Assembly (NCBI GenBank): GCA_016788065.1
Contig: JAEUTI010000016.1
Span: 1 to 64,000, forward strand
Reading direction: 5' to 3'
From: Bacteroidia bacterium
GTDB lineage: Bacteria; Bacteroidota; Bacteroidia; AKYH767-A; OLB10
Length of the DNA stretch: 64,000 nt
The translations under genes were made by a program, and so were the position numbers. The first letter of the stretch is position 1. Every line of letters begins with the position of its first letter. This document shows positions 1 to 64,000 of this stretch, piece by piece. The notes below the pieces were generated by a model. The model saw only the letters and a program-made list of their open reading frames with translations, was not told the origin of the DNA and did not search any database.

Positions 1-228
1 ATCAATATTTTAAATGAATTAATGCAGAAAATTAAGATTAAAATTAGAAAAAATAATTGACATTTAATAAACCATTAATAAAAAACGGACTTCGAGGTGC
101 TGATATCAGGAATAAAAAATCCGCTTTAAATTCCGGAATAAGAGATTTGAAATTTACCGAAATGCAATAAACCTTACGGATAAATTCAGGTTTAAGCTAA
201 CAACCGGAGTAGCAGTCTTCGCAACTGA

Positions 229-2526
229 TTAATATTTTACAAACCTTTTAACGGCATCGCCATTACCGGCTTTAATAAAATATATTCCTGAAGCAAGGCC
301 GGAGACATCAATCAATTTTATCATTGGGTTTCCATCCGATTTAATACCCTTTATGGTTTGAATTTTCTGACCATACACATTGAAAATTTCCAATTCATCA
401 ATGCGAGTAAGATTCGAATTGAAATGAATATTCAAAGTTGAGTGAACAGGGTTTGGATATAAATAAAACAATTCATTTTTGGCCTGAACTTCAAAGAAAC
501 CAACAGGTGAAATAATATCAGTTCTTGCAATATTGGTTGGGACAGCGCTGTTAAAATCAAAGAAAATAAATGCCTGACTGGTAATAGAATCACCTAATAC
601 CAAACTGGATTTAGGTTTAATTTTATAACGGATAAAACCATGGCTCAGTGCTTCATTCGTATTACTGTCGGCAAGCAAAATATTCTCAAACAGGAAACGC
701 ATCGATTTCTCTGCAGGTAACCAGGTAATTGTACCAGGATGAGAAGCAGCTACAAATTCAAAAGTATTTAACAGCAGACCGGTTGTATCAATAGGGTTCA
801 TCACTCTAACTGTAAAGGCTGTGTCATTTCCTGTATTTTGAAAGCGAATCAGGTATTCCAGATCAGGTTGGGAAGCCACTTGATAGTCGAGTATAAAGTT
901 CCTGTTAACCATTATATCGTTGGGGTCATAGGAACCGGTTGTTAGTAAATCCCAAGTGGCAAAATTACAGGAGGGATTCACATCTCCTATTATAGGTAAA
1001 ATCATGGCACTCGAAGAAATTGGAGTACCAATGGGCAAACCTAAATCTACCATAACGGCAACGATTATTTGTCCGGATTGAAAGGGATTAAGGTTTCCAA
1101 GATCAATGACAACAGAATCGGTAGTTACGGATGTTGCAGCAGGTACTGAATAATCAAAAGCTAGATTGGTATCAGGATAAAAAACTACTGTTCCATTGAT
1201 TACAGTATTTCCGGCATTCGTGTAATTAATTATGTAGGAGGCACTCATACCGGAACGGAAATTTCCGGTTGGAGAAATGGTAAGACATAAATCATCAAAC
1301 ACACCAACGGGTTGAATAGCGAAATCATTCAAAGAATCTATTTCTAAAGAAGTTGCAAAAGTCACAGTATGAGATGAAGGTACAGCAGAAAAATTATCCA
1401 ATGAATCCATGAACATCACATCAAAGTTACCTGTACTGCAAACAGCCAGAGAATAAAATCCATTTTGATTGGTAAAGGCAATATTGCCGGTGTTGCTCTC
1501 AATAACTTTTCTATTGGTAAGCGATGGTTCCAGGGAATCATGAATGTTATTACTGTTAAAATCTACAAATGCTTTGCCCTGAACCAGGTTGCAGTTGCTG
1601 GCAGGTTCATACTCCCAAAAATCATCTTTAAATGCTGGCGATGTGATAGGATCATAAGAACCACCACCAATGTAACCTTTATTATTAAGCGTGAAATAAC
1701 TTGTGTTGTAACGTGCACTTCCACCAAAATCGGCAACCTGACTCCAGGAATCTGTCTGATTATTATATTTATAAAAATCTGTCAGATATGCGCCATCAAA
1801 TCCAAGTCCTACATAGGCTTCATTGTTGATCACAAAAGATGGGCATCCTCTTCTGGCAGTGCCAGGGAAAGGCGCTTTAGCTGTCCATGTATTCAATGCC
1901 GGATTGAATTCCCACATGTCGTTGAAATGGACAGGCTGGCTAAAACCATTACACACATATCCCAAACTATCAATTGCAAAAGCTGTAGTCGCTTGCCTGT
2001 TACCACCCGGGAAATCAGCCATCTGAACCCAGCTATCTGTGGCAGGTGTATATTGCCAGCAATCATTAAAAAGTGCCCCATTCCATCCTCCTACTACATA
2101 ACCAGAATTTCCAATAGTAAACCAGGAACTGGAATACCGTGCACCACCCGGGAAGGTAGCTTTTTGGATCCAGATGTTTGTTAATGGATCATATTCATAA
2201 AATTGATTTTTATATTGCAAATCATATCCTAAACCAACATATGCTTTATCGTTGATTACAAATGAAGCCTGAGATCCCATATTTCCTGCGGGATAACTTG
2301 CCTTCTGAACCCACACATTAGTAACAGGATCAAATTCCCAGAAATCACTTTTAAATGAAGTCAATGCGGTTCTTCCACCACCTACATAACCTTTAGCACC
2401 AATGGAAAAGCTAAATGGCATATCACATGCGCCACCACTCAAAATACTGATTTGATTCCAGGTTCCGGTTGCTGCGCTTGTGAAAGTTAATGCCAGCAAG
2501 AACATAAATAAGTATATTTGTTTCAT
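229..2526 (-). CDS. Secreted Kelch-repeat protein with T9SS sorting domain
   Basis: Exported, probably cell-surface protein of 765 aa. I start at the ATG at 2526 because it opens directly into a signal peptide (MKQIYLFMFLLALTFTSA); the frame is open 23 codons further up but those residues are not signal-like. About six Kelch-type blades follow (about residues 20-330, repeated YVGGG/YVGLG and W-x-FxP patterns), then a Cna-B/SdrD-like segment (about 333-430), a DUF7619-like region containing YDPND (about 555-690), and a C-terminal type A sorting domain beginning YPNP and ending GIYFIKAG...KRFVKY. Kelch propellers usually bind proteins or glycans; no catalytic residues are recognisable. Gliding or adhesion roles are possible but not shown. 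It lies 138 bp downstream of asnB and is probably transcribed separately. Confidence 0.85.
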   Translation of the reverse strand: MKQIYLFMFLLALTFTSAATGTWNQISILSGGACDMPFSFSIGAKGYVGGGRTALTSFKSDFWEFDPVTNVWVQKASYPAGNMGSQASFVINDKAYVGLGYDLQYKNQFYEYDPLTNIWIQKATFPGGARYSSSWFTIGNSGYVVGGWNGALFNDCWQYTPATDSWVQMADFPGGNRQATTAFAIDSLGYVCNGFSQPVHFNDMWEFNPALNTWTAKAPFPGTARRGCPSFVINNEAYVGLGFDGAYLTDFYKYNNQTDSWSQVADFGGSARYNTSYFTLNNKGYIGGGSYDPITSPAFKDDFWEYEPASNCNLVQGKAFVDFNSNNIHDSLEPSLTNRKVIESNTGNIAFTNQNGFYSLAVCSTGNFDVMFMDSLDNFSAVPSSHTVTFATSLEIDSLNDFAIQPVGVFDDLCLTISPTGNFRSGMSASYIINYTNAGNTVINGTVVFYPDTNLAFDYSVPAATSVTTDSVVIDLGNLNPFQSGQIIVAVMVDLGLPIGTPISSSAMILPIIGDVNPSCNFATWDLLTTGSYDPNDIMVNRNFILDYQVASQPDLEYLIRFQNTGNDTAFTVRVMNPIDTTGLLLNTFEFVAASHPGTITWLPAEKSMRFLFENILLADSNTNEALSHGFIRYKIKPKSSLVLGDSITSQAFIFFDFNSAVPTNIARTDIISPVGFFEVQAKNELFYLYPNPVHSTLNIHFNSNLTRIDELEIFNVYGQKIQTIKGIKSDGNPMIKLIDVSGLASGIYFIKAGNGDAVKRFVKY

Positions 2527-2621
2527 AATCAGTGATTTAAATAAAGCTATGTAATAATTTAAGATTAAAAGTATGAAAATATATTTATAACACAAAACTT
2601 TAAAAGAAAATGAATTTAGGA

Positions 2622-2652
2622 AAACTGCTTTCAGTTAAAAAAACTGCAGTTT
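2622..2652 (-). terminator. Weak terminator-like hairpins after asnB
   Basis: Read on the minus strand, the stretch contains a self-complementary AAACTGCAGTTT followed by a T-run, then a second small stem AACTG/CAGTT with a four-base loop. Either could end the asnB transcript before the Kelch gene. The stems are short and AT-rich, so this is a weak call. Confidence 0.3.
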
Positions 2653-2664
2653 AAGTTATGGATT

Positions 2665-4497
2665 TTATGATTTATTCAACCAATTTAAAAGAGAAGAAAG
2701 TCGCCAAACCAATGAAGCTTTAGAATTATCCCCTTGATTATAATCATTCAAAATCTGATTGGCTTTACTTGAATTTATAAACTCCGGCCAATTTCTATTA
2801 ACTTCAATCAAATGTTTCAAGGGGCCCCGAAGCCATTTACTTTCACCGGGTGTTACAAACCCCTTTTTATCTTTTCGGGCATAAATAGCTTCCGGAAGAA
2901 TTGGCTTTAGAGCTTCACGAAGAATATACTTGGTATCTTGTTGTTTAATCTTGTCATCATCAGCCAATGTAAAGGCAAATTCAACTAATCTGTGATCTAA
3001 AAAAGGTACCCTGGACTCAACTGAAAAAGCCATCGAATTCCTGTCTTCATACTGAAGCAAAGAAGGCAGGCTGGTTGTGAAAAGTAAATGATACAGGAAA
3101 TTATCGAGTTTAGAGCCGGGAATATTATCAAGTTGAAATGCAGGGTCGTTTATGTCTTCATTAACCAAAAAAGGATAATACTTTCTAAATTCAAAATCAT
3201 ATAAAAATTGTTCCGGCTTTAGCGTAGAAAGTAACGATTTACCAAAATGCGAGATAGTTTTACTTCCTGAATTACCGATTCGCTTGTTAACTGCTAATGT
3301 TTCAGAAAACGCATTAGCGAACTTTGCTTTTTGAAGCATCCCTCCTATTAATCGGTAAAAAGAGTGCATATAACCGGCCAGGTATTCATCTGAACCCTGT
3401 CCATCCAAAACAACTTTGATTCCCGATTCTGAAATTAATTTCATCAAAAAGTACTGAGAAATAAATGATGATCCTGATGAAGGAGCATCCAGATGGTAAG
3501 CAGCCTTATCAAAATGATTTCTTACATCATCATCGGTTGGAGAAAAATAAACCGGATCAACATGCGGGTATTTCTTAAGAACTTCATTAATAAAAGGTCT
3601 TTCATCTACATCACCTTTCCCTTCATAATAGATACTGAAACTCTTGTATGGTAAACCATCAGAAATTTTCTGAACCATAGCAACAATAGCACTGCTATCT
3701 AGTCCGCCACTCAAACAACTACCTACTGTTACATCACTTCTTAAATGTATTTTTATACTATCCGCAAACAACTCATAAAACCTTGTTTTCTTTTCATCAA
3801 AACTTAAGTCAGCATACTTTCCGGTTTGAGGCTTCCAGTATTGCTCAACTTTAACATTTCCATCAGAATAAATAAGATTGCATGCAGCAGGAAGTGCTTT
3901 TACAAGTTTAAAATACGTTTCATCATGATAACCTAACCATCCCATTTGCAATCCACGGGCAACCTGAATTATATTCAGATCATTTTTAAAAAGTGGTGAT
4001 GCTTTGAGTGTTTTTATTTCACTGGCAAAATAAAATGTATTCCCAGTATGAATATAATAAAATGGTTTAATACCAAAACGATCGCGACTGACAAAAAGTT
4101 CCCTGGTAGTTTTATTATAGATTACAAAAGCCCACATTCCAACAAAATGATTCACACATGCGCTACCCCATTCTTCAAAAGCATGCAATATTACTTCAGA
4201 ATCGGAATGCGTATGAAACTGATGACCTTTTTGCAGGAGCTGTTGTTTTATCTCAACATAATTATAAATTTCACCATTATAAACCATAGTGAAATTCTCA
4301 TAATGCATTGGTTGATTGGCGGCTTCTGACAGGTCAATAATGCTTAGCCTGTTATGTCCAAGAAATATATGATCATCGTTCCAAATTCCGGTATCATCGG
4401 GGCCACGATGGTGCTGAATATGCAACATCTTTCCCAGCAGCTCCTTTTTTGCTGAAGCTGTTAAATCCGGTTCAATGAAGCCTGTTATTCCACACAT
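2665..4497 (-). CDS. asnB: Asparagine synthase (glutamine-hydrolysing)
   Basis: ATP-dependent amidotransferase that makes asparagine from aspartate using glutamine; homologues in polysaccharide clusters can amidate sugar acids instead. The 610-aa length is typical of AsnB. The N-terminal class-II glutamine amidotransferase domain has the nucleophile Cys2 (MCGITGF), HRGPDDTG at about 30-37 and VYNGEIYNY at about 72. The synthetase half carries the ATP-pyrophosphatase loop SGGLDS at 263-268 and a VESRVPFLDHRL motif. It is 26 bp downstream of wecB and last in a run of minus-strand glycan genes, so a role in surface-glycan modification is as plausible as free asparagine synthesis; the sequence does not decide. 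Confidence 0.9.
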   Translation of the reverse strand: MCGITGFIEPDLTASAKKELLGKMLHIQHHRGPDDTGIWNDDHIFLGHNRLSIIDLSEAANQPMHYENFTMVYNGEIYNYVEIKQQLLQKGHQFHTHSDSEVILHAFEEWGSACVNHFVGMWAFVIYNKTTRELFVSRDRFGIKPFYYIHTGNTFYFASEIKTLKASPLFKNDLNIIQVARGLQMGWLGYHDETYFKLVKALPAACNLIYSDGNVKVEQYWKPQTGKYADLSFDEKKTRFYELFADSIKIHLRSDVTVGSCLSGGLDSSAIVAMVQKISDGLPYKSFSIYYEGKGDVDERPFINEVLKKYPHVDPVYFSPTDDDVRNHFDKAAYHLDAPSSGSSFISQYFLMKLISESGIKVVLDGQGSDEYLAGYMHSFYRLIGGMLQKAKFANAFSETLAVNKRIGNSGSKTISHFGKSLLSTLKPEQFLYDFEFRKYYPFLVNEDINDPAFQLDNIPGSKLDNFLYHLLFTTSLPSLLQYEDRNSMAFSVESRVPFLDHRLVEFAFTLADDDKIKQQDTKYILREALKPILPEAIYARKDKKGFVTPGESKWLRGPLKHLIEVNRNWPEFINSSKANQILNDYNQGDNSKASLVWRLSSLLNWLNKS

Positions 4498-4523
4498 ATT
4501 TGATATTTTCTTGCAGGATATAT

Positions 4524-5675
4524 TTACAACGGCGACAAGTATTCAAGTATTTTACTTACCGTAAATTCAGCAGCTTTGCCATCTCCAAAAACAGGCTTAA
4601 AATCGAGCTTTGTTTCCGGTTTTTTAAAGTAATAGTAAGCACTTTCAATAGCATTACAATCGGCATCGGCCAATTCAGCGCAACCATTTTGGACTAACTC
4701 TACCCAGGGAGTTTCACTTTGAAGGATGATACAAGGTTTTTCGAAGTAGTAAGCTTCTTTTTGCACGCCACCGGAATCAGTAATTACCATGTCACAATTC
4801 GCTTCCAAAGCAATCATGTCAAGGTATGAAGCAGGTGGAATAATCTTAATATTTTCAACTTCTGTCAGACGATCGCGAAGGCCGGGAACCGTGTCCAGCA
4901 TTTTTTGGGTTCTTGGATGCAGGGGAATTACAAATTTAGCTCCGGCTGCATGAACAAGAGCATCCAGGCTTTTAAAAATATTAAACAACCGGTTCGGGTC
5001 ATCGGTGTTATTATTTCGATGAATAGTAACCAGTGAATACCCATTAGTTTTCAAATTATGTAAATCAAGAATGTTAGATTCTTTCAGTGCTACATCCTTA
5101 AAGTGTAAACTGTTATCATACATAATATCCCCACATGGAATAACTTTCGGATTATCGACATGGTATGGTGCCATATTATCCTTTCTAAAACCTTCATTAT
5201 ACAAATTGGCTGCACCTGTCAATGTTGGCGTAAACAGGAGTGTACTTACATGATCACACATAATCCTGTTTATTTCTTCAGGGACGTGTTTGGTAAATGA
5301 TCGCATGCCTGCCTCAATATGAACGATAGGTATCAATAGTTTTGAAGCTGCAACAGCTCCTGCCAGTGTCGAATTAGTGTCCCCATATAAAATTATGCAA
5401 TCTGGTTTTTCATTAATCAGAATTTCTTCAATTCCTGAAATCATGCGGGCAGTTTGCACTCCATGATTTCCTGATCCAACTTTAAGGTTGTAATTTTCAT
5501 GAGGTATGTATAACTGCGAGAAAAACACTTCCGACATTTCAGGGTCATAATGTTGACCGGTATGGACAATTATCTCGGTTACCTTATCACTGAATTTCGA
5601 TCTAATAGCCCGGCTAATAGCAGCAGCTTTTATAAACTGCGGTCGGGCACCTATTACTGTTACAATTTTAAGCAT
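4524..5675 (-). CDS. wecB: UDP-N-acetylglucosamine 2-epimerase (non-hydrolysing)
   Basis: Cytoplasmic enzyme interconverting UDP-GlcNAc and UDP-ManNAc for surface polysaccharide synthesis. The 383-aa GT-B-fold protein shows the family motifs GARPQFIK (9-16), HTGQHYD (38-44), GDTNST (98-103), HIEAGMRS (119-126), PEEINR (132-137) and TDSGGVQKEA in the C-terminal domain. Its ATG overlaps the end of the upstream glycosyltransferase by 8 bp, implying translational coupling. The non-hydrolysing rather than hydrolysing class is inferred from length and motif order. No UDP-ManNAc dehydrogenase lies in the window, so the final sugar is unknown. Confidence 0.9.
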   Translation of the reverse strand: MLKIVTVIGARPQFIKAAAISRAIRSKFSDKVTEIIVHTGQHYDPEMSEVFFSQLYIPHENYNLKVGSGNHGVQTARMISGIEEILINEKPDCIILYGDTNSTLAGAVAASKLLIPIVHIEAGMRSFTKHVPEEINRIMCDHVSTLLFTPTLTGAANLYNEGFRKDNMAPYHVDNPKVIPCGDIMYDNSLHFKDVALKESNILDLHNLKTNGYSLVTIHRNNNTDDPNRLFNIFKSLDALVHAAGAKFVIPLHPRTQKMLDTVPGLRDRLTEVENIKIIPPASYLDMIALEANCDMVITDSGGVQKEAYYFEKPCIILQSETPWVELVQNGCAELADADCNAIESAYYYFKKPETKLDFKPVFGDGKAAEFTVSKILEYLSPL

Positions 5676-6975
5676 GATAAATAGTATCTAACAAACTACT
5701 CAATTGGCGTGTTAATTCTAATCGGGACCATTTGTCAACCGATTTGTTGTTCCTGTTTAATGTCCCTGACATGTACATGGTATACATTTCAGTCAGGTAA
5801 TTTTTAATTCCATTGACATCTTTGAAATCAAAACAAACTCCTGCTCCACTTTCTTTCAAAATTGTTGCTGCATCACCGTCAACTGGTCCGATCGCCAATA
5901 TTGGTCTGCCGCTGGCCATATATTCAAACAGTTTACCGGTGAGAATTCCCTTTGAATTGGGAGTATCATTCAACACCAGTAAAAGTATGGTTGCATTCAT
6001 TTGTTCAAGTACTACTTTATCATGAGATAAATAATCGACATAATCAGTCACATCTTCAAGATCATGATCTGCAATTGCTTTTTTAACGGAAATATCGACT
6101 TTACCAGTCAACCGAAGCCGGAGATGTTGTTTCAGTTCATCTTTATTATTTCCCAGGCTATTTATTGCTTCCCATAGTGCCAACGGATTTCTTGTTCTCA
6201 CCAGGGTTCCTACATGAGCAATTACAAAATCTTTGGTTGCACTAATTTGTTGGACAGGAAAATCGGTGGTATCAAACCCATTGGTAATAACATGAATTTT
6301 TCTATTAAACTGCGATTCAAATTCCTGTTTCATAGTATTCCCAACTACTATTACTTCATCAGCTTTGGTTACTACATCCTTTTCCATTTGGTGATGCAAT
6401 TTATCAGCAGAAGCTGAAAGCATCAGGTCTTTGTAGTAATCGATATTAGTCCACGGATCACGAAAATCGGCTACCCATTTTATTCCTGTTTGCTGGGTAA
6501 CTTTCAATGCAATCATATGCATACTGTGTGGAGGTCCGGTGGAGACAATCACATCAACAGGATTAGATTTAAGATAATCGAGAAGAAACTTCACAGATGG
6601 TTTAATCCAATAGCGACGAGCATCGGGAATAAACAGATTGCCTCTGATCCAAACAGCAATTTTTTCCGCAAATCCCGGTTTTTTCTTCTCGGTAAGAAAA
6701 CCGGTGTTAATTTTTTCAGATTTTCCGGCACCGACAAATTTTTTATACCATTCATAAGGTTCCCAAATTGGAGTTTTGAGAATAGTAATGTCTTTGGGAA
6801 TATCTTTCAACAATGAATGGTCAATTACCGGCATCTCTCCATTTTCGGGAGTATAAATGATAGGATTCCATCCAAACTGAGGGAGGTATTTAACAAACTT
6901 AAGCCAACGCTGAACACCAGCTCCACCGGCGGGAGGCCAGTAATAGGTAATGATCAGAACTTTTTTGGGGTTCAC
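5668..6975 (-). CDS. Glycosyltransferase family 4-like protein
   Basis: Predicted cytoplasmic GT-B glycosyltransferase of 435 aa, acting in surface-glycan assembly. The N-terminal half has the glycine-rich donor/acceptor loop PPAGGAGVQRW near residue 15, typical of GT4 proteins of Bacteroidota glycan clusters, and STGPPHS near 145. The C-terminal half carries the Rossmann segment VIAHVGTL and the FEYMASGRPILAIG block that contacts the nucleotide sugar. Its start overlaps the stop of the YfhO-like gene by 4 bp (ATGA) and its stop overlaps wecB by 8 bp, so the three form one transcription unit. Donor and acceptor cannot be read from sequence. Confidence 0.85.
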   Translation of the reverse strand: MNPKKVLIITYYWPPAGGAGVQRWLKFVKYLPQFGWNPIIYTPENGEMPVIDHSLLKDIPKDITILKTPIWEPYEWYKKFVGAGKSEKINTGFLTEKKKPGFAEKIAVWIRGNLFIPDARRYWIKPSVKFLLDYLKSNPVDVIVSTGPPHSMHMIALKVTQQTGIKWVADFRDPWTNIDYYKDLMLSASADKLHHQMEKDVVTKADEVIVVGNTMKQEFESQFNRKIHVITNGFDTTDFPVQQISATKDFVIAHVGTLVRTRNPLALWEAINSLGNNKDELKQHLRLRLTGKVDISVKKAIADHDLEDVTDYVDYLSHDKVVLEQMNATILLLVLNDTPNSKGILTGKLFEYMASGRPILAIGPVDGDAATILKESGAGVCFDFKDVNGIKNYLTEMYTMYMSGTLNRNNKSVDKWSRLELTRQLSSLLDTIYHA

Positions 6976-9404
6976 GATGCTGAGCGCTTATCATTAGAAC
7001 CTGAATTGCGTAATTCCATAAATACACCACCGGCAAAAACCAGCAATAATATAATGGATCCTGCAAGGGCAATTTTTTCTCCGTTATAATAAGTCTTGGG
7101 TTCAAATTTAAATTCAAGTGTATGATTTCCCGCCGGAATTTTCATCGCCCTTAGAACATAATTAGCACGTAAATGTGGAACTGGCTTACCATCAAGATAA
7201 GCGTTCCAACCTTTATCATAATAAATTTCTGAAAACACTGCCAGTTGATCGCTTTGCAATTTAGTGGTGTAAGTAAGATGATTTGCCTTATAGGAAGTCA
7301 GTTTAATGTTTGCTGTAGAATCAAACTGCGGAGTAAATCCTGCGACCTGGTCCTTAAATCTTACATCAATAATTGCTGTTTGGGAAGGAACGAAATCAGT
7401 TAGCGCGGTAATTTCAGAATCGGCATTTGCTACCAGTTTATATTCTTTAACAAACCATGCTGCACCTAATGCACCGGGATTCCTTTGAGGCATTGGGCGA
7501 TTAGTTTCGCGATCAGGAACAATAAAATAACGGGTATTCAGCATGTCGAGGACAGCCATATTATTTCTGCTTATCTGATATTCTATGAGCTCCTGATATC
7601 TTTTCAATTTTGCTCCGTGGTAACCACCAATAGAGTTATGAAAATAGGAAGTACCGGCATCATTGAACGTACTAACCGACATATTCATCACTCTGAAACC
7701 CGGTTCTTTGTCCTGCATTATTGCAAGATCAGCATCTGTGGGTTGGAAAGGTTGTTTCGCTTTAGAAGCTGAAACAAAATTATCTGAATCCAAATAGCGT
7801 TTGTCAACTGCCCAAAGATCAACCAAAATAAATCCTGCAAGCAACCAAACTGCCAAATGCTGTTTCATAGTTCCTTTCACAGTAAAATATAGCACTCCAA
7901 ATGCTGCTGCAATAAAGAATAAAGATCTGAAAGCATCCATGCGTAAGGCAGACTGTCTGTCTTTCATAAGAGCTTCCAGAAGCCATGGATAATCTTTATA
8001 ATTTGCGTCACCGGTTGAACTGAAATCGCCGGCAAGCGAAGGCACAATAAAATAAATTAAACAAATCCCTCCTGTGATATAAAATGAGTAAAGCAAAGCT
8101 TTGTTCTTCTCAGCCGGAAGAATTTTACCATCAAACAATTTCTTTAGCGCCAGAATGCCAAGTAAAGGAACGGTAAATGCGAGCATAGAAAGAATGATAG
8201 TCACAGCACGAAACTTATTGTATCCCGGAAAATGATGGAAGAAAAATTCATTGAAGCCCATGAAATTTTTTCCCCATGAAAGCATGATAAATAAAATTGT
8301 GGTTATAAGAAGCCACCATTTATACTCACCTTTTACCAGAAACAATCCAACTACAAAAAGAAAAACCATAATTGCACCCAGATAAGTTGGACCGGCGGTA
8401 ACCGACTGTTCTCCCCAATACATAGGAGCATTTTGAGTGAACCGTTTGGCATTAGCAGCATTCCCATTATCAGCCAATGCCTGATATGTAGCAGAATTAG
8501 GGCCAAGTTCTGAAGTGCTGGAACCACCATAGAAATCCGGTATTAACAGCGTCATCGTTTCGTAGATTCCATAGCTCCAGCTGAAAGCATAGTCCATATC
8601 AAGTCCTGTGCTGACACTTTTTTCAGTAAGTTCAGATGGTCCGCGGGTAGTATCTTTCCCATATTCATAAGTAAGCATCAAGCCAGTTATGTTAGGCAGA
8701 ATTGCCAGGACTGCAGCAATCATCAATACAGCTGCGGTCTTAGCAAAATCGGGCAGCATTTTTTCTTTTATTGCTAATACCAATTTAACCAGCATCCATA
8801 ATCCGATTGCAATTGCCAGATAATAGGTTATTTGTAAATGGTTCGCATAAATTTGTAAGGCCAGTGCCATAGCAGTAATTGCACCACCCAGCAGGTATTT
8901 CTTGTTAAATGCAAAAACAATTCCGGCGATGACCAGCGGAACCAAAGCAATTGCATGTACTTTGGAATTATGACCGGCCATTACAATGATCAGATTATAA
9001 GATGAAAATGCAAAAGCCAGGGCTCCAGCAAAAGCCATTTTAAAATCAATTTTCATTGATAAAAGCAGCAGATAAAACCCAATCAACGCAACAAAAATGT
9101 ATGCAACTGGAACCGGTAATCCTAAAAATAACACATCATTCACATACTTGATCAAATTGGCTGGATAGAGAACCGAAATCTGATATGCTGGCATTCCGCC
9201 GAACATGGAGCGAGTCCATAGAGGTTCTTCATTGTATTTCTCCCGAAAATCAACGATCTCCTTCGACATACCTTCCCATTGTGCGATATCGTGCTGTTCA
9301 ATTACTTTACCTTCCAGAACCGGAAAAAAGTAAGCAAGAGAAATGGCAACGAATGCAAGCACCACAAGTAAGTGTGGCAATAATTTCTTGAAATCAATAT
9401 TCAT
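6972..9404 (-). CDS. YfhO-family polytopic membrane protein
   Basis: An 810-aa inner-membrane protein with an N-terminal hydrophobic helix, about a dozen further transmembrane segments up to roughly residue 560, and a soluble C-terminal domain followed by one last helix before the tail. The order matches the YfhO family, GT-C-like membrane glycosyltransferases; in Gram-positive bacteria YfhO homologues glycosylate lipoteichoic acid. An early acidic motif (EQHDIAQW near 36-43) lies where GT-C enzymes place catalytic acidic residues. It is the first gene of the coupled set YfhO-GT4-wecB. The lipid-linked sugar and the target polymer are unknown. Confidence 0.8.
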   Translation of the reverse strand: MNIDFKKLLPHLLVVLAFVAISLAYFFPVLEGKVIEQHDIAQWEGMSKEIVDFREKYNEEPLWTRSMFGGMPAYQISVLYPANLIKYVNDVLFLGLPVPVAYIFVALIGFYLLLLSMKIDFKMAFAGALAFAFSSYNLIIVMAGHNSKVHAIALVPLVIAGIVFAFNKKYLLGGAITAMALALQIYANHLQITYYLAIAIGLWMLVKLVLAIKEKMLPDFAKTAAVLMIAAVLAILPNITGLMLTYEYGKDTTRGPSELTEKSVSTGLDMDYAFSWSYGIYETMTLLIPDFYGGSSTSELGPNSATYQALADNGNAANAKRFTQNAPMYWGEQSVTAGPTYLGAIMVFLFVVGLFLVKGEYKWWLLITTILFIMLSWGKNFMGFNEFFFHHFPGYNKFRAVTIILSMLAFTVPLLGILALKKLFDGKILPAEKNKALLYSFYITGGICLIYFIVPSLAGDFSSTGDANYKDYPWLLEALMKDRQSALRMDAFRSLFFIAAAFGVLYFTVKGTMKQHLAVWLLAGFILVDLWAVDKRYLDSDNFVSASKAKQPFQPTDADLAIMQDKEPGFRVMNMSVSTFNDAGTSYFHNSIGGYHGAKLKRYQELIEYQISRNNMAVLDMLNTRYFIVPDRETNRPMPQRNPGALGAAWFVKEYKLVANADSEITALTDFVPSQTAIIDVRFKDQVAGFTPQFDSTANIKLTSYKANHLTYTTKLQSDQLAVFSEIYYDKGWNAYLDGKPVPHLRANYVLRAMKIPAGNHTLEFKFEPKTYYNGEKIALAGSIILLLVFAGGVFMELRNSGSNDKRSAS

Positions 9405-9495
9405 ACTTTACCGGTTTAGGTGGATACTACAGGATTGAAAATTACAGAAAATATTACAATTTCAGGATTGAAATCCATTCAAAGCAATGCAGGAA

Positions 9496-9741
9496 CTATT
9501 TAACCTCTTCATAATCAACATATTCGCCAGCACTCCCCGAATTACCGGAGTTAGGTTTTGAGCTTTGTTGAACTGAAATATGGCCTTCTGGTACTTCTTG
9601 TTGCGACTGCCCCGGATAACGTTTTTTCATTTCATTTTCCATTTTCTGATTCAGGTTATTGAAAGTGGAAACAACAAATAATCTTGCGAACATCCTTAGC
9701 GCAAAAAAAATCAGAACAAGAACAATCAGAAATTTAAGCAT
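9496..9741 (-). CDS. DUF4834 small membrane-anchored protein
   Basis: An 81-aa protein with a single N-terminal hydrophobic helix (about residues 2-24), a basic amphipathic stretch, a Ser/Asn/Gly-rich linker and the C-terminal signature GEYVDYEEVK, which is the hallmark of the Bacteroidota DUF4834 family. Function is unknown. It lies 27 bp after carB and 91 bp before the YfhO-like gene, so it is probably cotranscribed with them. The conserved acidic tyrosine tail suggests a protein-binding motif facing the cytoplasm, which is an inference. Confidence 0.75.
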   Translation of the reverse strand: MLKFLIVLVLIFFALRMFARLFVVSTFNNLNQKMENEMKKRYPGQSQQEVPEGHISVQQSSKPNSGNSGSAGEYVDYEEVK

Positions 9742-9768
9742 GACCGATAGTTAAAATTATATAAACTA

Positions 9769-12618
9769 TTACTTACTCAGGTACATAGATTTCTCTTTGT
9801 ACAAATGTCTGAAATAAGGATCTTCCAAAGAGTCAATAAACCGAATTGCTTCACCGGTTGATTTCATTTCAGGTCCCAGTTCTTTATTGACATTGGGGAA
9901 CTTATCGAATGAAAAAACAGGTTCTTTTATTGCATAACCGAATTTTCGCGGTTCAATTTTAAAATCGGAAAGCTTATGGGTACCCAACATAACTTTGGTT
10001 GCAATATTGATATATGGCACCAGATGAGCTTTGGCAATAAAAGGAACAGTACGTGATGCTCTTGGATTTGCTTCTATCACATAAACTTTTTCTTTTTTTA
10101 TTGCATACTGAATATTTAGCAATCCACGGATATTTAATGCAAGTGCAATTTTCTGTGCATATTCACGCATCTGATTCAATACATGATCAGAAAGATTGAA
10201 GGGGGGCAACACAGCAAAAGAATCGCCTGAATGAATACCTGCGGGCTCAATGTGTTCCATGAGACCAATGAACTGAATATTTTCGCCATCACAAATAACA
10301 TCTGCTTCTGCTTCTTCTGCTCTGTCGAGGAAGTGATCGATCAACACTCTGTTACCAGGTAGATTTTTAAGCAGTTTAATAACGGCATTTTCCAATTCTT
10401 CATCATTAATTACTATGCTCATACCTTGCCCGCCTAACACATAAGATGGTCTGACCAACACCGGATAACCTACCTGATTGGCAACTACCAGAGCTTCTTC
10501 AGCAGATTCAGCAACGCCATACAAAGGATAAGGAATATCAAGATTTTTCAGCAGATCACTGAATCGTCCGCGGTCTTCAGCGAGATCCATATCTTCAAAA
10601 GAGGTACCAATAATTTTAATCCCTTTTTCATGCAGTCTTTCGGATAACTTCAAAGCTGTTTGGCCACCCAACTGAACAATTACACCTTCAGGTTTTTCGA
10701 ACTCTATTAATTCATAGATATGTTCCCAAAAAACAGGTTCAAAATAAAGTTTGTCGGCAATATCAAAATCGGTTGAAACCGTTTCGGGATTACAATTTAC
10801 CATGATAGCTTCAAAACCTGCTTCTTTGGCAGCAAGCACACCATGTACACAAGCATAATCAAATTCGATCCCCTGCCCTATCCTGTTTGGACCGGAGCCA
10901 AGTACAATGATTTTCTTTTTATCGCTGCGAACCGATTCATTACTGAGCACAGTTTTTCCATCAGCTGCAGTATAACCGTTCTCGAATGTTGAGTAAAAAT
11001 ATGGAGTTTTGGATGGGAATTCAGCTGCGCATGTGTCAACAGTTTTGTAAACCCTGTGAATGCCAAGTTCTTTTCTTCTGGCATATACTTCATCTTCAGT
11101 AACATTACTGAGAACATGAGCTATTTGAGTATCCGAATAACCTTTTTGTTTCAATTCCAGGAAAAAATCGGCCGGTAAATTTTGAAGGTTGTATCTTTTC
11201 AATTCCTGTTCCATGAGCACCAACTGTTGAATCTCATGCAAGAACCACTTATCAATTTTAGTAAGATTAAAAATTGACTGGATTGGAACCCCTAACTTGA
11301 GAGCCTCCTTCACATGAAAAAGACGATCCCACGATGCATGTTCCAGATTATAAACAATATCATCGAGTTTGGTTGACCCTGTTCCATCGGCACCTAAGCC
11401 CGCTTTATTTATTTCAAGTGACTGACATGCTTTCTGGAGTGCTTCAATGAAACTTCTTCCGATTCCCATTGCTTCACCCACAGACTTCATTTGAAGTCCT
11501 AATGTACGATCGGCACCGGGGAATTTATCAAAATTCCAGCGCGGTATTTTTACAATTACATAATCTAGTGTAGGTTCAAAAAAGGCAGAAGTAGAACCGG
11601 TAACCTGATTCTGTAACTCATCCAAATTATAACCAATTGCCATTTTAGCAGCAATTTTAGCAATTGGATAACCGGTAGCTTTGGAAGCAAGCGCAGATGA
11701 TCGGGATACACGGGGATTTATCTCTACTGCAATGATACTTTCATCTTCAGGGTTAACTGCAAACTGCACATTACAACCTCCGGCAAACTCTCCAATAGCA
11801 CGCATCATTTTGATTGCCAGATTTCGCATATGCTGGAACGTTTTATCGCTCAAAGTCATTGCGGGAGCTACAGTGATTGAATCACCTGTATGAATTCCCA
11901 TCGGATCAAAATTCTCGATCGAACAAATAATAATTACGTTGTCTTTGTTGTCACGAAGTAATTCCAACTCATATTCTTTCCATCCGAAAACGGCCTTTTC
12001 GATCAACACCTCATGAATAGGAGAAGCCTGCAATCCACGCATGAGTTTATCTTCAAATTCTTCCTTCTTGAAGACAAAACCTGCACCAGTACCGCCGAGC
12101 GTGTAAGAAGGGCGAATAACCAATGGATATCCAAGGTTTTGTGCAATTTCTTTCCCTTCAAGAAAGGAATTGGCCACTTTGGAAGGGGCAACTCCAACTC
12201 CAATATCAATCATCAACTGACGAAAAGCTTCTCTGTTTTCAGTTGTTTCAATGGCTTCAATATTGACCCCAATAATGCGGACTCCATATTTTTTCCAGAT
12301 TCCCCTCTCATCTGCTTCCTTACACAAATTTAATGCTGTCTGGCCTCCCATTGTTGGAAGTACTGCATCAATTTTTCTTTCTTCCAGAATCTGAATCAAT
12401 GAATCGGTATTCAAGGGCAACAGATAAACATTATCCGCTGTTACCTTGTCGGTCATGATCGTGGCCGGATTGGAATTTATCAGTGATACTTCAATTCCCT
12501 CTTCTTTTAAAGAACGGGCGGCTTGTGAACCGCTGTAATCGAATTCACAGGCTTGTCCAATAATAATTGGACCGCTTCCGATAATTAAAACTGACTTAAT
12601 GGATGAATCTTTCGGCAT
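9769..12618 (-). CDS. carB: Carbamoyl-phosphate synthase large subunit, no MGS domain
   Basis: Makes carbamoyl phosphate from bicarbonate, ammonia (delivered by CarA) and two ATP, for pyrimidine and arginine synthesis. Two ATP-grasp halves are present: the first opens SVLIIGSGPIIIGQACEFDY, the second opens IIVLGSGPNRIGQGIEFDY near residue 580. From the ATG at 12618 the protein is 949 aa, well short of the roughly 1070 aa of E. coli CarB; the missing part is the C-terminal MGS-like allosteric domain (UMP/ornithine binding). I recall similarly short CarB in other Bacteroidota. I reject the upstream TTG at 12711 because the promoter and leader hairpin lie between it and this ATG. carA is not in the window. 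Confidence 0.93.
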   Translation of the reverse strand: MPKDSSIKSVLIIGSGPIIIGQACEFDYSGSQAARSLKEEGIEVSLINSNPATIMTDKVTADNVYLLPLNTDSLIQILEERKIDAVLPTMGGQTALNLCKEADERGIWKKYGVRIIGVNIEAIETTENREAFRQLMIDIGVGVAPSKVANSFLEGKEIAQNLGYPLVIRPSYTLGGTGAGFVFKKEEFEDKLMRGLQASPIHEVLIEKAVFGWKEYELELLRDNKDNVIIICSIENFDPMGIHTGDSITVAPAMTLSDKTFQHMRNLAIKMMRAIGEFAGGCNVQFAVNPEDESIIAVEINPRVSRSSALASKATGYPIAKIAAKMAIGYNLDELQNQVTGSTSAFFEPTLDYVIVKIPRWNFDKFPGADRTLGLQMKSVGEAMGIGRSFIEALQKACQSLEINKAGLGADGTGSTKLDDIVYNLEHASWDRLFHVKEALKLGVPIQSIFNLTKIDKWFLHEIQQLVLMEQELKRYNLQNLPADFFLELKQKGYSDTQIAHVLSNVTEDEVYARRKELGIHRVYKTVDTCAAEFPSKTPYFYSTFENGYTAADGKTVLSNESVRSDKKKIIVLGSGPNRIGQGIEFDYACVHGVLAAKEAGFEAIMVNCNPETVSTDFDIADKLYFEPVFWEHIYELIEFEKPEGVIVQLGGQTALKLSERLHEKGIKIIGTSFEDMDLAEDRGRFSDLLKNLDIPYPLYGVAESAEEALVVANQVGYPVLVRPSYVLGGQGMSIVINDEELENAVIKLLKNLPGNRVLIDHFLDRAEEAEADVICDGENIQFIGLMEHIEPAGIHSGDSFAVLPPFNLSDHVLNQMREYAQKIALALNIRGLLNIQYAIKKEKVYVIEANPRASRTVPFIAKAHLVPYINIATKVMLGTHKLSDFKIEPRKFGYAIKEPVFSFDKFPNVNKELGPEMKSTGEAIRFIDSLEDPYFRHLYKEKSMYLSK

Positions 12619-12643
12619 TGCAAGGTGCTGATTTAAGTGAAAA

Positions 12644-12692
12644 TTCCGGCCTGGGATGGCTGTCTTTCGACCAGGGTCATCCAGCCCCGGAA
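12644..12692 (-). promoter_or_regulatory. Structured carB 5' leader hairpin
   Basis: On the minus strand the leader can fold into one long interrupted hairpin: TTCCGG pairs with CCGGAA (12687-12692 / 12644-12649), CTGGATG pairs with CATCC(C)AG with one bulge, and the tip CTG(G)TC-GAAA-GACAG closes on a GNRA-type GAAA loop. It begins only a few bases after the predicted transcription start and is visibly more GC-rich than its surroundings. No long T-run follows, so it does not look like a simple attenuator terminator. Function (stability, attenuation, ligand sensing) is unknown. Confidence 0.55.
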
Positions 12693-12699
12693 ACGGCTG

Positions 12700-12707
12700 C
12701 AAAGCTA
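12700..12707 (-). promoter_or_regulatory. carB promoter -7 element
   Basis: On the minus strand this reads TAgcTTTG, an exact match to the Bacteroidota -7 consensus TAnnTTTG. It predicts a start near 12696 and a leader of about 78 nt. No clear -33 TTG element is seen at the usual spacing. Confidence 0.5.
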
Positions 12708-12906
12708 CCAATAATAAACCGATTACTTTAATATTGTTAGTAAATAAGCAATAATTACAGATAATTGATAATCAATATATTAAATAATAAAACATTAATC
12801 GATTCAATTTCAGTATCCAACATCGAATGAATGAGAACAGATGTCCTTATTTCGAAAGAAAATGATTGGGTATTGCAATGTCACTTAAAATGCTGATTCT
12901 TAAGGA

Positions 12907-12914
12907 TAGCTTTG
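12907..12914 (+). promoter_or_regulatory. Hydrolase promoter -7 element
   Basis: TAgcTTTG matches the Bacteroidota -7 consensus and is followed by GCAG, like the divergent carB promoter. It lies 22 bases upstream of the TTG start of the hydrolase. Confidence 0.5.
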
Positions 12915-12936
12915 CAGTTACAATACCTTCTGAAAA

Positions 12937-13764
12937 TTGAGTCACTTCAGCATACATTTAACTGATATCCACTGGAACTGCCAAAGGTTTGGAACAGGAC
13001 CAGCATTGCTGATTGCTTTTCATGGTTTTAACCGGACTTCTGATGATTTTCATGCTTTTGAAAAGCATTTAGGCAATTGTTACACTTTGATAGCAGTTGA
13101 TCTGATCTTTCATGGCAAAACACACCTGGCCAACAGTTTTTCGGAAAAAGGCAAGCTGTTTACCAAAGAAAATTTGACAGAATTGATAAACGCCATATTG
13201 CTTAAAGAAAATAAACAGCGTTTTTCTGTGATGGGATACAGCTTTGGTGGAAGGCTTGCTATGAATTGCATTCAGTTATTTCCTGAGAAAGCGGACAGCA
13301 TAATATTAATTGCCTCCGATGCATTAAGATGGAATCCGGGATATTATTTCGCTACAAAAACCTTCTTAGGAAAGTTCATTTTCCGTTTGATGACAAATAA
13401 CCCGGAATTTGTTGTTTCCATTCTTGGTGTTTTAAGTGCAATGAGATTAATACATCCAAAGGCTTATGAATTTTATAAAAGCCAACTATCATTTCAACCT
13501 GTCCGGCACAAAATTTATGAGGTATGGATGGCACACCGAAATATGGTTCCGGATATTTCAATACTGGAGAAAAACATTAATAAGTTCCAAATTCCGGCAC
13601 TCTTTATTTTTGGTGCTTATGATCGTATTATTCCATCAAAAACCGGAAGGAAGCTTATAAGAGGCCTGAATAAAAATGCGCGATTAGTCATCCTTGATGC
13701 AGGACATCGTGTGCTGGAGAAAAGCCAGGAAATCAGTGACGAAATAAGAAAGTGTTTAAAATAA
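12937..13764 (+). CDS. Alpha/beta hydrolase
   Basis: Cytoplasmic serine hydrolase of 275 aa with no signal peptide. The oxyanion-hole region FHGFNRTSDDF is at about 28-38, the nucleophile elbow MGYSFGG puts Ser at about 102, the acid is in FGAYDRIIP and the base His in DAGHRVLEK near the C-terminus, a complete triad in the right order. Substrate is unknown; the fold resembles the esterase/MhpC-like group. Start is TTG at 12937: an in-frame stop lies two codons upstream and no ATG occurs before the nucleophile region. It stands alone, diverging from carB and ending in a strong terminator. Confidence 0.8.
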   Translation: MSHFSIHLTDIHWNCQRFGTGPALLIAFHGFNRTSDDFHAFEKHLGNCYTLIAVDLIFHGKTHLANSFSEKGKLFTKENLTELINAILLKENKQRFSVMGYSFGGRLAMNCIQLFPEKADSIILIASDALRWNPGYYFATKTFLGKFIFRLMTNNPEFVVSILGVLSAMRLIHPKAYEFYKSQLSFQPVRHKIYEVWMAHRNMVPDISILEKNINKFQIPALFIFGAYDRIIPSKTGRKLIRGLNKNARLVILDAGHRVLEKSQEISDEIRKCLK

Positions 13765-13799
13765 AAAAGCCGGCAAGAACATTCTTGCCGGCTTTTTTA
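13765..13799. terminator. Bidirectional rho-independent terminator
   Basis: A 10-bp GC-rich stem (GCCGGCAAGA / TCTTGCCGGC) with a four-base loop is flanked by an A-run on the left and a T-run on the right. It lies between convergent genes ending at 13764 (+) and 13815 (-) and can serve both. Confidence 0.9.
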
Positions 13800-13814
13800 T
13801 TCATTTACACAATC

Positions 13815-15740
13815 CTATAATCGGATCAGTTTTTTAGTTGCTGCAATTTTGTTATCTGAGAAAATTGTTATCAGATAAGAACCTGATTGCAATTTATCGA
13901 GTGGCATGGTAAAGGTAGTGTTACTGAATACCGGATTGGCGATTTGTGCAACTATTCTACCTGCCAGATCCGTTACTACAAGAGAAGAAATTTCAAGTTC
14001 TGATCCTGTTTTAATGGTAATTTGATCACCTGCAGGATTAGGATAGAACATGAAATCATTAGCTTCAAGCTCATCTATACCTACACCTGTGCAGTTGATT
14101 TGAGCTGATATTGTTTTTACACAAATGCCGTTATCAACCAAGAATTCCAGATTAACGAATCCAGTGCTTCCTACACAAGAAAAGGTATCGCCTGCAATCG
14201 GAGTTCCTCCATTTACGCTGTGTGAAACGGTATAGGTAACTAAACCAGTCATAGGACAAGAGGTCATGTCCAACACAGCCTGACTAGTTCCAACATTGAC
14301 AATTGCACAAGATGAAACATCCTGAAACACACTATTTATGATAGCATTAGAGGTATCATCAGTACATTGAGTAGGAAATACCTGAATACTGAAGTGAACA
14401 ATTTCAGAAGTTGGTGCCAACGAAAAGAAAATAGTGAAATTAAGAGTTCCGATATCGGGAGTTCCCGGATCAGGAATAAATTGATTTGGGAAACCGGCTG
14501 CGATTAAATCGGGAACCGACTGTGCACCTATCTGATTGAAAAACTCATCATAGAATATTGCATTAAATCCTATACGGGTGGAAGGATCGTTTGTGAAGTC
14601 TACTGGAACTGAATATATAACTGAATCGAATGCACAAATTGAATCGGCAGAAGCAAATGTGAGCGGGCCTGTAATAACAGCACAATTGGCTGCAACGGGG
14701 CCATTCCAGCGGAACATAGGAGCGTTCAATTCATTGGATCCGGTCCAACCAATTTCTGGAGCAGTGAATTCAATATCTGAATGAATTAAATTATCAGCCG
14801 ATACCCATGTATCACCATCATCTAAAGTAAATGCTGTACCACCGCCTGCTTGTGGCGAAGAAAGAAAATAAGTAGAAGCAGTACCCGGAACAAACGAAAG
14901 CACTTTGGTAAGAATGTTTGCAGTGTTAGTTGCTACTAAATTCCATGTAGCACCTCCATCTGTTGTACGTATGATATCAGAAAGTGCGGTTGCAGGACTT
15001 CCATTGGTAGCAATTCCGTTTAATGCATCTTTGAATGCAATGTCTCCAATATAAGAACCTGTGTATGGTGTCGAGACTGCGGTCCAATTCAAACCACGAT
15101 CGATGGTTTTATAAATGCGTCCCAGGTTAGTTCCAAACCACAGCGTACTGTCTCCATGTGCAGTATAAACACTGGTGATACCAAACTCACCTGCAAGTTG
15201 AGTTGCAATATTTGCCTGAGGCGTTCTGATCCAGTTATCGCCGCCATCTGTAGTAGTATATATTTCAAAATATCCGGCATTTGGATCGCCCATGCAAATT
15301 CCATTGTTCGCATCAAAAAAGTAAACGATGTTAGGGAAACCCGCAGGAGCTGCAAAGGCTGCAGTTGACTGCCAGGTCCAGTTCACACCGCCATCGGTGG
15401 TTTTCATTATTTTTCCGCCACCTGCAGAACCGTTAAACATGGCTGCCCAGGCAGTATCCGCATTCAATGCATAAATTCCTGAAGGACTTAATCCAACAGC
15501 ATTATTAATTGGACCGGCAATCCACAAATTTCCTCCATCAATAGTCTTAGTAAACTCTTGTACCGGTGTCAACTGGTTGGCGGGATCGGCAGCTATTGCC
15601 CATACTACGCTGGTATCGACTGCATCAATAAATTGTGCATAGCGGTTTGCTGATAAATTAGATGGTTGCGCGACCCATTGAGCCATGCCAGCCATTGAAA
15701 TAACACTGAGAAGTGCTGTATTCAGAATGAGTTTTTTCAT
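13815..15740 (-). CDS. Secreted YCF48/BNR beta-propeller protein with T9SS domain
   Basis: Exported protein of 641 aa. An N-terminal signal peptide (about residues 1-20, ending SMAGMAQW) leads into a sialidase/YCF48-like propeller with repeated TTDGGxxW Asp-box motifs (for example KTTDGGVNWTW, YTTTDGGDNW, RTTDGGATW) up to about residue 340. A Cys-containing region with no recognised fold follows, then a type A sorting domain starting FYPNPAGDQITI and ending KKLIRL. Asp-box propellers in such proteins are usually structural or ligand-binding; I see no sialidase catalytic set. It is monocistronic, with a shared terminator at its 3' end. Confidence 0.85.
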   Translation of the reverse strand: MKKLILNTALLSVISMAGMAQWVAQPSNLSANRYAQFIDAVDTSVVWAIAADPANQLTPVQEFTKTIDGGNLWIAGPINNAVGLSPSGIYALNADTAWAAMFNGSAGGGKIMKTTDGGVNWTWQSTAAFAAPAGFPNIVYFFDANNGICMGDPNAGYFEIYTTTDGGDNWIRTPQANIATQLAGEFGITSVYTAHGDSTLWFGTNLGRIYKTIDRGLNWTAVSTPYTGSYIGDIAFKDALNGIATNGSPATALSDIIRTTDGGATWNLVATNTANILTKVLSFVPGTASTYFLSSPQAGGGTAFTLDDGDTWVSADNLIHSDIEFTAPEIGWTGSNELNAPMFRWNGPVAANCAVITGPLTFASADSICAFDSVIYSVPVDFTNDPSTRIGFNAIFYDEFFNQIGAQSVPDLIAAGFPNQFIPDPGTPDIGTLNFTIFFSLAPTSEIVHFSIQVFPTQCTDDTSNAIINSVFQDVSSCAIVNVGTSQAVLDMTSCPMTGLVTYTVSHSVNGGTPIAGDTFSCVGSTGFVNLEFLVDNGICVKTISAQINCTGVGIDELEANDFMFYPNPAGDQITIKTGSELEISSLVVTDLAGRIVAQIANPVFSNTTFTMPLDKLQSGSYLITIFSDNKIAATKKLIRL

Positions 15741-15881
15741 GAAAGTGATTTTAGATTGTTTCTTAATGGGTAGGTAAATGTAGCAGAAAAAACAGAAAAC
15801 GAAAACCTGTTGGCTAAAGATTGTAAAAAAGGAAAAAACCGTTTTCGGCAGCTCTGACTGAAAAATCCCTATTGTGCTTAT

Positions 15882-15912
15882 TATTAAATAATTACAAATA
15901 TATTATTTAATA
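15882..15912. repeat. AT-rich inverted repeat
   Basis: Perfect 11-bp arms (15882-15892 and 15902-15912) flank a nine-base spacer. It sits between the rpmH terminator and the upstream region of the T9SS propeller gene. It could be an operator or a cruciform-forming spacer; AT-only dyads of this size also arise easily by chance. Confidence 0.4.
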
Positions 15913-15921
15913 GTTAACGCA

Positions 15922-15949
15922 AAAAAAAAGCCACCCAATGGGTAGCTTT
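15922..15949 (-). terminator. rpmH terminator
   Basis: On the minus strand, AAAGCTACCC pairs with GGGTGGCTTT (one mismatch) around the loop ATT and is followed by a T-run of about nine. It lies 20 bp past the rpmH stop codon. Confidence 0.75.
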
Positions 15950-15968
15950 ATATTTTATTGGAGACGGA

Positions 15969-16133
15969 TTAAGAATTTCTTCTTAATGAATCTTCATCAG
16001 ATACGGTTAGTTTGTGACGACCTTTAGCTCTTCTTGCGGCTAATACACGGCGACCATTGGCACTTGACATTCTTTGACGGAATCCGTGCTTATTTTTTCT
16101 TTTCCTTACGGAAGGCTGATACGTTCTTTGCAT
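15969..16133 (-). CDS. rpmH: 50S ribosomal protein L34
   Basis: Translating the minus strand from the ATG at 16133 gives a 54-aa, very basic protein beginning [18 protein letters not shown] and containing [19 protein letters not shown], the conserved core of L34. Length is normal for the extended Bacteroidota form, which adds a short acidic/basic tail after the core (here [11 protein letters not shown]). It has its own promoter and terminator. It is not followed by rnpA as in many other phyla. Confidence 0.95.
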
Positions 16134-16156
16134 AACAATTCTCTTATACGGGAGTG

Positions 16157-16164
16157 CAAAAATA
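16157..16164 (-). promoter_or_regulatory. rpmH promoter -7 element
   Basis: Minus-strand TAttTTTG matches the Bacteroidota -7 consensus, with a TTTG at 16182-16185 about 17 bp further upstream as a possible -33 box. The predicted leader is about 20 nt. Confidence 0.6.
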
Positions 16165-16221
16165 CTGAAATAATTGAATCACAAAAGGAAATTTACTAAT
16201 TTTATTTAATTGTACTGATAA

Positions 16222-16851
16222 TCAAATAATTAGAAATACAATTTTTTTCGTCAAGAAGAAATCCTCACTAAAATAGTTCGAAACAGGCAATATTTCGGTG
16301 AGTCCTTTGAATGGTTGAAGTTCCTCATCCAGATCCCCACCTTTCAGGCAAATAATACCGTTTGGCATAGCATGTTGTTGTTTTCTCGCAATTTTGAGCC
16401 TGCTCCATTTATAAAGGTCATGTAATGGTGCAGTTGCCCGGGAAACTACGTAATCAAATTGACCGGTAATATTTTCAGCGCGCTCGCAAATAGCCTTTGC
16501 GTTTGATAACTCAAGACGCTGGATGACATCTTCAACCACCCTGATCTTTTTTCCTATGGAATCGACTAAGGTAAATGATGTTTCGGGAAACATTATTGCA
16601 AGTGGGATACCCGGAAAGCCTCCACCGGTACCAATATCCAGAACTTGTGCTCCGGGTTTAAAGCTAATAAACTTTGCAATGGCGAGGGAGTGCAACAAAT
16701 GCCTTTCGTAAAGATGGCTTATATCGTTTCTGGAAATCAGATTAACCTTAGCATTCCACTCTTCATATAGTGGACCAAGATTAATGAGTTGCTGCCTGGC
16801 TTTTGGAGTCAGGTTAGGAAAATATTTATCGATTAAAGTAATATCATTCAT
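16222..16851 (-). CDS. rsmG: 16S rRNA (guanine527-N7)-methyltransferase
   Basis: SAM-dependent methyltransferase that methylates G527 of 16S rRNA. The 209-aa protein has the RsmG pattern: EEWNAKVNLIS near 31-40, ERHLLHSLA near 49, the SAM loop LDIGTGGGFPGIPLA (71-85), LVDSIGKKIRVVEDV in the next strand and VVSRATAPLHDL. It follows the sigma-factor gene by 34 bp but a hairpin terminator lies between them. The C-terminus KKIVFLII is complete. Confidence 0.93.
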   Translation of the reverse strand: MNDITLIDKYFPNLTPKARQQLINLGPLYEEWNAKVNLISRNDISHLYERHLLHSLAIAKFISFKPGAQVLDIGTGGGFPGIPLAIMFPETSFTLVDSIGKKIRVVEDVIQRLELSNAKAICERAENITGQFDYVVSRATAPLHDLYKWSRLKIARKQQHAMPNGIICLKGGDLDEELQPFKGLTEILPVSNYFSEDFFLTKKIVFLII

Positions 16852-16858
16852 AAAAAGA

Positions 16859-16880
16859 AACTGCCCTTCGGAGGGCAGTT
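16859..16880 (-). terminator. Terminator between sigma factor and rsmG
   Basis: A 9-bp stem (AACTGCCCT / AGGGCAGTT) with a four-base loop is followed on the minus strand by a T-rich tract. It lies 5 bp after the sigma-factor stop and just before the rsmG start, so it may limit readthrough into rsmG. Confidence 0.75.
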
Positions 16881-16885
16881 ATTTA

Positions 16886-17539
16886 TTATAATTTGTGTTC
16901 AGAATTTTTCATAATCTGATATAGAAATTCTCTTGCGCGGAACAGTTGTGCTTTAACCGTTCCTAGAGGCAGTTGCAGTTCATCGGCGATTTCTTCATAA
17001 GAACGTTCCTGAAAATAACGGAGTTCCACTAATTTTTTATAGCGGGGCTTAAGTCTTTCCACAACATCACGCATCATCATCACCTTTTGCTTCTTCATCA
17101 TATTCTCCTCAGGATCGGGCTGATTCGATTTGATATCGATCGTTAATTCACCACCGTCATCTGTTTCAAGACCTTTATCAATAGAGAATGTTTGTTTTCT
17201 CTTCTTCCGAATAAAGTCGATACAATTATTTGTTGCGATTTTGAATAGCCAGGTACTGAAAGCATAATCGGGCGTGTACTGTTTTATATTTTTGAATGCT
17301 TTTCCAAAAGCTTCAATAGTAAGGTCATCGGCATCATCCCGGTTATTTACCATTTTCAACAACATAAAGTAAATTGAATCTTTATAACGTGACATCAGTT
17401 CAGCATAAGCTTTCTGATCACCGCTATCGATGGCATTGCGAACCAACTGATAATCTTTGAGCGCTTTATCGCTCAGATTCGGATTTATCTTTGAAGGAAC
17501 CGATTCGTCACTGGTAGTAGTATCCTGATTTATTTCCAT
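16886..17539 (-). CDS. ECF-type RNA polymerase sigma factor
   Basis: Alternative sigma-70 factor of 217 aa. Region 2 spans about residues 40-110 (YKDSIYFMLLKMV, DDADDLTIEAFGKAF, STWLFKIATNNCIDFIRKK); region 4 spans about 155-210 (LKPRYKKLVELRYFQERSYEEIADELQLPLGTVKAQLFRARE). An acidic linker lies between them, and an N-terminal extension of about 30 residues is unlike the minimal ECF form. No anti-sigma factor gene is adjacent; the upstream gene is a membrane glycosyltransferase overlapping it by 10 bp. Bacteroidota commonly carry such housekeeping-like ECFs, so a general envelope or stress role is only a guess. Confidence 0.9.
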   Translation of the reverse strand: MEINQDTTTSDESVPSKINPNLSDKALKDYQLVRNAIDSGDQKAYAELMSRYKDSIYFMLLKMVNNRDDADDLTIEAFGKAFKNIKQYTPDYAFSTWLFKIATNNCIDFIRKKRKQTFSIDKGLETDDGGELTIDIKSNQPDPEENMMKKQKVMMMRDVVERLKPRYKKLVELRYFQERSYEEIADELQLPLGTVKAQLFRAREFLYQIMKNSEHKL

Positions 17540-18648
17540 GTTTTATCTTTAATCAAAAGGTTGGCGACCGCAAGGGCCGGATATATAAGTACAATCGCAA
17601 GATCGAATATGGGAATCATCCAAATGATATCCATCTCTCCCAGCCTCTTCATACAATTGCCAAAAATAATCAATTGTACGAACAAACGAAGCAACCAGGC
17701 TCCAAGTATGACTTCCCACTGATAACCAGTCACTAAGAGCAAAATTAGTGCTGCATAAAAGACAAACATGGATAAAAAGAACGTCCCAATCATGAATTTA
17801 TGTCCCGGTTTGTACATTTTACCGGTACTCATGTGTCTTTTTTTCTGACTAAACCATCCCGACCAGCTACTTCTGGGTTCAGAAACTGTAAACGAAGACG
17901 GATGTAATTCTACCCTGGTATTTTTTGAAGTAGCCGTTTCATTAACGAACAAATCATCATCACCCGACATTACATGGTTGTGACTAGCAAAGCCTTTATT
18001 TTTAAAAAAGAGTTCTTTTCGGTAAGAAAGATTTCGGCCTACACCCATGTATGGATTTCCGCCCAATGCACTTGATAAATACTGAACGGCATTGAAAACG
18101 GTGTCCATCCGAACCCATTTGTTCAAAAAGCCGGACAGTTTCCGGTAGGCACCATATCCGACAACGATATCAACACCCTGTTCATAACGTGACACCATAT
18201 AGGATATCCATTCGTCTGAAGCAGGCTTGCAATCAGCATCCGTCATCAAGAGATGATCATATTTTGCAGCTTTAATACCCAATGATAAGGCAAATTTTTT
18301 GCCATGACGATATTTCTCCTGCTCATTGATAGTCACCACTTTAAGATGAGGGTATAAAGGCTGTATCTCTTCCAGATAATTGCCACTTTCATCCCAGGAA
18401 CAATCGTTGACCACGATCACTTGAAACTCGGGATATTTCTGATCCAGAACAGATTGCAGATTTTCTTTTAAATTTTTAAGTTCATTTCTGGCACAAATAA
18501 TTACCGAAACCGGTAGTTTTTTTGCAGGTACAGAATTCACCTTGGCAAAAGCCAGTCTGCTAAACCGTATTAAGAAATAATAGAGCTGCACTAAAAGCAT
18601 CACTCCGCCCCCAATAATCCCCCAGGTTTGAATACTATACCAATCCAT
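17530..18648 (-). CDS. Membrane-bound family 2 glycosyltransferase
   Basis: Processive-type GT2 of 372 aa anchored in the inner membrane by one N-terminal helix (about 8-28) and two to three C-terminal helices (about 285-365). The GT-A domain contains VSVIICARNE (about 47), VIVVNDCSWDES, the metal-binding TDADC (about 140), GDDDLF as the acidic catalytic region, and QKKRHMSTG in place of the usual QxxRW motif. The set matches poly-GlcNAc synthase/cellulose synthase-like enzymes, but the sugar is not determinable. It overlaps the downstream sigma-factor gene by 10 bp, which couples their translation. Confidence 0.85.
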   Translation of the reverse strand: MDWYSIQTWGIIGGGVMLLVQLYYFLIRFSRLAFAKVNSVPAKKLPVSVIICARNELKNLKENLQSVLDQKYPEFQVIVVNDCSWDESGNYLEEIQPLYPHLKVVTINEQEKYRHGKKFALSLGIKAAKYDHLLMTDADCKPASDEWISYMVSRYEQGVDIVVGYGAYRKLSGFLNKWVRMDTVFNAVQYLSSALGGNPYMGVGRNLSYRKELFFKNKGFASHNHVMSGDDDLFVNETATSKNTRVELHPSSFTVSEPRSSWSGWFSQKKRHMSTGKMYKPGHKFMIGTFFLSMFVFYAALILLLVTGYQWEVILGAWLLRLFVQLIIFGNCMKRLGEMDIIWMIPIFDLAIVLIYPALAVANLLIKDKTWK

Positions 18649-18671
18649 AATTCACAATTCAGGCAATCACG

Positions 18672-18679
18672 CAAATCTA
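18672..18679 (-). promoter_or_regulatory. GT2-sigma promoter -7 element
   Basis: Minus-strand TAgaTTTG matches the Bacteroidota -7 consensus. It lies 23 bases upstream of the GT2 ATG and 26 bp from the divergent tgt promoter element. Confidence 0.5.
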
Positions 18680-18705
18680 TGAGGATAAGTAAGGGACATT
18701 ATTTC

Positions 18706-18713
18706 TATCTTTG
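18706..18713 (+). promoter_or_regulatory. tgt promoter -7 element
   Basis: TAtcTTTG matches the Bacteroidota -7 consensus and predicts a leader of about 30 nt for tgt. No clear -33 TTG is present at the usual spacing. Confidence 0.5.
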
Positions 18714-18748
18714 ACAAGATATTAACACAAGCAGTTTAATAAACATTT

Positions 18749-19879
18749 ATGAAATTCCGGCTTTTTGCTGAAGACCCTGGAAGTAAGGCCAGAGCGGGCG
18801 AAATTATCACCGATCATGGCACCATTCCCACCCCTATTTTTATGCCTGTTGGAACAGCAGGTTCTGTGAAAAGCGTGCATCAGCGGGAATTAGTCAATGA
18901 TATTGATGCCAAAATTATTTTAGGAAACACCTATCACCTAAATCTGAGACCAGGCACTTCCATTTTGCAACAAGCAGGTGGATTGCACAAATTTATGGGT
19001 TGGGAAAGACCCATATTAACTGATAGTGGAGGATATCAGGTTTATTCACTCGCTGCTAACCGAAAAATAAAAGAGGAAGGTGTTCACTTCAGGTCTCACA
19101 TAGATGGATCGAAACACTTTTTATCGCCGGAAACCTCCATGGAAATTCAGCGGGTAATTGGTGCCGATATCATTATGGCATTTGATGAATGCACACCCTA
19201 TCCGTGTGAACACAGAACCGCTAAAAAGTCGATGGAAATGACCCATCGTTGGTTAACCCGTTGTTGTGAATATGTTGATAACATGTCGCCGCTTTATGGT
19301 CACAGTCAGGCACTTTTCCCGATTGTACAGGGAAGTGTTTACAAAGACCTAAGAGTCCAGTCTGCCGAAGTAATTGCATCCGCAAACCGCGAAGGCAATG
19401 CAATCGGAGGATTATCGGTTGGTGAACCGGCAGAAGACATGTATGAAATGACCGATTTGGTTTGCTCTATTTTGCCGAAAGATAAACCCCGTTATTTAAT
19501 GGGTGTTGGCACTCCTGTTAATTTACTTGAATGCATTGCGCTGGGAATTGATATGTTTGATTGTGTAATGCCAACACGAAATGCAAGAAATGGCATGTTA
19601 TTTACAAGTGAAGGATTTATCAACATAAGAAATGAAAAGTGGAAAGATGATTTCTCTCCGATTGATGCTCAGGGAAATTGTTTTGCTGATACCCAATATT
19701 CCAAAGCTTATCTCAGACATCTTATCATATCAAAAGAGATATTAGGTGCTCAAATTGCAACCTTACATAATCTTTCATTTTATTTGTGGTTAGTAAGAGA
19801 AGCCAGAGTTCGCATCCTTGAAGGTACATTTGCAAGCTGGAAAAATGTAATGGTTAAAAAACTGGCCCAAAGGATATGA
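18749..19879 (+). CDS. tgt: tRNA-guanine transglycosylase (queuosine pathway)
   Basis: Exchanges G34 of GUN-anticodon tRNAs for preQ1. The 376-aa protein has the full TIM-barrel pattern: TDSGGYQVYSL with the base Asp92, MAFDECTPYP, PIVQGSVY, GLSVGEP and the nucleophile Asp271 in DCVMPTRNARNG. The zinc site is odd: where E. coli has CxCxxC before SRAYLxHL, this protein has Gly309, Cys311 and Asp314, with His340 retained in TLHNL, so two of three zinc cysteines are missing. I believe degenerate sites occur in other Bacteroidota Tgt. The stop overlaps the next gene by 4 bp. Confidence 0.93.
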   Translation: MKFRLFAEDPGSKARAGEIITDHGTIPTPIFMPVGTAGSVKSVHQRELVNDIDAKIILGNTYHLNLRPGTSILQQAGGLHKFMGWERPILTDSGGYQVYSLAANRKIKEEGVHFRSHIDGSKHFLSPETSMEIQRVIGADIIMAFDECTPYPCEHRTAKKSMEMTHRWLTRCCEYVDNMSPLYGHSQALFPIVQGSVYKDLRVQSAEVIASANREGNAIGGLSVGEPAEDMYEMTDLVCSILPKDKPRYLMGVGTPVNLLECIALGIDMFDCVMPTRNARNGMLFTSEGFINIRNEKWKDDFSPIDAQGNCFADTQYSKAYLRHLIISKEILGAQIATLHNLSFYLWLVREARVRILEGTFASWKNVMVKKLAQRI

Positions 19880-20964
19880 GGACATCGGTTAAAATACTGG
19901 ATGCATACATAATAAAGAAGTTCCTTTCAACTTTCTTTTTTGCCTTGGGATTAATTATCCTTATTGCTATTGTATTCGATATTTCTGAGAAAATCGACGA
20001 CTTCCTTGAAAAGAAAGCCCCTTTGGAGTCTATAATTTTCGACTATTATTTGAATTTCATCCCCTATTTCGCTAATCTTTTCAGTCCACTATTCATATTC
20101 ATCTCGGTTATTTTCTTCACATCGAAAATGGCCAGTCAAACAGAAATTGTTGCCATACTTTCGAGTGGTATTAGTTTCAGAAGATTGTTAGCTCCATACA
20201 TGGTGGTTGCAGCAATCATTGCCAGTCTATCATTTTACCTGAATGGTTGGGTTATTCCACATTCCAATGAAACCCGACTGGCTTTTGAAAATACATATAT
20301 TAAAAATCCATATATTTTAAAAACCAGAAATATACATCGCCAGATAAATCCGGGCCAATTTATTTATTTTGAAAGCTACAATACTTTGGATGATATTGGT
20401 TATCGTTTTTCCTATGAAAAATTCGAAAATGGTAAACTCTTGTATAAGATGAATGCAGAAAGGTTGGTTTGGGATACAGTCAAAACATCCTGGAGAGCCG
20501 AAACTTTTACCATTCGTGAAATTGATGGAATGAAGGAAAAACTTCGAATTGGAGTGGCTCTGGATACTACATTCTCCTTTTATCCGGAAGAATTCAACCG
20601 TAGGGAGAACAATATTCTTACCATGGACATGAATGAACTGGAAACTTATATTCAGGATAAAAAAATGAGAGGTGCAGAAGGACTTCAGTTTGATGAAGTG
20701 GAAAAATACCGTCGGTCCTCATTTCCATTTGCCACCTTTATTCTTACTATAATTGGTGTATCCTTATCGAGCAGAAAAGTTCGGGGCGGCATCGGGCTTC
20801 AGATTGGCGCTGGGATTTTACTTAGTTTTACTTACATTATGTTTATGCAAGTATCTACTACCTTTGCTACAAATGGAAATTTTCCGGCAATCATTGCTGT
20901 CTGGATTCCCAATATAGTTTATGCAATAGTTGCCGTTTTCCTGATGAGAAATGCTCCTAAATAA
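19876..20964 (+). CDS. LptF/LptG-family permease
   Basis: Inner-membrane subunit of the lipopolysaccharide export ABC transporter (Lpt), moving LPS from the membrane to the periplasmic bridge. The 362-aa protein has the YjgP/YjgQ layout: three N-terminal helices (about 15-120), a periplasmic beta-rich domain (about 130-280) and three C-terminal helices (about 285-360). LDAYIIKKFLSTFFFALGL opens the family signature. Its ATG overlaps the tgt stop, a tgt-lptG order I believe is common in Bacteroidota. Whether it is LptF or LptG cannot be told from one subunit; the partner is outside the window. Confidence 0.85.
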   Translation: MRTSVKILDAYIIKKFLSTFFFALGLIILIAIVFDISEKIDDFLEKKAPLESIIFDYYLNFIPYFANLFSPLFIFISVIFFTSKMASQTEIVAILSSGISFRRLLAPYMVVAAIIASLSFYLNGWVIPHSNETRLAFENTYIKNPYILKTRNIHRQINPGQFIYFESYNTLDDIGYRFSYEKFENGKLLYKMNAERLVWDTVKTSWRAETFTIREIDGMKEKLRIGVALDTTFSFYPEEFNRRENNILTMDMNELETYIQDKKMRGAEGLQFDEVEKYRRSSFPFATFILTIIGVSLSSRKVRGGIGLQIGAGILLSFTYIMFMQVSTTFATNGNFPAIIAVWIPNIVYAIVAVFLMRNAPK

Positions 20965-20978
20965 GACTCTATAAAAAA

Positions 20979-21010
20979 GAATGTGCCATTTACATTGAAA
21001 CGGCACATTC
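20979..21010. terminator. Terminator between convergent genes
   Basis: A 9-bp stem (GAATGTGCC / GGCACATTC) encloses a 14-base loop. The minus-strand side is followed by a run of T, so it mainly suits the gene ending at 21028; on the plus strand the following bases are A-rich. Confidence 0.6.
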
Positions 21011-21027
21011 AAAATCTAATGCATTAA

Positions 21028-21459
21028 TTACAAAACATCCACTTTTCGATGTGAGCCATCGCAATAAGGTTTATTTGTTGATGCACCACAGCGGCACAGA
21101 GCAACCTGACCTTCTTTTAGTGTTTCGTTACCATTTTCATCAACAACAGTGCAATTACCTTTCAGAATCAAGGGACCTTTGCTCATCACATGAACCTTAA
21201 TATTAGATTCATTTTCATTTGTTTTCGTTTCCATATTTTCGATTTGTTTTTTTTCAATTGATAATGCTCCCGAAGGGCATTTAGATACCTGTGAAACTAT
21301 CTGTTCGGTGGTTCCTCCTTCAGGAGTAACCCAGGGGCGTTTGCGGGGATCGAAAACTTCAGGAAGTCCCCTGAAACAAATAGCTGAATGGATGCACATA
21401 TGAGGTTGCCAAACCACTGTGACTTCTCCGTTATTATACCGTTTAGTGATTTCTTTCAT
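21028..21459 (-). CDS. Fer4_19 - CDGSH double iron-sulfur protein
   Basis: A 143-aa cytoplasmic protein joining two iron-sulfur modules. The N-terminal half is a divergent single-cluster ferredoxin-like Fer4_19 domain (Cys22, Cys28, Cys61, in MCIHSAIC and SKCPSGAL). The C-terminal half has the CDGSH 2Fe-2S signature with three Cys and one His (CRCGASTNKPYCDGSH, ligands 122, 124, 133, 137). The two are joined by a charged linker. It follows osmC by 14 bp and is probably cotranscribed, suggesting redox or peroxide-related work. The exact reaction is unknown. Confidence 0.85.
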   Translation of the reverse strand: MKEITKRYNNGEVTVVWQPHMCIHSAICFRGLPEVFDPRKRPWVTPEGGTTEQIVSQVSKCPSGALSIEKKQIENMETKTNENESNIKVHVMSKGPLILKGNCTVVDENGNETLKEGQVALCRCGASTNKPYCDGSHRKVDVL

Positions 21460-21473
21460 GAGTAAGGGTGGTA

Positions 21474-21893
21474 TTAAGACTTAACATGTAATTTATTTTC
21501 AATAGCCATAGAATTTGATAAGGTTTTATGAACAGGACATTTCCCGCTAATAACCAATAAACGGGCTATTTGTTCATCATCGAGATCTCCGGTAAAAGTG
21601 AGTTCCTGCACTATTTTGGTTTGCTGAACCCCGGAAATCACCTCACGTTCCATTTTGATGTTTGTAGTCACATCATCCAATTTCCATCCTTTTCTGTCGG
21701 CATACATACGTACTGTAATGCAGGTGCAGGAGGCTAATGCCGCCAGAATGAAATCGTGAGGCCTTGGACCTTTATTACTTCCACCGTGATCAAGAGGTTC
21801 ATCAGCATAAAAAAGGTGGCCACCTGAACTTAATAAAGTGGTATATGCTTGTCCAGACAATGATCCGGATAACGTGTTAATCTTTACTTCCAT
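21474..21893 (-). CDS. OsmC-family peroxide-reducing protein
   Basis: Thiol peroxidase-like protein of 139 aa, expected to reduce organic hydroperoxides in the cytoplasm. The family core GGSNKGPRPHDFILAALASC ends with a reactive cysteine at residue 56 (a second Cys at 58), and the second redox Cys is in GKCPVHKTL at about 119. RMYADRKGW follows the first cysteine, typical of the OsmC/YhfA group. Some members have lost the activity, so the role is inferred. It is the first gene of a pair with the Fe-S protein. Confidence 0.88.
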   Translation of the reverse strand: MEVKINTLSGSLSGQAYTTLLSSGGHLFYADEPLDHGGSNKGPRPHDFILAALASCTCITVRMYADRKGWKLDDVTTNIKMEREVISGVQQTKIVQELTFTGDLDDEQIARLLVISGKCPVHKTLSNSMAIENKLHVKS

Positions 21894-22006
21894 TTAAACT
21901 AATTTTGTGCTAAATATTCTTAATTCGTTTTAATTCACCAAAGTACACTAAATTATAAAACATTCTGCTAAAGTAATTTGTTTCTTTACGTTATTATTAA
22001 TTCCAT

Positions 22007-24442
22007 ATGAAAGTCTCTATTAAACTACTGATCTGCTGGCTAATCCTTTTAAATACAGCTCAGGCAACATCCTTTTCAGGTTCTAACACAACAGATAATG
22101 GCACTATAAAAGGTAAAACCGTGGATAGCAAAACCAGGGAACCCTTACCTTTTGTGAATATTGTTGTGGTAGGAACATCTGTCGGGACAACCTCAGATGC
22201 TACCGGCGCTTTTATTCTGAAAAACGTAAAACCTGGATATGTAAAACTAGGTGCATCCAGTGTTGGCTACAAATCTTACACTTCAGCCGATATCTTTGTT
22301 ACCAATGAAAAGACACCTTTCATAGAAATTGCATTAGAACCTACGGCAGCTGATCTTAAAGAAGTAGTTATTTCGGGACCTCAATTTATCAAGCGCGAAG
22401 AAAGTCCGGTTTCGCTACAAACAATCGGTATTCGTGAAATCGAAAGGAACCCGGGAGGTAACAGAGATATCTCCAGAGTTATACAATCATTACCAGGTGT
22501 TGCTTCATCACCCAGTTTTAGAAATGATATAGTCATCAGAGGTGGATCTCCATCAGAGAATAAATTTTATCTTGATGGCATGGAAGTTCCCATCATCAAT
22601 CATTTTCAAACACAGGGTTCAACCGGTGGACCTGTTGGTATCATCAATGTGGATTTGGTAAGAGAAGTAGATTTTTATTCGGGCGCTTTTCCTGTAAATA
22701 AGGGAAACACCTTAAGTTCTATAATGGAATTTAAACTTTTGGAAGGAAATCAGGAAAAGACCGGTTTCAGAGGAACCATTGGCTCATCTGATTTGGGATT
22801 TACAATTGATGGCCCAATTACATCAAAAACTAATTACATTGTTTCTGTAAGAAGGTCCTATTTGCAATTTCTGTTCGAAGCATTAAAACTACCCTTTTTA
22901 CCAACTTATACCGATTTACAATTTAAAGTGAGGCATAAGATAAATGAGAAAAATGAAATTATTTTCCTGGGCATTGGAGCATACGATCAATTTAAGCTAA
23001 ACAAAGATGTTAACGATGATGTGGAAGATGCGGAGCAATTGGAGTACAATAATTATTTGCTGGGAAATATCCCAACCAACAATCAGTGGAATTACTCAAC
23101 CGGAGCGATCTACAAGCACTATGCAAAAAACAGTTTTACCAATTTTGTGCTAAGCAGAAGCACCTTGAATAACAGTTCTGAGAAATTCAGAAACAACAAT
23201 GAAAATGTGGCCGCTGATCAGATTTTCGATTATGAATCGGAAGAAACAGAGAATAAATTCAGGGTTGAAAATAATTTTTCGAAAGGAACCATGAAAATAC
23301 TCAGTGGTTTTAGTTTAGAATACGCAGATTATTCGGTTAAAGGTTTCGACAATATTAACACTTCGGTGGGGCCAATAAAAAGATCTTACAATTCAAACTT
23401 AAACGTTTTCAAATATGGACTTTTTGCTTCCGTATCAAAGCCTGTATTTAAAAACCGGTTAGCTCTTTCATTAGGAGTTCGTACTGATGCAACAGACTAT
23501 TCAGCTCAAATGAACAATCCCGTTCAGCAACTTTCACCCAGATTTTCAGCCTCCTGGTCATTTGATGAAAAATGGAGCTGGAACTTTAATACCGGGCGCT
23601 ATTACCAGCTTCCCTCCTATTCTATTTTAGGATTTAGTGATGCTTCAGGAAATTTGATCAATAAAGCCAATAAAGTAAAATATATTTACAATGACCAATT
23701 AGTAACAGGTATTCAATTCCTGCCGGATGCATCTTCCAAAATAACTTTGGAAGGATTTTACAAACAGTACAAGAATTATCCTTACTCTTTAACTGATTCA
23801 ATAAGTCTTGCAAATCTCGGCTCCGACTTTGGTGTAGTTGGAAATGAATCTGTAAACTCTTCATCGAAAGGAAGAGCTTACGGTATTGAATTGTTGCTGC
23901 AGCGACGTTCTGCTACCGGGATTTACGGGATTATGGCCTATACTTTTGTGCGAAGTGAATTTACCGGCGACAATGTGACATATATTCCATCTGCATGGGA
24001 TAATAAACACTTACTCACATTAACTGCAGGGAAAGAATTTGGCAAAAACTGGGAAATAGGAATTAAGTGGAGGTATGTTGCAGGCAGACCTTATACACCG
24101 TATGATGTAGCTGCAACTGCATTGAAAACTAACTGGGATGTCAGAGGTCAGGGAATATTGGACTACACCTTATTGAACACAGAACGGCTTGCTGCTTTTC
24201 ATCAGCTGGATCTACGGATTGATAAAAAATGGTTCCTTGACAAATGGTCAATTAATTTATATCTCGATATTCAAAATGTTTATGCATTCAAAGCCGAGAA
24301 CCAGAAAATAATTAACGTCAGAACTGATGCATCCGGCAATTTTATAACCGATCCGGCGGATCCAAGCAGATATTTAATTTATTATATTAAAGATGAATCA
24401 GGAACTGTACTACCATCTATAGGAGTTATCATTGATTTTTAA
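22007..24442 (+). CDS. TonB-dependent outer-membrane receptor
   Basis: Outer-membrane active-transport barrel of 811 aa. The signal peptide covers about residues 1-20; a carboxypeptidase-regulatory-like domain (GKTVDSKTREPLPFVNIVV, about 34-120) precedes the plug (DISRVIQSLPGVA, DIVIRGGSPSENKFYLDGMEV, about 145-240), followed by a 22-strand-type barrel ending in a C-terminal aromatic residue (IGVIIDF). There is no SusD partner beside it, so it is not a classical polysaccharide utilisation pair; substrates such as siderophores, metals or peptides are possible. It is monocistronic, with divergent osmC upstream and a strong terminator downstream. Confidence 0.9.
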   Translation: MKVSIKLLICWLILLNTAQATSFSGSNTTDNGTIKGKTVDSKTREPLPFVNIVVVGTSVGTTSDATGAFILKNVKPGYVKLGASSVGYKSYTSADIFVTNEKTPFIEIALEPTAADLKEVVISGPQFIKREESPVSLQTIGIREIERNPGGNRDISRVIQSLPGVASSPSFRNDIVIRGGSPSENKFYLDGMEVPIINHFQTQGSTGGPVGIINVDLVREVDFYSGAFPVNKGNTLSSIMEFKLLEGNQEKTGFRGTIGSSDLGFTIDGPITSKTNYIVSVRRSYLQFLFEALKLPFLPTYTDLQFKVRHKINEKNEIIFLGIGAYDQFKLNKDVNDDVEDAEQLEYNNYLLGNIPTNNQWNYSTGAIYKHYAKNSFTNFVLSRSTLNNSSEKFRNNNENVAADQIFDYESEETENKFRVENNFSKGTMKILSGFSLEYADYSVKGFDNINTSVGPIKRSYNSNLNVFKYGLFASVSKPVFKNRLALSLGVRTDATDYSAQMNNPVQQLSPRFSASWSFDEKWSWNFNTGRYYQLPSYSILGFSDASGNLINKANKVKYIYNDQLVTGIQFLPDASSKITLEGFYKQYKNYPYSLTDSISLANLGSDFGVVGNESVNSSSKGRAYGIELLLQRRSATGIYGIMAYTFVRSEFTGDNVTYIPSAWDNKHLLTLTAGKEFGKNWEIGIKWRYVAGRPYTPYDVAATALKTNWDVRGQGILDYTLLNTERLAAFHQLDLRIDKKWFLDKWSINLYLDIQNVYAFKAENQKIINVRTDASGNFITDPADPSRYLIYYIKDESGTVLPSIGVIIDF

Positions 24443-24467
24443 GATTCTCCTTAACGAGATAAAAAGC

Positions 24468-24500
24468 AAAAAGGCGGAAGACAAACTCTTCCGCCTTTTT
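24468..24500. terminator. Bidirectional rho-independent terminator
   Basis: A 14-bp perfect stem (AAAAAGGCGGAAGA / TCTTCCGCCTTTTT) with a five-base loop lies between the convergent TonB receptor and T9SS gene. The A- and T-ends make it usable in both directions. Confidence 0.92.
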
Positions 24501-24517
24501 CGGTTTATGTAATAATT

Positions 24518-25501
24518 TTATTGTTTTACAAAAGCTGAACGAACTTCACTTCCTCCGGCATTTAAGACAACATTGTAGGAACCAGCTGCAAGAGAGCTAA
24601 TATCAAGAGTTGATTGTTGATCACCGGCAATCTGAATACCTTTCGATTGCTGCATCACCTTGCTTCCTTTAACATCATATACAGTCACCAAAACCGGGCT
24701 GGTTGCAGGTAAGCGATAAGATAATGTAATTTTGTCAGTAGCTGGATTTGGGAAAATAGATACTTTCTGGTCTCCAAGAGTTTCACTGATACCAACTAAA
24801 GTTCCGGTAACAAGAATATCGTCTATTGAAACCAGGTTATCATCATCAGCATCGTGAACGAAGGTGATGTAAATAGTTTGACCAGCGTATTGAGCAAGAC
24901 TTGCTGAGAATGGACGTAATTCACCAATAAATCTGGCAGAATCAGAACCGGCATCATACTCAATGTAAGTTCCATCCTGACCATGAACGAAGCCTGGAGA
25001 GAATGTGTAAGCGCTGAAATCGAAACCTGAACCACTCAAATATTGAGCAGCCTGAAACAATGTATCCGTAAAACTTGATTCAATGTTGTCAGTTGTTGAA
25101 ACCAAAACAGAATAACCATCAACATACAGTGGAGTTTGACGAGGTGCAGAGGCCCAGCTTAAAACGGCACTAGCATCTGAAATCACAATTGGTGGAGTCA
25201 TAAGCCAGTTTCTGTTTCCGGGAAGAAAGCCGGCAAGCCAGCTGGAACTGAATAAGCACGCATCTACTGAATCGACACTGGCAAATCCTCCCTCACTCCA
25301 GAACCATTCCTGTGGGCGACTATTAGCATCGGGAAGGGCATCAGCATCAAAATTTACCCATTGCGTATCGGTGCCACTGTTGAACGGCAAATAATTTCCT
25401 GTAGGGTCGACATCAAAATTTTCAAATAATAAAGTGTCACCCTGAGCATTGGCAACATAACTGCATGCAATGCATGACATAACGAGTAGTAGTTTTTTCA
25501 T
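24518..25501 (-). CDS. Secreted choice-of-anchor J protein with T9SS domain
   Basis: Exported protein of 327 aa. A signal peptide (about 1-19, CSYVANAQ) is followed by a jelly-roll-like choice-of-anchor J / cleaved-adhesin domain (about 25-235; NFDVDPTG at the start, NWLMTPPIVI in the middle, YITFVHDADDDNLVSIDDI near the end). The C-terminal type A sorting domain begins SIFPNPATDKITL and ends VRSAFVKQ. Related domains in gingipains and adhesins bind matrix or carbohydrate ligands, so an adhesive or structural surface role is likely. Monocistronic. Confidence 0.85.
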   Translation of the reverse strand: MKKLLLVMSCIACSYVANAQGDTLLFENFDVDPTGNYLPFNSGTDTQWVNFDADALPDANSRPQEWFWSEGGFASVDSVDACLFSSSWLAGFLPGNRNWLMTPPIVISDASAVLSWASAPRQTPLYVDGYSVLVSTTDNIESSFTDTLFQAAQYLSGSGFDFSAYTFSPGFVHGQDGTYIEYDAGSDSARFIGELRPFSASLAQYAGQTIYITFVHDADDDNLVSIDDILVTGTLVGISETLGDQKVSIFPNPATDKITLSYRLPATSPVLVTVYDVKGSKVMQQSKGIQIAGDQQSTLDISSLAAGSYNVVLNAGGSEVRSAFVKQ

Positions 25502-25888
25502 GAGGTTTAATTTAAGTTAAAATAAAGGTTCACTTCACAAATATAGCCATAATTTAAAATAATAGTATCAGAATTGTGTCATCAAAACTAAAACCTAAGT
25601 TCCTATTTTTTCAGACAATTGTCAACATCTTGTAAATTACAGGGCTCTAAAAATAATGATGACATGTATAAAAATGAATAGTTGTGCCATAATTGTGTAA
25701 GGTACCAAAGTATTGATAATAGCGGGTTTCAGCAAACAACTGGCTAGTAAAATCAACGAAACTCTGTTTTTGAGAAGTACCATGGTATGGAACAGACCTG
25801 TATACTTATCGCAAAACTTGATTTGCAATACGAATCACATCGGAAGTACTTTTAACACCAAACAGGCGCAAGCCACAAAACCAGACCT
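25502..25888. other. Intergenic region without a supported gene
   Basis: This 387-bp stretch separates divergently transcribed secreted-protein genes. It holds one promoter element for the minus-strand gene (25538-25545) and a 10-bp TACCATGGTA palindrome near 25781. A 63-codon minus-strand frame (25637-25828) has no family resemblance and I do not call it. No exact -7 box was found for the plus-strand gene; TActTTTa about 38 bp before it is the nearest. Confidence 0.5.
25538..25545 (-). promoter_or_regulatory. T9SS-gene promoter -7 element
   Basis: Minus-strand TAtaTTTG matches the Bacteroidota -7 consensus, about 37 bases upstream of the ATG at 25501. Confidence 0.5.
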
Positions 25889-28800
25889 ATGAAAGCGCTC
25901 GAAAAAATTTGTATTACACTGATCAGTTTACTTGTTACTGATTTTGCTTTCTCACAAACATCATGTGCACCCACTACTGCACAGGCTGACCTCGACATCA
26001 ACAATGTTCGCACAACTATTTTAGTTGGTGGTGATATGTGGTGGGATCTGACAAGTGCGAAATATGAAATTCCTAAAGGGAGCAACAAACATTCCTTGTA
26101 TGCCGGATCGTTATGGATTGGCGGAATTGATGCCGGTGGACAAATTAAAGTAGCGGCACAAACATACAGGCAAAATGGAACAGATTTCTGGGGAGGTCCC
26201 ATAGATACTGTTCAGATTGATATTACAGCATCAAAATGCCTGCAATACGACAGACACTGGAAAGTATCAAAAACAGAGGTTCAGGACTTTATAAATGATC
26301 CAACAACTGCAACCAATGACATTAAAAGCTGGCCGGGCAATGGTGATCCAACATCTAACGAAGGAACTTATTTAGCCCCTTATGTTGATGTGAATGGAGA
26401 TGGTACTTATGATTATACCGATGGCGATTACCCGGGTTATAATTTTTCCGGCCAATATCCAAATTCACCAGGCACAACTAAAACAGTTTGCAATGATTAT
26501 ATTTTTGGGGATCAAACCATCTGGTGGGTATTCAACGATGTAGGTAACATTCATGGTACAGGCTCCGATCCTATTGGTCTTGAAATACGCGCACAGGCTT
26601 TTGCTTTTCAAACCAATGATGAAATAAATAACATGACCTTTTACAAATACCAAATTATTAATCGTTCCACAAATACTCTGACTCAAACCTATTTTGGTCA
26701 ATGGGTCGATCCTGATCTGGGATATTCAGATGATGACTATGTTGGTTGTGATGTTGGCAGAGGACTTGGCTTCTGTTATAACGGAGATGCGGATGATGAA
26801 ACCGCAACCGGTTATGGAATGAATCCACCTGCAGTTGGAATAGACTTTTTTCAAGGTCCTTTGGCGGATATTAAGGACAGCATCGATAATGATAAAGATG
26901 GATGCGTAGATTGTACGTTTATCACCGATTCAGTAGGAGTTGTGTCAGTAGTCCCTGATAATATATTGCGTGAACAAATTATCATGTCGAAATTCGTATA
27001 TTATGATAACGTAAATAGTTCTCCACTTGGAAATCCAAATGGTTACACCGATTTCTATAATTATCTCCGTGGGTACTGGCTCGACAATCAACCAATCACT
27101 TTTGGTGGTAACGGCCGCGACCCCGGAAACCCGGTTTGTAACTATATGTATCCTGGTGATACAGATCCAATGTTTCCCGGACAAAACTGGACTGAAGCTA
27201 CTGCAAATAATCCTGTGGGAGATCGCAGGTTCATTCAGTCGGCTGGTGTATTTACTTTAGAACCTGGTGCTGTCAATTATATAACAACCGGTGTGGTTTG
27301 GGCACGTGCTACAACTGGTGGGCCACAGGCAAGCATAAGTTTAATTAAATCAGCTGATGATAAAGCACAGGCTTTATTTGACAATTGCTTTAAACTCATC
27401 GACGGTCCAAACGCACCGGATTTAGCAGTGAGAGAACTTGATAAAGCAATTATACTAACACTTACCAATACCAATGTTCCGGAAACAGAACAATATGTTG
27501 CAAAAGATCCTACTATTACCGGATTTCCAGATTCATTAACCTACTTTAAATTTCAAGGCTATCAGATATTTCAATTCAAAGATGAAACCGTTACTGTTGC
27601 AGACATCGGCAATCCTGATAAAGTTAGACTTGCTGCACAATGTGATGTTAAAGATGGAATTGCCCAACTTGTCAACTTCTATTATGAACCAACACTGAAT
27701 GCAAATATGCCGGTTGAACAAGTGAATGGCAGTGATAAAGGAATTAACCATACATTCCTGATTAAACAAGACTTATTTGCGACCGGGAATACAGCATTAA
27801 TTAACCACAAAACATATTATTTCACAGTGGTGGCTTATGCACACAATAATTACAAACAGTATGACCCCAGTGATCCATTTCAATTAGATGGTCAGAAAAA
27901 ACCATACCTGTCGGGCAGAAACAATATTAAAACTTATACCGCTATTCCTCATATTCCGGTTGTGGAAAATGTTGGAACCGTTTTGAACTCTCAATTTGGT
28001 GACGGACCTAAAATTAAAAGAATTGAAGGAAGCGGAAATGGAGGCATGATCGTTGATTTTGATGATGAAACAGTTAATGAAATTGTTACTCCACCCTATT
28101 ACCGATCCTTTCAACCTGTCTACAAAGCATTGAAAGCTCCAGTTAAAGTAAAAGTATTTGACCCTATGATAATTGATCCTTTGCAATATGAAATAAGATT
28201 TGATACTGTTAGTCAGGTGGCTAACTACACGCTTTCAACAAGTGACCAATCATTAGTAATAAACTCCGATTACAATATTGCTACACCTGACGAACTCGTT
28301 GTTCCGGAATGGGGACTTACCTTCCAGGCTTCATCATGCATTGAACCGGGCGATACTCTGGATCCTAAAAATGGATATCTGGAAAGTTCCATTGAATTTA
28401 AAAATGAAGCAGCTAAATGGTTAGAAGGTGTGGCTGATGTCGATAATATCGGAGGAGATCCAAATGATTGGATCAGATCCGGGACATCTTCCAATGACCC
28501 TTATCTAAAAGTGGATGATAAGGAAGTATATGAAAATGTTGTCAATGGAACATGGGCTCCTTATAAGTTGGTTTCAAGAGATCCATTCCATCCTCGTTTG
28601 GCTAACCTTGGTGAAGTTAATATCAGTTTATCACCAAATGCCACTACCAACACTGCCATCAACAGCATCGATGTGGTATTTACTCCAGATCAAACAAAAT
28701 GGACCAGATGTGCAGTTGTTGAAACAGGTAATATTTCAGCAGTGAATATCGGAAATGCGAAACAGTTTGATTTGCGAAAATCACCCTCGATAGGAAAAAA

Positions 28801-29863
28801 TGGTGAGCCTGATAATTCCGTTAGTGCTACCGGAATGAGTTGGTTCCCCGGTTATGCTTATGATGTTGAAACCGGAGTGAGACTTAACATTATTTTTGGA
28901 GAGAATTCATCCCTGACTGATGACAATTCACAGGATATGAAATTCAATCCATCTTCACGAATTTATGACAGCTCCGGCAAAATTGTTTTAGGAGGAATGC
29001 ATTTCATCTATATAATGGGCCATAATGGAGATGGCGAAAATGATGTCCCTCCATACGATTCGTGCCGATATATTTTCACCAAACTCAATACACTTAATTC
29101 AACAGATAAAAGAACTGTCTGGAAGCATGCTATGTGGACAAATATACCGCTTGTGAACAGCGAATTTGAATCTCTCAACTTGCCGGTTGAAATACCAACA
29201 GATGTGAAGGTAAGGATTCGCATTGCCCGAAATTACAGACCATTTGCAGGCTCCACTGAACTTAGGTTTACTGACGATCTCTCAATAGGAACAACCTATT
29301 ATGTCTCACAACCACCCGTAACTCATAATGGAATTACTTATGAACACGCCGGACAGAGTTTCATTGCTACCACATCTCAATTGGAAGGCCCTGGCAGGGT
29401 TACTGATCAGGTTCCTGCGAATAATTTCATGCCACTGTTCACCTTTGGAACTGAGAATCTGGCATCTGAAACCAACAATATGGAAGTTGCTTCAGAAGCA
29501 CTTCGCCTCGTAAATGTGGTTCCCAATCCATATTATGCTTACTCATCTTACGAAAGTAACCAGCTCGACAACAGAATAAAAATCACAAACTTACCTGCTG
29601 ACTGTAAGGTTACTATTTTATCTCAGAATGGTACCGTGATCAGAAAATTCTCGCGAGATGTTCCAACTGATAATTCAGCCGGAACAGTGCTTTCACCCAA
29701 ATCCATTAATACCGACACTACCATAGACTGGGATTTAAAAAACCAGAAAGGCATTCCTGTCTCGAGTGGTATGTATTTAATTCACATTGATGCAGGTGAA
29801 TTGGGAACAAAGACCATAAAGTGGTTTGGAATATTACGCCCAATTGATTTAGATACTTTCTGA
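25889..29863 (+). CDS. Giant secreted protein, atypical T9SS-like C-terminus
   Basis: A 1324-aa exported protein; signal peptide about 1-22 (SLLVTDFAFSQ). I recognise no catalytic domain. The N-terminal third is rich in Asp, Gly and aromatic residues and carries calcium-loop-like strings (DVNGDGTYDYTDGDYPG near 170; DSIDNDKDGCVDC near 332). The last 110 residues resemble a sorting/FlgD-like module: VVPNPYYAYSSY, IKITNLPADCKV and WDLKNQKGIPVSSGMYLIH, ending GTKTIKWFGILRPIDLDTF, which lacks the usual basic C-terminal tail. It looks like a conserved Bacteroidota surface family. Monocistronic; convergent with the SMUG2 gene at 7 bp. Confidence 0.75.
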   Translation: MKALEKICITLISLLVTDFAFSQTSCAPTTAQADLDINNVRTTILVGGDMWWDLTSAKYEIPKGSNKHSLYAGSLWIGGIDAGGQIKVAAQTYRQNGTDFWGGPIDTVQIDITASKCLQYDRHWKVSKTEVQDFINDPTTATNDIKSWPGNGDPTSNEGTYLAPYVDVNGDGTYDYTDGDYPGYNFSGQYPNSPGTTKTVCNDYIFGDQTIWWVFNDVGNIHGTGSDPIGLEIRAQAFAFQTNDEINNMTFYKYQIINRSTNTLTQTYFGQWVDPDLGYSDDDYVGCDVGRGLGFCYNGDADDETATGYGMNPPAVGIDFFQGPLADIKDSIDNDKDGCVDCTFITDSVGVVSVVPDNILREQIIMSKFVYYDNVNSSPLGNPNGYTDFYNYLRGYWLDNQPITFGGNGRDPGNPVCNYMYPGDTDPMFPGQNWTEATANNPVGDRRFIQSAGVFTLEPGAVNYITTGVVWARATTGGPQASISLIKSADDKAQALFDNCFKLIDGPNAPDLAVRELDKAIILTLTNTNVPETEQYVAKDPTITGFPDSLTYFKFQGYQIFQFKDETVTVADIGNPDKVRLAAQCDVKDGIAQLVNFYYEPTLNANMPVEQVNGSDKGINHTFLIKQDLFATGNTALINHKTYYFTVVAYAHNNYKQYDPSDPFQLDGQKKPYLSGRNNIKTYTAIPHIPVVENVGTVLNSQFGDGPKIKRIEGSGNGGMIVDFDDETVNEIVTPPYYRSFQPVYKALKAPVKVKVFDPMIIDPLQYEIRFDTVSQVANYTLSTSDQSLVINSDYNIATPDELVVPEWGLTFQASSCIEPGDTLDPKNGYLESSIEFKNEAAKWLEGVADVDNIGGDPNDWIRSGTSSNDPYLKVDDKEVYENVVNGTWAPYKLVSRDPFHPRLANLGEVNISLSPNATTNTAINSIDVVFTPDQTKWTRCAVVETGNISAVNIGNAKQFDLRKSPSIGKNGEPDNSVSATGMSWFPGYAYDVETGVRLNIIFGENSSLTDDNSQDMKFNPSSRIYDSSGKIVLGGMHFIYIMGHNGDGENDVPPYDSCRYIFTKLNTLNSTDKRTVWKHAMWTNIPLVNSEFESLNLPVEIPTDVKVRIRIARNYRPFAGSTELRFTDDLSIGTTYYVSQPPVTHNGITYEHAGQSFIATTSQLEGPGRVTDQVPANNFMPLFTFGTENLASETNNMEVASEALRLVNVVPNPYYAYSSYESNQLDNRIKITNLPADCKVTILSQNGTVIRKFSRDVPTDNSAGTVLSPKSINTDTTIDWDLKNQKGIPVSSGMYLIHIDAGELGTKTIKWFGILRPIDLDTF

Positions 29864-29870
29864 TGAAAAA

Positions 29871-30539
29871 TCATGCAGGCAGTGCCTCCAAATACTGGTT
29901 GATATAATAATTAAGTTGTGAAGATTTATATTGCATAACAAAACGGGGATGTTCCAAAGCAATGACGCGATCGAATAATTGGAGCTCCCCGTTTAATTCT
30001 TCCAAAAATGTTCCATTCTTTATACCCAGCGAAATAACTACATCGGTTCGTACACCGGCACGAATACACATTTCAAGGTGCTGTTTGATGTATGGCTTAA
30101 CTTCTTCCACTACATCCCGACTATCGTAGAAATTAAAGTTCTTTCCATTTCTCACAAAGCCCAATGGACAAAGTGCACTAAGCAACACATTATCATAAAA
30201 TTTCGGAGCGCCCCCATAGACTTCAATCATCCGGTAAATAAACCTGCTAGATAACTCACTGCTTTTCGGTAAATCTGCCTTCAAACCACAGCTTTCTTTC
30301 AAGGCAACTGTGTCAGTAAAAGGAATGCCCGTCAGGCCACCACCTTTTCTCCCGGGATTGATTCCCACCATTAAAACTCTGGGCCGGTTAGTGCTATAGA
30401 ATTTTTCACAAAAGGAATTCACCAGGTGTTGAACCTGAAAATCGGTATAGGGATTTAATACATCAATTCCTGATGGCAATTTCCAGTCAGGAGGTTTCCT
30501 TAAAAGAAATTCTGCAAAAATTTCACCAGTATTTGGCAC
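29871..30539 (-). CDS. SMUG2-type uracil-DNA glycosylase (DUF4918)
   Basis: Predicted monofunctional DNA glycosylase removing uracil and related deaminated bases. The 222-aa protein has the UDG-superfamily motif 1 in the SMUG2 form (VGINPGRKGGGLTGIPFTD near 62-80), an Asn-containing LCPLGFVRNGKNFNFYD segment, VVISLGIKNGTFLEEL, and the C-terminal motif 2 ALEHPRFVMQY. Motifs and length match the SMUG2/DUF4918 group, named from a Pedobacter enzyme. It lies 5 bp downstream of a small exported-protein gene, so its transcription may depend on that gene. Confidence 0.85.
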   Translation of the reverse strand: MPNTGEIFAEFLLRKPPDWKLPSGIDVLNPYTDFQVQHLVNSFCEKFYSTNRPRVLMVGINPGRKGGGLTGIPFTDTVALKESCGLKADLPKSSELSSRFIYRMIEVYGGAPKFYDNVLLSALCPLGFVRNGKNFNFYDSRDVVEEVKPYIKQHLEMCIRAGVRTDVVISLGIKNGTFLEELNGELQLFDRVIALEHPRFVMQYKSSQLNYYINQYLEALPA

Positions 30540-30544
30540 AAGAA

Positions 30545-30952
30545 TTATTTCAGTTTGATAGAAATAATTGGCAAAGTATTTTTATTGCCTTTCTCGTCGG
30601 TATAAGTTACTTCCTTCAAAATAACAGTATCACCCACATTACCATTTTTAATAGCATCACGGGCCAGAATCGGGAAACCACCTTCACCAATTCCAAAATC
30701 TTTATTCATGAAAGGTTTTAGAGTGAGATAATTGATCTGAAAAGTTTCCAGTTTGTAAATTTTCCCATCATCACATTGCACTGTAGGAGGCGTTAATTCC
30801 GTCCATGCCAAAGCATCGGCAATGGTAACATCACTGATAACTTTATCATTCAAATAAACTTTACAGGAGGCAGGAGCTTTTGATTCCTGAGCACTTAATT
30901 CAGGAAGGTATCCAGCCAACATTACAGCGAGAATGATGAATATTTTTTTCAT
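30545..30952 (-). CDS. Small exported protein of unknown function
   Basis: A 135-aa protein with a clear signal peptide (about 1-21, LPELSAQE). The mature part is short, with one Cys before the first strand and one in QCDDGK, which could form a disulfide. The C-terminal GDTVILKEVTYTDEKG...LPIISIKLK resembles the final strands of the GldM C-terminal domain in rhythm (GD-x-I-x-x-x-x-V/I), a structural guess only. It is 23 bp after the C1 peptidase gene and 5 bp before the SMUG2 gene, so the three probably share one transcript. Confidence 0.6.
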   Translation of the reverse strand: MKKIFIILAVMLAGYLPELSAQESKAPASCKVYLNDKVISDVTIADALAWTELTPPTVQCDDGKIYKLETFQINYLTLKPFMNKDFGIGEGGFPILARDAIKNGNVGDTVILKEVTYTDEKGNKNTLPIISIKLK

Positions 30953-30975
30953 AGAACATTATTTTTTGAAAGAAA

Positions 30976-32208
30976 TTATTTTTTAGGGAATTTAGCAAGT
31001 ACATCTTTAGCAGCATCTTTATGAACTGTAAATGACATCATTTTTAGTTTAACATAATCCTCATGATAATAGTAATAACCTTTACTAACCGGATTATTAT
31101 GTGCACCGCTGCCGGAATCTTTAATCAAAAACCAGGTACCATTTGGTTTCTCAACCCAACCAACCAAATGCACACCATGATCATCTGTTGTGGAACCATT
31201 TGTAAATCGTAATTGACGGGCATTTTCATCAATATATGCAGATGGAATATCATAAGTAGGAACTACAGCAATTCCTTTAGTGCCCAAAATGCCTGACTCT
31301 GAAACATCACCACCAATTGCAATAGAAAACCCTTTTTTCAAAGCCGTTTTAATAATCGACATAAAATCATCTAAGGGTACATTGTGGTAGTCTGCAGAAT
31401 TCCACCAGTTATCCGGAACATCATATTCTGCAATGGTATAATATTTCGATTGTTTAAGCGACATGAAGTCAACATAATCATCAGGATTTAATTTAAGCAC
31501 CTGCGTCATGTATTCTTTGGGAGTTAACTTTTTCCCGTTTACCATCACATGATCCGGAGCCTTGCCCATGTGATGATCAAGGATAGCATGAAAAGTGGAA
31601 ATAACTTCCTGTTCATTCCAGGCACCTGCAGCCTTTACGCTTTTAAGATAGTGATCCAATTCTGCAAACATGCCGGAGTGATCGAGGAACTTTTGACCCA
31701 CACGATAGCCTGAATAAGAATCATATGGCACAATGCCATACATTTTCATCATTCGGGTAACGGCATTCGATTCGGAACCTTCTCCGAAGAAGGAAGCACC
31801 ACGGGTTTTAACAAATTCGCGAGCTTTCTCAATATATTCCCAATATACAATATACAATTCAGCTAACCTGACTTCATTACCACTTAACCTTTTAACTTCT
31901 GCTTCCAAAAATGAAGTAGTCGAAAAACTCCAGCAGGTGTTCGTCATACCTTGTGAAACAGGTTTTCCTGCCCAAACAGTCTGGAATTCATCAGCTGAAA
32001 CCGGAGCCTGAATGGTGCTGAAGTCCATTTTAAAAACGGGAGGCTTTTCATCAGTTTTGGGAGTATTGAAGAGCTTAATGCTATTCTCAATTTCCTGATA
32101 GAATTTATTTTCAGCTTTTATAAATTCCCCTTTATCACGGCGCTCCTGGGCATTGCTGACTACAGGCAATGATAATCCGACAATTAATGCAAAGGCAACT
32201 CTTTTCAT
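30976..32208 (-). CDS. Exported C1-family cysteine peptidase (bleomycin hydrolase-like)
   Basis: Papain-fold peptidase of 410 aa exported by a signal peptide (about 1-20, VVSNAQE); cytosolic PepC relatives lack one. The nucleophile is Cys92 in GMTNTCWSFSTTSF, with the oxyanion Gln expected a few residues upstream (VSQGM). The His is in TDDHGVHLVGW (about 344). The third residue, normally Asn in a NSWG motif, is replaced by Asp364 in LIKDSGSG. This may still be active, since the Asn is not strictly essential in papain-like enzymes. It is probably an aminopeptidase in the periplasm or outside. First gene of a three-gene set. Confidence 0.82.
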   Translation of the reverse strand: MKRVAFALIVGLSLPVVSNAQERRDKGEFIKAENKFYQEIENSIKLFNTPKTDEKPPVFKMDFSTIQAPVSADEFQTVWAGKPVSQGMTNTCWSFSTTSFLEAEVKRLSGNEVRLAELYIVYWEYIEKAREFVKTRGASFFGEGSESNAVTRMMKMYGIVPYDSYSGYRVGQKFLDHSGMFAELDHYLKSVKAAGAWNEQEVISTFHAILDHHMGKAPDHVMVNGKKLTPKEYMTQVLKLNPDDYVDFMSLKQSKYYTIAEYDVPDNWWNSADYHNVPLDDFMSIIKTALKKGFSIAIGGDVSESGILGTKGIAVVPTYDIPSAYIDENARQLRFTNGSTTDDHGVHLVGWVEKPNGTWFLIKDSGSGAHNNPVSKGYYYYHEDYVKLKMMSFTVHKDAAKDVLAKFPKK

Positions 32209-32277
32209 AGTTAGGAAGATAAATTTTTTATTGATCTTTAATGCTGAATGGTGTTTCGCAAATCAACCATTACGGTA

Positions 32278-32285
32278 CAAAAATA
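32278..32285 (-). promoter_or_regulatory. C1 peptidase promoter -7 element
   Basis: Minus-strand TAttTTTG matches the Bacteroidota -7 consensus, about 70 bases upstream of the peptidase ATG. It lies within the T-tract of the preceding gene's terminator. Confidence 0.45.
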
Positions 32286-32313
32286 AAAAAACCGGACTGT
32301 TATGTCCGGTTTT
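32286..32313 (-). terminator. Terminator of the small exported-protein gene
   Basis: A 10-bp stem (AAAACCGGAC / GTCCGGTTTT) with a six-base loop is followed on the minus strand by T-rich sequence. It lies 20 bp after the stop at 32334. Confidence 0.8.
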
Positions 32314-32333
32314 CTTTAAATTTTATTGATCGC

Positions 32334-32624
32334 TTATCGGGGATCAACAATCACGTTTACTCCATCATGTTTACCTGAATAAACACGAAGTCTTTCTTTC
32401 TTTTCTTCAGGAGCTGCAAAAGTGCTTTCTGTTCCCCCGCCTGTTCCGCCTTCAGTAGCACCATCAATGGTTACTGTTTCATTATAAGGCTCAGTTGTTG
32501 CACCTTCTTCAGTAGTTGGTGCTGGAGTAATTGGAGGCGCATCACCATCTTGTGCAAATGCACCTTCACTTACCATTCCCAGCCCTGCAAAGGCAATAAT
32601 TGCAATCAATTTTGTTGCTTTCAT
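32334..32624 (-). CDS. Small exported Thr/Pro/Gly-rich protein
   Basis: A 96-aa protein with a signal peptide (about 1-24, EGAFAQD). The mature part is low-complexity, rich in Thr, Pro, Glu and Gly (repeated TTE and GGTEG patterns), ending in a basic stretch EEKKERLRVYSGKHDGVNVIVDPR. No domain is recognised. It has its own promoter (32649-32656) and terminator (32286-32313), which argues that it is a real, independently expressed gene. Confidence 0.6.
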   Translation of the reverse strand: MKATKLIAIIAFAGLGMVSEGAFAQDGDAPPITPAPTTEEGATTEPYNETVTIDGATEGGTGGGTESTFAAPEEKKERLRVYSGKHDGVNVIVDPR

Positions 32625-32648
32625 TTTATAATGTTGGTTTTATATGAT

Positions 32649-32656
32649 CAAAGATA
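32649..32656 (-). promoter_or_regulatory. Promoter of the small exported-protein gene
   Basis: Minus-strand TAtcTTTG matches the Bacteroidota -7 consensus, with a CTTG at 32675-32678 about 18 bp upstream as a possible -33 box. The leader would be about 20 nt. Confidence 0.55.
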
Positions 32657-32762
32657 GGGCAAATATTTAATAATGCAAGTCTTTTCAAATAATTTATTAC
32701 AATTCAACAGACCTAAATTTACATCACATTTATGTGTCAAACCCGGCAATTTTCCGCCTACC

Positions 32763-32784
32763 ATTTGCGTCTTACCTAGCAAAT
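32763..32784. promoter_or_regulatory. Inverted repeat upstream of the ABC export genes
   Basis: ATTTGC and GCAAAT face each other across 10 bp, about 115 bp before the ABC promoter element, in a slightly GC-richer part of the intergenic region. CGCCT just to the left and AGGCG to the right could extend it. A repressor site is possible but not shown. Confidence 0.3.
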
Positions 32785-32898
32785 ACGGGTGATTCAAGGA
32801 GGCGACCAGTTATTACGAAGCATCCTGAAAAAGGTTACACTACCCTATCATGTAGTTAAATTTCGACAAGTTTAAGCATTTAAAATACAAGCCTTTAT

Positions 32899-32906
32899 TA
32901 GTTTTG
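32899..32906 (+). promoter_or_regulatory. ABC-export operon promoter -7 element
   Basis: TAgtTTTG matches the Bacteroidota -7 consensus. Only nine bases separate it from the ATG at 32916, so the transcript would have a leader of about five nt. Confidence 0.5.
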
Positions 32907-32915
32907 TAGCATCAT

Positions 32916-33599
32916 ATGGTAACACTTAGCAACATCAATAAAAGCTATCAGGTCGGTAAGAATAAACTCCACGTTTTGAAAGGGGTAAATATGCACATTC
33001 AACCCGGCGAATTCGTCTCGATCATGGGGTCATCCGGCTCTGGAAAATCGACCTTATTAAACATCTTAGGGATACTCGACGATTATGATTCGGGGGATTA
33101 TACCCTGGGAGGTACTCTAATAAAGAACCTGAATCAGGCTAAAGCTGCCCAATACCGAAATCGGTTTATTGGTTTCGTGTTTCAGTCATTTAACCTGCTT
33201 TCATTTAAGAATGCGTTAGAAAATGTAGCCTTACCACTTTATTATCAGGGAGTTACAAGAAAAGAACGAAATAAAATAGCACTGGAGTATCTAGATCGGG
33301 TTGGCCTAAAAGACTGGGCTTCTCACCTGCCTTCTGAAATGTCGGGTGGACAAAAACAAAGGGTAGCCATTGCCAGGGCCTTAATTTCCAAACCTAAAAT
33401 GATTCTGGCCGATGAGCCAACCGGTGCTCTCGATTCAGTGACTTCCATGGAGGTAATGAAATTGTTCAAGGAAGTTCATAAAGAAGGCATGACCATGATT
33501 GTGGTTACACACGAAAATGATATTGCAGCTATGACCGACCGGGTTATCCGAATTAAAGACGGCGCTATCGAAGTACCTGAAAAGTTAACTGCTCAATAA
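32916..33599 (+). CDS. MacB/LolD-type ABC transporter ATPase
   Basis: ATP-hydrolysing subunit of a mechanotransmission-type export system, 227 aa. Walker A is GSSGSGKST (38-46), the Q-loop lies in FVFQSFNLL, the signature is MSGGQKQR (Met instead of Leu at its first position), Walker B is MILADEPTGALDS and the switch His lies in VVTHEND. It heads an operon with two MacB-like permeases and a MacA-like adaptor; the gap to the next gene is 6 bp. The cargo is unknown: peptides, lipids, antibiotics or lipoproteins are all handled by relatives. Confidence 0.9.
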   Translation: MVTLSNINKSYQVGKNKLHVLKGVNMHIQPGEFVSIMGSSGSGKSTLLNILGILDDYDSGDYTLGGTLIKNLNQAKAAQYRNRFIGFVFQSFNLLSFKNALENVALPLYYQGVTRKERNKIALEYLDRVGLKDWASHLPSEMSGGQKQRVAIARALISKPKMILADEPTGALDSVTSMEVMKLFKEVHKEGMTMIVVTHENDIAAMTDRVIRIKDGAIEVPEKLTAQ

Positions 33600-33605
33600 A
33601 AACAT

Positions 33606-34841
33606 ATGTTCGATCTCGATAAATGGCAGGAAATATTCAGTACCATCAGTAAAAATAAACTGAGAACGGTACTCACAGGCTTTAGTGTTGCCTGGGGTAT
33701 TTTCATGCTTATTATATTATTGGGTTCCGGATATGGCCTCCAAAATGGAGTTGAAAATCAGTTTCGGAGTTCTGCAGTGAACTCGATTTTCGTAAGAGGT
33801 GGTTCCACATCTATGGCTTATGGTGGATTTCAGCCCGGCCGCGATATACAACTGGAAAATGAGGATTACGATCTGGTAAATAACAATGTCCCTCAAATTG
33901 ATCATATTACTTCCCGATTTTTCATTCGTGGCGAGATCAATGTGTCCTATAAAAATAAGTTCAGCTCGTTTGAAGTGCGTTCCGTTCATCCCGATCATGC
34001 TTTTATCGAAAATACAGTTATTCATAAAGGAAGATACATCAATGATTCCGATCTCGAAGAATATAAAAAAGTAGCATGTATAGGCACATTGGTTGTAGAA
34101 CAACTTTTTGCTAAAGATGAAGATCCGTTAGGAAAATACATCAAAGTAAATGGCATCGCATTTTTGGTAGTTGGTGTTTTTGAAGATGAGGAAGGCGATT
34201 ATGAAAACAGAATGGTTTACCTTCCTATTACAACTGCTCAAAAGGCATTCAATGGACAAGGCAGAATCCGCCAGATTTTGTTAACCACCGGAGATGCCAC
34301 AGTAGAAGAATCGAATGAAATTGTAGACGATATCACTACTATGCTTGCCAACCGGCACAATTTCGATAAAAATGATTCCAAAGCACTTTCAATCTGGAAT
34401 AATTACGAAGAATACAAGAAAGTAATTGGCATGATGGGAAATATCCGGATGTTCATCTGGTTCATTGGCATTGGAACTATCATGGCCGGCATCGTTGGTG
34501 TTTCTAATATCATGATGATTGTGGTGAAAGAAAGAACCAAAGAAATTGGTGTCAGAAAAGCATTAGGCGCTACTCCGGCTTCTATTGTAAGTCTTATCAT
34601 TCAGGAATCCGTGTTTATTACCGCTGTGGCGGGATATCTTGGATTGGTTGCTGGTGTAGGTTTGCTTGAATTGGTTTCAACATTCGTTCCTAAAAGTGAT
34701 TTCTTCGATCATCCGGAAGTCAATCTGGGTGTAGCCATTTCAGCAACAGTTGTCCTGGTAGTTTCAGGTGCCATTGCCGGACTGATTCCTGCAAGAAGAG
34801 CAGCAAAAATTAATCCTGTAGTTGCTTTACGCGATGAATAA
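33606..34841 (+). CDS. MacB-like ABC transporter permease (first copy)
   Basis: Inner-membrane permease of 411 aa with the MacB/FtsX layout: one N-terminal helix (about 20-42), a large periplasmic MacB_PCD domain (about 45-270) and three C-terminal helices (about 280-405) including the FtsX region MAGIVGVSNIMMIVVKERTKEIGVRKALGATP. The start MFDLDKWQEIFSTISKNKLRT closely parallels the next gene, showing a tandem duplication. With the ATPase it would form the pump; two different permeases imply a heterodimer. Confidence 0.87.
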   Translation: MFDLDKWQEIFSTISKNKLRTVLTGFSVAWGIFMLIILLGSGYGLQNGVENQFRSSAVNSIFVRGGSTSMAYGGFQPGRDIQLENEDYDLVNNNVPQIDHITSRFFIRGEINVSYKNKFSSFEVRSVHPDHAFIENTVIHKGRYINDSDLEEYKKVACIGTLVVEQLFAKDEDPLGKYIKVNGIAFLVVGVFEDEEGDYENRMVYLPITTAQKAFNGQGRIRQILLTTGDATVEESNEIVDDITTMLANRHNFDKNDSKALSIWNNYEEYKKVIGMMGNIRMFIWFIGIGTIMAGIVGVSNIMMIVVKERTKEIGVRKALGATPASIVSLIIQESVFITAVAGYLGLVAGVGLLELVSTFVPKSDFFDHPEVNLGVAISATVVLVVSGAIAGLIPARRAAKINPVVALRDE

Positions 34842-34861
34842 CATTCCTAAAAATTTATAAC

Positions 34862-36124
34862 ATGTTCGACAGAGATAAATGGCAGGAAATTTATAGTACT
34901 CTCAGCAAAAATAAGATGAGAACATTCCTCACGGCTTTTGGAGTGTTCTGGGGAATCTTCATGCTTATTTTTATGCTTGGCTCCGGTAACGGACTACAAA
35001 ACGGTGTACAGAATGGATTCAAAGATTTTGCAACCAACAGCATGTTTACCTGGACACAACGTACCAGCATGCCCTACAAAGGTTTCAAACAAGGCAGAGG
35101 TTTCAACTATCACAATGAAGATATCAAAGCCATTAAAGATAATGTTCCTGAAGCTGATATTGTAGCTCCCAGAAACCAACTTGGGAATTATGGCGGTAAT
35201 AACAATGTAAACTACGGATTAAAAACCGGATCTTTTTCCATTTATGGCGATTACCCGGAGATATTCAAGATCCAAAGTTACACCATAACAGAAGGTCGGA
35301 AAATGAATCAGCTCGACCAGCAGGAAAGAAGAAAAATCGCTGTTATTGGATCCAGAGCTAAAGAAGTATTGTTTGGTGCTGATGTATCTCCATTAGGGAA
35401 AAACATTGAAATAAATGGAGTATTCTTTCAAGTAGTTGGTGTTTTCAAAAGTAATCAGTCAAGTGACCGTGGAGAAGAAGATGCAAGTACCATATTTGTT
35501 CCTTTCAGCACATTCCAGAACGCTTTCAATTATGGAAATGTGGTAGGCTGGTTTGCTATCACATCCAAGCCTAATATTCCTGTTTCAGTTGTGGAAGATA
35601 AAGTTATTGCCTTGCTAAAAGAACGACATTCCGTACATCCTGATGACAGACAAGCCATAGGACACTTTAATCTCCAGAAAGAATTCGATAAAATGAACGG
35701 ACTCTTTATGGGAATTGAATTACTCATCTGGATAGTAGGAACAGGAACCTTGTTTGCCGGAGTAATTGGAGTAAGTAATATCATGTTAATTATAATTAAA
35801 GAAAGAACTCAGGAAATAGGAATAAGACGTGCCATTGGTGCTCCCCCATCTGATATTATGAAACAAATTATGATGGAATCAATCGTGCTCACTACCATTG
35901 CCGGTTATGCCGGTTTGGTATTGGGTGTTGGTTTATTAGAATTAATTTCTGGAGCTATGGCAGGAAGTGGTGATAGCTCAAGTATGTTCATGAATCCGGA
36001 AGTCGATTTAAAGGTAGCTTTACAGGCTTTGGGAATACTAATTGTTTCCGGAGCACTGGCAGGTCTCATTCCTGCATTCCGCGCATTGAAAATAAAACCT
36101 ATTGACGCATTAAGAAGTGAATAA
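34862..36124 (+). CDS. MacB-like ABC transporter permease (second copy)
   Basis: A 420-aa paralogue of the preceding permease, with the same order: N-terminal helix (about 20-42), periplasmic domain and three C-terminal helices with GVIGVSNIMLIIIKERTQEIGIRRAIGAPP. It differs by a Gly/Asn-rich insertion in the periplasmic domain (YGGNNNVNYGLKTG) and a Gly/Ser-rich loop between the last helices (AGSGDSSSMF). It starts 20 bp after its partner and ends 29 bp before the adaptor gene. Divergence suggests specialised halves of one heterodimer. Confidence 0.87.
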   Translation: MFDRDKWQEIYSTLSKNKMRTFLTAFGVFWGIFMLIFMLGSGNGLQNGVQNGFKDFATNSMFTWTQRTSMPYKGFKQGRGFNYHNEDIKAIKDNVPEADIVAPRNQLGNYGGNNNVNYGLKTGSFSIYGDYPEIFKIQSYTITEGRKMNQLDQQERRKIAVIGSRAKEVLFGADVSPLGKNIEINGVFFQVVGVFKSNQSSDRGEEDASTIFVPFSTFQNAFNYGNVVGWFAITSKPNIPVSVVEDKVIALLKERHSVHPDDRQAIGHFNLQKEFDKMNGLFMGIELLIWIVGTGTLFAGVIGVSNIMLIIIKERTQEIGIRRAIGAPPSDIMKQIMMESIVLTTIAGYAGLVLGVGLLELISGAMAGSGDSSSMFMNPEVDLKVALQALGILIVSGALAGLIPAFRALKIKPIDALRSE

Positions 36125-36153
36125 TCCAATCTGAAAAAGCATTTATAAAATTT

Positions 36154-37266
36154 ATGAAGAAGATCATTAAAATAGTTTTAGGTGTTGCACTGTTAGGCTT
36201 GTTTATCTGGACACTCTATTTCCTTTATCAGAAATCGGAAACCAAACCGGTTGTCTATAAAATTGAGAAACCCGAGGTAGCCACTATTATTAAGAAAACG
36301 GTGGCGACAGGTGCTGTGGTACCCAGAAAGGAAATCGCCATCAAAGCGAAAGTATCCGGAATCATTGAAAAAATTTATGTAGAGGCCGGAACATATATCA
36401 AGGAAGGCGAAGTAATTGCCAGGGTTAAGATTATTCCTGATATGGTTAATCTTAATAACGCTGAAAGTCGTGTGAACCGCGCAAAAATTACGCTCGAAAA
36501 TATAAAGAAGGAATACAATCGCAGTAAGCAATTATTCGATAGCAAGGTGATTCCTGAAAGCGAATACCAGACTGTGCAAACCAATTATGAAACTGCTATC
36601 GAAGAACTTGATGCAGCAGAGAATAATCTTGCACTGATCAAAGAAGGTTCTAACAAAAAAATGGGCAGCATTACCAACACGATGGTACGTTCCACCATCA
36701 CAGGAATGGTGCTCGATGTACCGGTTAAAGAGGGTAATTCAGTTATTGAAAGCAATACTTTTAATGAAGGAACAACTATTGCTTCGGTAGCCGACATGGG
36801 TGAAATGGTTTTTGAAGGAAAAGTAGATGAATCGGAAGTTGGTAAAATTAAAACCGGAATGGATCTGATATTAAAAATCGGAGCTATTGAAAACAAAGAT
36901 TTCAAAGCAAAACTGGAATACATTGCACCAAAAGGCATTGAAGAAAACGGCGCTATTCAATTTCAGATTAAAGCAGCCGTTGTACTGGAAAAGGATCATT
37001 TTATAAGAGCCGGTTACAGTGCTAATGCCGATATTGTACTCGATCGTCGTGATTCCGTTTTGGCTGTTAAAGAAAGTCTCTTAACTATAAGTAATGATTC
37101 CAGCTTTGTAGAAATAGAAACCGCTCCACAGGTATTTGAAAAGCGTCAAGTAAAAACCGGATTATCTGATGGAATTAACATTGAAATTCTGGATGGTCTG
37201 AAAGCAGAAGAGAAATTAAAAGGTTTACCTGAAGCAGAGGTAAACATGATTAATTCCGATCAATAA
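36154..37266 (+). CDS. MacA/HlyD-family periplasmic adaptor
   Basis: Membrane-fusion protein of 370 aa linking the ABC pump to an outer-membrane channel. One N-terminal anchor helix (about 5-25) precedes a split biotinyl-lipoyl domain (KVSGIIEKIYVEAGTYIKEG near 72; TITGMVLDVPVKEGNSV near 182), a coiled-coil hairpin (about 105-165) and a beta-barrel domain (ADMGEMVFEGKVDESEVGKI). It closes the operon. No TolC-like channel gene lies nearby, so the pump must borrow one. Its stop codon directly abuts the stop of the convergent hydrolase gene. Confidence 0.88.
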   Translation: MKKIIKIVLGVALLGLFIWTLYFLYQKSETKPVVYKIEKPEVATIIKKTVATGAVVPRKEIAIKAKVSGIIEKIYVEAGTYIKEGEVIARVKIIPDMVNLNNAESRVNRAKITLENIKKEYNRSKQLFDSKVIPESEYQTVQTNYETAIEELDAAENNLALIKEGSNKKMGSITNTMVRSTITGMVLDVPVKEGNSVIESNTFNEGTTIASVADMGEMVFEGKVDESEVGKIKTGMDLILKIGAIENKDFKAKLEYIAPKGIEENGAIQFQIKAAVVLEKDHFIRAGYSANADIVLDRRDSVLAVKESLLTISNDSSFVEIETAPQVFEKRQVKTGLSDGINIEILDGLKAEEKLKGLPEAEVNMINSDQ

Positions 37267-38613
37267 TCAGAGTCCGTTAATCCATGTTGCAATTTTATCT
37301 GCAACATCTTTATGCACCGTTCCCCGCTTCAGATATTCTGCGGGAACTGATCTATGCTTTCCTTCCATAAACAGGTGATTCAATCCCGGAAACGAATGAA
37401 AAGTATATTTGGGATCAGATGAAAGTGCTGTATGCCAGAGGTTATAATCGGTCATGGTAACCTGATAATCGCGTTCACCCTGCAGAATCAAAGCCGGAGC
37501 CGGCAATGATTTCAATGCGGCAACCTGATCATAATCTGAAAGGTATTTCCAGTAATTCGGACCTGTACCGGGCAACAGATTTTTAGCGTTTGCAAAATTC
37601 TTATTCAGAATTTCACTGCATTTCTGTTCAACTTCCTGCATCAATGAAGAGGTAATCTGGCTTGTAGAATCATTCTCCATCAGGTATCGAAATTGCTCTT
37701 TAATTAGAACAGGCAAAGGGCGGGCATTAGCAGCCACGAGAATGATACCTTTCAGATGTTGAGAACGAAAAACGATATCGGGAGCCATCATCCCGCCAAA
37801 ACTATGTCCCAGTACAAAAATATTCTCGGGATCAACACCTTTCAATTGCGAAACGCTTCCAATTACATTAACGGCGTCTTCAACAGTTTCATCAAATGGT
37901 GACATAGATTCAATAGCCATTCGAAGCTCATTATTGTAAGCAGCAGTGCGCTTATGATAACGTACACTTGCGATACCATTTGCCGCAAGCATCATAGCAA
38001 GATCTTTGAAAAATTTATTCGGACCAATAGTCACGTCCATATCCAGGGGACCACTACCCTGCACCATTACAATTACCGGGAATTTGGTTTTATTGGCCGG
38101 AACTGTAAAAGCACCTTTCAGGAAAAATCCTGCACTTGGAATGGTTACTTCCTGCTCTAATACGGCACCTGCCGGAATCCATGAAGGTGGTCGGTAAGTG
38201 TTTTTTAAAGTTGGTGGAACCAGAAAAAAACCAACGATCATTCCATTCATGTTAAAGACCATTTTCAGGTCAGATGCTTTCTTTTCAAAATCGCATGGAT
38301 AAATCCACGTTATTAAAGAATCATTTGATTCAGACCACGGCAAACGCATGGCAAGTGGTTTTATTTTCCCCATTTGTTCCTCAACGGAACCCCACATATA
38401 AGAAAGTTGTCCTGCATCCATTTTAGTCTTTAATGTACTATCAAAAAATGAAGTAGCTTTCAAATAATCACCTTTCGAAATAGCTGTAAAAACTTCATGA
38501 GCTTCGTTTAAATACTTATCCTGGCCATACAAAATTCCACAATTAAATAATAGCAATGCTGGTAGCAGGAAACAGCAAAACTTAAACAACTTGAGAATTC
38601 GACACATAAGCAT
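37267..38613 (-). CDS. Exported alpha/beta hydrolase with DUF3887-like domain
   Basis: A 448-aa exported serine hydrolase. The N-terminus is a signal peptide (LLLFNCGILYGQ; a lipobox reading with the Cys is possible but weak). A small DUF3887-like domain (about 35-130) precedes the hydrolase, a known pairing. The oxyanion region is VMVQGSGPLDMD, the nucleophile Ser is in LGHSFGGMMAP, the acid is in LQGERDYQVT and the His is in FPGLNHLF. Probably a periplasmic or lipid-anchored esterase. It is convergent with the adaptor gene with no bases between the two stop codons. Start at 38613; the ATG two codons further in is equally possible. Confidence 0.82.
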   Translation of the reverse strand: MLMCRILKLFKFCCFLLPALLLFNCGILYGQDKYLNEAHEVFTAISKGDYLKATSFFDSTLKTKMDAGQLSYMWGSVEEQMGKIKPLAMRLPWSESNDSLITWIYPCDFEKKASDLKMVFNMNGMIVGFFLVPPTLKNTYRPPSWIPAGAVLEQEVTIPSAGFFLKGAFTVPANKTKFPVIVMVQGSGPLDMDVTIGPNKFFKDLAMMLAANGIASVRYHKRTAAYNNELRMAIESMSPFDETVEDAVNVIGSVSQLKGVDPENIFVLGHSFGGMMAPDIVFRSQHLKGIILVAANARPLPVLIKEQFRYLMENDSTSQITSSLMQEVEQKCSEILNKNFANAKNLLPGTGPNYWKYLSDYDQVAALKSLPAPALILQGERDYQVTMTDYNLWHTALSSDPKYTFHSFPGLNHLFMEGKHRSVPAEYLKRGTVHKDVADKIATWINGL

Positions 38614-38658
38614 TGATTAATTCTCAAATGTCATAAATATTTTCAAAATATCATAGAA

Positions 38659-38691
38659 TTGGCGTGGTTTGAGGTGATTTCTTTACTTTTG
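38659..38691 (+). promoter_or_regulatory. tag promoter (-33 and -7 elements)
   Basis: TTGG at 38659-38662 is followed after 21 bp by TActTTTG at 38684-38691, matching the Bacteroidota -33/-7 arrangement. The leader to the ATG at 38724 is about 28 nt. Confidence 0.6.
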
Positions 38692-38723
38692 AATACCATT
38701 AATCTAAAAAAAGAGTTGAATTT

Positions 38724-39272
38724 ATGTCCTATTGCACTGCCATTTTAACTATGAAGCCGGCTGATGAAGCGGTTCACAAACACTACCATGACAAATTATA
38801 TGGATTTCCAATTGCTGATGACAATGAACTTTTTTGCAGACTAATCCTGGAAATCAATCAGGCAGGTCTGAGCTGGACGACCATTTTGAAAAAAGAGGTC
38901 GGATTCAGAAAAGCATATCATAATTTCGATATCAAGAAAGTAGCTTCATACAAGGAACGCGACTTCACACGACTGATGAACGATCCTGAAATTATCAGGA
39001 ATCGTTTGAAAATTAATGCCGCAATCGAAAATGCGAAGACAATTCTTGTTATCCAAAAGCAATATGGTTCCTTTTTAGATTGGCTCAATCACCATCACCC
39101 TTTAACAAAAGCTGAGTGGATTTCATTATTTAAGAAAACCTTCAAATTCACCGGAGGCGAAATTGTAAACGAATTTTTAATGAGTACCGGTTACCTTCCC
39201 GGCGCGCATGATGAAGATTGCAGAGTGTTCAAGAAAATTCTTAAGTCAAAACCGAAATGGTTGAGGGATTAG
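38724..39272 (+). CDS. tag: DNA-3-methyladenine glycosylase I
   Basis: Base-excision repair enzyme removing 3-methyladenine from DNA, 182 aa. It keeps the Tag zinc-snap ligands Cys4, His22 (in HKHYHD), His162 and Cys166 (in GAHDEDC), and the catalytic-pocket motif EINQAGLSWTTILKK with Glu43. Length and motif order fit Tag (E. coli 187 aa). It stands alone with its own promoter and is followed by the 930-bp repeat-rich region. Confidence 0.9.
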   Translation: MSYCTAILTMKPADEAVHKHYHDKLYGFPIADDNELFCRLILEINQAGLSWTTILKKEVGFRKAYHNFDIKKVASYKERDFTRLMNDPEIIRNRLKINAAIENAKTILVIQKQYGSFLDWLNHHHPLTKAEWISLFKKTFKFTGGEIVNEFLMSTGYLPGAHDEDCRVFKKILKSKPKWLRD

Positions 39273-39381
39273 TGTAATACTGCTCAGAAGTAAATTTCGT
39301 TACAATCATAGATGATGAATGGAACTTTACTCAGAAAAAAAGAGGTGTTCGATAAAAATGTCCATATTCAATTCTCACTTC

Positions 39382-39488
39382 TTGTTACTCAATATTCAAT
39401 AAAAGTATCATGAAGAGAGGCACAATAATTGACCTGTAGTAGAACACAAGTATGAGTTCTATAGCAGCTTCAAAATATTGAATAACAA
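39382..39488. repeat. AT-rich inverted repeat around AATATTCAAT
   Basis: TTGTTACTCAATATT at 39382-39396 faces AATATTGAATAACAA at 39474-39488, matching at 14 of 15 positions across about 77 bp. Related direct copies (TTCTCACT...TCAAT.TTCAATAAAA) occur at 39372-39403 and 39541-39573. Similar intergenic repeats are frequent in Bacteroidota genomes, as I recall. Confidence 0.5.
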
Positions 39489-39619
39489 ATATTGAATATT
39501 ACAAATTGAATAAGGAAATAGGGAGCAAAATATTATTAAGTTCTCACTACTCGCTAATCAATTTTCAATAAAAAGCATTTTGTAGAGTACGAAATAAACT
39601 TCCGCCGATGAACTACCCA

Positions 39620-39652
39620 CATAGGAAATGTCCTATGACATTCTTTTTTTTT
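39620..39652 (+). terminator. Terminator-like hairpin with T-run
   Basis: CATAGGA and TCCTATG form a 7-bp stem with a four-base loop, and a run of nine T follows at 39644-39652, six bases after the stem. It lies about 350 bp past tag, so it would end either a long 3' tail of tag or an independent RNA. Confidence 0.45.
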
Positions 39653-39655
39653 GAA

Positions 39656-39719
39656 CGCAGAGTTTGGGAGACGCAGAGATTTGCGCTATCGCGCTGAGGA
39701 GAGTTTGGCAATCGCAGAT
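39656..39719. repeat. CGCAGAG-type intergenic repeat
   Basis: CGCAGAG occurs at 39656-39662 and 39672-39678, with near copies at 39692-39698 (CGCTGAG) and 39713-39719 (CGCAGAT); AGAGTTTGG also recurs about 41 bp apart. This resembles the degenerate CGCAGAG repeats scattered in many environmental bacterial genomes. Confidence 0.5.
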
Positions 39720-39800
39720 CTAAACTTGGACAGCCTTCGATCCGCTAACCGGCGGAATCAGGGCGGTGTCCATCGACTACGCTTAGGGCAATGCATAAGC

Positions 39801-39856
39801 AAATCAGCACACCAGCACACCAGCAAATCAGCACATTTAAAAGCAGTCACATCTTT
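39801..39856 (+). repeat. 56-bp direct repeat, copy 1
   Basis: The first four fifths are octamers in tandem (CAGCACAC, CAGCACAC, CAGCAAAT, CAGCACAT), followed by TTAAAAGCAGTCACATCTTT. It is identical to copy 2 at 39917-39972. Confidence 0.85.
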
Positions 39857-39916
39857 TTACTAAGACTTGACACTTGTCACTAATGTGCAGTCAATCATTT
39901 GTTACTGTGGAACAAA

Positions 39917-39972
39917 AAATCAGCACACCAGCACACCAGCAAATCAGCACATTTAAAAGCAGTCACATCTTT
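39917..39972 (+). repeat. 56-bp direct repeat, copy 2
   Basis: Identical over 56 bp to copy 1, with starts 116 bp apart. The sequence between the copies is unrelated. Confidence 0.85.
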
Positions 39973-40052
39973 CTAATATGAATTACCCATCACCAAATAG
40001 CCGAATTATCACCTTTCGAAAAGCTCAAGGCAAGAATCACCAAATCAAGTGG

Positions 40053-40068
40053 AGTCACATCTTTTTAC
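40053..40068 (+). repeat. Partial third copy of the repeat tail
   Basis: AGTCACATCTTTTTAC repeats 39845-39860 exactly, without the octamer part. Confidence 0.7.
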
Positions 40069-40202
40069 AAAAAAACAAACACCAATCTACCTAACTATCA
40101 ACACATTATAAATTTCCCAAGTAATATTTTCCTTTTTTAGCTTCATTTCCTTTGCCAATCATAACTTTTCACTATTTTGCCTTCTCAAATTTGAGTTGAC
40201 TT

Positions 40203-41837
40203 ATGGCAAGAAAACATCCAAAGGCACTCCCCTATCTGTTTCTTTCGGAAATGTGGGAGCGATTCGGTTTCTATTTAATGTTAGGGATCTTCTTCCTTTA
40301 CATGACCGATACCCAAAAAGGCGGAATGGCACTCGACCGAAAAGAGGCTTCCGACATTTTCGGAACTTTCATCGCTTTAGTATATTTAACTCCGTTTATT
40401 GGAGGACTACTCGCCGATCGGGTTCTGGGATATAAGTTTTCAATTACGTTCGGCGGAATTTTAATGGGACTCGGTTATTGTGGTCTCGCGCTGCCTGGCA
40501 TGACTGCCTTTTATACTTCCATGCTATTAATTATAGTTGGAAACGGCTTCTTCAAACCCAACATCTCTACCATTCTTGGAAATGTTTATAATGATCCGCA
40601 GTATAAAGATCTGAAGGATTCGGGTTATAATATATTCTACATGGGTATTAATATTGGAGCTTTTATCTGCAATTTCTTTGGGGCTTATTTGCGAAATGAA
40701 TTCTCCTGGGGATATGCCTTTATGGCTGCCGGTATCGGAATGTTTATAGGGGTAATTATTTTCTGGATTGGTGCTAAACATTATGCGCATGCCGATGTCC
40801 GCAAGCCTGTTAATCCCGAAGATATGTCACTTTCCAAAATATTTGGAATTGTACTCTTGCCGGCAGTACTTGCCGGTTATATCGGCTGGATATTACCCGG
40901 AAATATTTTTGGCAGCGACAGTACCGATGCCTTTATTTTCGGTGCGCTTCCGGTTGCAGGATTTTATGTTTCACTTCTGGTAAGATCGAATAAGGAAGAT
41001 CGCCGGCCTATAGCTGCCTTACTTGCAGTGTTCGCTGTGGCAATCGTATTCTGGGCAATCTTTAAACAAAATGGTACCGCACTGACTATTTGGGCTGAAA
41101 ACTACACTGACCGGGAAATTCCGGAAGCATTGATCGCTCCGGCAAAGACATTGGGGATGGTTCAGGAAGTACAATTCGTTAAAGACTCTGTGCCATTAAG
41201 CGACGAACAATTCCGTATGGCTCGTGATGCTTCTGATAAACCTATAAAAACTTTCGATTATCCGGTTTACTTTAAGAACGTACCTCCTGAAAAACTTCCT
41301 GCTGATGGTGCATCAGTTAACCTGATCTCTACCGAATTATTTCAATCCGTCAATCCATTTTGGGTAGTATTACTTACTCCTGTTGTGGTGGCATTCTTCG
41401 GTTTTCTAAAAAGACGAAAAAAGGAGCCCTCTACCCCATGGAAAATCTTCTATGGATTCTTTATCACCGCACTTTCAACACTCGTGATGGTGGGTGCAAC
41501 TTTTGCTTGTCATAATGGACTCGAGAAAAGTTCCATGATGTGGCTTGTTGCAGGATATGGAGTCATTACTATCGGTGAATTATGTCTCAGCCCGATGGCA
41601 TTATCACTGGTATCCAAATTAAGCCCACCCCGACTCACCGCATTAATGATGGGCGGTTGGTTTTTATCAACTTCTATCGGAAATAAAATGAGTGGCGTTC
41701 TGGCGTCCATGTGGGATGGATATGAACACAAGGCAAATTTCTTCGGTGTAAATTTCGTGTTGGCACTCATCACAGCTTTAATTATTCTGTTCATGATCAA
41801 ATGGCTGAATAAAATTGTCAAGGAACATGGTGCGTAA
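40203..41837 (+). CDS. POT-family proton-coupled peptide transporter
   Basis: Inner-membrane symporter importing di- and tripeptides with protons, 544 aa with about 12-14 helices. The signature EMWERFGFY (the ExxERFxYY proton-coupling motif) is at about 17-25, FFKPNISTILG marks helices 4-5, and GELCLSPMALSLVSKLSP is the second POT signature near 460. A hydrophilic loop in the second half (about 300-380) is longer than in the smallest members. Together with DPP-IV and the exported peptidases it fits a peptide-scavenging lifestyle. The following gene overlaps its end. Confidence 0.92.
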   Translation: MARKHPKALPYLFLSEMWERFGFYLMLGIFFLYMTDTQKGGMALDRKEASDIFGTFIALVYLTPFIGGLLADRVLGYKFSITFGGILMGLGYCGLALPGMTAFYTSMLLIIVGNGFFKPNISTILGNVYNDPQYKDLKDSGYNIFYMGINIGAFICNFFGAYLRNEFSWGYAFMAAGIGMFIGVIIFWIGAKHYAHADVRKPVNPEDMSLSKIFGIVLLPAVLAGYIGWILPGNIFGSDSTDAFIFGALPVAGFYVSLLVRSNKEDRRPIAALLAVFAVAIVFWAIFKQNGTALTIWAENYTDREIPEALIAPAKTLGMVQEVQFVKDSVPLSDEQFRMARDASDKPIKTFDYPVYFKNVPPEKLPADGASVNLISTELFQSVNPFWVVLLTPVVVAFFGFLKRRKKEPSTPWKIFYGFFITALSTLVMVGATFACHNGLEKSSMMWLVAGYGVITIGELCLSPMALSLVSKLSPPRLTALMMGGWFLSTSIGNKMSGVLASMWDGYEHKANFFGVNFVLALITALIILFMIKWLNKIVKEHGA

Positions 41838-42495
41838 TCATTTCGTGAAGCTTTATATTCTTTCATTCATTTGTTTGAATGGATTTGCCGGAATATTAAA
41901 AGCCGGCGAACCTGAAACGAAATTAAAATTGCCTGTAAAACAATTTTATATCAAAGCAGGTACCGGATATGGCCTTACAAACCGGTTGGTGAAAGAAGAT
42001 GAAAATTCCCGCGTTCATGGCGTAACCTTTAACATGTCGTTAGGCTACAAAATCTCAGAAAAAATTTCTCTTTCATTCGGCCCATCTTTATGGGTCGATC
42101 AGAATGATCTTTTCAATGATAAAACAGCCAATGGCGCACGTCCATCTAACAAAAAAATGTCGGTTCATTTTAACGGTTTATACCAACCTTTTAGTTCCAT
42201 ACATCTTGTTGTGAATGGTGGAATTGGAGTCGGGACAGTTGTATATTCTCCTGCACGTCCAATAGTAGCGGTTGATGGAAGGCAATCACCGACAGCGGAG
42301 TACCATGGTGGTGTATCTTATGCTTTCGGATTGGGTTACCTTTGTAAAATTAAATCCAATCTGAGACTTCAGCCTCAAATTCAGTATACCGGACTAAATT
42401 TTAATGAAAAAGAATCGGAATCGTATCATTTAATCAATACTAAATCACAATCTTACCTTTTAGAAGCAGGAGTAAATCTGTTCTTCGATTTTTAA
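41827..42495 (+). CDS. Outer-membrane beta-barrel protein
   Basis: Predicted exported porin-like protein of 222 aa. The ATG at 41827 overlaps the transporter's last codons by 11 bp; a TTG four codons upstream is less likely. A signal peptide (LYILSFICLNGFAGILKAGE) precedes alternating strands such as QFYIKAGTGYGLTNRL, VTFNMSLGYKISEKISLSFGPSL and the terminal SYLLEAGVNLFFDF, whose final Phe fits the BAM recognition pattern. The overlap implies coupled translation with the peptide transporter. Ligand unknown. Confidence 0.75.
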   Translation: MVRNHFVKLYILSFICLNGFAGILKAGEPETKLKLPVKQFYIKAGTGYGLTNRLVKEDENSRVHGVTFNMSLGYKISEKISLSFGPSLWVDQNDLFNDKTANGARPSNKKMSVHFNGLYQPFSSIHLVVNGGIGVGTVVYSPARPIVAVDGRQSPTAEYHGGVSYAFGLGYLCKIKSNLRLQPQIQYTGLNFNEKESESYHLINTKSQSYLLEAGVNLFFDF

Positions 42496-42547
42496 AATTG
42501 TTTGATTGAATTTGACATATTAATACTTTTTTTATACTTTTAATGGT

Positions 42548-42793
42548 ATGAATCCTGAAAAAACGCATACCGGCTATGTACTTCCACTAATAAGTGTACT
42601 TTTCAGCCTGATTTTCATCGCTTTTCTTGTTTTCGCAGTTATGATGATCAAAGGGCAGGACTTCTCTTCTACCAATTTACAATTTCAGGGGTTTCTCACC
42701 GGCGTGGGTATTCTGACTATTACAACGGGTGTGATTTCCGGTTTTTTATGGTGGATTGTGATCCAAAAAAAGAATCTGCAACCAAACGAGTAA
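42548..42793 (+). CDS. Small two-helix membrane protein
   Basis: An 81-aa protein with two transmembrane helices (about 12-34 and 47-71) separated by a short polar loop, both ends hydrophilic. No family is recognised. It follows the beta-barrel gene by 52 bp and may share its transcript. Confidence 0.5.
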   Translation: MNPEKTHTGYVLPLISVLFSLIFIAFLVFAVMMIKGQDFSSTNLQFQGFLTGVGILTITTGVISGFLWWIVIQKKNLQPNE

Positions 42794-42880
42794 TTTCATT
42801 ATACAGCTTTTGTAATCGTTTCCTGATAACAATCATTTTTTCAATTATTGGTTATTGGCTTTTGCCAGATGAATTGTTTC

Positions 42881-42888
42881 TAATTTTG
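42881..42888 (+). promoter_or_regulatory. CoA-transferase promoter -7 element
   Basis: TAatTTTG matches the Bacteroidota -7 consensus, with TTGG at 42855-42858 about 22 bp upstream as a possible -33 box and a 23-nt spacing to the ATG at 42912. Confidence 0.55.
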
Positions 42889-42911
42889 CATCCTGAATTC
42901 AATTCACTATT

Positions 42912-44198
42912 ATGAACCATGCATACAATTATTGCAGTGCCAGAGAAGCACTAAATTTAATCCGTTCCGGCAACCGTGTGTTCGTTCATGGAAGTGCAGC
43001 AACTCCAACCTTTTTATTGGATGAACTCGCCGACATGAAAGAGCAATTCAGTAATGTTGAAATTGTTGCCATTACGCTTTTCGGTACCATCAAAATTGCT
43101 GCGCCGGAATACGAGAATCATTTTCACATCAATTCACTCTTTGTTTCAGCACCAATTCGCCAGGCAGTAAAGGATGGAAGAGCCGATTATATTCCTGTTT
43201 TCCTGAGTGAAATTCCTGATTTATTCAAGAACAAAATCCTGGAATTGGATGTTGCCATAGTGCAGGTTTCGCCACCGGATAATCACGGTTATGTTTCACT
43301 TGGCACTTCTGTAGATATTGCACGCACAGCAGTAAATGAAGCAAAAATTGTAATTGCACAGGTCAATCCTGCGATGCCCCGCACTCATGGTGATGGAATG
43401 ATTCATGTCAGCGAAATTGATGCCATGGTTTATCACAAATCTCCGCTACATGAATTGCCGGTGTGCGATCAATTAAGTGCAACTGAAGTTGAAATCGGGC
43501 GACAGGTTGCGCAATTAATTGAAGATCGCAGCACTTTGCAGATGGGAATCGGAACTATTCCGGATGCTGTGCTCAAACAACTCATCAACCACAAAGACCT
43601 GGGTGTACACACCGAAATGTTTTCAGATGGTATTATTCCATTGATTGAAAAGGGAGTTATTACCAATAAATACAAAAGAAAACATCCGGGAAGAACGGTC
43701 ACCGGTTTCTGTGCGGGCAGCATAAAACTTTATGATTTTGTAAATGACAATCCCGCAGTTGCCTTTCTCGATATTGATTATGTGAATGAAACGCATATCA
43801 TCAAACAAAATCCGAAAGTTGTTGCCATCAATAGTTGTATTGAAATTGATATCACCGGCCAGGTTTGTTCTGATTCCATTGGAACTTATCAGTTTTCCGG
43901 TGTTGGTGGTCAGATGGATTTCATGCGGGGAGCGGCCTTATCGGAAGGTGGAAAACCTATCATTGCTTTGCCTTCACAAACTTCAGGAGGTTTGGCTCGC
44001 ATAGTACCTTTCCTGAAACCAGGTGCAGGTGTGGTTACAACCAGGGCGCATGTGAATTATGTTGTAACCGAATATGGTGTTGCCTCTCTGGTTGGAAAAA
44101 ATCTCAGACAAAGGGCAAAATCACTCATTGCCGTAGCACATCCCTCCGACCGCGAAGCTTTGGAACGGTCGGCATTTGAAAGGTTTGGAAAGTTTTAA
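42912..44198 (+). CDS. Acetyl-CoA hydrolase/transferase family protein
   Basis: Cytoplasmic CoA-transferase of 428 aa, of the acetyl-CoA hydrolase / 4-hydroxybutyrate CoA-transferase family, moving CoA between acetate and another acyl group. Family motifs are MGIGTIPDAVL (about 216), HTEMFSDGIIPLIEKGVI, FLDIDYVNETHII, a Glu-containing INSCIEIDITGQVCSD and FSGVGGQMDFMRGA with GGKPIIALPS. Length is normal. It has its own promoter and is followed by tryptophanase after 84 bp. Acyl substrate unknown. Confidence 0.85.
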   Translation: MNHAYNYCSAREALNLIRSGNRVFVHGSAATPTFLLDELADMKEQFSNVEIVAITLFGTIKIAAPEYENHFHINSLFVSAPIRQAVKDGRADYIPVFLSEIPDLFKNKILELDVAIVQVSPPDNHGYVSLGTSVDIARTAVNEAKIVIAQVNPAMPRTHGDGMIHVSEIDAMVYHKSPLHELPVCDQLSATEVEIGRQVAQLIEDRSTLQMGIGTIPDAVLKQLINHKDLGVHTEMFSDGIIPLIEKGVITNKYKRKHPGRTVTGFCAGSIKLYDFVNDNPAVAFLDIDYVNETHIIKQNPKVVAINSCIEIDITGQVCSDSIGTYQFSGVGGQMDFMRGAALSEGGKPIIALPSQTSGGLARIVPFLKPGAGVVTTRAHVNYVVTEYGVASLVGKNLRQRAKSLIAVAHPSDREALERSAFERFGKF

Positions 44199-44243
44199 AG
44201 GTTTATACTGACATTGGTCATGTTTAACCAGCCGGCATCGGAA

Positions 44244-44251
44244 TAATTTTG
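44244..44251 (+). promoter_or_regulatory. tnaA promoter -7 element
   Basis: TAatTTTG matches the Bacteroidota -7 consensus and gives a leader of about 27 nt for tnaA. No clear -33 box. Confidence 0.5.
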
Positions 44252-44282
44252 CATTTCTTCAGAAATCAAAAAAATCATTGCC

Positions 44283-45683
44283 ATGTCATTTAAAACCATC
44301 TTCGAACCCTTCCGCATTAAAATGGTGGAACCTATTTCTGTAACAACTCCGGAAGAGCGAATCCATTTTCTCAAACAAGCACATTTCAATCCGTTTTTAC
44401 TCCATTCTGAACAGGTAATGATTGACATGCTCACAGATAGTGGCACCTCTGCAATGAGTGCACAACAATGGGGAGCAATGATTACCGGAGATGAATCTTA
44501 TGCAGGAGCAAGAAGCTGGCATAAAATGGAATCCGAAATCAGAGATTTAACCGGTTTTGAATATGTTTTACCTACGCATCAGGGAAGAGCAGGAGAACGA
44601 ATTTTATATCAGGTTTTGGGTGGTCCCGGAAAAATATTTATCAGTAATACTCATTTTGATACAACCCGGGCAAACATTGAATATGCCGGAGCTACAGCAA
44701 TAGATATTCCCGTGCCGGAAGCAGCGAACACCTGTTTTGAATATCCTTTTAAAGGAAATATCGATACTTTAAAACTCGAACAGTTAATTGAAAAACACGG
44801 ACCAGAAAATATTGGCGCAGTCATTCTCACCGTTACCAATAACAGTGGTGGTGGTCAACCGGTAAGCATGAAAAATGCAATGGATGTAAAAGCAATTTGC
44901 TCGAAGCATGGTGTGCTCTTTTTGCTCGATTCATGCCGGGTTGCAGAAAATGCTTACTTCATTAAACACCGGGAACAGGAATTCAAAGATTTTACCTATC
45001 GTGAAATTGCAAGCGCTATGTTTCGCTTGACCGATGGAACAGTTATGAGTGCTAAAAAAGATGCATTGGTTAATACCGGTGGATTTATTGCTTTGAAAGA
45101 TGAAAATTTAGCAATTAAATGTCGCGACCTGCTCATCATTACTGAAGGCTTCTCCACTTATGGCGGATTAGCCGGACGTGATATGGAAGCAATTGCCGTT
45201 GGCTTACGCGAAGTTTTTGATCCCTCCTATCTTCATTATAGAATTAAAAGCACAGCCTATCTCGGCGATCATTTGAATCAGGCCGGAGTTCCTGTCATGT
45301 TGCCTGTTGGCGGACATGCTGTTTATGTGGATGCAAAGAAGCTTTATCCGCATATTCCTCCGCATGAATATCCCGGTCAAACCCTTGTTTGTGAATTATA
45401 CCTAAAAGGTGGAATTAGAGCAGTTGAAATTGGGTCATTGATGTTTGGCAAATACGATGAACAAGGAAAGCTCATTCCTGCTGCTATGGAACTAGTAAGA
45501 CTTGCCATTCCACGCCGGGTTTACACACAATCTCATATCGAATATGTTATTGAAGTTTTTCAGGAAATAATGAAGGACCGTCATCAAACCAAAGGATTCA
45601 AAATTTTGAAAGAAACGAAATTCCTTCGCCATTTTACTGCCCGTCTTGAGCCTTTGAAACAAGAACCGGTGCTTGCAGTCTGA
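44283..45683 (+). CDS. tnaA: Tryptophanase (tryptophan indole-lyase)
   Basis: PLP enzyme cleaving tryptophan to indole, pyruvate and ammonia. The 466-aa protein keeps the beta-eliminating lyase motifs: MLTDSGTSAMSAQQWGAM (about 49-66), PTHQGRAGE (97-105), DSCRVAENAYFIK and the PLP lysine in VMSAKKDA (about 258-259). Two features favour tryptophanase over tyrosine phenol-lyase: Ile in AVEIGS where the phenol-lyase has Arg, and His in LRHFTARL where the phenol-lyase has Phe. No TnaC-like leader peptide is seen. Indole is a signal molecule in many bacteria. The neighbouring CoA-transferase could pass on products. Confidence 0.9.
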   Translation: MSFKTIFEPFRIKMVEPISVTTPEERIHFLKQAHFNPFLLHSEQVMIDMLTDSGTSAMSAQQWGAMITGDESYAGARSWHKMESEIRDLTGFEYVLPTHQGRAGERILYQVLGGPGKIFISNTHFDTTRANIEYAGATAIDIPVPEAANTCFEYPFKGNIDTLKLEQLIEKHGPENIGAVILTVTNNSGGGQPVSMKNAMDVKAICSKHGVLFLLDSCRVAENAYFIKHREQEFKDFTYREIASAMFRLTDGTVMSAKKDALVNTGGFIALKDENLAIKCRDLLIITEGFSTYGGLAGRDMEAIAVGLREVFDPSYLHYRIKSTAYLGDHLNQAGVPVMLPVGGHAVYVDAKKLYPHIPPHEYPGQTLVCELYLKGGIRAVEIGSLMFGKYDEQGKLIPAAMELVRLAIPRRVYTQSHIEYVIEVFQEIMKDRHQTKGFKILKETKFLRHFTARLEPLKQEPVLAV

Positions 45684-45701
45684 AAGCTGAAATAACATCA
45701 C

Positions 45702-45724
45702 AATTAATTGTATTACAATTAATT
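45702..45724. promoter_or_regulatory. Perfect 23-bp dyad downstream of tnaA
   Basis: Eleven-bp arms, 45702-45712 and 45714-45724, are perfect inverted copies around a single central T; the core is TTGTATTACAA. It starts 19 bp after tnaA and lies 65 bp upstream of the -7 element of the next gene. The form suits a dimeric repressor operator. As a terminator it would be weak because the stem is almost all A:T and no T-run follows. Confidence 0.5.
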
Positions 45725-45788
45725 ACAATACTAAGTTGAATAAAAATCCAACCTGCTCAAAAAGCATGTAACCCAGCCATGTTTTTGT

Positions 45789-45796
45789 TAATTTTG
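45789..45796 (+). promoter_or_regulatory. DUF4259-aroC promoter -7 element
   Basis: TAatTTTG matches the Bacteroidota -7 consensus; the ATG at 45825 follows after 28 bases. Confidence 0.5.
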
Positions 45797-45824
45797 CATT
45801 ATTCAATTACAACAGAATATTGCT

Positions 45825-46238
45825 ATGACAAATTCAACTTTTTCCAATTTTGAAAGTGAGACAACAGCCACTTTTACGGAAGATCTTATTGTAAACGGCT
45901 ACGGATTAATTGCCATTGCTTTGGATACCATCATCGATGATGCTGAAAATGCTGATATCATATCTTGTGAGGAAGCTTTGTTATCTTCAGAAATAATTGC
46001 AGCCGCAACAGGAAATCCTGCACATGACTTTCCCGGAGATCTCCTGGAATGGATGCACACGCACATCCCACAAGGAAGTGCTGAACATGCAAATTTATTG
46101 GAGATGAGAGAAAAGGCTGCCGATGCTATCGATAACATAGTTACTAACTCAGAGCTTCGTGAATTATGGGAAGATACCAATTCATTCAGTGAATGGTTTG
46201 ATGCTCAGGTAGCATTGCAAAAAAGAATTTTGGAATAA
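45825..46238 (+). CDS. DUF4259 domain protein
   Basis: Acidic cytoplasmic protein of 137 aa. It matches the DUF4259 pattern: an N-terminal SNFESETTATFTEDL, a helical core with SCEEALLSSEIIAAATGNP, and a C-terminal helix with LRELWEDTNSFSEWFDA. Function is unknown; several families of this kind are immunity proteins, but no toxin gene lies nearby. It lies 44 bp upstream of aroC and probably shares its promoter. Confidence 0.75.
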   Translation: MTNSTFSNFESETTATFTEDLIVNGYGLIAIALDTIIDDAENADIISCEEALLSSEIIAAATGNPAHDFPGDLLEWMHTHIPQGSAEHANLLEMREKAADAIDNIVTNSELRELWEDTNSFSEWFDAQVALQKRILE

Positions 46239-46282
46239 TTTAACAGGTCAAGCTGATTGAATTCAGTTACTAAACAATAATT

Positions 46283-47359
46283 ATGGCAGGCAACACATTT
46301 GGTGAAGTACTCCGGTTAACTTCTTTTGGTGAATCACATGGTGTCGCAATGGGAGGAATTCTGGAAGGCATGCCCTCGGGGGTTCCAATAGATTTCGATT
46401 TTATTCAGTTGCAGCTTGATCGAAGACGCCCCGGTCAATCTGCCATCACCTCTCCCAGACGTGAAACCGATCAGATAGAAATTCTTTCCGGTATTTTTGA
46501 TGGCACTACCCTGGGTACTCCTATTGGATTTATCATAAGAAATATAGATGCTAAGCCTGCCGATTATGACCAGCTAAAAGAAGCATACCGACCCTCACAT
46601 GCCGATTTTGCCTGGTATCAGAAATATGGATTTCGGGATTATCGCGGTGGCGGAAGAGCATCGGCCAGGGAAACGATTTCAAGAGTAGCAGCCGGAGCAA
46701 TAGCTATGCAATTCTTGAAACAGCAGGGAATCACCATTCATGCCTGGGTTTCTGCTGTAGGAGATATTCAAATGGAAGATCTCAAATCTTTCGATGCTGA
46801 TGCCATTTATTCTAATGATGTGCGATGTCCATCCCCTTCCGATGCTGAAAGAATGATAGCATACATAAAAATGCTTCGGGATAAAGGTGATACTACCGGC
46901 GGAATAATTTCAGCAACCATTCAGGGAGTTAAACCGGGGATTGGTGAACCTGTCTTCGATAAACTGCACGCTTCCCTGGGTCATGCCATGCTTAGCATTA
47001 ATGCCGTAAAAGGGTTCGAAATTGGCTCTGGGTTTAAAGCTGCAACCATGAGGGGAACCGATCATAATGATCCTTTTGTGAATCATGGGGGGAAAATCAC
47101 TACCAGCACTAACTTCTCCGGAGGTATTCAGGGTGGGATTTCCAATGGTAATGATATCAATTTCAAAGTCGCGTTCAAACCGGTTGCAACTATCATGCAA
47201 CCGCAGGAATCGGTTGATGCATCGGGCGATCCGGCCATTGTAACAGGCAAAGGGCGCCACGACCCATGTGTTGTTCCCAGAGCAGTGCCCATTGTAGCAT
47301 CTATGGCTGCCTTGGTAATTGCCGACCAGTTATTGCGATCCAGATTATCGAGATTATAG
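46283..47359 (+). CDS. aroC: Chorismate synthase
   Basis: Last step of the shikimate pathway: converts 5-enolpyruvylshikimate-3-phosphate to chorismate using reduced FMN. The 358-aa protein has all three family signatures: [18 protein letters not shown] (16-33), the flexible region [17 protein letters not shown], the [13 protein letters not shown] motif and [19 protein letters not shown] near the C-terminus. It ends 250 bp before the AsmA gene. It feeds aromatic amino-acid synthesis, next to tnaA, which breaks one of them down; whether this is more than coincidence is not known. Confidence 0.95.
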
Positions 47360-47511
47360 AAGTCTTGATAATAAGCTGTGGCAGGCAATTTTGCTTGCTA
47401 AAACAGTTTCCCGGTAAAGCAAAATAGTTTTTCATAACCAAATGTTGAAAAAATAACCGTTTCCGGGATGTTTTATCTCGCTTTTTGCCTGAAATTCAGG
47501 GGTTCATAGAC

Positions 47512-47519
47512 TAACTTTG
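47512..47519 (+). promoter_or_regulatory. AsmA-OmpA operon promoter -7 element
   Basis: TAacTTTG matches the Bacteroidota -7 consensus, with TTTG at 47484-47487, 24 bp upstream, slightly far for the -33 box. The leader would be about 87 nt. Confidence 0.5.
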
Positions 47520-47609
47520 TAGCCTGAAATCCATTCTACTAATAATCCATCTGTAATTATTCGTTAAATTATTCGTTCTTAAGAAAATACCACTGATCCC
47601 CAATATAAA

Positions 47610-50285
47610 ATGAAAAAAGCTCTCAAAATTATTGCCATTATTTTTGTTGTACTTATCGCACTGCTAATTGCTGTGCCTTTCCTGATGAAGGATAAAATTC
47701 TGGCTAAAGTAAAGTCAGAAATCAATAACAATGTGAATGCAACAGTCGATTTCAAAGGATTCGATTTAACTATTTTCAAAAATTTCCCTAATCTTACTTT
47801 GTTACTTGAAGATTTAAGTGTAGTTGGGAATGATGAATTCAAAGGAGATACATTAGCAGCCATCAAAACAACATCTGTAACTGTCGACATTATGAGTGTT
47901 ATTACAGGTGATCAGATTACAGTACGTGGTGTTTTTCTGGATGAACCCAAAATAATGCTTCAGGTTTTACAAAATGGAAAAGCAAACTGGGACATTGCCA
48001 AACCATCAACAGATACCACCACTTCAACCGGTGAACCGGCAAAGTTTAAAGCAGCTCTAAAAAAATATGAAGTAAAAAATGGTTATATAGATTACGATGA
48101 TAAATCGTTAGGTTTTCATATGCTGATGAATGGCTTTAATCATGAAGGTTCCGGCGACTTCACGCAGGATTTGTTCACGCTGAAAACAATGAGCACTATT
48201 GCCGCACTTACTGTTGATTACACCGGAATTTCATACATCAGCAAAGCTAAAACAAGTCTGAAAGCTGATCTGGAAATGGATATGATTAATTCCAAATATA
48301 CTTTCAAAGAAAATCTGATTGAATTAAATGCGCTTGCTTTAGGAGTGGATGGTTATGTTGCCATGCCTGCTGAAGACATTGCTATGGATCTTAAATTCGA
48401 TGTCAAACAAAGCGAATTTAAAAATTTCATTTCCATGATTCCCGGTATGTATCGCGATGGATTCGACAAGGTGCAGTCGAAAGGAAAACTGGGTTTAAAT
48501 GGATTTGTGAAAGGAACCTACAACGAAACTACTATGCCCGGTTTCGGTTTGAATCTCATAATTGCAGATGGTATGTTTAAATACCCTGATTTACCAACTG
48601 CAATCAACAATGTTCAGGTAGATCTTAAAATTTCAAACCCGGATGGAGTTCCTGATAACACAATAATCAATCTGAGTCGCATGCATGCCGAAATGGGTGC
48701 TGAACCATTCGATATGCGTTTGCTAGTTAAGACTCCGGTTTCTGATGCGCAGATTGATGCCAGCATTAAAGGATTAATTGATTTGGGCAATGTGAGTAAA
48801 ATGGTTCCTCTGGAACAAGGAACCACTATCAGTGGAAGATTCAAAGCCGATGTCACTGCCAAAGGAGTTGTTTCCTCACTTGAAAAAAGAGAATATGAAA
48901 AATTCAATGCAGCCGGAAATCTGTCACTTGAAAATTTCAAATATGTAAGCAATGATTTTAAACAAGGTGCTAACATCGGAATTTGTGAAATCATTTTCAA
49001 TCCTAAAAATATAACCTTAAATAAATTTGATTTCAAATCGGGCAAAACAGACCTAAAAGCTTCAGGGTGGATTGACAACTTGATTTCATACATGTTCCGT
49101 GAGAATGAATTATTGAAAGGAAATCTTGATATAAATGCAGGAGTTATTGATCTGAATGAACTAATGGGTGAACCAACAGCTTCTGCACCGGCAGCTTCAG
49201 ACACGGTTCCGATTTCAGTTGTTGAAGTTCCTGCTAATCTTGAATTTCAACTCACTGCAAAAGCTAACCGCATCTACTATGATGATATGGTTTTGGAAAA
49301 TGCCAACGGAAATATTGCCATCCGTGATCGTACATTAGGATTAAATGATTTCAGCTTTAATTTACTTGATGGCAACATTTCAATGGATGGATTATATGAT
49401 TCCAAAGACTTAAAAAAACCATTCTTCTTTTTCAATCTGGATCTGACAAATTTGGACATTAAAAAAACTTACGATATGTTCGTGGCAGTTCAAAAGCTGG
49501 CTCCTATTACTGAAAAATGTTCCGGAAATTATTCATCAACAGTTAGTGTGAAAGGTAATTTCAACCAAAAAATGGAACCTGAGATACAAACCCTGAGTGG
49601 CGATGGTAAATTGACTACCAAAGGTGTTACCATAAATAATTTTACGCCTCTGGTAAAAGTTGCTGATGCCTTGAAAATGGATCAGTTCAAGCAATTGAAA
49701 GCTTCTGATTTAAATCTATCATTCAAGTTTGAAAATGGCAGAGTTACCGTAGCACCATTTGATGTGAATTTAGGTGGTATAAAGTCAACTGTTCAAGGAT
49801 CAAACGGTTTTGACCAGACCATCGACTACACTGTTGCGATGCAAATACCGACAGCAATGATGGGAAGTTCTGCCACCGGAGTTGTTACCGGATTACTTGC
49901 TAAAGCCAATCAAACGGCAGGAACCAATTTAAGCATGGGTAAGGAAGTTAAAGTTAATGTGAAGATTGGTGGAACAGTGACAAACCCCAAAATTGAAACA
50001 GGTGTTAAGGATGTTGCTTCCAATGCTGTTTCCGACCTGAAAGATCAGGCTATACAGCAATTGAATGATAAGAAAAAAGAACTCGAAGACAAAGCAAGAT
50101 CGGAAGCAGAGAGATTGAAAGCTGAAGCCGAAGCAAAGGCAAAAGCTGAAGCTGAGAAACTCAAAAAAGAAGCGGAAGCAAAAGCTAAAGCTGAAGCCGA
50201 TAAACTTAAAAAGCAGGCAGAAGAAAAATTAAAGAAAGAAGCTGAAGACAAATTGAAAGATCTTTTTGGCAAACCTAAAAAATAA
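47610..50285 (+). CDS. AsmA-family protein with TolA-like helical tail
   Basis: Envelope protein of 891 aa. A single N-terminal membrane anchor (about 5-27) leads into a long repetitive beta domain (AsmA_N and DUF3971/AsmA-like C, up to about 800), the bridge-like architecture linked to phospholipid transport between membranes. Unusually, the last 83 residues (about 809-891) form a charged Ala/Glu/Lys helix with 15-residue near-repeats (AEAKAKAEAEKLKKE), like the stalk of TolA. An in-frame 45-bp DNA repeat underlies it. The GTG of the next gene lies 6 bp downstream, so they are one operon. Confidence 0.8.
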   Translation: MKKALKIIAIIFVVLIALLIAVPFLMKDKILAKVKSEINNNVNATVDFKGFDLTIFKNFPNLTLLLEDLSVVGNDEFKGDTLAAIKTTSVTVDIMSVITGDQITVRGVFLDEPKIMLQVLQNGKANWDIAKPSTDTTTSTGEPAKFKAALKKYEVKNGYIDYDDKSLGFHMLMNGFNHEGSGDFTQDLFTLKTMSTIAALTVDYTGISYISKAKTSLKADLEMDMINSKYTFKENLIELNALALGVDGYVAMPAEDIAMDLKFDVKQSEFKNFISMIPGMYRDGFDKVQSKGKLGLNGFVKGTYNETTMPGFGLNLIIADGMFKYPDLPTAINNVQVDLKISNPDGVPDNTIINLSRMHAEMGAEPFDMRLLVKTPVSDAQIDASIKGLIDLGNVSKMVPLEQGTTISGRFKADVTAKGVVSSLEKREYEKFNAAGNLSLENFKYVSNDFKQGANIGICEIIFNPKNITLNKFDFKSGKTDLKASGWIDNLISYMFRENELLKGNLDINAGVIDLNELMGEPTASAPAASDTVPISVVEVPANLEFQLTAKANRIYYDDMVLENANGNIAIRDRTLGLNDFSFNLLDGNISMDGLYDSKDLKKPFFFFNLDLTNLDIKKTYDMFVAVQKLAPITEKCSGNYSSTVSVKGNFNQKMEPEIQTLSGDGKLTTKGVTINNFTPLVKVADALKMDQFKQLKASDLNLSFKFENGRVTVAPFDVNLGGIKSTVQGSNGFDQTIDYTVAMQIPTAMMGSSATGVVTGLLAKANQTAGTNLSMGKEVKVNVKIGGTVTNPKIETGVKDVASNAVSDLKDQAIQQLNDKKKELEDKARSEAERLKAEAEAKAKAEAEKLKKEAEAKAKAEADKLKKQAEEKLKKEAEDKLKDLFGKPKK

Positions 50286-50291
50286 TCACAA

Positions 50292-52208
50292 GTGAAACTA
50301 CACAAAATTTTAGTACTGCTTTTTATTCTCATTCCTGGTATTGGAACTGCACAGATCAGCAACCTTTGTAAGGTTTCTGATTCCAAAAAGGCTATCAAGA
50401 AATTGGAAGATGCCAAAGATGCCCGTAAGTCGAAGAAAGATTATAAGGTAATTAAAGAATTGTGTGAGGAAGCTGCCGAAGAAGACACTTCGTTTGCAGA
50501 ACCCTGGCTTGTTTTAGGTGATGTAGCTTTTCAGAAAAAGGATTACCCAACTATGAAAAAAGCTTACGCGAGGCTCATTGAAATTTGTCCAGATGCCGAT
50601 GCCAAAGTTTATTATCGTATGGGAACTTATTTGTACGACACTAAGAAATATGCAGATGCAACCAGCTACCTGAAGACTTATTTGGAATTTGCAACGACAG
50701 ATGAATCTAAGAATAAAGAAGTTGAAGTTTTACTTTTCAGAGCTAAAATGATTGCAAATCCGGTTCCTTTCAACCCGGAACTGGTTAAAGGAGTTTCCAG
50801 TGCTGATCCCGAATACCTGGCAATCATATCTCCCGATCATGAGCTATGTTTTTATACCCGTAGGTTTGATGAAGTCAGTAAAGGATCCATAACTCCAAAG
50901 AGTGTGGAGAAATTCATGATATCGAAAAAAACTGCACAAACAGAATTCGATAAGGGTCAGGTGATGCCTCCTCCGTTCAATATGAATACAAGTAACAATG
51001 AAGGAGGTGCATCCATTAGTAAAGATAACCGATTTCTATTTTTTACCCGTAATGACAATGGGAATTTTGATTTGTACTACTCTGAATTTATAAAGGACAA
51101 ATGGGGCGAAATCACCAATATGGGCCCCAATGTAAATGATCCCAAACAATGGGATTCTCAACCTTCTATTTCTCCCGATGGTAAAACGTTGTTATTTGCA
51201 ACCTACCGGGATACCGTTAATTTTACGAGTGATATTTACAAGACTGTAAAGCAAAACGGCACATGGAGTAAAGCCACCCCATTAAGCATCAACACCAACG
51301 GAAATGAAAAATCTCCTTTCATTCATCCCGATAATAAAACGTTGTACTTTTCAAGTGACAGCTTACCGGGCATGGGAGGATTTGATATTTATTTGTGCAG
51401 AAAAAACGATAAAGGAGAATGGGGAAAACCAATAAACATGGGATACCCAATTAATACGGAATCAGACGAAGTTGGTTTTTTTGTGAGTACAGATGGACGT
51501 AAAGGATATTTCGCCAGTAACAAACTTTCCGGCGCCGGTGGATATGATATTTATTCATTTGAATTACCGGAAGACAAACGTCCAGAAAAGGTATTATTTG
51601 TAAAAGGACAGGTACGTGGTGATAATGACCAAATTCCTTTGGCTGCGAAAATTGAAATGAAAAACCTGACAACATCTGAAACCATTGAAGTTGACTATGA
51701 TTCATTGACAGGAAATTATGCTTCAGTCGTAAGTTTTGATGCAGATTACATCATGACGATTAAGAAAGAAGGTCATGCTTACAATTCACAGTATTTCGGT
51801 CAGGAAGATTCGGCTATAAATGGCGTTGTAACGAGTGATTTGGAACTTCGCAAAATAGCAGTTGGAAGTGCTTATAAACTGAATAACATCAGATTCGCTA
51901 CCAATTCATCAGAACTCAATAAAGCTTCTAAAAATATCATTACCGATTTTGCCGGATTTTTAAAAGAAAACCCAAGGGTTAATGTGGCTATCCACGGCCA
52001 TACCGATTCTGCAGGAGATGCGGCTGCGAATATGACACTTAGCAATGATCGCGCTAAATCTGTTTACGATTTCCTGATTAAATCAGGCATCAATGCATCC
52101 CGGTTATCCTACAAAGGATTCGGACAAACAAAACCGGTTGTCTCGAATGAAAACGAAGAAGGGAGATCTAAAAACAGACGTACTGAGTTTGTGATTATGA
52201 ATAACTGA
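50292..52208 (+). CDS. PorE-like OmpA-family outer-membrane protein
   Basis: A 638-aa exported protein; GTG start, chosen because a signal peptide (LVLLFILIPGIGTAQ) follows directly. Domains in order: TPR-like repeats (about 45-150), WD40-like PD40 beta-propeller repeats (about 170-430; SISPDGKTLLFAT, ISKDNRFLFFTRND), a carboxypeptidase-regulatory/CNA-like segment (about 440-520) and a C-terminal OmpA peptidoglycan-binding domain (about 530-638; HGHTDSAGDAAANMTLSNDRA, RSKNRRTEF). This order matches PorE and related T9SS-associated proteins tying outer-membrane complexes to peptidoglycan. Its operon partner is the AsmA protein. Confidence 0.85.
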   Translation: MKLHKILVLLFILIPGIGTAQISNLCKVSDSKKAIKKLEDAKDARKSKKDYKVIKELCEEAAEEDTSFAEPWLVLGDVAFQKKDYPTMKKAYARLIEICPDADAKVYYRMGTYLYDTKKYADATSYLKTYLEFATTDESKNKEVEVLLFRAKMIANPVPFNPELVKGVSSADPEYLAIISPDHELCFYTRRFDEVSKGSITPKSVEKFMISKKTAQTEFDKGQVMPPPFNMNTSNNEGGASISKDNRFLFFTRNDNGNFDLYYSEFIKDKWGEITNMGPNVNDPKQWDSQPSISPDGKTLLFATYRDTVNFTSDIYKTVKQNGTWSKATPLSINTNGNEKSPFIHPDNKTLYFSSDSLPGMGGFDIYLCRKNDKGEWGKPINMGYPINTESDEVGFFVSTDGRKGYFASNKLSGAGGYDIYSFELPEDKRPEKVLFVKGQVRGDNDQIPLAAKIEMKNLTTSETIEVDYDSLTGNYASVVSFDADYIMTIKKEGHAYNSQYFGQEDSAINGVVTSDLELRKIAVGSAYKLNNIRFATNSSELNKASKNIITDFAGFLKENPRVNVAIHGHTDSAGDAAANMTLSNDRAKSVYDFLIKSGINASRLSYKGFGQTKPVVSNENEEGRSKNRRTEFVIMNN

Positions 52209-52223
52209 TGCTTTAAAGATTGG

Positions 52224-52907
52224 CTATTCCTTATTGGAACCACCTAACATTTTCATCATTTCTTCCTGGGTGACAACCTTATAATCTGAAGGGATTTTAA
52301 AACGATCCGCAGTAACCGTTTCTGCAGAAACAGATTTGGCAACCATCTGAAATTTCATTCCTCCCTGCTCGATTGTAAATTGCATGGGGCATCCTTTAAG
52401 ATCCTTCCATTCAGTCATCATCTGAGCATAAGAATTTACTTTATCTGTAAAATAAACCTCAAAACTGGTTTGGGTTGATGCATCTTTAAGAATGGCCTTC
52501 TTACATGTATAACCCGCAATTTCTTTAGTTTCGTTGGTAATCTCAACTTTGAATGGAGATGCTTCCCTTTTCTTGAATGCATCTTTGGCTTGTTCATCGG
52601 TCATTACAATAGCCGACTTGGTTCCCATCATATCCATTAAAGTTGTAACACTTCCGGTTTTTGAATTCACAATAGAGGCAGAACTCATTCCCATGCCCAT
52701 CGCTGTTTCGGTACGTGAAAACTCCTCATTAAAGTATACTATAGATTCAGTAGGAAGCATGGCAGCCATATTGGCATCCAGTTCCATATCAGGATATGAA
52801 ATTTCATAAATTAGTTTTCCTTCAGAAATTGCTTTCTGTGCCGTGGCACTTCCTGTAGCAATAAACTGAATGGTGATAGCTGCAAAATATAAAATGAACT
52901 TTTTCAT
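52224..52907 (-). CDS. Exported DUF4412-like protein (copy 1)
   Basis: A 227-aa protein with a signal peptide (about 1-23, TGSATAQ). The mature domain begins EGKLIYEISYPDMELDANMAAMLPTES and is rich in Met; KEIAGYTCKKAIL is the DUF4412/LolA-like fold signature. It shares these blocks with the next upstream gene, showing a tandem duplication. Function unknown; a small periplasmic hydrophobic-ligand carrier is conceivable. The pair is probably cotranscribed (47-bp gap). Confidence 0.65.
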   Translation of the reverse strand: MKKFILYFAAITIQFIATGSATAQKAISEGKLIYEISYPDMELDANMAAMLPTESIVYFNEEFSRTETAMGMGMSSASIVNSKTGSVTTLMDMMGTKSAIVMTDEQAKDAFKKREASPFKVEITNETKEIAGYTCKKAILKDASTQTSFEVYFTDKVNSYAQMMTEWKDLKGCPMQFTIEQGGMKFQMVAKSVSAETVTADRFKIPSDYKVVTQEEMMKMLGGSNKE

Positions 52908-52954
52908 AAAATGGTTTTAAAAGATTTTCAGTTATGCTAGACTTCCCAATATAG

Positions 52955-53650
52955 TTACATGGTAAGTTTCATGTCTTTTGGATCAGTAAACACTTCATAG
53001 CCTTCAGGGACTGTATACAAGGAAACATCATTTTTTCCGGCAACAATTTCTTTGGCTTTCAGATTCATTACCATATCACCAAAACGAATGGAATACTCCA
53101 TTAACATGCCATCGATATCGCGGAAAGGAGAACTCCAGTTTGGAGATTGAACATCAAAATCCTCGGTATAATAAACCGGATAAGTATTGTTTGTGCTGTC
53201 AGTTACCATTGCCTGCTTGCATTTGATGCCGGCAATCTCTTTTGTTTCTCCTGTATGTACAACTTTCAATTCAACTCTGTCGGAATAGTTTTGAGCTACC
53301 TGATTTTTATCGAGTACCAATGCCATCTTTTTACCCATAGCTGAAACCAGGGTGGTATATTTAAAAGACATGGCATCAGATATCAATCTAGTTTCCATCA
53401 TATTCATCCCCATTGAGATAATAGTGCAGGTTTTTCCACCACTAAAATAGGTAGTAACCTCGCCGGGAAGTAATGCTTTCATAATCGGATTAATATCAGC
53501 CGATTCAAAAGTTACTTCATATACAATTTTTCCCTCTTCTAAACCTGAATGAAGACCAGATTTACATCCATAAGGAATTAACCCGGAGATCAAAAAAAGT
53601 GCTGTGAGCAACAATCCTGTTAACCTGCCTTTATTTTGCTTATTTACCAT
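52955..53650 (-). CDS. Exported DUF4412-like protein (copy 2)
   Basis: A 231-aa paralogue of the preceding entry. The N-terminus is hydrophobic (LLLTALFLISGLIPYGC); the Cys at about 28 sits close to a lipobox, but Tyr at -2 and Pro at -3 make lipidation uncertain. The body repeats the sibling's order: EGKIVYEVTFESADINPIMKALLPGE, a Met-rich stretch and KEIAGIKCKQAMV. It ends METKLTM-like without a tail domain. A promoter-like element (53682-53689) lies upstream inside the 3' flank of the next gene. Confidence 0.65.
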   Translation of the reverse strand: MVNKQNKGRLTGLLLTALFLISGLIPYGCKSGLHSGLEEGKIVYEVTFESADINPIMKALLPGEVTTYFSGGKTCTIISMGMNMMETRLISDAMSFKYTTLVSAMGKKMALVLDKNQVAQNYSDRVELKVVHTGETKEIAGIKCKQAMVTDSTNNTYPVYYTEDFDVQSPNWSSPFRDIDGMLMEYSIRFGDMVMNLKAKEIVAGKNDVSLYTVPEGYEVFTDPKDMKLTM

Positions 53651-53681
53651 AGCCTTAATATTTTCCTGATTACAGGAGATT

Positions 53682-53689
53682 CAAAATTA
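53682..53689 (-). promoter_or_regulatory. DUF4412-pair promoter -7 element
   Basis: Minus-strand TAatTTTG matches the Bacteroidota -7 consensus, 31 bases upstream of the ATG and in the 47-bp gap between genes. Confidence 0.4.
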
Positions 53690-53696
53690 CAAAATT

Positions 53697-54353
53697 CTAA
53701 TCAGTTGTTATCTGTTGCCAAACATTCGCAAGGACTTGACTATCAATAACATGCTGACCTTCAAAGAATACTTCATTTACCTTAAAGCCGTTTTGAGACA
53801 ATTCCTTACTCCGTTCAACTGACTGGGATACCGGAATAAACTGGTCATCAGAGCTATAAACAAAAGTAACCACAGGAAAATCCGGGGCTTTGTCAACAAT
53901 ATCAGGAGCAAGATCTCCGCACCAGGCAACAAAATTTAATGGTTTTACCTTTTTACTGGCAATCCATCTGGAAGCGGTAGCCACTCCTTGAGAAAATCCT
54001 AAAATATTTACCTTACAGGATGGTTGTCGGATAAAATCCAGGATGTGCAAATGTAAGTCATTCAAATACCTGACATAATCTTCAATATCATCCAAACGGT
54101 CATCTTTGGTCATCCATGATGCCACAACATCTCCGGAGAAGCCTTTTCTGTAAAACCGCGACAATCCTTCAGGGGCGATGATAAGTCTTCCTGGTTGCGA
54201 CAATACTTCAAACTCTTTGATGAACTCCGATGCTTGCATCCCATATCCATGTAATACATAAATTATTTCAGTTGTTACTGATTGTAAATCACCGATATAA
54301 AAATAGCGGGCTTTCTTAGATACCAATAGGTTCCCTTTTTGTACAAAATTCAT
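53697..54353 (-). CDS. Carboxylesterase/phospholipase-type hydrolase
   Basis: Cytoplasmic alpha/beta hydrolase of 218 aa. I use the ATG at 54353 (MNFVQKGNLLVSK), because the longer frame to 54407 would overlap the start of the divergent gene. The oxyanion region is VLHGYGMQASEF, the nucleophile is in LGFSQGVATASRW, the acid in SSDDQFIPV and the base in FFEGQHVI; this set matches the phospholipase/carboxylesterase (YpfH/LysoPLA) family. Substrate unknown. It shares a 65-bp intergenic region with the divergent peptidase gene. Confidence 0.8.
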   Translation of the reverse strand: MNFVQKGNLLVSKKARYFYIGDLQSVTTEIIYVLHGYGMQASEFIKEFEVLSQPGRLIIAPEGLSRFYRKGFSGDVVASWMTKDDRLDDIEDYVRYLNDLHLHILDFIRQPSCKVNILGFSQGVATASRWIASKKVKPLNFVAWCGDLAPDIVDKAPDFPVVTFVYSSDDQFIPVSQSVERSKELSQNGFKVNEVFFEGQHVIDSQVLANVWQQITTD

Positions 54354-54418
54354 GATACGAAAATAGTCTCTTTCAATCGTAATTACTATTTTTATTGCCT
54401 CAAACAATTCGATTCATT

Positions 54419-56593
54419 ATGAAAATTATAAAATTAACCACGCTTTGCTTCTTGCTGCTTATAACCTCATTGGTTAATGCTCAAAACAGCAGTTTAAAAC
54501 TGGAAGATATTTGGGCAAGCCGTCAGTTTATGTCATCTGGACTGGGTGAAGTACGCTCAATGAAAGATGGAATTCATTTTACTGAGTTGGTAAGTGATGC
54601 AGGCATTCAGTATATCACCAAATTAGAATTCAAAACAGGTACTACAAAAGATACCATCTGGAGTTCGGCCTCAGATAAAAGTCAGGATAAAAAAATGGAG
54701 ATCAGCAATTACCAATTCAGTGCTGATGAATCCAAATTATTATTAGAAACCGAATCAGAGCCCATTTATAGGCACTCTACCAAATCGAATAACTTCGTTT
54801 ATGATGTGACTGCAAAAAGCACCACAGCTGTATCTAAAAATGGGAAACAGCAATATGCTAGTTTTTCACCAGATGGGAAATCGGTTTGTTTTGTGAGAGA
54901 CAATAATTTATATTTGGTTAACCTCTCCACTAATCAGGAAACACAAATAACAACCGATGGTAAGAGAAATGAAATTATTAATGGTGCAACCGATTGGGTA
55001 TATGAAGAAGAATTTTCATTCGATAAAGCTTTCCAATGGTCACCTGATGGGAAATCAATTGCCTATTATCGTTTCGATGAATCGGCAGTTAAGGAATTTA
55101 ATCTTACCTATTATGGCACTTTATATCCCAAGGAAGAAAAATATAAATATCCAAAGGCGGGGGAAACCAATTCTACAGTTGAAATTTACATTTATAGTAT
55201 AGCATCCGGTAAAGCAGTAAAAGCAGATGTTAACAAAGAAGCCGACCAATACATCCCACGCATTAAATGGACTTCGGACAACTCAAAACTTTGTGTAATG
55301 CGAATGAATCGTTTGCAAAACCTGCTCGAATTATATTCAGTTGATGCTGCGACAGGGAAATCTGTTCTCATGTTCAGTGAATCAAATAAAGCTTATATCG
55401 AAATAACAGATCATTTAACATTCCTGAAAAAATCAAAAGAATTTATATGGACCAGTACCATTGATGGATTTAATCATATTTATCTGCATGATCTGAATGG
55501 TAAACTGAAACAACAAATTACCAAAGGTAAATGGGATGTTACCGACTTTTATGGATTTGATGAAGCCTCCGGCACTTATTATTTTCAGGCAGCTATGAAC
55601 AGTCCAATGGAAAAACAAGTTTATGCTGTTTCAAAAGGTGGAGCTCCCCGATTAATCAGTCCTTCAACCGGAACAAGTGATGCAAAATTCAGTGCCAATT
55701 ATAAATTCTATTTTATTACGAATTCTAAAATCGATCAACCTCACACTGTAACGTTACACATATGGAGTGGCAAACAGGTACGAGTAATTAAGGACAACAA
55801 AAAAGTTGCTGAAACAATGTCAGGCTATAAACTTTCTAAACCTGAATTCTTCAACTTTACTACCAGTGAAGGAATTTCATTAAATGGATGGATGATAAAA
55901 CCAACAGACTTTAATCCTTCGAAAAAATATCCTGTGTTTCAATACATGTATGGAGGACCAAACAGTCAGACTGTAAAGAATGAATGGTTAGGACCCAATT
56001 ACTTTTGGTTCCAGATGCTTGCTCAAAACGGTTATATCATAGTGAGTGTCGATAATCGTGGCACAGGAGCTCGTGGTGAAGCCTTCAACAAATGTATCTA
56101 CAAACAACTTGGGAAACTGGAAACAATCGATCAGATTGAAGCAGCTAAGTGGATGGGCAAACAAACCTATGTGGATGCATCCCGAATTGGTGCGTTTGGC
56201 TGGAGCTATGGTGGATACATGACATCTTTATTAATGACTAAAGGTGCAGATTATTTCAAAGCTGCTATTGCAGTTGCACCGGTAACAAACTGGAGATATT
56301 ACGATACCATCTACACAGAAAGATATCTGCAAACTCCACAGATGAATGCAACAGGGTATGATGAAAACTCACCTATTAATTTCACTGATAAACTTAAAGG
56401 AAATTACCTGCTGATACATGGTACAACTGACGACAATGTTCACATGCAAAATTCTATGGAAATGGTAACTGCGTTAGTTAAGGAAAAGAAGCAATTCGAC
56501 TCTTTCTACTATCCAAATAAAGCCCATGGAATTAGTGGGGTGCGCTTGCATTTGTACCAGAAAATGACAAATTTTATACTTGAAAAACTATAG
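54419..56593 (+). CDS. Dipeptidyl peptidase IV (S9B)
   Basis: Exported serine exopeptidase removing X-Pro or X-Ala dipeptides from N-termini. I start at 54419 (signal peptide LCFLLLITSLVNAQ), giving 724 aa. The beta-propeller (about 70-470) carries the double-Glu motif of DPP-IV in DWVYEEEF, which anchors the substrate N-terminus. The C-terminal hydrolase domain has the nucleophile in GWSYGGYMTS, Asp in HGTTDDNVH and His in NKAHGIS. Its products can feed the POT transporter. It is monocistronic, and its stop lies 2 bp from the convergent gene's stop. Confidence 0.9.
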   Translation: MKIIKLTTLCFLLLITSLVNAQNSSLKLEDIWASRQFMSSGLGEVRSMKDGIHFTELVSDAGIQYITKLEFKTGTTKDTIWSSASDKSQDKKMEISNYQFSADESKLLLETESEPIYRHSTKSNNFVYDVTAKSTTAVSKNGKQQYASFSPDGKSVCFVRDNNLYLVNLSTNQETQITTDGKRNEIINGATDWVYEEEFSFDKAFQWSPDGKSIAYYRFDESAVKEFNLTYYGTLYPKEEKYKYPKAGETNSTVEIYIYSIASGKAVKADVNKEADQYIPRIKWTSDNSKLCVMRMNRLQNLLELYSVDAATGKSVLMFSESNKAYIEITDHLTFLKKSKEFIWTSTIDGFNHIYLHDLNGKLKQQITKGKWDVTDFYGFDEASGTYYFQAAMNSPMEKQVYAVSKGGAPRLISPSTGTSDAKFSANYKFYFITNSKIDQPHTVTLHIWSGKQVRVIKDNKKVAETMSGYKLSKPEFFNFTTSEGISLNGWMIKPTDFNPSKKYPVFQYMYGGPNSQTVKNEWLGPNYFWFQMLAQNGYIIVSVDNRGTGARGEAFNKCIYKQLGKLETIDQIEAAKWMGKQTYVDASRIGAFGWSYGGYMTSLLMTKGADYFKAAIAVAPVTNWRYYDTIYTERYLQTPQMNATGYDENSPINFTDKLKGNYLLIHGTTDDNVHMQNSMEMVTALVKEKKQFDSFYYPNKAHGISGVRLHLYQKMTNFILEKL

Positions 56594-56595
56594 GA

Positions 56596-57222
56596 TTAAC
56601 TTTTGTTTTCCTCCTGAAATTCAGTCACCAAAGCGTTAAGCTCATTGGCTAAATCAGGATTTAATTCAAATCCATTCAAGTTTAATGTTTGTTGTTTGCC
56701 GGAATGAAGGATAACACTCATTTTATCTCCGGTCAATTTAAATGAATTTATTTCATTCATTGGTATTTCTACTGTCCGGCTAAATAGAAACCGTTTGAAA
56801 GAAAAGGTTTGCTCATTTATTTCGAATCCTGTTTTCACCTTTGCTTCAGGAAACATGACTCCTTTAAAAATCATTATTGATGCTCCGATAAACAACATGT
56901 GAGCCGGTTGAAATCCCTTTTCAGGTTTGTACATCCAGGCGCCTTGAGCGATCAGTAACATCCCTGAAAACATCATGGATGTATCCAGCCCCATCCATTT
57001 ACTTGAACCGGGGTTCTTAAAATCTTTTACAGAACCATAAATTATAACAACTCCGGTTGCCGCAGTTAAAACACGAAGCAGCATTCCTCCTACCGTTTCC
57101 GAATTTGCAGAAGCAGCAGTCAAAATCAACAGGAATGCAGGAGTTACAGATTGAACCATTAATCCCAAACGCCTTCTTTTATTTGGTTTTAAAGGCAAAT
57201 AAACACGCTCGATTTCACTCAT
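56596..57222 (-). CDS. Membrane protein of unknown function
   Basis: A 208-aa protein with four probable transmembrane helices in its first 130 residues and a soluble C-terminal part (EINSFKLTGDKMSVILHSGKQQTLNLNGFEL, about 160-190) that looks like a beta-rich PH-like module ending in an acidic helix. No family is recognised. It lies between convergent DPP-IV and divergent ytxJ, alone on its strand. Confidence 0.55.
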   Translation of the reverse strand: MSEIERVYLPLKPNKRRRLGLMVQSVTPAFLLILTAASANSETVGGMLLRVLTAATGVVIIYGSVKDFKNPGSSKWMGLDTSMMFSGMLLIAQGAWMYKPEKGFQPAHMLFIGASIMIFKGVMFPEAKVKTGFEINEQTFSFKRFLFSRTVEIPMNEINSFKLTGDKMSVILHSGKQQTLNLNGFELNPDLANELNALVTEFQEENKS

Positions 57223-57267
57223 TTTGTTCTCATAATTAATACTTTACAAATAACGACAAATTAACCA

Positions 57268-57275
57268 TAACTTTG
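57268..57275 (+). promoter_or_regulatory. ytxJ promoter -7 element
   Basis: TAacTTTG matches the Bacteroidota -7 consensus and ends only four bases before the ATG at 57280. With the usual distance from this box to the start point, transcription would begin at or within a base or two of the ATG, giving a leaderless mRNA. Confidence 0.5.
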
Positions 57276-57279
57276 CAAC

Positions 57280-57606
57280 ATGAAATGGATCGAAATTAAT
57301 AATACCAGGGAACTGGAACAATTTCTGGCTAATGCAGATAAAACACAACCTTTAATCATTTTCAAACACAGCACCCGATGCAGCGTAAGTCGTATGTCTA
57401 AGCAACTGTTCGAAGGAGAATGGAAAAATGATAAAGAAGTTTACCTGATCAATGTTGTTGAAAACCGGGAAACGAGTAATTCGGTTGCTTCAAAGTTCGG
57501 CATTCAGCATGAATCACCTCAAATCCTTGTAATTAAGAATGGAAGATGCATTTATGATGCTTCTCATTCTATGATTGATGCCAATACGGTATCAGGCTAT
57601 ATGTGA
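57280..57606 (+). CDS. ytxJ: Bacillithiol-system redox protein YtxJ
   Basis: Thioredoxin-fold monothiol bacilliredoxin-like protein of 108 aa, expected to reduce bacillithiol mixed disulfides in the cytoplasm. The active-site Cys34 is in KHSTRCSVSRMSK, and the cis-Pro segment is ESPQILVIKNG. Length and motif match the YtxJ family. The bacillithiol-synthesis gene bshC lies 1.6 kb away on the other strand, supporting the assignment. Its stop is 2 bp from the stop of the convergent HerA-like gene. It seems to be transcribed from a leaderless promoter. Confidence 0.85.
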   Translation: MKWIEINNTRELEQFLANADKTQPLIIFKHSTRCSVSRMSKQLFEGEWKNDKEVYLINVVENRETSNSVASKFGIQHESPQILVIKNGRCIYDASHSMIDANTVSGYM

Positions 57607-57608
57607 TT

Positions 57609-59150
57609 TTAGAACCACCGCGATGCTTTCTTTCTTCGTGTGGAACTAACTCCCAACACCCCTAATAAACCGCGTGTTAATTCTCTGGCAACAGTTCTCA
57701 TAACCTGTCTTCCAACAGTGCTGTCAACAGCTTCGCCTATAACTGATTTTTCTGCTTTAGCAGATTTCCTTCCTGAAGGTTCATCTGATTGCTTTTCTGG
57801 TGTTGTTGCAATTTTTTCAGACAACATTTCGTAAGCACTTTCCCGATCAATTTCCTCATTATACTTCTTCACAAGAGTTGAAGTCAATATTATGTCATCA
57901 ATTTCATGATCAGTCAACACATCCATTCTGGAAGAAGGCGCACATAACAAAGTATGCACCAATGGTGTTGGTACTCCTTTTTCACTAAGTGCAGTAACCA
58001 GAGCCTCTCCTATTCCAAGATGCGTTAGTAAATCTTCGGTTTTATAGAAATCTGAAAGTGGGTAATTCTCAGCAACCGATTTTATTGTTTTCCTGTCTTT
58101 TGCTGTGAATGCACGCAAGGAATGTTGAATCTTGAGACCGAGCTGCGCGAGAACAGAATCATGAACATCTGTAGGTTGTTGTGTACAGAAAAATACCCCG
58201 ACACCTTTCGATCTGATCAGTTTTATGATAGTCTCTATTTGATTTAGCAGAGCATCAGAAGCCTCATTAAAAATTAAGTGTGCTTCATCAATAAAAATGG
58301 CCAGCTTTGGTTGTTCAACATCGCCTTCTTCCGGAAATGTAGCATATATTTCAGCAAGCAAACTTAACATAAAGGTCGAGAACAATTTCGGCTTATCCTG
58401 TATATCAGTCAATCTTATGATGTTTAGATAACCTCTTCCCTTTTCATCAATTCTTGTCAAATCATCGGGATCAAACGAACGCTCGCCAAAAAATATTTCT
58501 GCACCCTGTTGTTCAATTTCAATAATTTTTCTAATAATAGTAGATGTTGATGCGGAACTAATTCTTCCATATTCCTTCTCAATTTCCACCTTTCCTTCAT
58601 TAGTCAGAAATTGCAATGCCTTCTTAAAATCCTTCAGATCCAACAATGGCAATTCATTATCGTCGCAATATTTAAAAACGAGGGATACTACTCCACCTTG
58701 TGTGTCATTTAATTCAAGAATTTTTGAAAACAACACTGGTCCAAATTCTGAAACTGTTGCTCTTAGTCTTGCACCTTTTTCATTGGAGATGGTAAGAAAC
58801 TCCACAGGAAATGATTCCGGTAACCATGGCACACCAATTTTCTGATGGCGTTCGTCTATTTTAGTATTAGGTTCTCCGGATGCAGCAATTCCGCTCAAGT
58901 CACCTTTCACATCCATTAATAAACAGGGCACTCCCTTTCGTGAAAGGGCTTCCACCAAACCTTGCAGGGTTTTGGTTTTTCCGGTTCCAGTAGCACCGGC
59001 AATCAAACCATGACGGTTTAAAGTTTTAAGAGGAATTTTAACATGAACACCGGGAACCGATTCACCATTTAAAACACCACCTCCTAAAACAATATAATCT
59101 CCTTTACAAGTATAACCGGCATTTACCGATTCTATAAATTTATCTTTCAT
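57609..59150 (-). CDS. HerA-like ATPase (DUF853 family)
   Basis: A 513-aa cytoplasmic P-loop ATPase of the HerA/FtsK superfamily. Walker A is GATGTGKTK (52-60) and Walker B is LAIFIDEAHLIF. The N-terminal VLGGGVLNGESVPGVHV beta-strand region and the C-terminal basic tail (GLLGVLGVSSTRRKKASRWF) are typical of DUF853 proteins. HerA translocates DNA in end resection with NurA in archaea; bacterial DUF853 proteins lack a NurA partner, and none is seen here. It lies 33 bp downstream of bshC and is probably cotranscribed. Confidence 0.85.
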   Translation of the reverse strand: MKDKFIESVNAGYTCKGDYIVLGGGVLNGESVPGVHVKIPLKTLNRHGLIAGATGTGKTKTLQGLVEALSRKGVPCLLMDVKGDLSGIAASGEPNTKIDERHQKIGVPWLPESFPVEFLTISNEKGARLRATVSEFGPVLFSKILELNDTQGGVVSLVFKYCDDNELPLLDLKDFKKALQFLTNEGKVEIEKEYGRISSASTSTIIRKIIEIEQQGAEIFFGERSFDPDDLTRIDEKGRGYLNIIRLTDIQDKPKLFSTFMLSLLAEIYATFPEEGDVEQPKLAIFIDEAHLIFNEASDALLNQIETIIKLIRSKGVGVFFCTQQPTDVHDSVLAQLGLKIQHSLRAFTAKDRKTIKSVAENYPLSDFYKTEDLLTHLGIGEALVTALSEKGVPTPLVHTLLCAPSSRMDVLTDHEIDDIILTSTLVKKYNEEIDRESAYEMLSEKIATTPEKQSDEPSGRKSAKAEKSVIGEAVDSTVGRQVMRTVARELTRGLLGVLGVSSTRRKKASRWF

Positions 59151-59183
59151 AATTAAATGCGATTTGATTTACGGACTGCTTGC

Positions 59184-60785
59184 TTATTCTTCATCAGTAA
59201 TTATTAGAAACTCTTTCCTGAATGGATCAGTATGCTGGTACAATTCTTTGATAAATGAAATGCCATACAATTGAAAAAAAGCCAAACCATTTTCATGTCT
59301 TTCCTGAAGCCCATTGCCCGGGAACAATTTTTCCTTTACCGATTTCAACTGATTAACAATCGTTTCATTCTTCTTCTTAAGAGATCGTCTTGCTTTCTCT
59401 TCCAAAGTCTGAACAGCTTTAACAATTTTTTGCTTTTCCGCTTCAATTGCAGGGACTAATGTTGGATCCACCTGCTTATAATTTCCGCTAAGCTCTTCAA
59501 ACAACTTTAAGATACCTGCCTGCACATGATCAGTATGCAATGGAACTTCAGTACTGTTTTCAATCAGTTCAAACAGTAACGAATCGGTACTTTTAAATAG
59601 CTCGGTTGGCTTTAGTCCTATCTTACCAATTTTAGTTAATGTAGAACTATCTATAACCATCATGCAATTGCGAAGCATCAACACAGGTAATGAAATGTTG
59701 AATTTTTCGAACATCTGTTTGTATTGAAGCCAGTAATTCAATTCACCCGGACCACCAATATAAGCAAGGTTCGGTAAAATTTTTTCCTGATATAAAGGTC
59801 TCATGACCACGTTCGGACTGAATTTTTGCGGTGTTTCATGTAATGCTTTCCGCAGTTCAGCTTCAGAAAAACTGATATCACTATTCAGAACCTGGAATGT
59901 TTCATTCTCTGACTTCACAATTCGTTCACGTAAATTATTATCGAGATAAAACAAATTGATTTCCCTGGGCTGTACCTGAACCTTATAATTCAACTGAAGT
60001 TGTGCAGAAGTTGACATCACAGCATGGTAGGCAGTGCCTTCATAAATATCCCTTTCCATTTCCGGCACAAAAAGTTGTTTCAATACCGGATCATCGCCAT
60101 CAATAATGACAAGCCCGTATGACCCAAACAGGTGATGCATGATTTTTCTTGTTGCCTCTGCAAGTGTATTGGATTCGGCATACGCTTTTTCAAAATATTC
60201 AAGCATCTCAACCGAATCTCTGAAAACCGCTTTTAGCTCTGAAGCAATTTGCTCAATTCCGGTAGTAGAAAGTCTGCCGGCAGCACCTTTTGCAGGATAA
60301 TTCCATTCGTATTTTTTTCCAAAAACATGCAGGTGATTGATTTCTTCAAAATCGTGATCTTCTGATGCCATCCAAAAAACTGGTATAACTTTTTTATCCT
60401 CGTATTTTTCATTCAGAGAATCTGCCAGTTTAACAGTGGTTAAAATTTTATAAAGAGAATATAATGGTCCGGTAAATATATTTAACTGATGTCCGGTTGT
60501 AACAGTAAATGTGTTTTCAGATGATAAAGAATCAATGGTACTTGAAGTAATTTTACCGGCATCTGTATCACTGCTCAACAGATTTTTATATTGATTGTGA
60601 AGTGCTTTAACCAATACTTGGCGATTACATTCAAATTGCTTTCGCTGGTCAAACATTTTGTCAAATGAAGCAATTTCAGGTGGTAAATTGTAAAACGGCT
60701 TCAACTTTGAATCACCCAACAAATAGTCACTGACCAAAGACGAAAACTGATGGGTTTCCTGAAATGAAATTACCTGATTTTTCAT
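59184..60785 (-). CDS. bshC: Bacillithiol biosynthesis cysteine-adding enzyme
   Basis: Adds cysteine to glucosaminyl-malate, the last step in bacillithiol synthesis. I start at the ATG at 60785 (MKNQVISFQETHQFSSLV), giving 533 aa; a TTG at 60803 would coincide with the predicted promoter. The family pattern is present: a Rossmann-like core (TVTTGHQLNIFTGPLYSLYKILT, VFWMASEDHDFEEINH) and a coiled coil near the C-terminus (KQKIVKAVQTLEEKARRSLKKK). The HxGH-like and EDHD motifs are conserved. bshA and bshB are not in the window. ytxJ lies 1.6 kb downstream on the opposite strand. Confidence 0.9.
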   Translation of the reverse strand: MKNQVISFQETHQFSSLVSDYLLGDSKLKPFYNLPPEIASFDKMFDQRKQFECNRQVLVKALHNQYKNLLSSDTDAGKITSSTIDSLSSENTFTVTTGHQLNIFTGPLYSLYKILTTVKLADSLNEKYEDKKVIPVFWMASEDHDFEEINHLHVFGKKYEWNYPAKGAAGRLSTTGIEQIASELKAVFRDSVEMLEYFEKAYAESNTLAEATRKIMHHLFGSYGLVIIDGDDPVLKQLFVPEMERDIYEGTAYHAVMSTSAQLQLNYKVQVQPREINLFYLDNNLRERIVKSENETFQVLNSDISFSEAELRKALHETPQKFSPNVVMRPLYQEKILPNLAYIGGPGELNYWLQYKQMFEKFNISLPVLMLRNCMMVIDSSTLTKIGKIGLKPTELFKSTDSLLFELIENSTEVPLHTDHVQAGILKLFEELSGNYKQVDPTLVPAIEAEKQKIVKAVQTLEEKARRSLKKKNETIVNQLKSVKEKLFPGNGLQERHENGLAFFQLYGISFIKELYQHTDPFRKEFLIITDEE

Positions 60786-60800
60786 GAGCCTGATTTGGCT

Positions 60801-60808
60801 CAAAGATA
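60801..60808 (-). promoter_or_regulatory. bshC promoter -7 element
   Basis: Minus-strand TAtcTTTG matches the Bacteroidota -7 consensus and lies 15 bases upstream of the ATG at 60785, which favours that start over the TTG at 60803. Confidence 0.5.
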
Positions 60809-60843
60809 CTACTTATCCTTGCTTTTTGAAGGTTTAGACACTC

Positions 60844-61509
60844 TCAGGATACTTTGGGTATCTTCTTTTGCTTGTATTTTCTGATCCAGAAAATCAACAA
60901 AGGGGTACCAACAAAAGTCGGCCATAACCAACTTATTACTGCCGGTAAAAACTGCATATTCACTGCCGAAAAAGCTGAAACGGTTGCAATATATGCTCCC
61001 ACCATTCCCGACATGTGATGAAACAGCCAATTCTTGATATGATAACCAGCAATCGTAAATGATTTAATATCAGTATAAACGGAACGTGAACCAATCAGTC
61101 CAAATACTACTGAAATGTAACCAAAGGGTTCTGAAACATTTTTTGATAAAAGCAGCAACCCAAAACCAATTAAAGCCAGGGAAAATAAACCGGAAACGGA
61201 TACCAGGATCCAATCGATTAATTTGACATCTGCTATCGAATTAATTTTCTTTCGGTATAATGCCCTGTATCCTGAAGCTGCCAGGTAAAAACTAAAAACT
61301 GCAACTAATGCCAGAAACACAGTCGAATTTATAAAGGTCATTACCAGTGCGGAGATGGCTACTACAGTCATACTCCAAAAGAAAATCTTACCCCAAAGTC
61401 TGTGAGCATTGCCACCCTTCTTAACCACCATAGCAACCGGCGCAACTACTAAAGCCAGAAAACCGGCAGCGATGTGCAAATACAACCAATATTTGAAACT
61501 ATTTTCCAT
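60844..61509 (-). CDS. DUF2306-like polytopic membrane protein
   Basis: A 221-aa inner-membrane protein with six to seven helices and little else. The pattern, with His-rich helix ends (LYLHIAAGFLALVVAPVAM, HRLWGKIFFWSM, IKNWLFHHMSGMVGAYIATVSAF), resembles DUF2306 and related cytochrome b561-like membrane proteins that may bind haem. The function is not known. It is 58 bp upstream of the bshC start and has its own promoter element. Confidence 0.6.
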   Translation of the reverse strand: MENSFKYWLYLHIAAGFLALVVAPVAMVVKKGGNAHRLWGKIFFWSMTVVAISALVMTFINSTVFLALVAVFSFYLAASGYRALYRKKINSIADVKLIDWILVSVSGLFSLALIGFGLLLLSKNVSEPFGYISVVFGLIGSRSVYTDIKSFTIAGYHIKNWLFHHMSGMVGAYIATVSAFSAVNMQFLPAVISWLWPTFVGTPLLIFWIRKYKQKKIPKVS

Positions 61510-61532
61510 AACTTAGTTTTGTTTTGATGTGA

Positions 61533-61540
61533 CAAATGTA
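61533..61540 (-). promoter_or_regulatory. DUF2306-like gene promoter -7 element
   Basis: Minus-strand TAcaTTTG matches the Bacteroidota -7 consensus, 23 bases upstream of the ATG at 61509. Confidence 0.5.
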
Positions 61541-61623
61541 AAGCATCAACAACCAAACAATTTTACAATGGTATGGATATCAGCAATTTGGGATGAACGG
61601 CAGGCTAATAAGGGATAAATGGT

Positions 61624-62517
61624 CTAACGACCATGAATCCGGGACAAAAGGGCCTTTACAGTTGTAGCGGCGCGACGGGAAACCGGCACCGATTCTTCAA
61701 CATGATCAAAAATTAAGCGGTACCCCTGGCTACTTCCAGAAACATTTTTAACATTCCGGATATTAACCAAAAAAGCCCGGTGCACTCTGACGACAAATTC
61801 AGAGGTATTCATTTCTTCCAATCGCTTGAGGGAACTTCTCAATAAGGCGCGTCTGACAATGTTATTTTCGATATATATGATATCGGAGTAGTTATCGGCA
61901 GATTCAGCAAACAGGAACTGATCCGGAGTAAGTAACAATTCATCTTTTCCATTTTCAGAACTAAAGATCAACTGTCCATTATCAAAGGGTCCGACCAAAG
62001 GGGCTTCCAGATCCTGATTTATAGATTCAACAACCTTAAGATTCTTATGCAATAACCTAATTCTTGTTAATAAGGTGATTACAGTGACAGGAAAAATTGC
62101 TACCAAAATGGTATACAGCTGAAAGGTTAGCAACATGGTTCCGCTGATGCCAGTAAATCCTAAAAAACTACTGTAAAAAAGATTTCCCAAACCTATAAGT
62201 ACAATGGTGATGACCGACCAAATTATATTCTTACCAACGGTCCATTCGCGATCATCAAAAATATTTGGGAAGGCAGGGATAATTACAAAATCGGCGATTA
62301 GTATTACCAGAAACGTAACGGCCCCATATCCAATAAAAACCGGAATCACTTTATACCAGGGCCAGTTTAATTCCGATAAACCGAATGGACGAAAAATTGT
62401 CAGGAAGAAAACTACAAACAAACTGATCAGTAACCCGGTCCTCAGATGCCGGTTGCGGTCATCTTCTAGCGGGTATGGATCACTGAATATTTGCGTAAAT
62501 TTCTGAAAGATGTTCAT
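61624..62517 (-). CDS. Membrane-anchored LytTR transcriptional regulator
   Basis: A 297-aa protein with four N-terminal transmembrane helices (about 25-165) and a C-terminal LytTR DNA-binding domain (about 195-295; LFAESADNYSDIIYIENN, RALLRSSLKRLEEM, VVRVHRAFLVNIRNV, VPVSRRAATTVKALL). It has no receiver domain, so it probably senses a membrane signal directly rather than a kinase. This architecture recurs in Bacteroidota; targets are unknown. It lies 8 bp after rimO and is probably cotranscribed. Confidence 0.85.
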   Translation of the reverse strand: MNIFQKFTQIFSDPYPLEDDRNRHLRTGLLISLFVVFFLTIFRPFGLSELNWPWYKVIPVFIGYGAVTFLVILIADFVIIPAFPNIFDDREWTVGKNIIWSVITIVLIGLGNLFYSSFLGFTGISGTMLLTFQLYTILVAIFPVTVITLLTRIRLLHKNLKVVESINQDLEAPLVGPFDNGQLIFSSENGKDELLLTPDQFLFAESADNYSDIIYIENNIVRRALLRSSLKRLEEMNTSEFVVRVHRAFLVNIRNVKNVSGSSQGYRLIFDHVEESVPVSRRAATTVKALLSRIHGR

Positions 62518-62525
62518 TGATAGTA

Positions 62526-63836
62526 TCAGACTGGTACAGCGAAAAGATCAAACTCTCCGGCAGATGTTATTTTACAATTCACAAATGATCCGACCCTTAA
62601 ATATGTGTCTTTCGCTTCAATCAATACTTCATTGTCAACTTCCGGAGAATCGGCTTCCGAACGTCCAATATAATACATTCCTTCTTTTCTGTCAATGAGG
62701 ACTTTTTCAATCCTTCCAACTTTAGATTCATTTATTTCTGCGGAAATTTCCTGTTGAAGTGCCATCACAGCAGCAACACGATCCTCTTTTACTTCTTCAG
62801 GAACATCATCGATCAGGGAATAGGCATGCGTATTTTCTTCATGGGAATAAGTAAAAATTCCCAATCTATCGAATCGTGCTTCTTTAACGAATTGCAACAT
62901 TTCCTCATGATCCTGTTCTGTTTCTCCGGGATATCCGGCAATCATGGTAGTTCTGATGGTAATACCGGGAACTTTTTCACGAATCCGTTCGAGTAATTCA
63001 TAAGTCTTTTTTCGAGTAGTTCCCCGTCGCATCGACTTCAGCATGGCATCACTGATATGTTGCAATGGAATATCCAGGTATTTACAAATGGTAGGCTCTT
63101 CCCGCATAACATCCAGAATATCTTCCGGAAATCCTGAAGGGAAGGCATAATGCAAGCGAATCCACTCTATTCCCTCCACTTTTGCAAGGGCTCTCATCAG
63201 ATCAGCTAACTTCCGCTCCTTATAAATATCAAGGCCATAATAGGTAGAATCCTGAGCAATCAGTAACAGCTCTTTGGTGCCTTTGGCAGCAAGTTCCTTC
63301 GCTTCAGCAACCAGCTTTTCAATTGGTTTTGATACATGATTGCCTCGCATCAATGGGATGGCACAAAAAGAACAAGGACGATCACAACCTTCAGAAATCT
63401 TGAGGTAAGCAAAATGTCGGGGTGTAGTCAACATTCTTTCACCTACCAATTCATTCTTATAATCTGCGCCTAAAGTATTCAATAAAAGAGGTAAGTCGCG
63501 GGTTCCAAAAAAGTGATCTACATTGGGAATTTCCTTTTCCAAATCGGGCTTATACCGTTCAGACAAACATCCGGTAACAATAAGTTTATCGATTTTACCT
63601 GCTGCTTTTTCTTTAGCAAAATGTAAAATGGTGTCAATCGATTCCTGCTTTGCATTATCTATGAAACCGCAGGTATTGATGATAACAATATCGGAAGAAG
63701 CTGTTTTACTTTCATGGACTGCTTCAATATCGTTTGCAAGCAATTGTCCCATGAGCACTTCAGAATCCACAACATTCTTGGAACAGCCAAGTGTTACAAC
63801 ATTTACACGATTACTTTTGGTCGATTTTGTTCTCAC
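62526..63836 (-). CDS. rimO: Ribosomal protein S12 methylthiotransferase
   Basis: Radical-SAM enzyme that adds a methylthio group to the conserved Asp of ribosomal protein S12. The 436-aa protein has the UPF0004 domain with Cys18, Cys56 and Cys90 (second cluster), the radical-SAM Cys151/155/158 in EGCDRPCSFCAIP, and a C-terminal TRAM domain (about 370-436). GTG at 63836 is the best start, since the family's VNVVTLGCSKN follows eight residues later. It heads a pair with the LytTR gene. Confidence 0.93.
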   Translation of the reverse strand: MRTKSTKSNRVNVVTLGCSKNVVDSEVLMGQLLANDIEAVHESKTASSDIVIINTCGFIDNAKQESIDTILHFAKEKAAGKIDKLIVTGCLSERYKPDLEKEIPNVDHFFGTRDLPLLLNTLGADYKNELVGERMLTTPRHFAYLKISEGCDRPCSFCAIPLMRGNHVSKPIEKLVAEAKELAAKGTKELLLIAQDSTYYGLDIYKERKLADLMRALAKVEGIEWIRLHYAFPSGFPEDILDVMREEPTICKYLDIPLQHISDAMLKSMRRGTTRKKTYELLERIREKVPGITIRTTMIAGYPGETEQDHEEMLQFVKEARFDRLGIFTYSHEENTHAYSLIDDVPEEVKEDRVAAVMALQQEISAEINESKVGRIEKVLIDRKEGMYYIGRSEADSPEVDNEVLIEAKDTYLRVGSFVNCKITSAGEFDLFAVPV

Positions 63837-63845
63837 AATTAGCTA

Positions 63846-64000
63846 TTAATAGAATGCATTAAAATTAGATTTGTCATATTTTATTCTGACTTCTGCCGGA
63901 AGCATTGGATTAATGAAATTAAAAATCATATCAGAATACCTCACCCAGCAATTTTCAGTCCGGTACCACATCTGCTGATTTTTCCTGGAAAGATGAATTT
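63846..64000 (-). CDS. 3' end of an unidentified gene (partial)
   Basis: A minus-strand frame is open from the window edge to a TAA at 63846-63848, giving the last 50 or so residues of a protein ending PAEVRIKYDKSNFNAFY. Both other minus frames hit stops within about 60 bases of the edge. It is aromatic-rich and I do not recognise a family. The stop lies 10 bp before the rimO start, so rimO may be in the same operon. Too short to be sure that it is coding. Confidence 0.4.
   Translation of the reverse strand, partial: IHLSRKNQQMWYRTENCWVRYSDMIFNFINPMLPAEVRIKYDKSNFNAFY

Follow-up and report, generated by a model that had tools for sequence, protein, structure and literature searches.

The locus considered here raises the question of whether a long, GC-rich hairpin lying between a promoter and the carbamoyl-phosphate synthase gene carB takes part in the control of that gene. 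It is found in a 64,000-nt stretch of DNA from a Bacteroidia bacterium (contig JAEUTI010000016.1, positions 1 to 64,000; "the window" below), and a sequence-only reading had suggested that it might be a cis-regulatory RNA, or a 5' stability element, of the pyrimidine genes of its lineage. The open-licence literature searched yielded no description of the control of carbamoyl phosphate synthesis in Bacteroidota, and nothing on carbamoyl-phosphate synthase riboswitches in Bacteroidetes or on carB start sites and UTP; for reiterative transcription in Bacteroidetes it offered a single paper, whose title concerns reading-frame transitions.

The identity of the gene and the loss of its allosteric domain, both proposed earlier, are borne out by domain searches: the product matches Pfam CPSase_L_D1, D2 and D3 and NCBIfam NF003671 and TIGR01369, the NCBIfam matches end at 924 of 1058 and 932 of 1052 model positions, and there is no Pfam match to the MGS domain. 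The missing domain had been offered as a rationale for control at the RNA level. It is indeed absent, but among the carB matches listed for relatives without the hairpin most are frames of 930–1000 amino acids too, so its loss offers no specific explanation for the hairpin. The ATG start codon is at 12618-12616 (minus strand); a start further upstream in frame (TTG 12711) was rejected, there being no in-frame ATG, GTG or TTG from the predicted transcription start to the ATG. carA and carB are apart in this genome, on contigs C62 and C31. The gene upstream of carB is a divergently oriented alpha/beta hydrolase, with a promoter string, TAGCTTTGCAG, at window positions 12907-12914 (plus strand) that is the same as that of carB. 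Two other roles for the hairpin were rejected: the hydrolase has its own TAGCTTTG at that position, past the hairpin on its strand, so that the hairpin is not part of its mRNA; and because the upstream gene is divergent, the hairpin is not a neighbor's terminator.

The earlier description of the layout was confirmed in all its parts: the sequence and coordinates of the hairpin, its nested stems and GAAA loop, the box TAGCTTTG, the roughly 25 nt to the ATG, and a position directly behind a Bacteroidota-type promoter (Table 1). In Flavobacterium psychrophilum the sigma-A box occupies -12 to -5 (PMC9723704, in excerpt); the -33/-7 consensus of Bacteroidota promoters was taken from PMC6847099 (also in excerpt). 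A -33 element (TTTG or TTG) at the customary spacing is not evident by eye in the carB promoter. Placing the end of the box at -5 would put +1 at C12695, or alternatively at G12694, for a transcript beginning GUUUCC; the arrangement is then box-CAGCC-GUUUCC, with G12694 and its TTT 6 nt after the box as the second candidate start. The predicted leader is 77 nt long, and by the box rule the hairpin starts at about its fourth nucleotide (its third if +1 is G12694). The foot is formed by TTCCGG (12692-12687) and CCGGAA (12649-12644), within which CTGGATG/CATCC(C)AG and then CTG(G)TC-GAAA-GACAG nest; 25 nt separate the stem from the ATG. An intrinsic-terminator scan did not flag the hairpin and the UUUU behind it, this run falling short of the strong U-run of an intrinsic-terminator attenuator.

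Table 1. Features of the carB locus, in window coordinates.
Feature	Position	Strand	Basis
carB, carbamoyl-phosphate synthase large subunit, 949 aa, without C-terminal MGS allosteric domain	9769..12618	-	ORF, Pfam, NCBIfam
CGGAAGCG in carB coding sequence, can pair with CGUUUCCG at predicted mRNA 5' end instead of hairpin foot	12573..12580	-	partition function, longer fragments
Block of 183 nt identical to G001, sole available congener	12569..12751		genome comparison
Upstream ORF of 15 codons (MTLVERQPSQAGIFT) within hairpin region, out of frame with carB	12633..12680	-	sequence
Four T right behind stem, not called as intrinsic terminator	12640..12643	-	sequence; terminator scan
Predicted 5'-terminal hairpin, GAAA tetraloop, 49 nt	12644..12692	-	folding
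Stretch of 46 nt without counterpart in shorter carB leaders of L011, L012, L021; holds hairpin minus 3' foot CCGGAA	12650..12695	-	alignment
Predicted start region CGTTT	12691..12695	-	inferred from box position; cf. E. coli carAB P1 GUUUGC
Putative sigma-A type -7 box TAGCTTTG	12700..12707	-	sequence; box position per PMC9723704, consensus per PMC6847099 (both in excerpt)

The stretch is, as had been noticed, more GC-rich than its flanks: the hairpin core is the GC-richest of 5,421 non-coding 50-mers in the window (0.66, vs. 0.386 for the window as a whole). The carB leader is also the most stable among 45 upstream regions of 77 nt (-21.3 kcal/mol, the next being -17.9), and of 18,270 56-mers taken from the window at step 7 on both strands, 41 equal the hairpin in stability. 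This stability is largely a consequence of GC content, since shuffled sequences are often equally stable: the 56-nt hairpin folds at -20.2 kcal/mol (z -1.14), matched by 25 of 200 dinucleotide shuffles, and a 121-nt fragment has no excess stability (z -0.04; 90 of 200 shuffles as stable). Support for structure beyond base composition is weak. The opposite strand folds more stably still (-22.8), so the assignment of the hairpin to the carB strand comes from the promoter, not from folding. Folds that extend into the coding sequence predict a re-pairing of the 5' foot with CGGAAGCG (12580-12573); in the cell the hairpin would form first, ahead of the synthesis of CGGAAGCG. The 40 nt surrounding the carB start codon come out about half paired (predicted mean 0.45) in folds of this kind. 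The first 8 nt of the window leader (from -2, 58-nt cut) are paired less than in shuffles, at 0.36 vs. 0.58.

The hairpin is single-copy in its own genome, where the next best match to a 91-nt query is only 29 bits over 23 nt; a dispersed repeat or mobile element was rejected on this basis and for want of any plasmid match. Of 24 genomes of the family, its own included, it is present in two, the second being the congener G001; DNA search and a single-sequence covariance model agree on this, and three other genomes match briefly in the DNA search, all outside the hairpin. A survey of 42 genomes of the order, the 24 among them, finds the same two, in one genus. The covariance model (R1) was also run on 395 genomes of the class, a draw without G001, where its own genome matched at E 2.8e-22. 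Two weak matches in other genomes, both at E about 0.05, are L136 (G398:C1:684308-684340) and L137 (G052:C11:35932-35980). An element of the pyrimidine genes of the lineage, as the sequence-only reading had it, is not supported by this distribution: the stem was not found in the 22 other family genomes, nor in the 40 other order genomes of which they are part.

The two known copies are identical in sequence. Their genomes agree throughout the 136 nt of promoter plus leader, against a background of differences at 1,373 of 20,076 positions in coding sequence and 188 of 2,107 outside it; fourfold sites differ at 142 of 383 in carB and, with lower divergence, at 12 of 89 on the hydrolase side. The aligned stretch has 16 gene starts, of which four, that of carB among them, are change-free over 100 nt upstream, and other long tracts identical to the congener lie nearby (17477-17730, 254 nt; 18569-18777, 209 nt). 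One further identical block (227 nt, 15985-16211), among the longest such runs, consists of rpmH, recognized by eye as the gene for ribosomal protein L34, and its promoter; the 60-aa ORF listing missed this gene. Given the change-free upstream regions at other genes and the rpmH run, constraint and recombination are indistinguishable for the carB leader.

A possible origin is suggested by the shorter leaders of relatives. In seven family members whose carB is 79–87 percent identical (L011-L016, L021), the box is 25–52 nt before the ATG, and none of these carB leaders has the window hairpin. CCGGAA, the 3' foot, is found before the carB start in L011 and L021 as well, without this hairpin. Since 46 nt of the window leader lack a counterpart and CCGGAA is kept in relatives, the hairpin has the appearance of a ~46-nt insertion, or local inverted duplication, in this genus, as judged from four sequences. 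More widely, of the 101 carB upstream regions 6 carry CCGGAA within their final 130 nt, where 1.0 would be expected; two of the six cases are this genus, and one (L013) sits before its box.

The covariance-model check that had been proposed matched no family. Rfam 15 gave no match in the window at the gathering score; relaxing the threshold to E 10 brought up three matches within 12590-12940, all to eukaryotic families, at chance level (E 1.6-7.9) and off the hairpin. The carB loci of five relatives likewise gave no match at the gathering score. The library used presumably includes the PyrR elements and riboswitches. Because there is one hairpin copy in the genome, there is none at its carA or at its pyrR-pyrB. 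carA has a short leader behind a terminator-like hairpin of the preceding gene. pyrB is preceded by a PyrR-like ORF (L266:2035-2586, minus strand) with the PRPP-type motif VILVDDVLYTG, a probable PyrR also by its position; its leader is short. Of 30 carA loci collected from relatives, 28 could be placed and 17 had a box; of 30 pyrR-pyrB loci, 27 had the upstream ORF and 20 a box, which was no more than 25 nt from the start in 16 of the 20. These pyrR-pyrB leaders are too short for classical attenuation.

A different signal emerged at the predicted carB starts themselves. Starts were aligned on the promoter box and positions -1 to +7 were scored. The first set consisted of 80 + 57 loci, from which 35 outside Bacteroidota by title (L092-L126) were left out, leaving 102, and then one (L086) too short upstream, leaving 101; 73 of these had a start codon with a box 15–130 nt upstream, reduced to 64 by removal of nine near relatives. 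Among the carB promoters 22 of 64 have [AG]TTT, as do 13 of 148 controls; where the box is followed by C, the counts are 14 of 52 and 4 of 46. This pattern was noticed before its test, and a fresh set of loci was therefore drawn: 23 new loci, thinned to 14 at one per genus, plus 58 stretches, for a total of 72, 63 of them with a box. AATTT is found in 24 of these 63 vs. 4 of 136 controls, and [AG]TTT in 30 vs. 22. Two fresh loci (L304, L306) overlapped the first set and were later removed, leaving AATTT at 24 of 61 vs. 4 of 136; L285 is of the same genus as L024, a first-set locus, and more shared genera are possible. Pooling gives AATTT at -1 to +7 in 34 of 125 carB promoters vs. 7 of 284 controls (Fisher 3e-13). 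Some of the control boxes could be there by chance, a concern partly addressed by requiring C after the box (19 of 51 carB promoters vs. 2 of 45 controls). In 27 of 127 carB promoters and 9 of 284 controls, the T-run begins at +2. At least one signature case is found in 14 of the 29 families of the fresh set, or about 11 of 29 at one locus per family; predicted carB starts with A(A)UUU include those of L036, L076, L149, L274, L290, L298, and L328. By analogy with known systems, such starts suggest UTP-sensitive initiation. One locus, L053, comes from a record titled Glaciecola amylolytica, with a Bacteroidota-like carB (70 percent identity) and a TAAATTTG box; it is possibly mislabelled or transferred.

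The U-run is not a general mark of pyrimidine genes, being rare at the other two loci: AATTT is found at 1 of 17 carA starts ([AG]TTT at 3 of 17) and 1 of 20 pyrR-pyrB starts. Within the family of the window, three loci of one genus (L013, L014, L015) have ATTTT at +1, and three other relatives (L011, L012, L021) have no U-run at +1 to +7. The predicted window start is GUUU, near the E. coli carAB P1 arrangement and not the enriched AAUUU form; [AG]TTT is found in 6 of 89 other promoters of its own genome.

Hairpins also recur at the predicted 5' ends of carB transcripts. A short class was defined by an uninterrupted stem of at least 6 bp with a loop of 3–9, starting -3 to +5 after the box; it is found at 7 of 64 carB promoters vs. 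1 of 148 controls in the first set and 6 of 63 vs. 3 of 136 in the fresh set (p 0.03), and, with at least three G-C among the outer six pairs, at 13 of 125 vs. 2 of 284. In these loci the box TAnnTTYG is followed within a few nucleotides by a perfect, terminator-like stem (of CCCGAC..GTCGGG type), mostly with a T-run behind it. Seven of the 13 (L047, L049, L085, L268, L270, L275, L280) are alike in sequence, the rest being L035, L055, L062, L065, L301, and L324; three of the seven are titled Pedobacter or Sphingobacterium, so the seven are not independent of one another. These seven rows, picked for having the stem, have two-sided changes at 2 of 8 pairs, a number reached by 36 of 500 shuffles (the covariation score by 5 of 500). 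In 9 of the 13 loci the nearest upstream ORF has the same direction and ends 111–259 nt before carB, so that some short hairpins could be the terminator of that gene; in four (L047, L035, L062, L065) it is divergent. The window hairpin is unlike these, being longer and interrupted: its 6-bp foot encloses a long interrupted stem, and it falls outside the short class and is not among the 7 of 64. An excess of pairing in the first eight bases of long carB leaders (p 0.003 once) was dropped at p 0.145 in the fresh set. Another genus of the family (g6; L037, L163, L141, L148, L150, L160, and L162, seven species) has a different carB-leader hairpin followed by a T-run. Of its 15 pairs, five vary one-sidedly, none has a kept two-sided change, and four are broken or gapped in some rows; homology with the window hairpin is accordingly not claimed.

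The idea that control is exerted near the carB RNA start is thus made plausible by a non-random start signature in the class, but the better-supported signal is the class-wide U-run at the first bases and not the window hairpin. For the hairpin itself, our tentative interpretation, held with somewhat less than even confidence, is a genus-specific 5'-terminal element acting on carB mRNA output. The carB mRNA would begin at about 12695/12694, with the 49-nt GC-rich stem-loop starting at its third or fourth nucleotide and followed by UUUU; the stem-loop would have arisen in the genus through an insertion of ~46 nt (or a local inverted duplication) between the promoter and a shorter ancestral leader. 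It could act by guarding the 5' end, or through an effect on early elongation or on termination at the U-tract that directly follows. The hairpin would itself sense no metabolite; any sensing of pyrimidine supply would more likely be at the first transcribed bases, carB starts being enriched in a purine plus a U-run. Stem-loops in 5' UTRs do stabilize some bacterial mRNAs (PMC7509114, in excerpt). Such an element is favored by the promoter box, the hairpin and their spacing, by the most stable leader and GC-richest non-coding patch in the window, by dissimilar 5'-terminal hairpins at other carB genes, by the 3' foot CCGGAA shared with L011 and L021, and by 136 nt of promoter and leader unchanged beside diverged carB fourfold sites (142 of 383). 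Against it, the fold is unexceptional for its composition, only two copies are known and these are identical, the hairpin is outside the perfect-stem class, its 5'-end pairing score is low, its foot prefers a coding-sequence partner, and the start-codon region is about half paired in such folds; leader identity is not unique, and recent recombination would look alike. A GC-rich insertion folding by chance and with no role, its identity in two species due to recent ancestry or recombination, would likewise be confined to one genus and owe similar stability to composition alone, and would fit the other identical tracts nearby (254 and 209 nt) and the less diverged hydrolase side (12 of 89 fourfold sites). 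This is somewhat unlikely in our view, given that no position of the 136 nt differs when 142 of 383 carB fourfold sites do, that the stem closes on a CCGGAA also present in relatives, and that the hairpin is directly behind the promoter.

The start site might also be the regulator, with the hairpin incidental or secondary. By analogy with E. coli, a transcript starting at G12694 with GUUUCC would, at high UTP, slip on its three U to give dead-end GUUUUn products, so that carB would be turned down when pyrimidines are plentiful. The window's box-CAGCC-GUUUCC resembles carAB P1, in which GUUUGC is behind a GC-rich stretch; AATTT is enriched at carB starts (34 of 125 vs. 7 of 284; fresh loci 24 of 61 vs. 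4 of 136), the first T is commonly at +2 (27 of 127 vs. 9 of 284), and ATTTT is at +1 in L013-L015 of the same family. We nevertheless consider this somewhat unlikely for the window, where GUUU is not AAUUU and the G is one base past the box rule; L011, L012 and L021 have no U-run at +1 to +7, [AG]TTT is also in 6 of 89 other promoters of the genome, and the signature marks few carA (AATTT 1 of 17) or pyrR-pyrB (1 of 20) starts. Very improbable is a metabolite riboswitch or PyrR-bound attenuator controlling carB: a PyrR-like ORF does precede pyrB in this genome and an alternative pairing with coding sequence exists, but Rfam has no match on the hairpin at the gathering score or at E up to 10, there is one stem-loop with a GNRA loop and no called terminator, and the hairpin is absent at carA and pyrR-pyrB. 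The element, slippage and neutral-insertion readings are partly compatible, and the start site is, by analogy, probably controlled by nucleotide supply. Class-wide, it is conceivable, if short of probable, that carB, coding for an enzyme without the allosteric domain, is controlled at its first transcribed bases by UTP-sensitive slippage (AAUUU) or in some lineages by a 5'-end hairpin plus U-run, this genus having a GUUU start and an enlarged hairpin.

Control of pyrimidine genes through their leaders is familiar from the Bacillus pyr operons, with their PyrR-dependent attenuators. The idea of leader-level control is shared with these, and a PyrR-like protein is encoded in this genome; unlike them, the window leader has no Rfam match and no called terminator. 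Structured 5' UTRs and leader-peptide attenuators have been reported from F. psychrophilum (PMC9723704, in excerpt), of the same phylum, where as in the window a structured leader is behind a TAnnTTTG promoter; carB is not named in those excerpts. As with the 5' stabilizing stem-loops of the E. coli ompA type, the window stem-loop is a few nucleotides from the predicted 5' end and upstream of the start codon; it differs in being found in a single genus, and in a phylum whose mRNAs are described, in the abstract of PMC6847099, as without Shine-Dalgarno sequences. Taken by itself, the hairpin is a detail of one lineage that can serve as a natural variant.

The nearest parallels are in E. coli, where the pyrBI transcript starts with AAUUUG and initiation is UTP-sensitive by slippage on the U-run. 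The carAB promoter P1, with a GUUUGC start after GC-rich GCCGCC, is also UTP-sensitive by slippage (PMC6245113, in excerpt). carAB is the gene for the same enzyme, the predicted window start likewise has a GC-rich stretch followed by a purine and three or more U, and AAUUU is enriched at predicted carB starts of the class; the window differs in its promoter box, in a start that is predicted, in its large 5'-terminal hairpin, and in having carA and carB apart. With a start-site signature in 14 of 29 fresh-set families, in front of enzymes without the usual feedback domain, this long-known enteric mechanism would become testable in a phylum with a different promoter.
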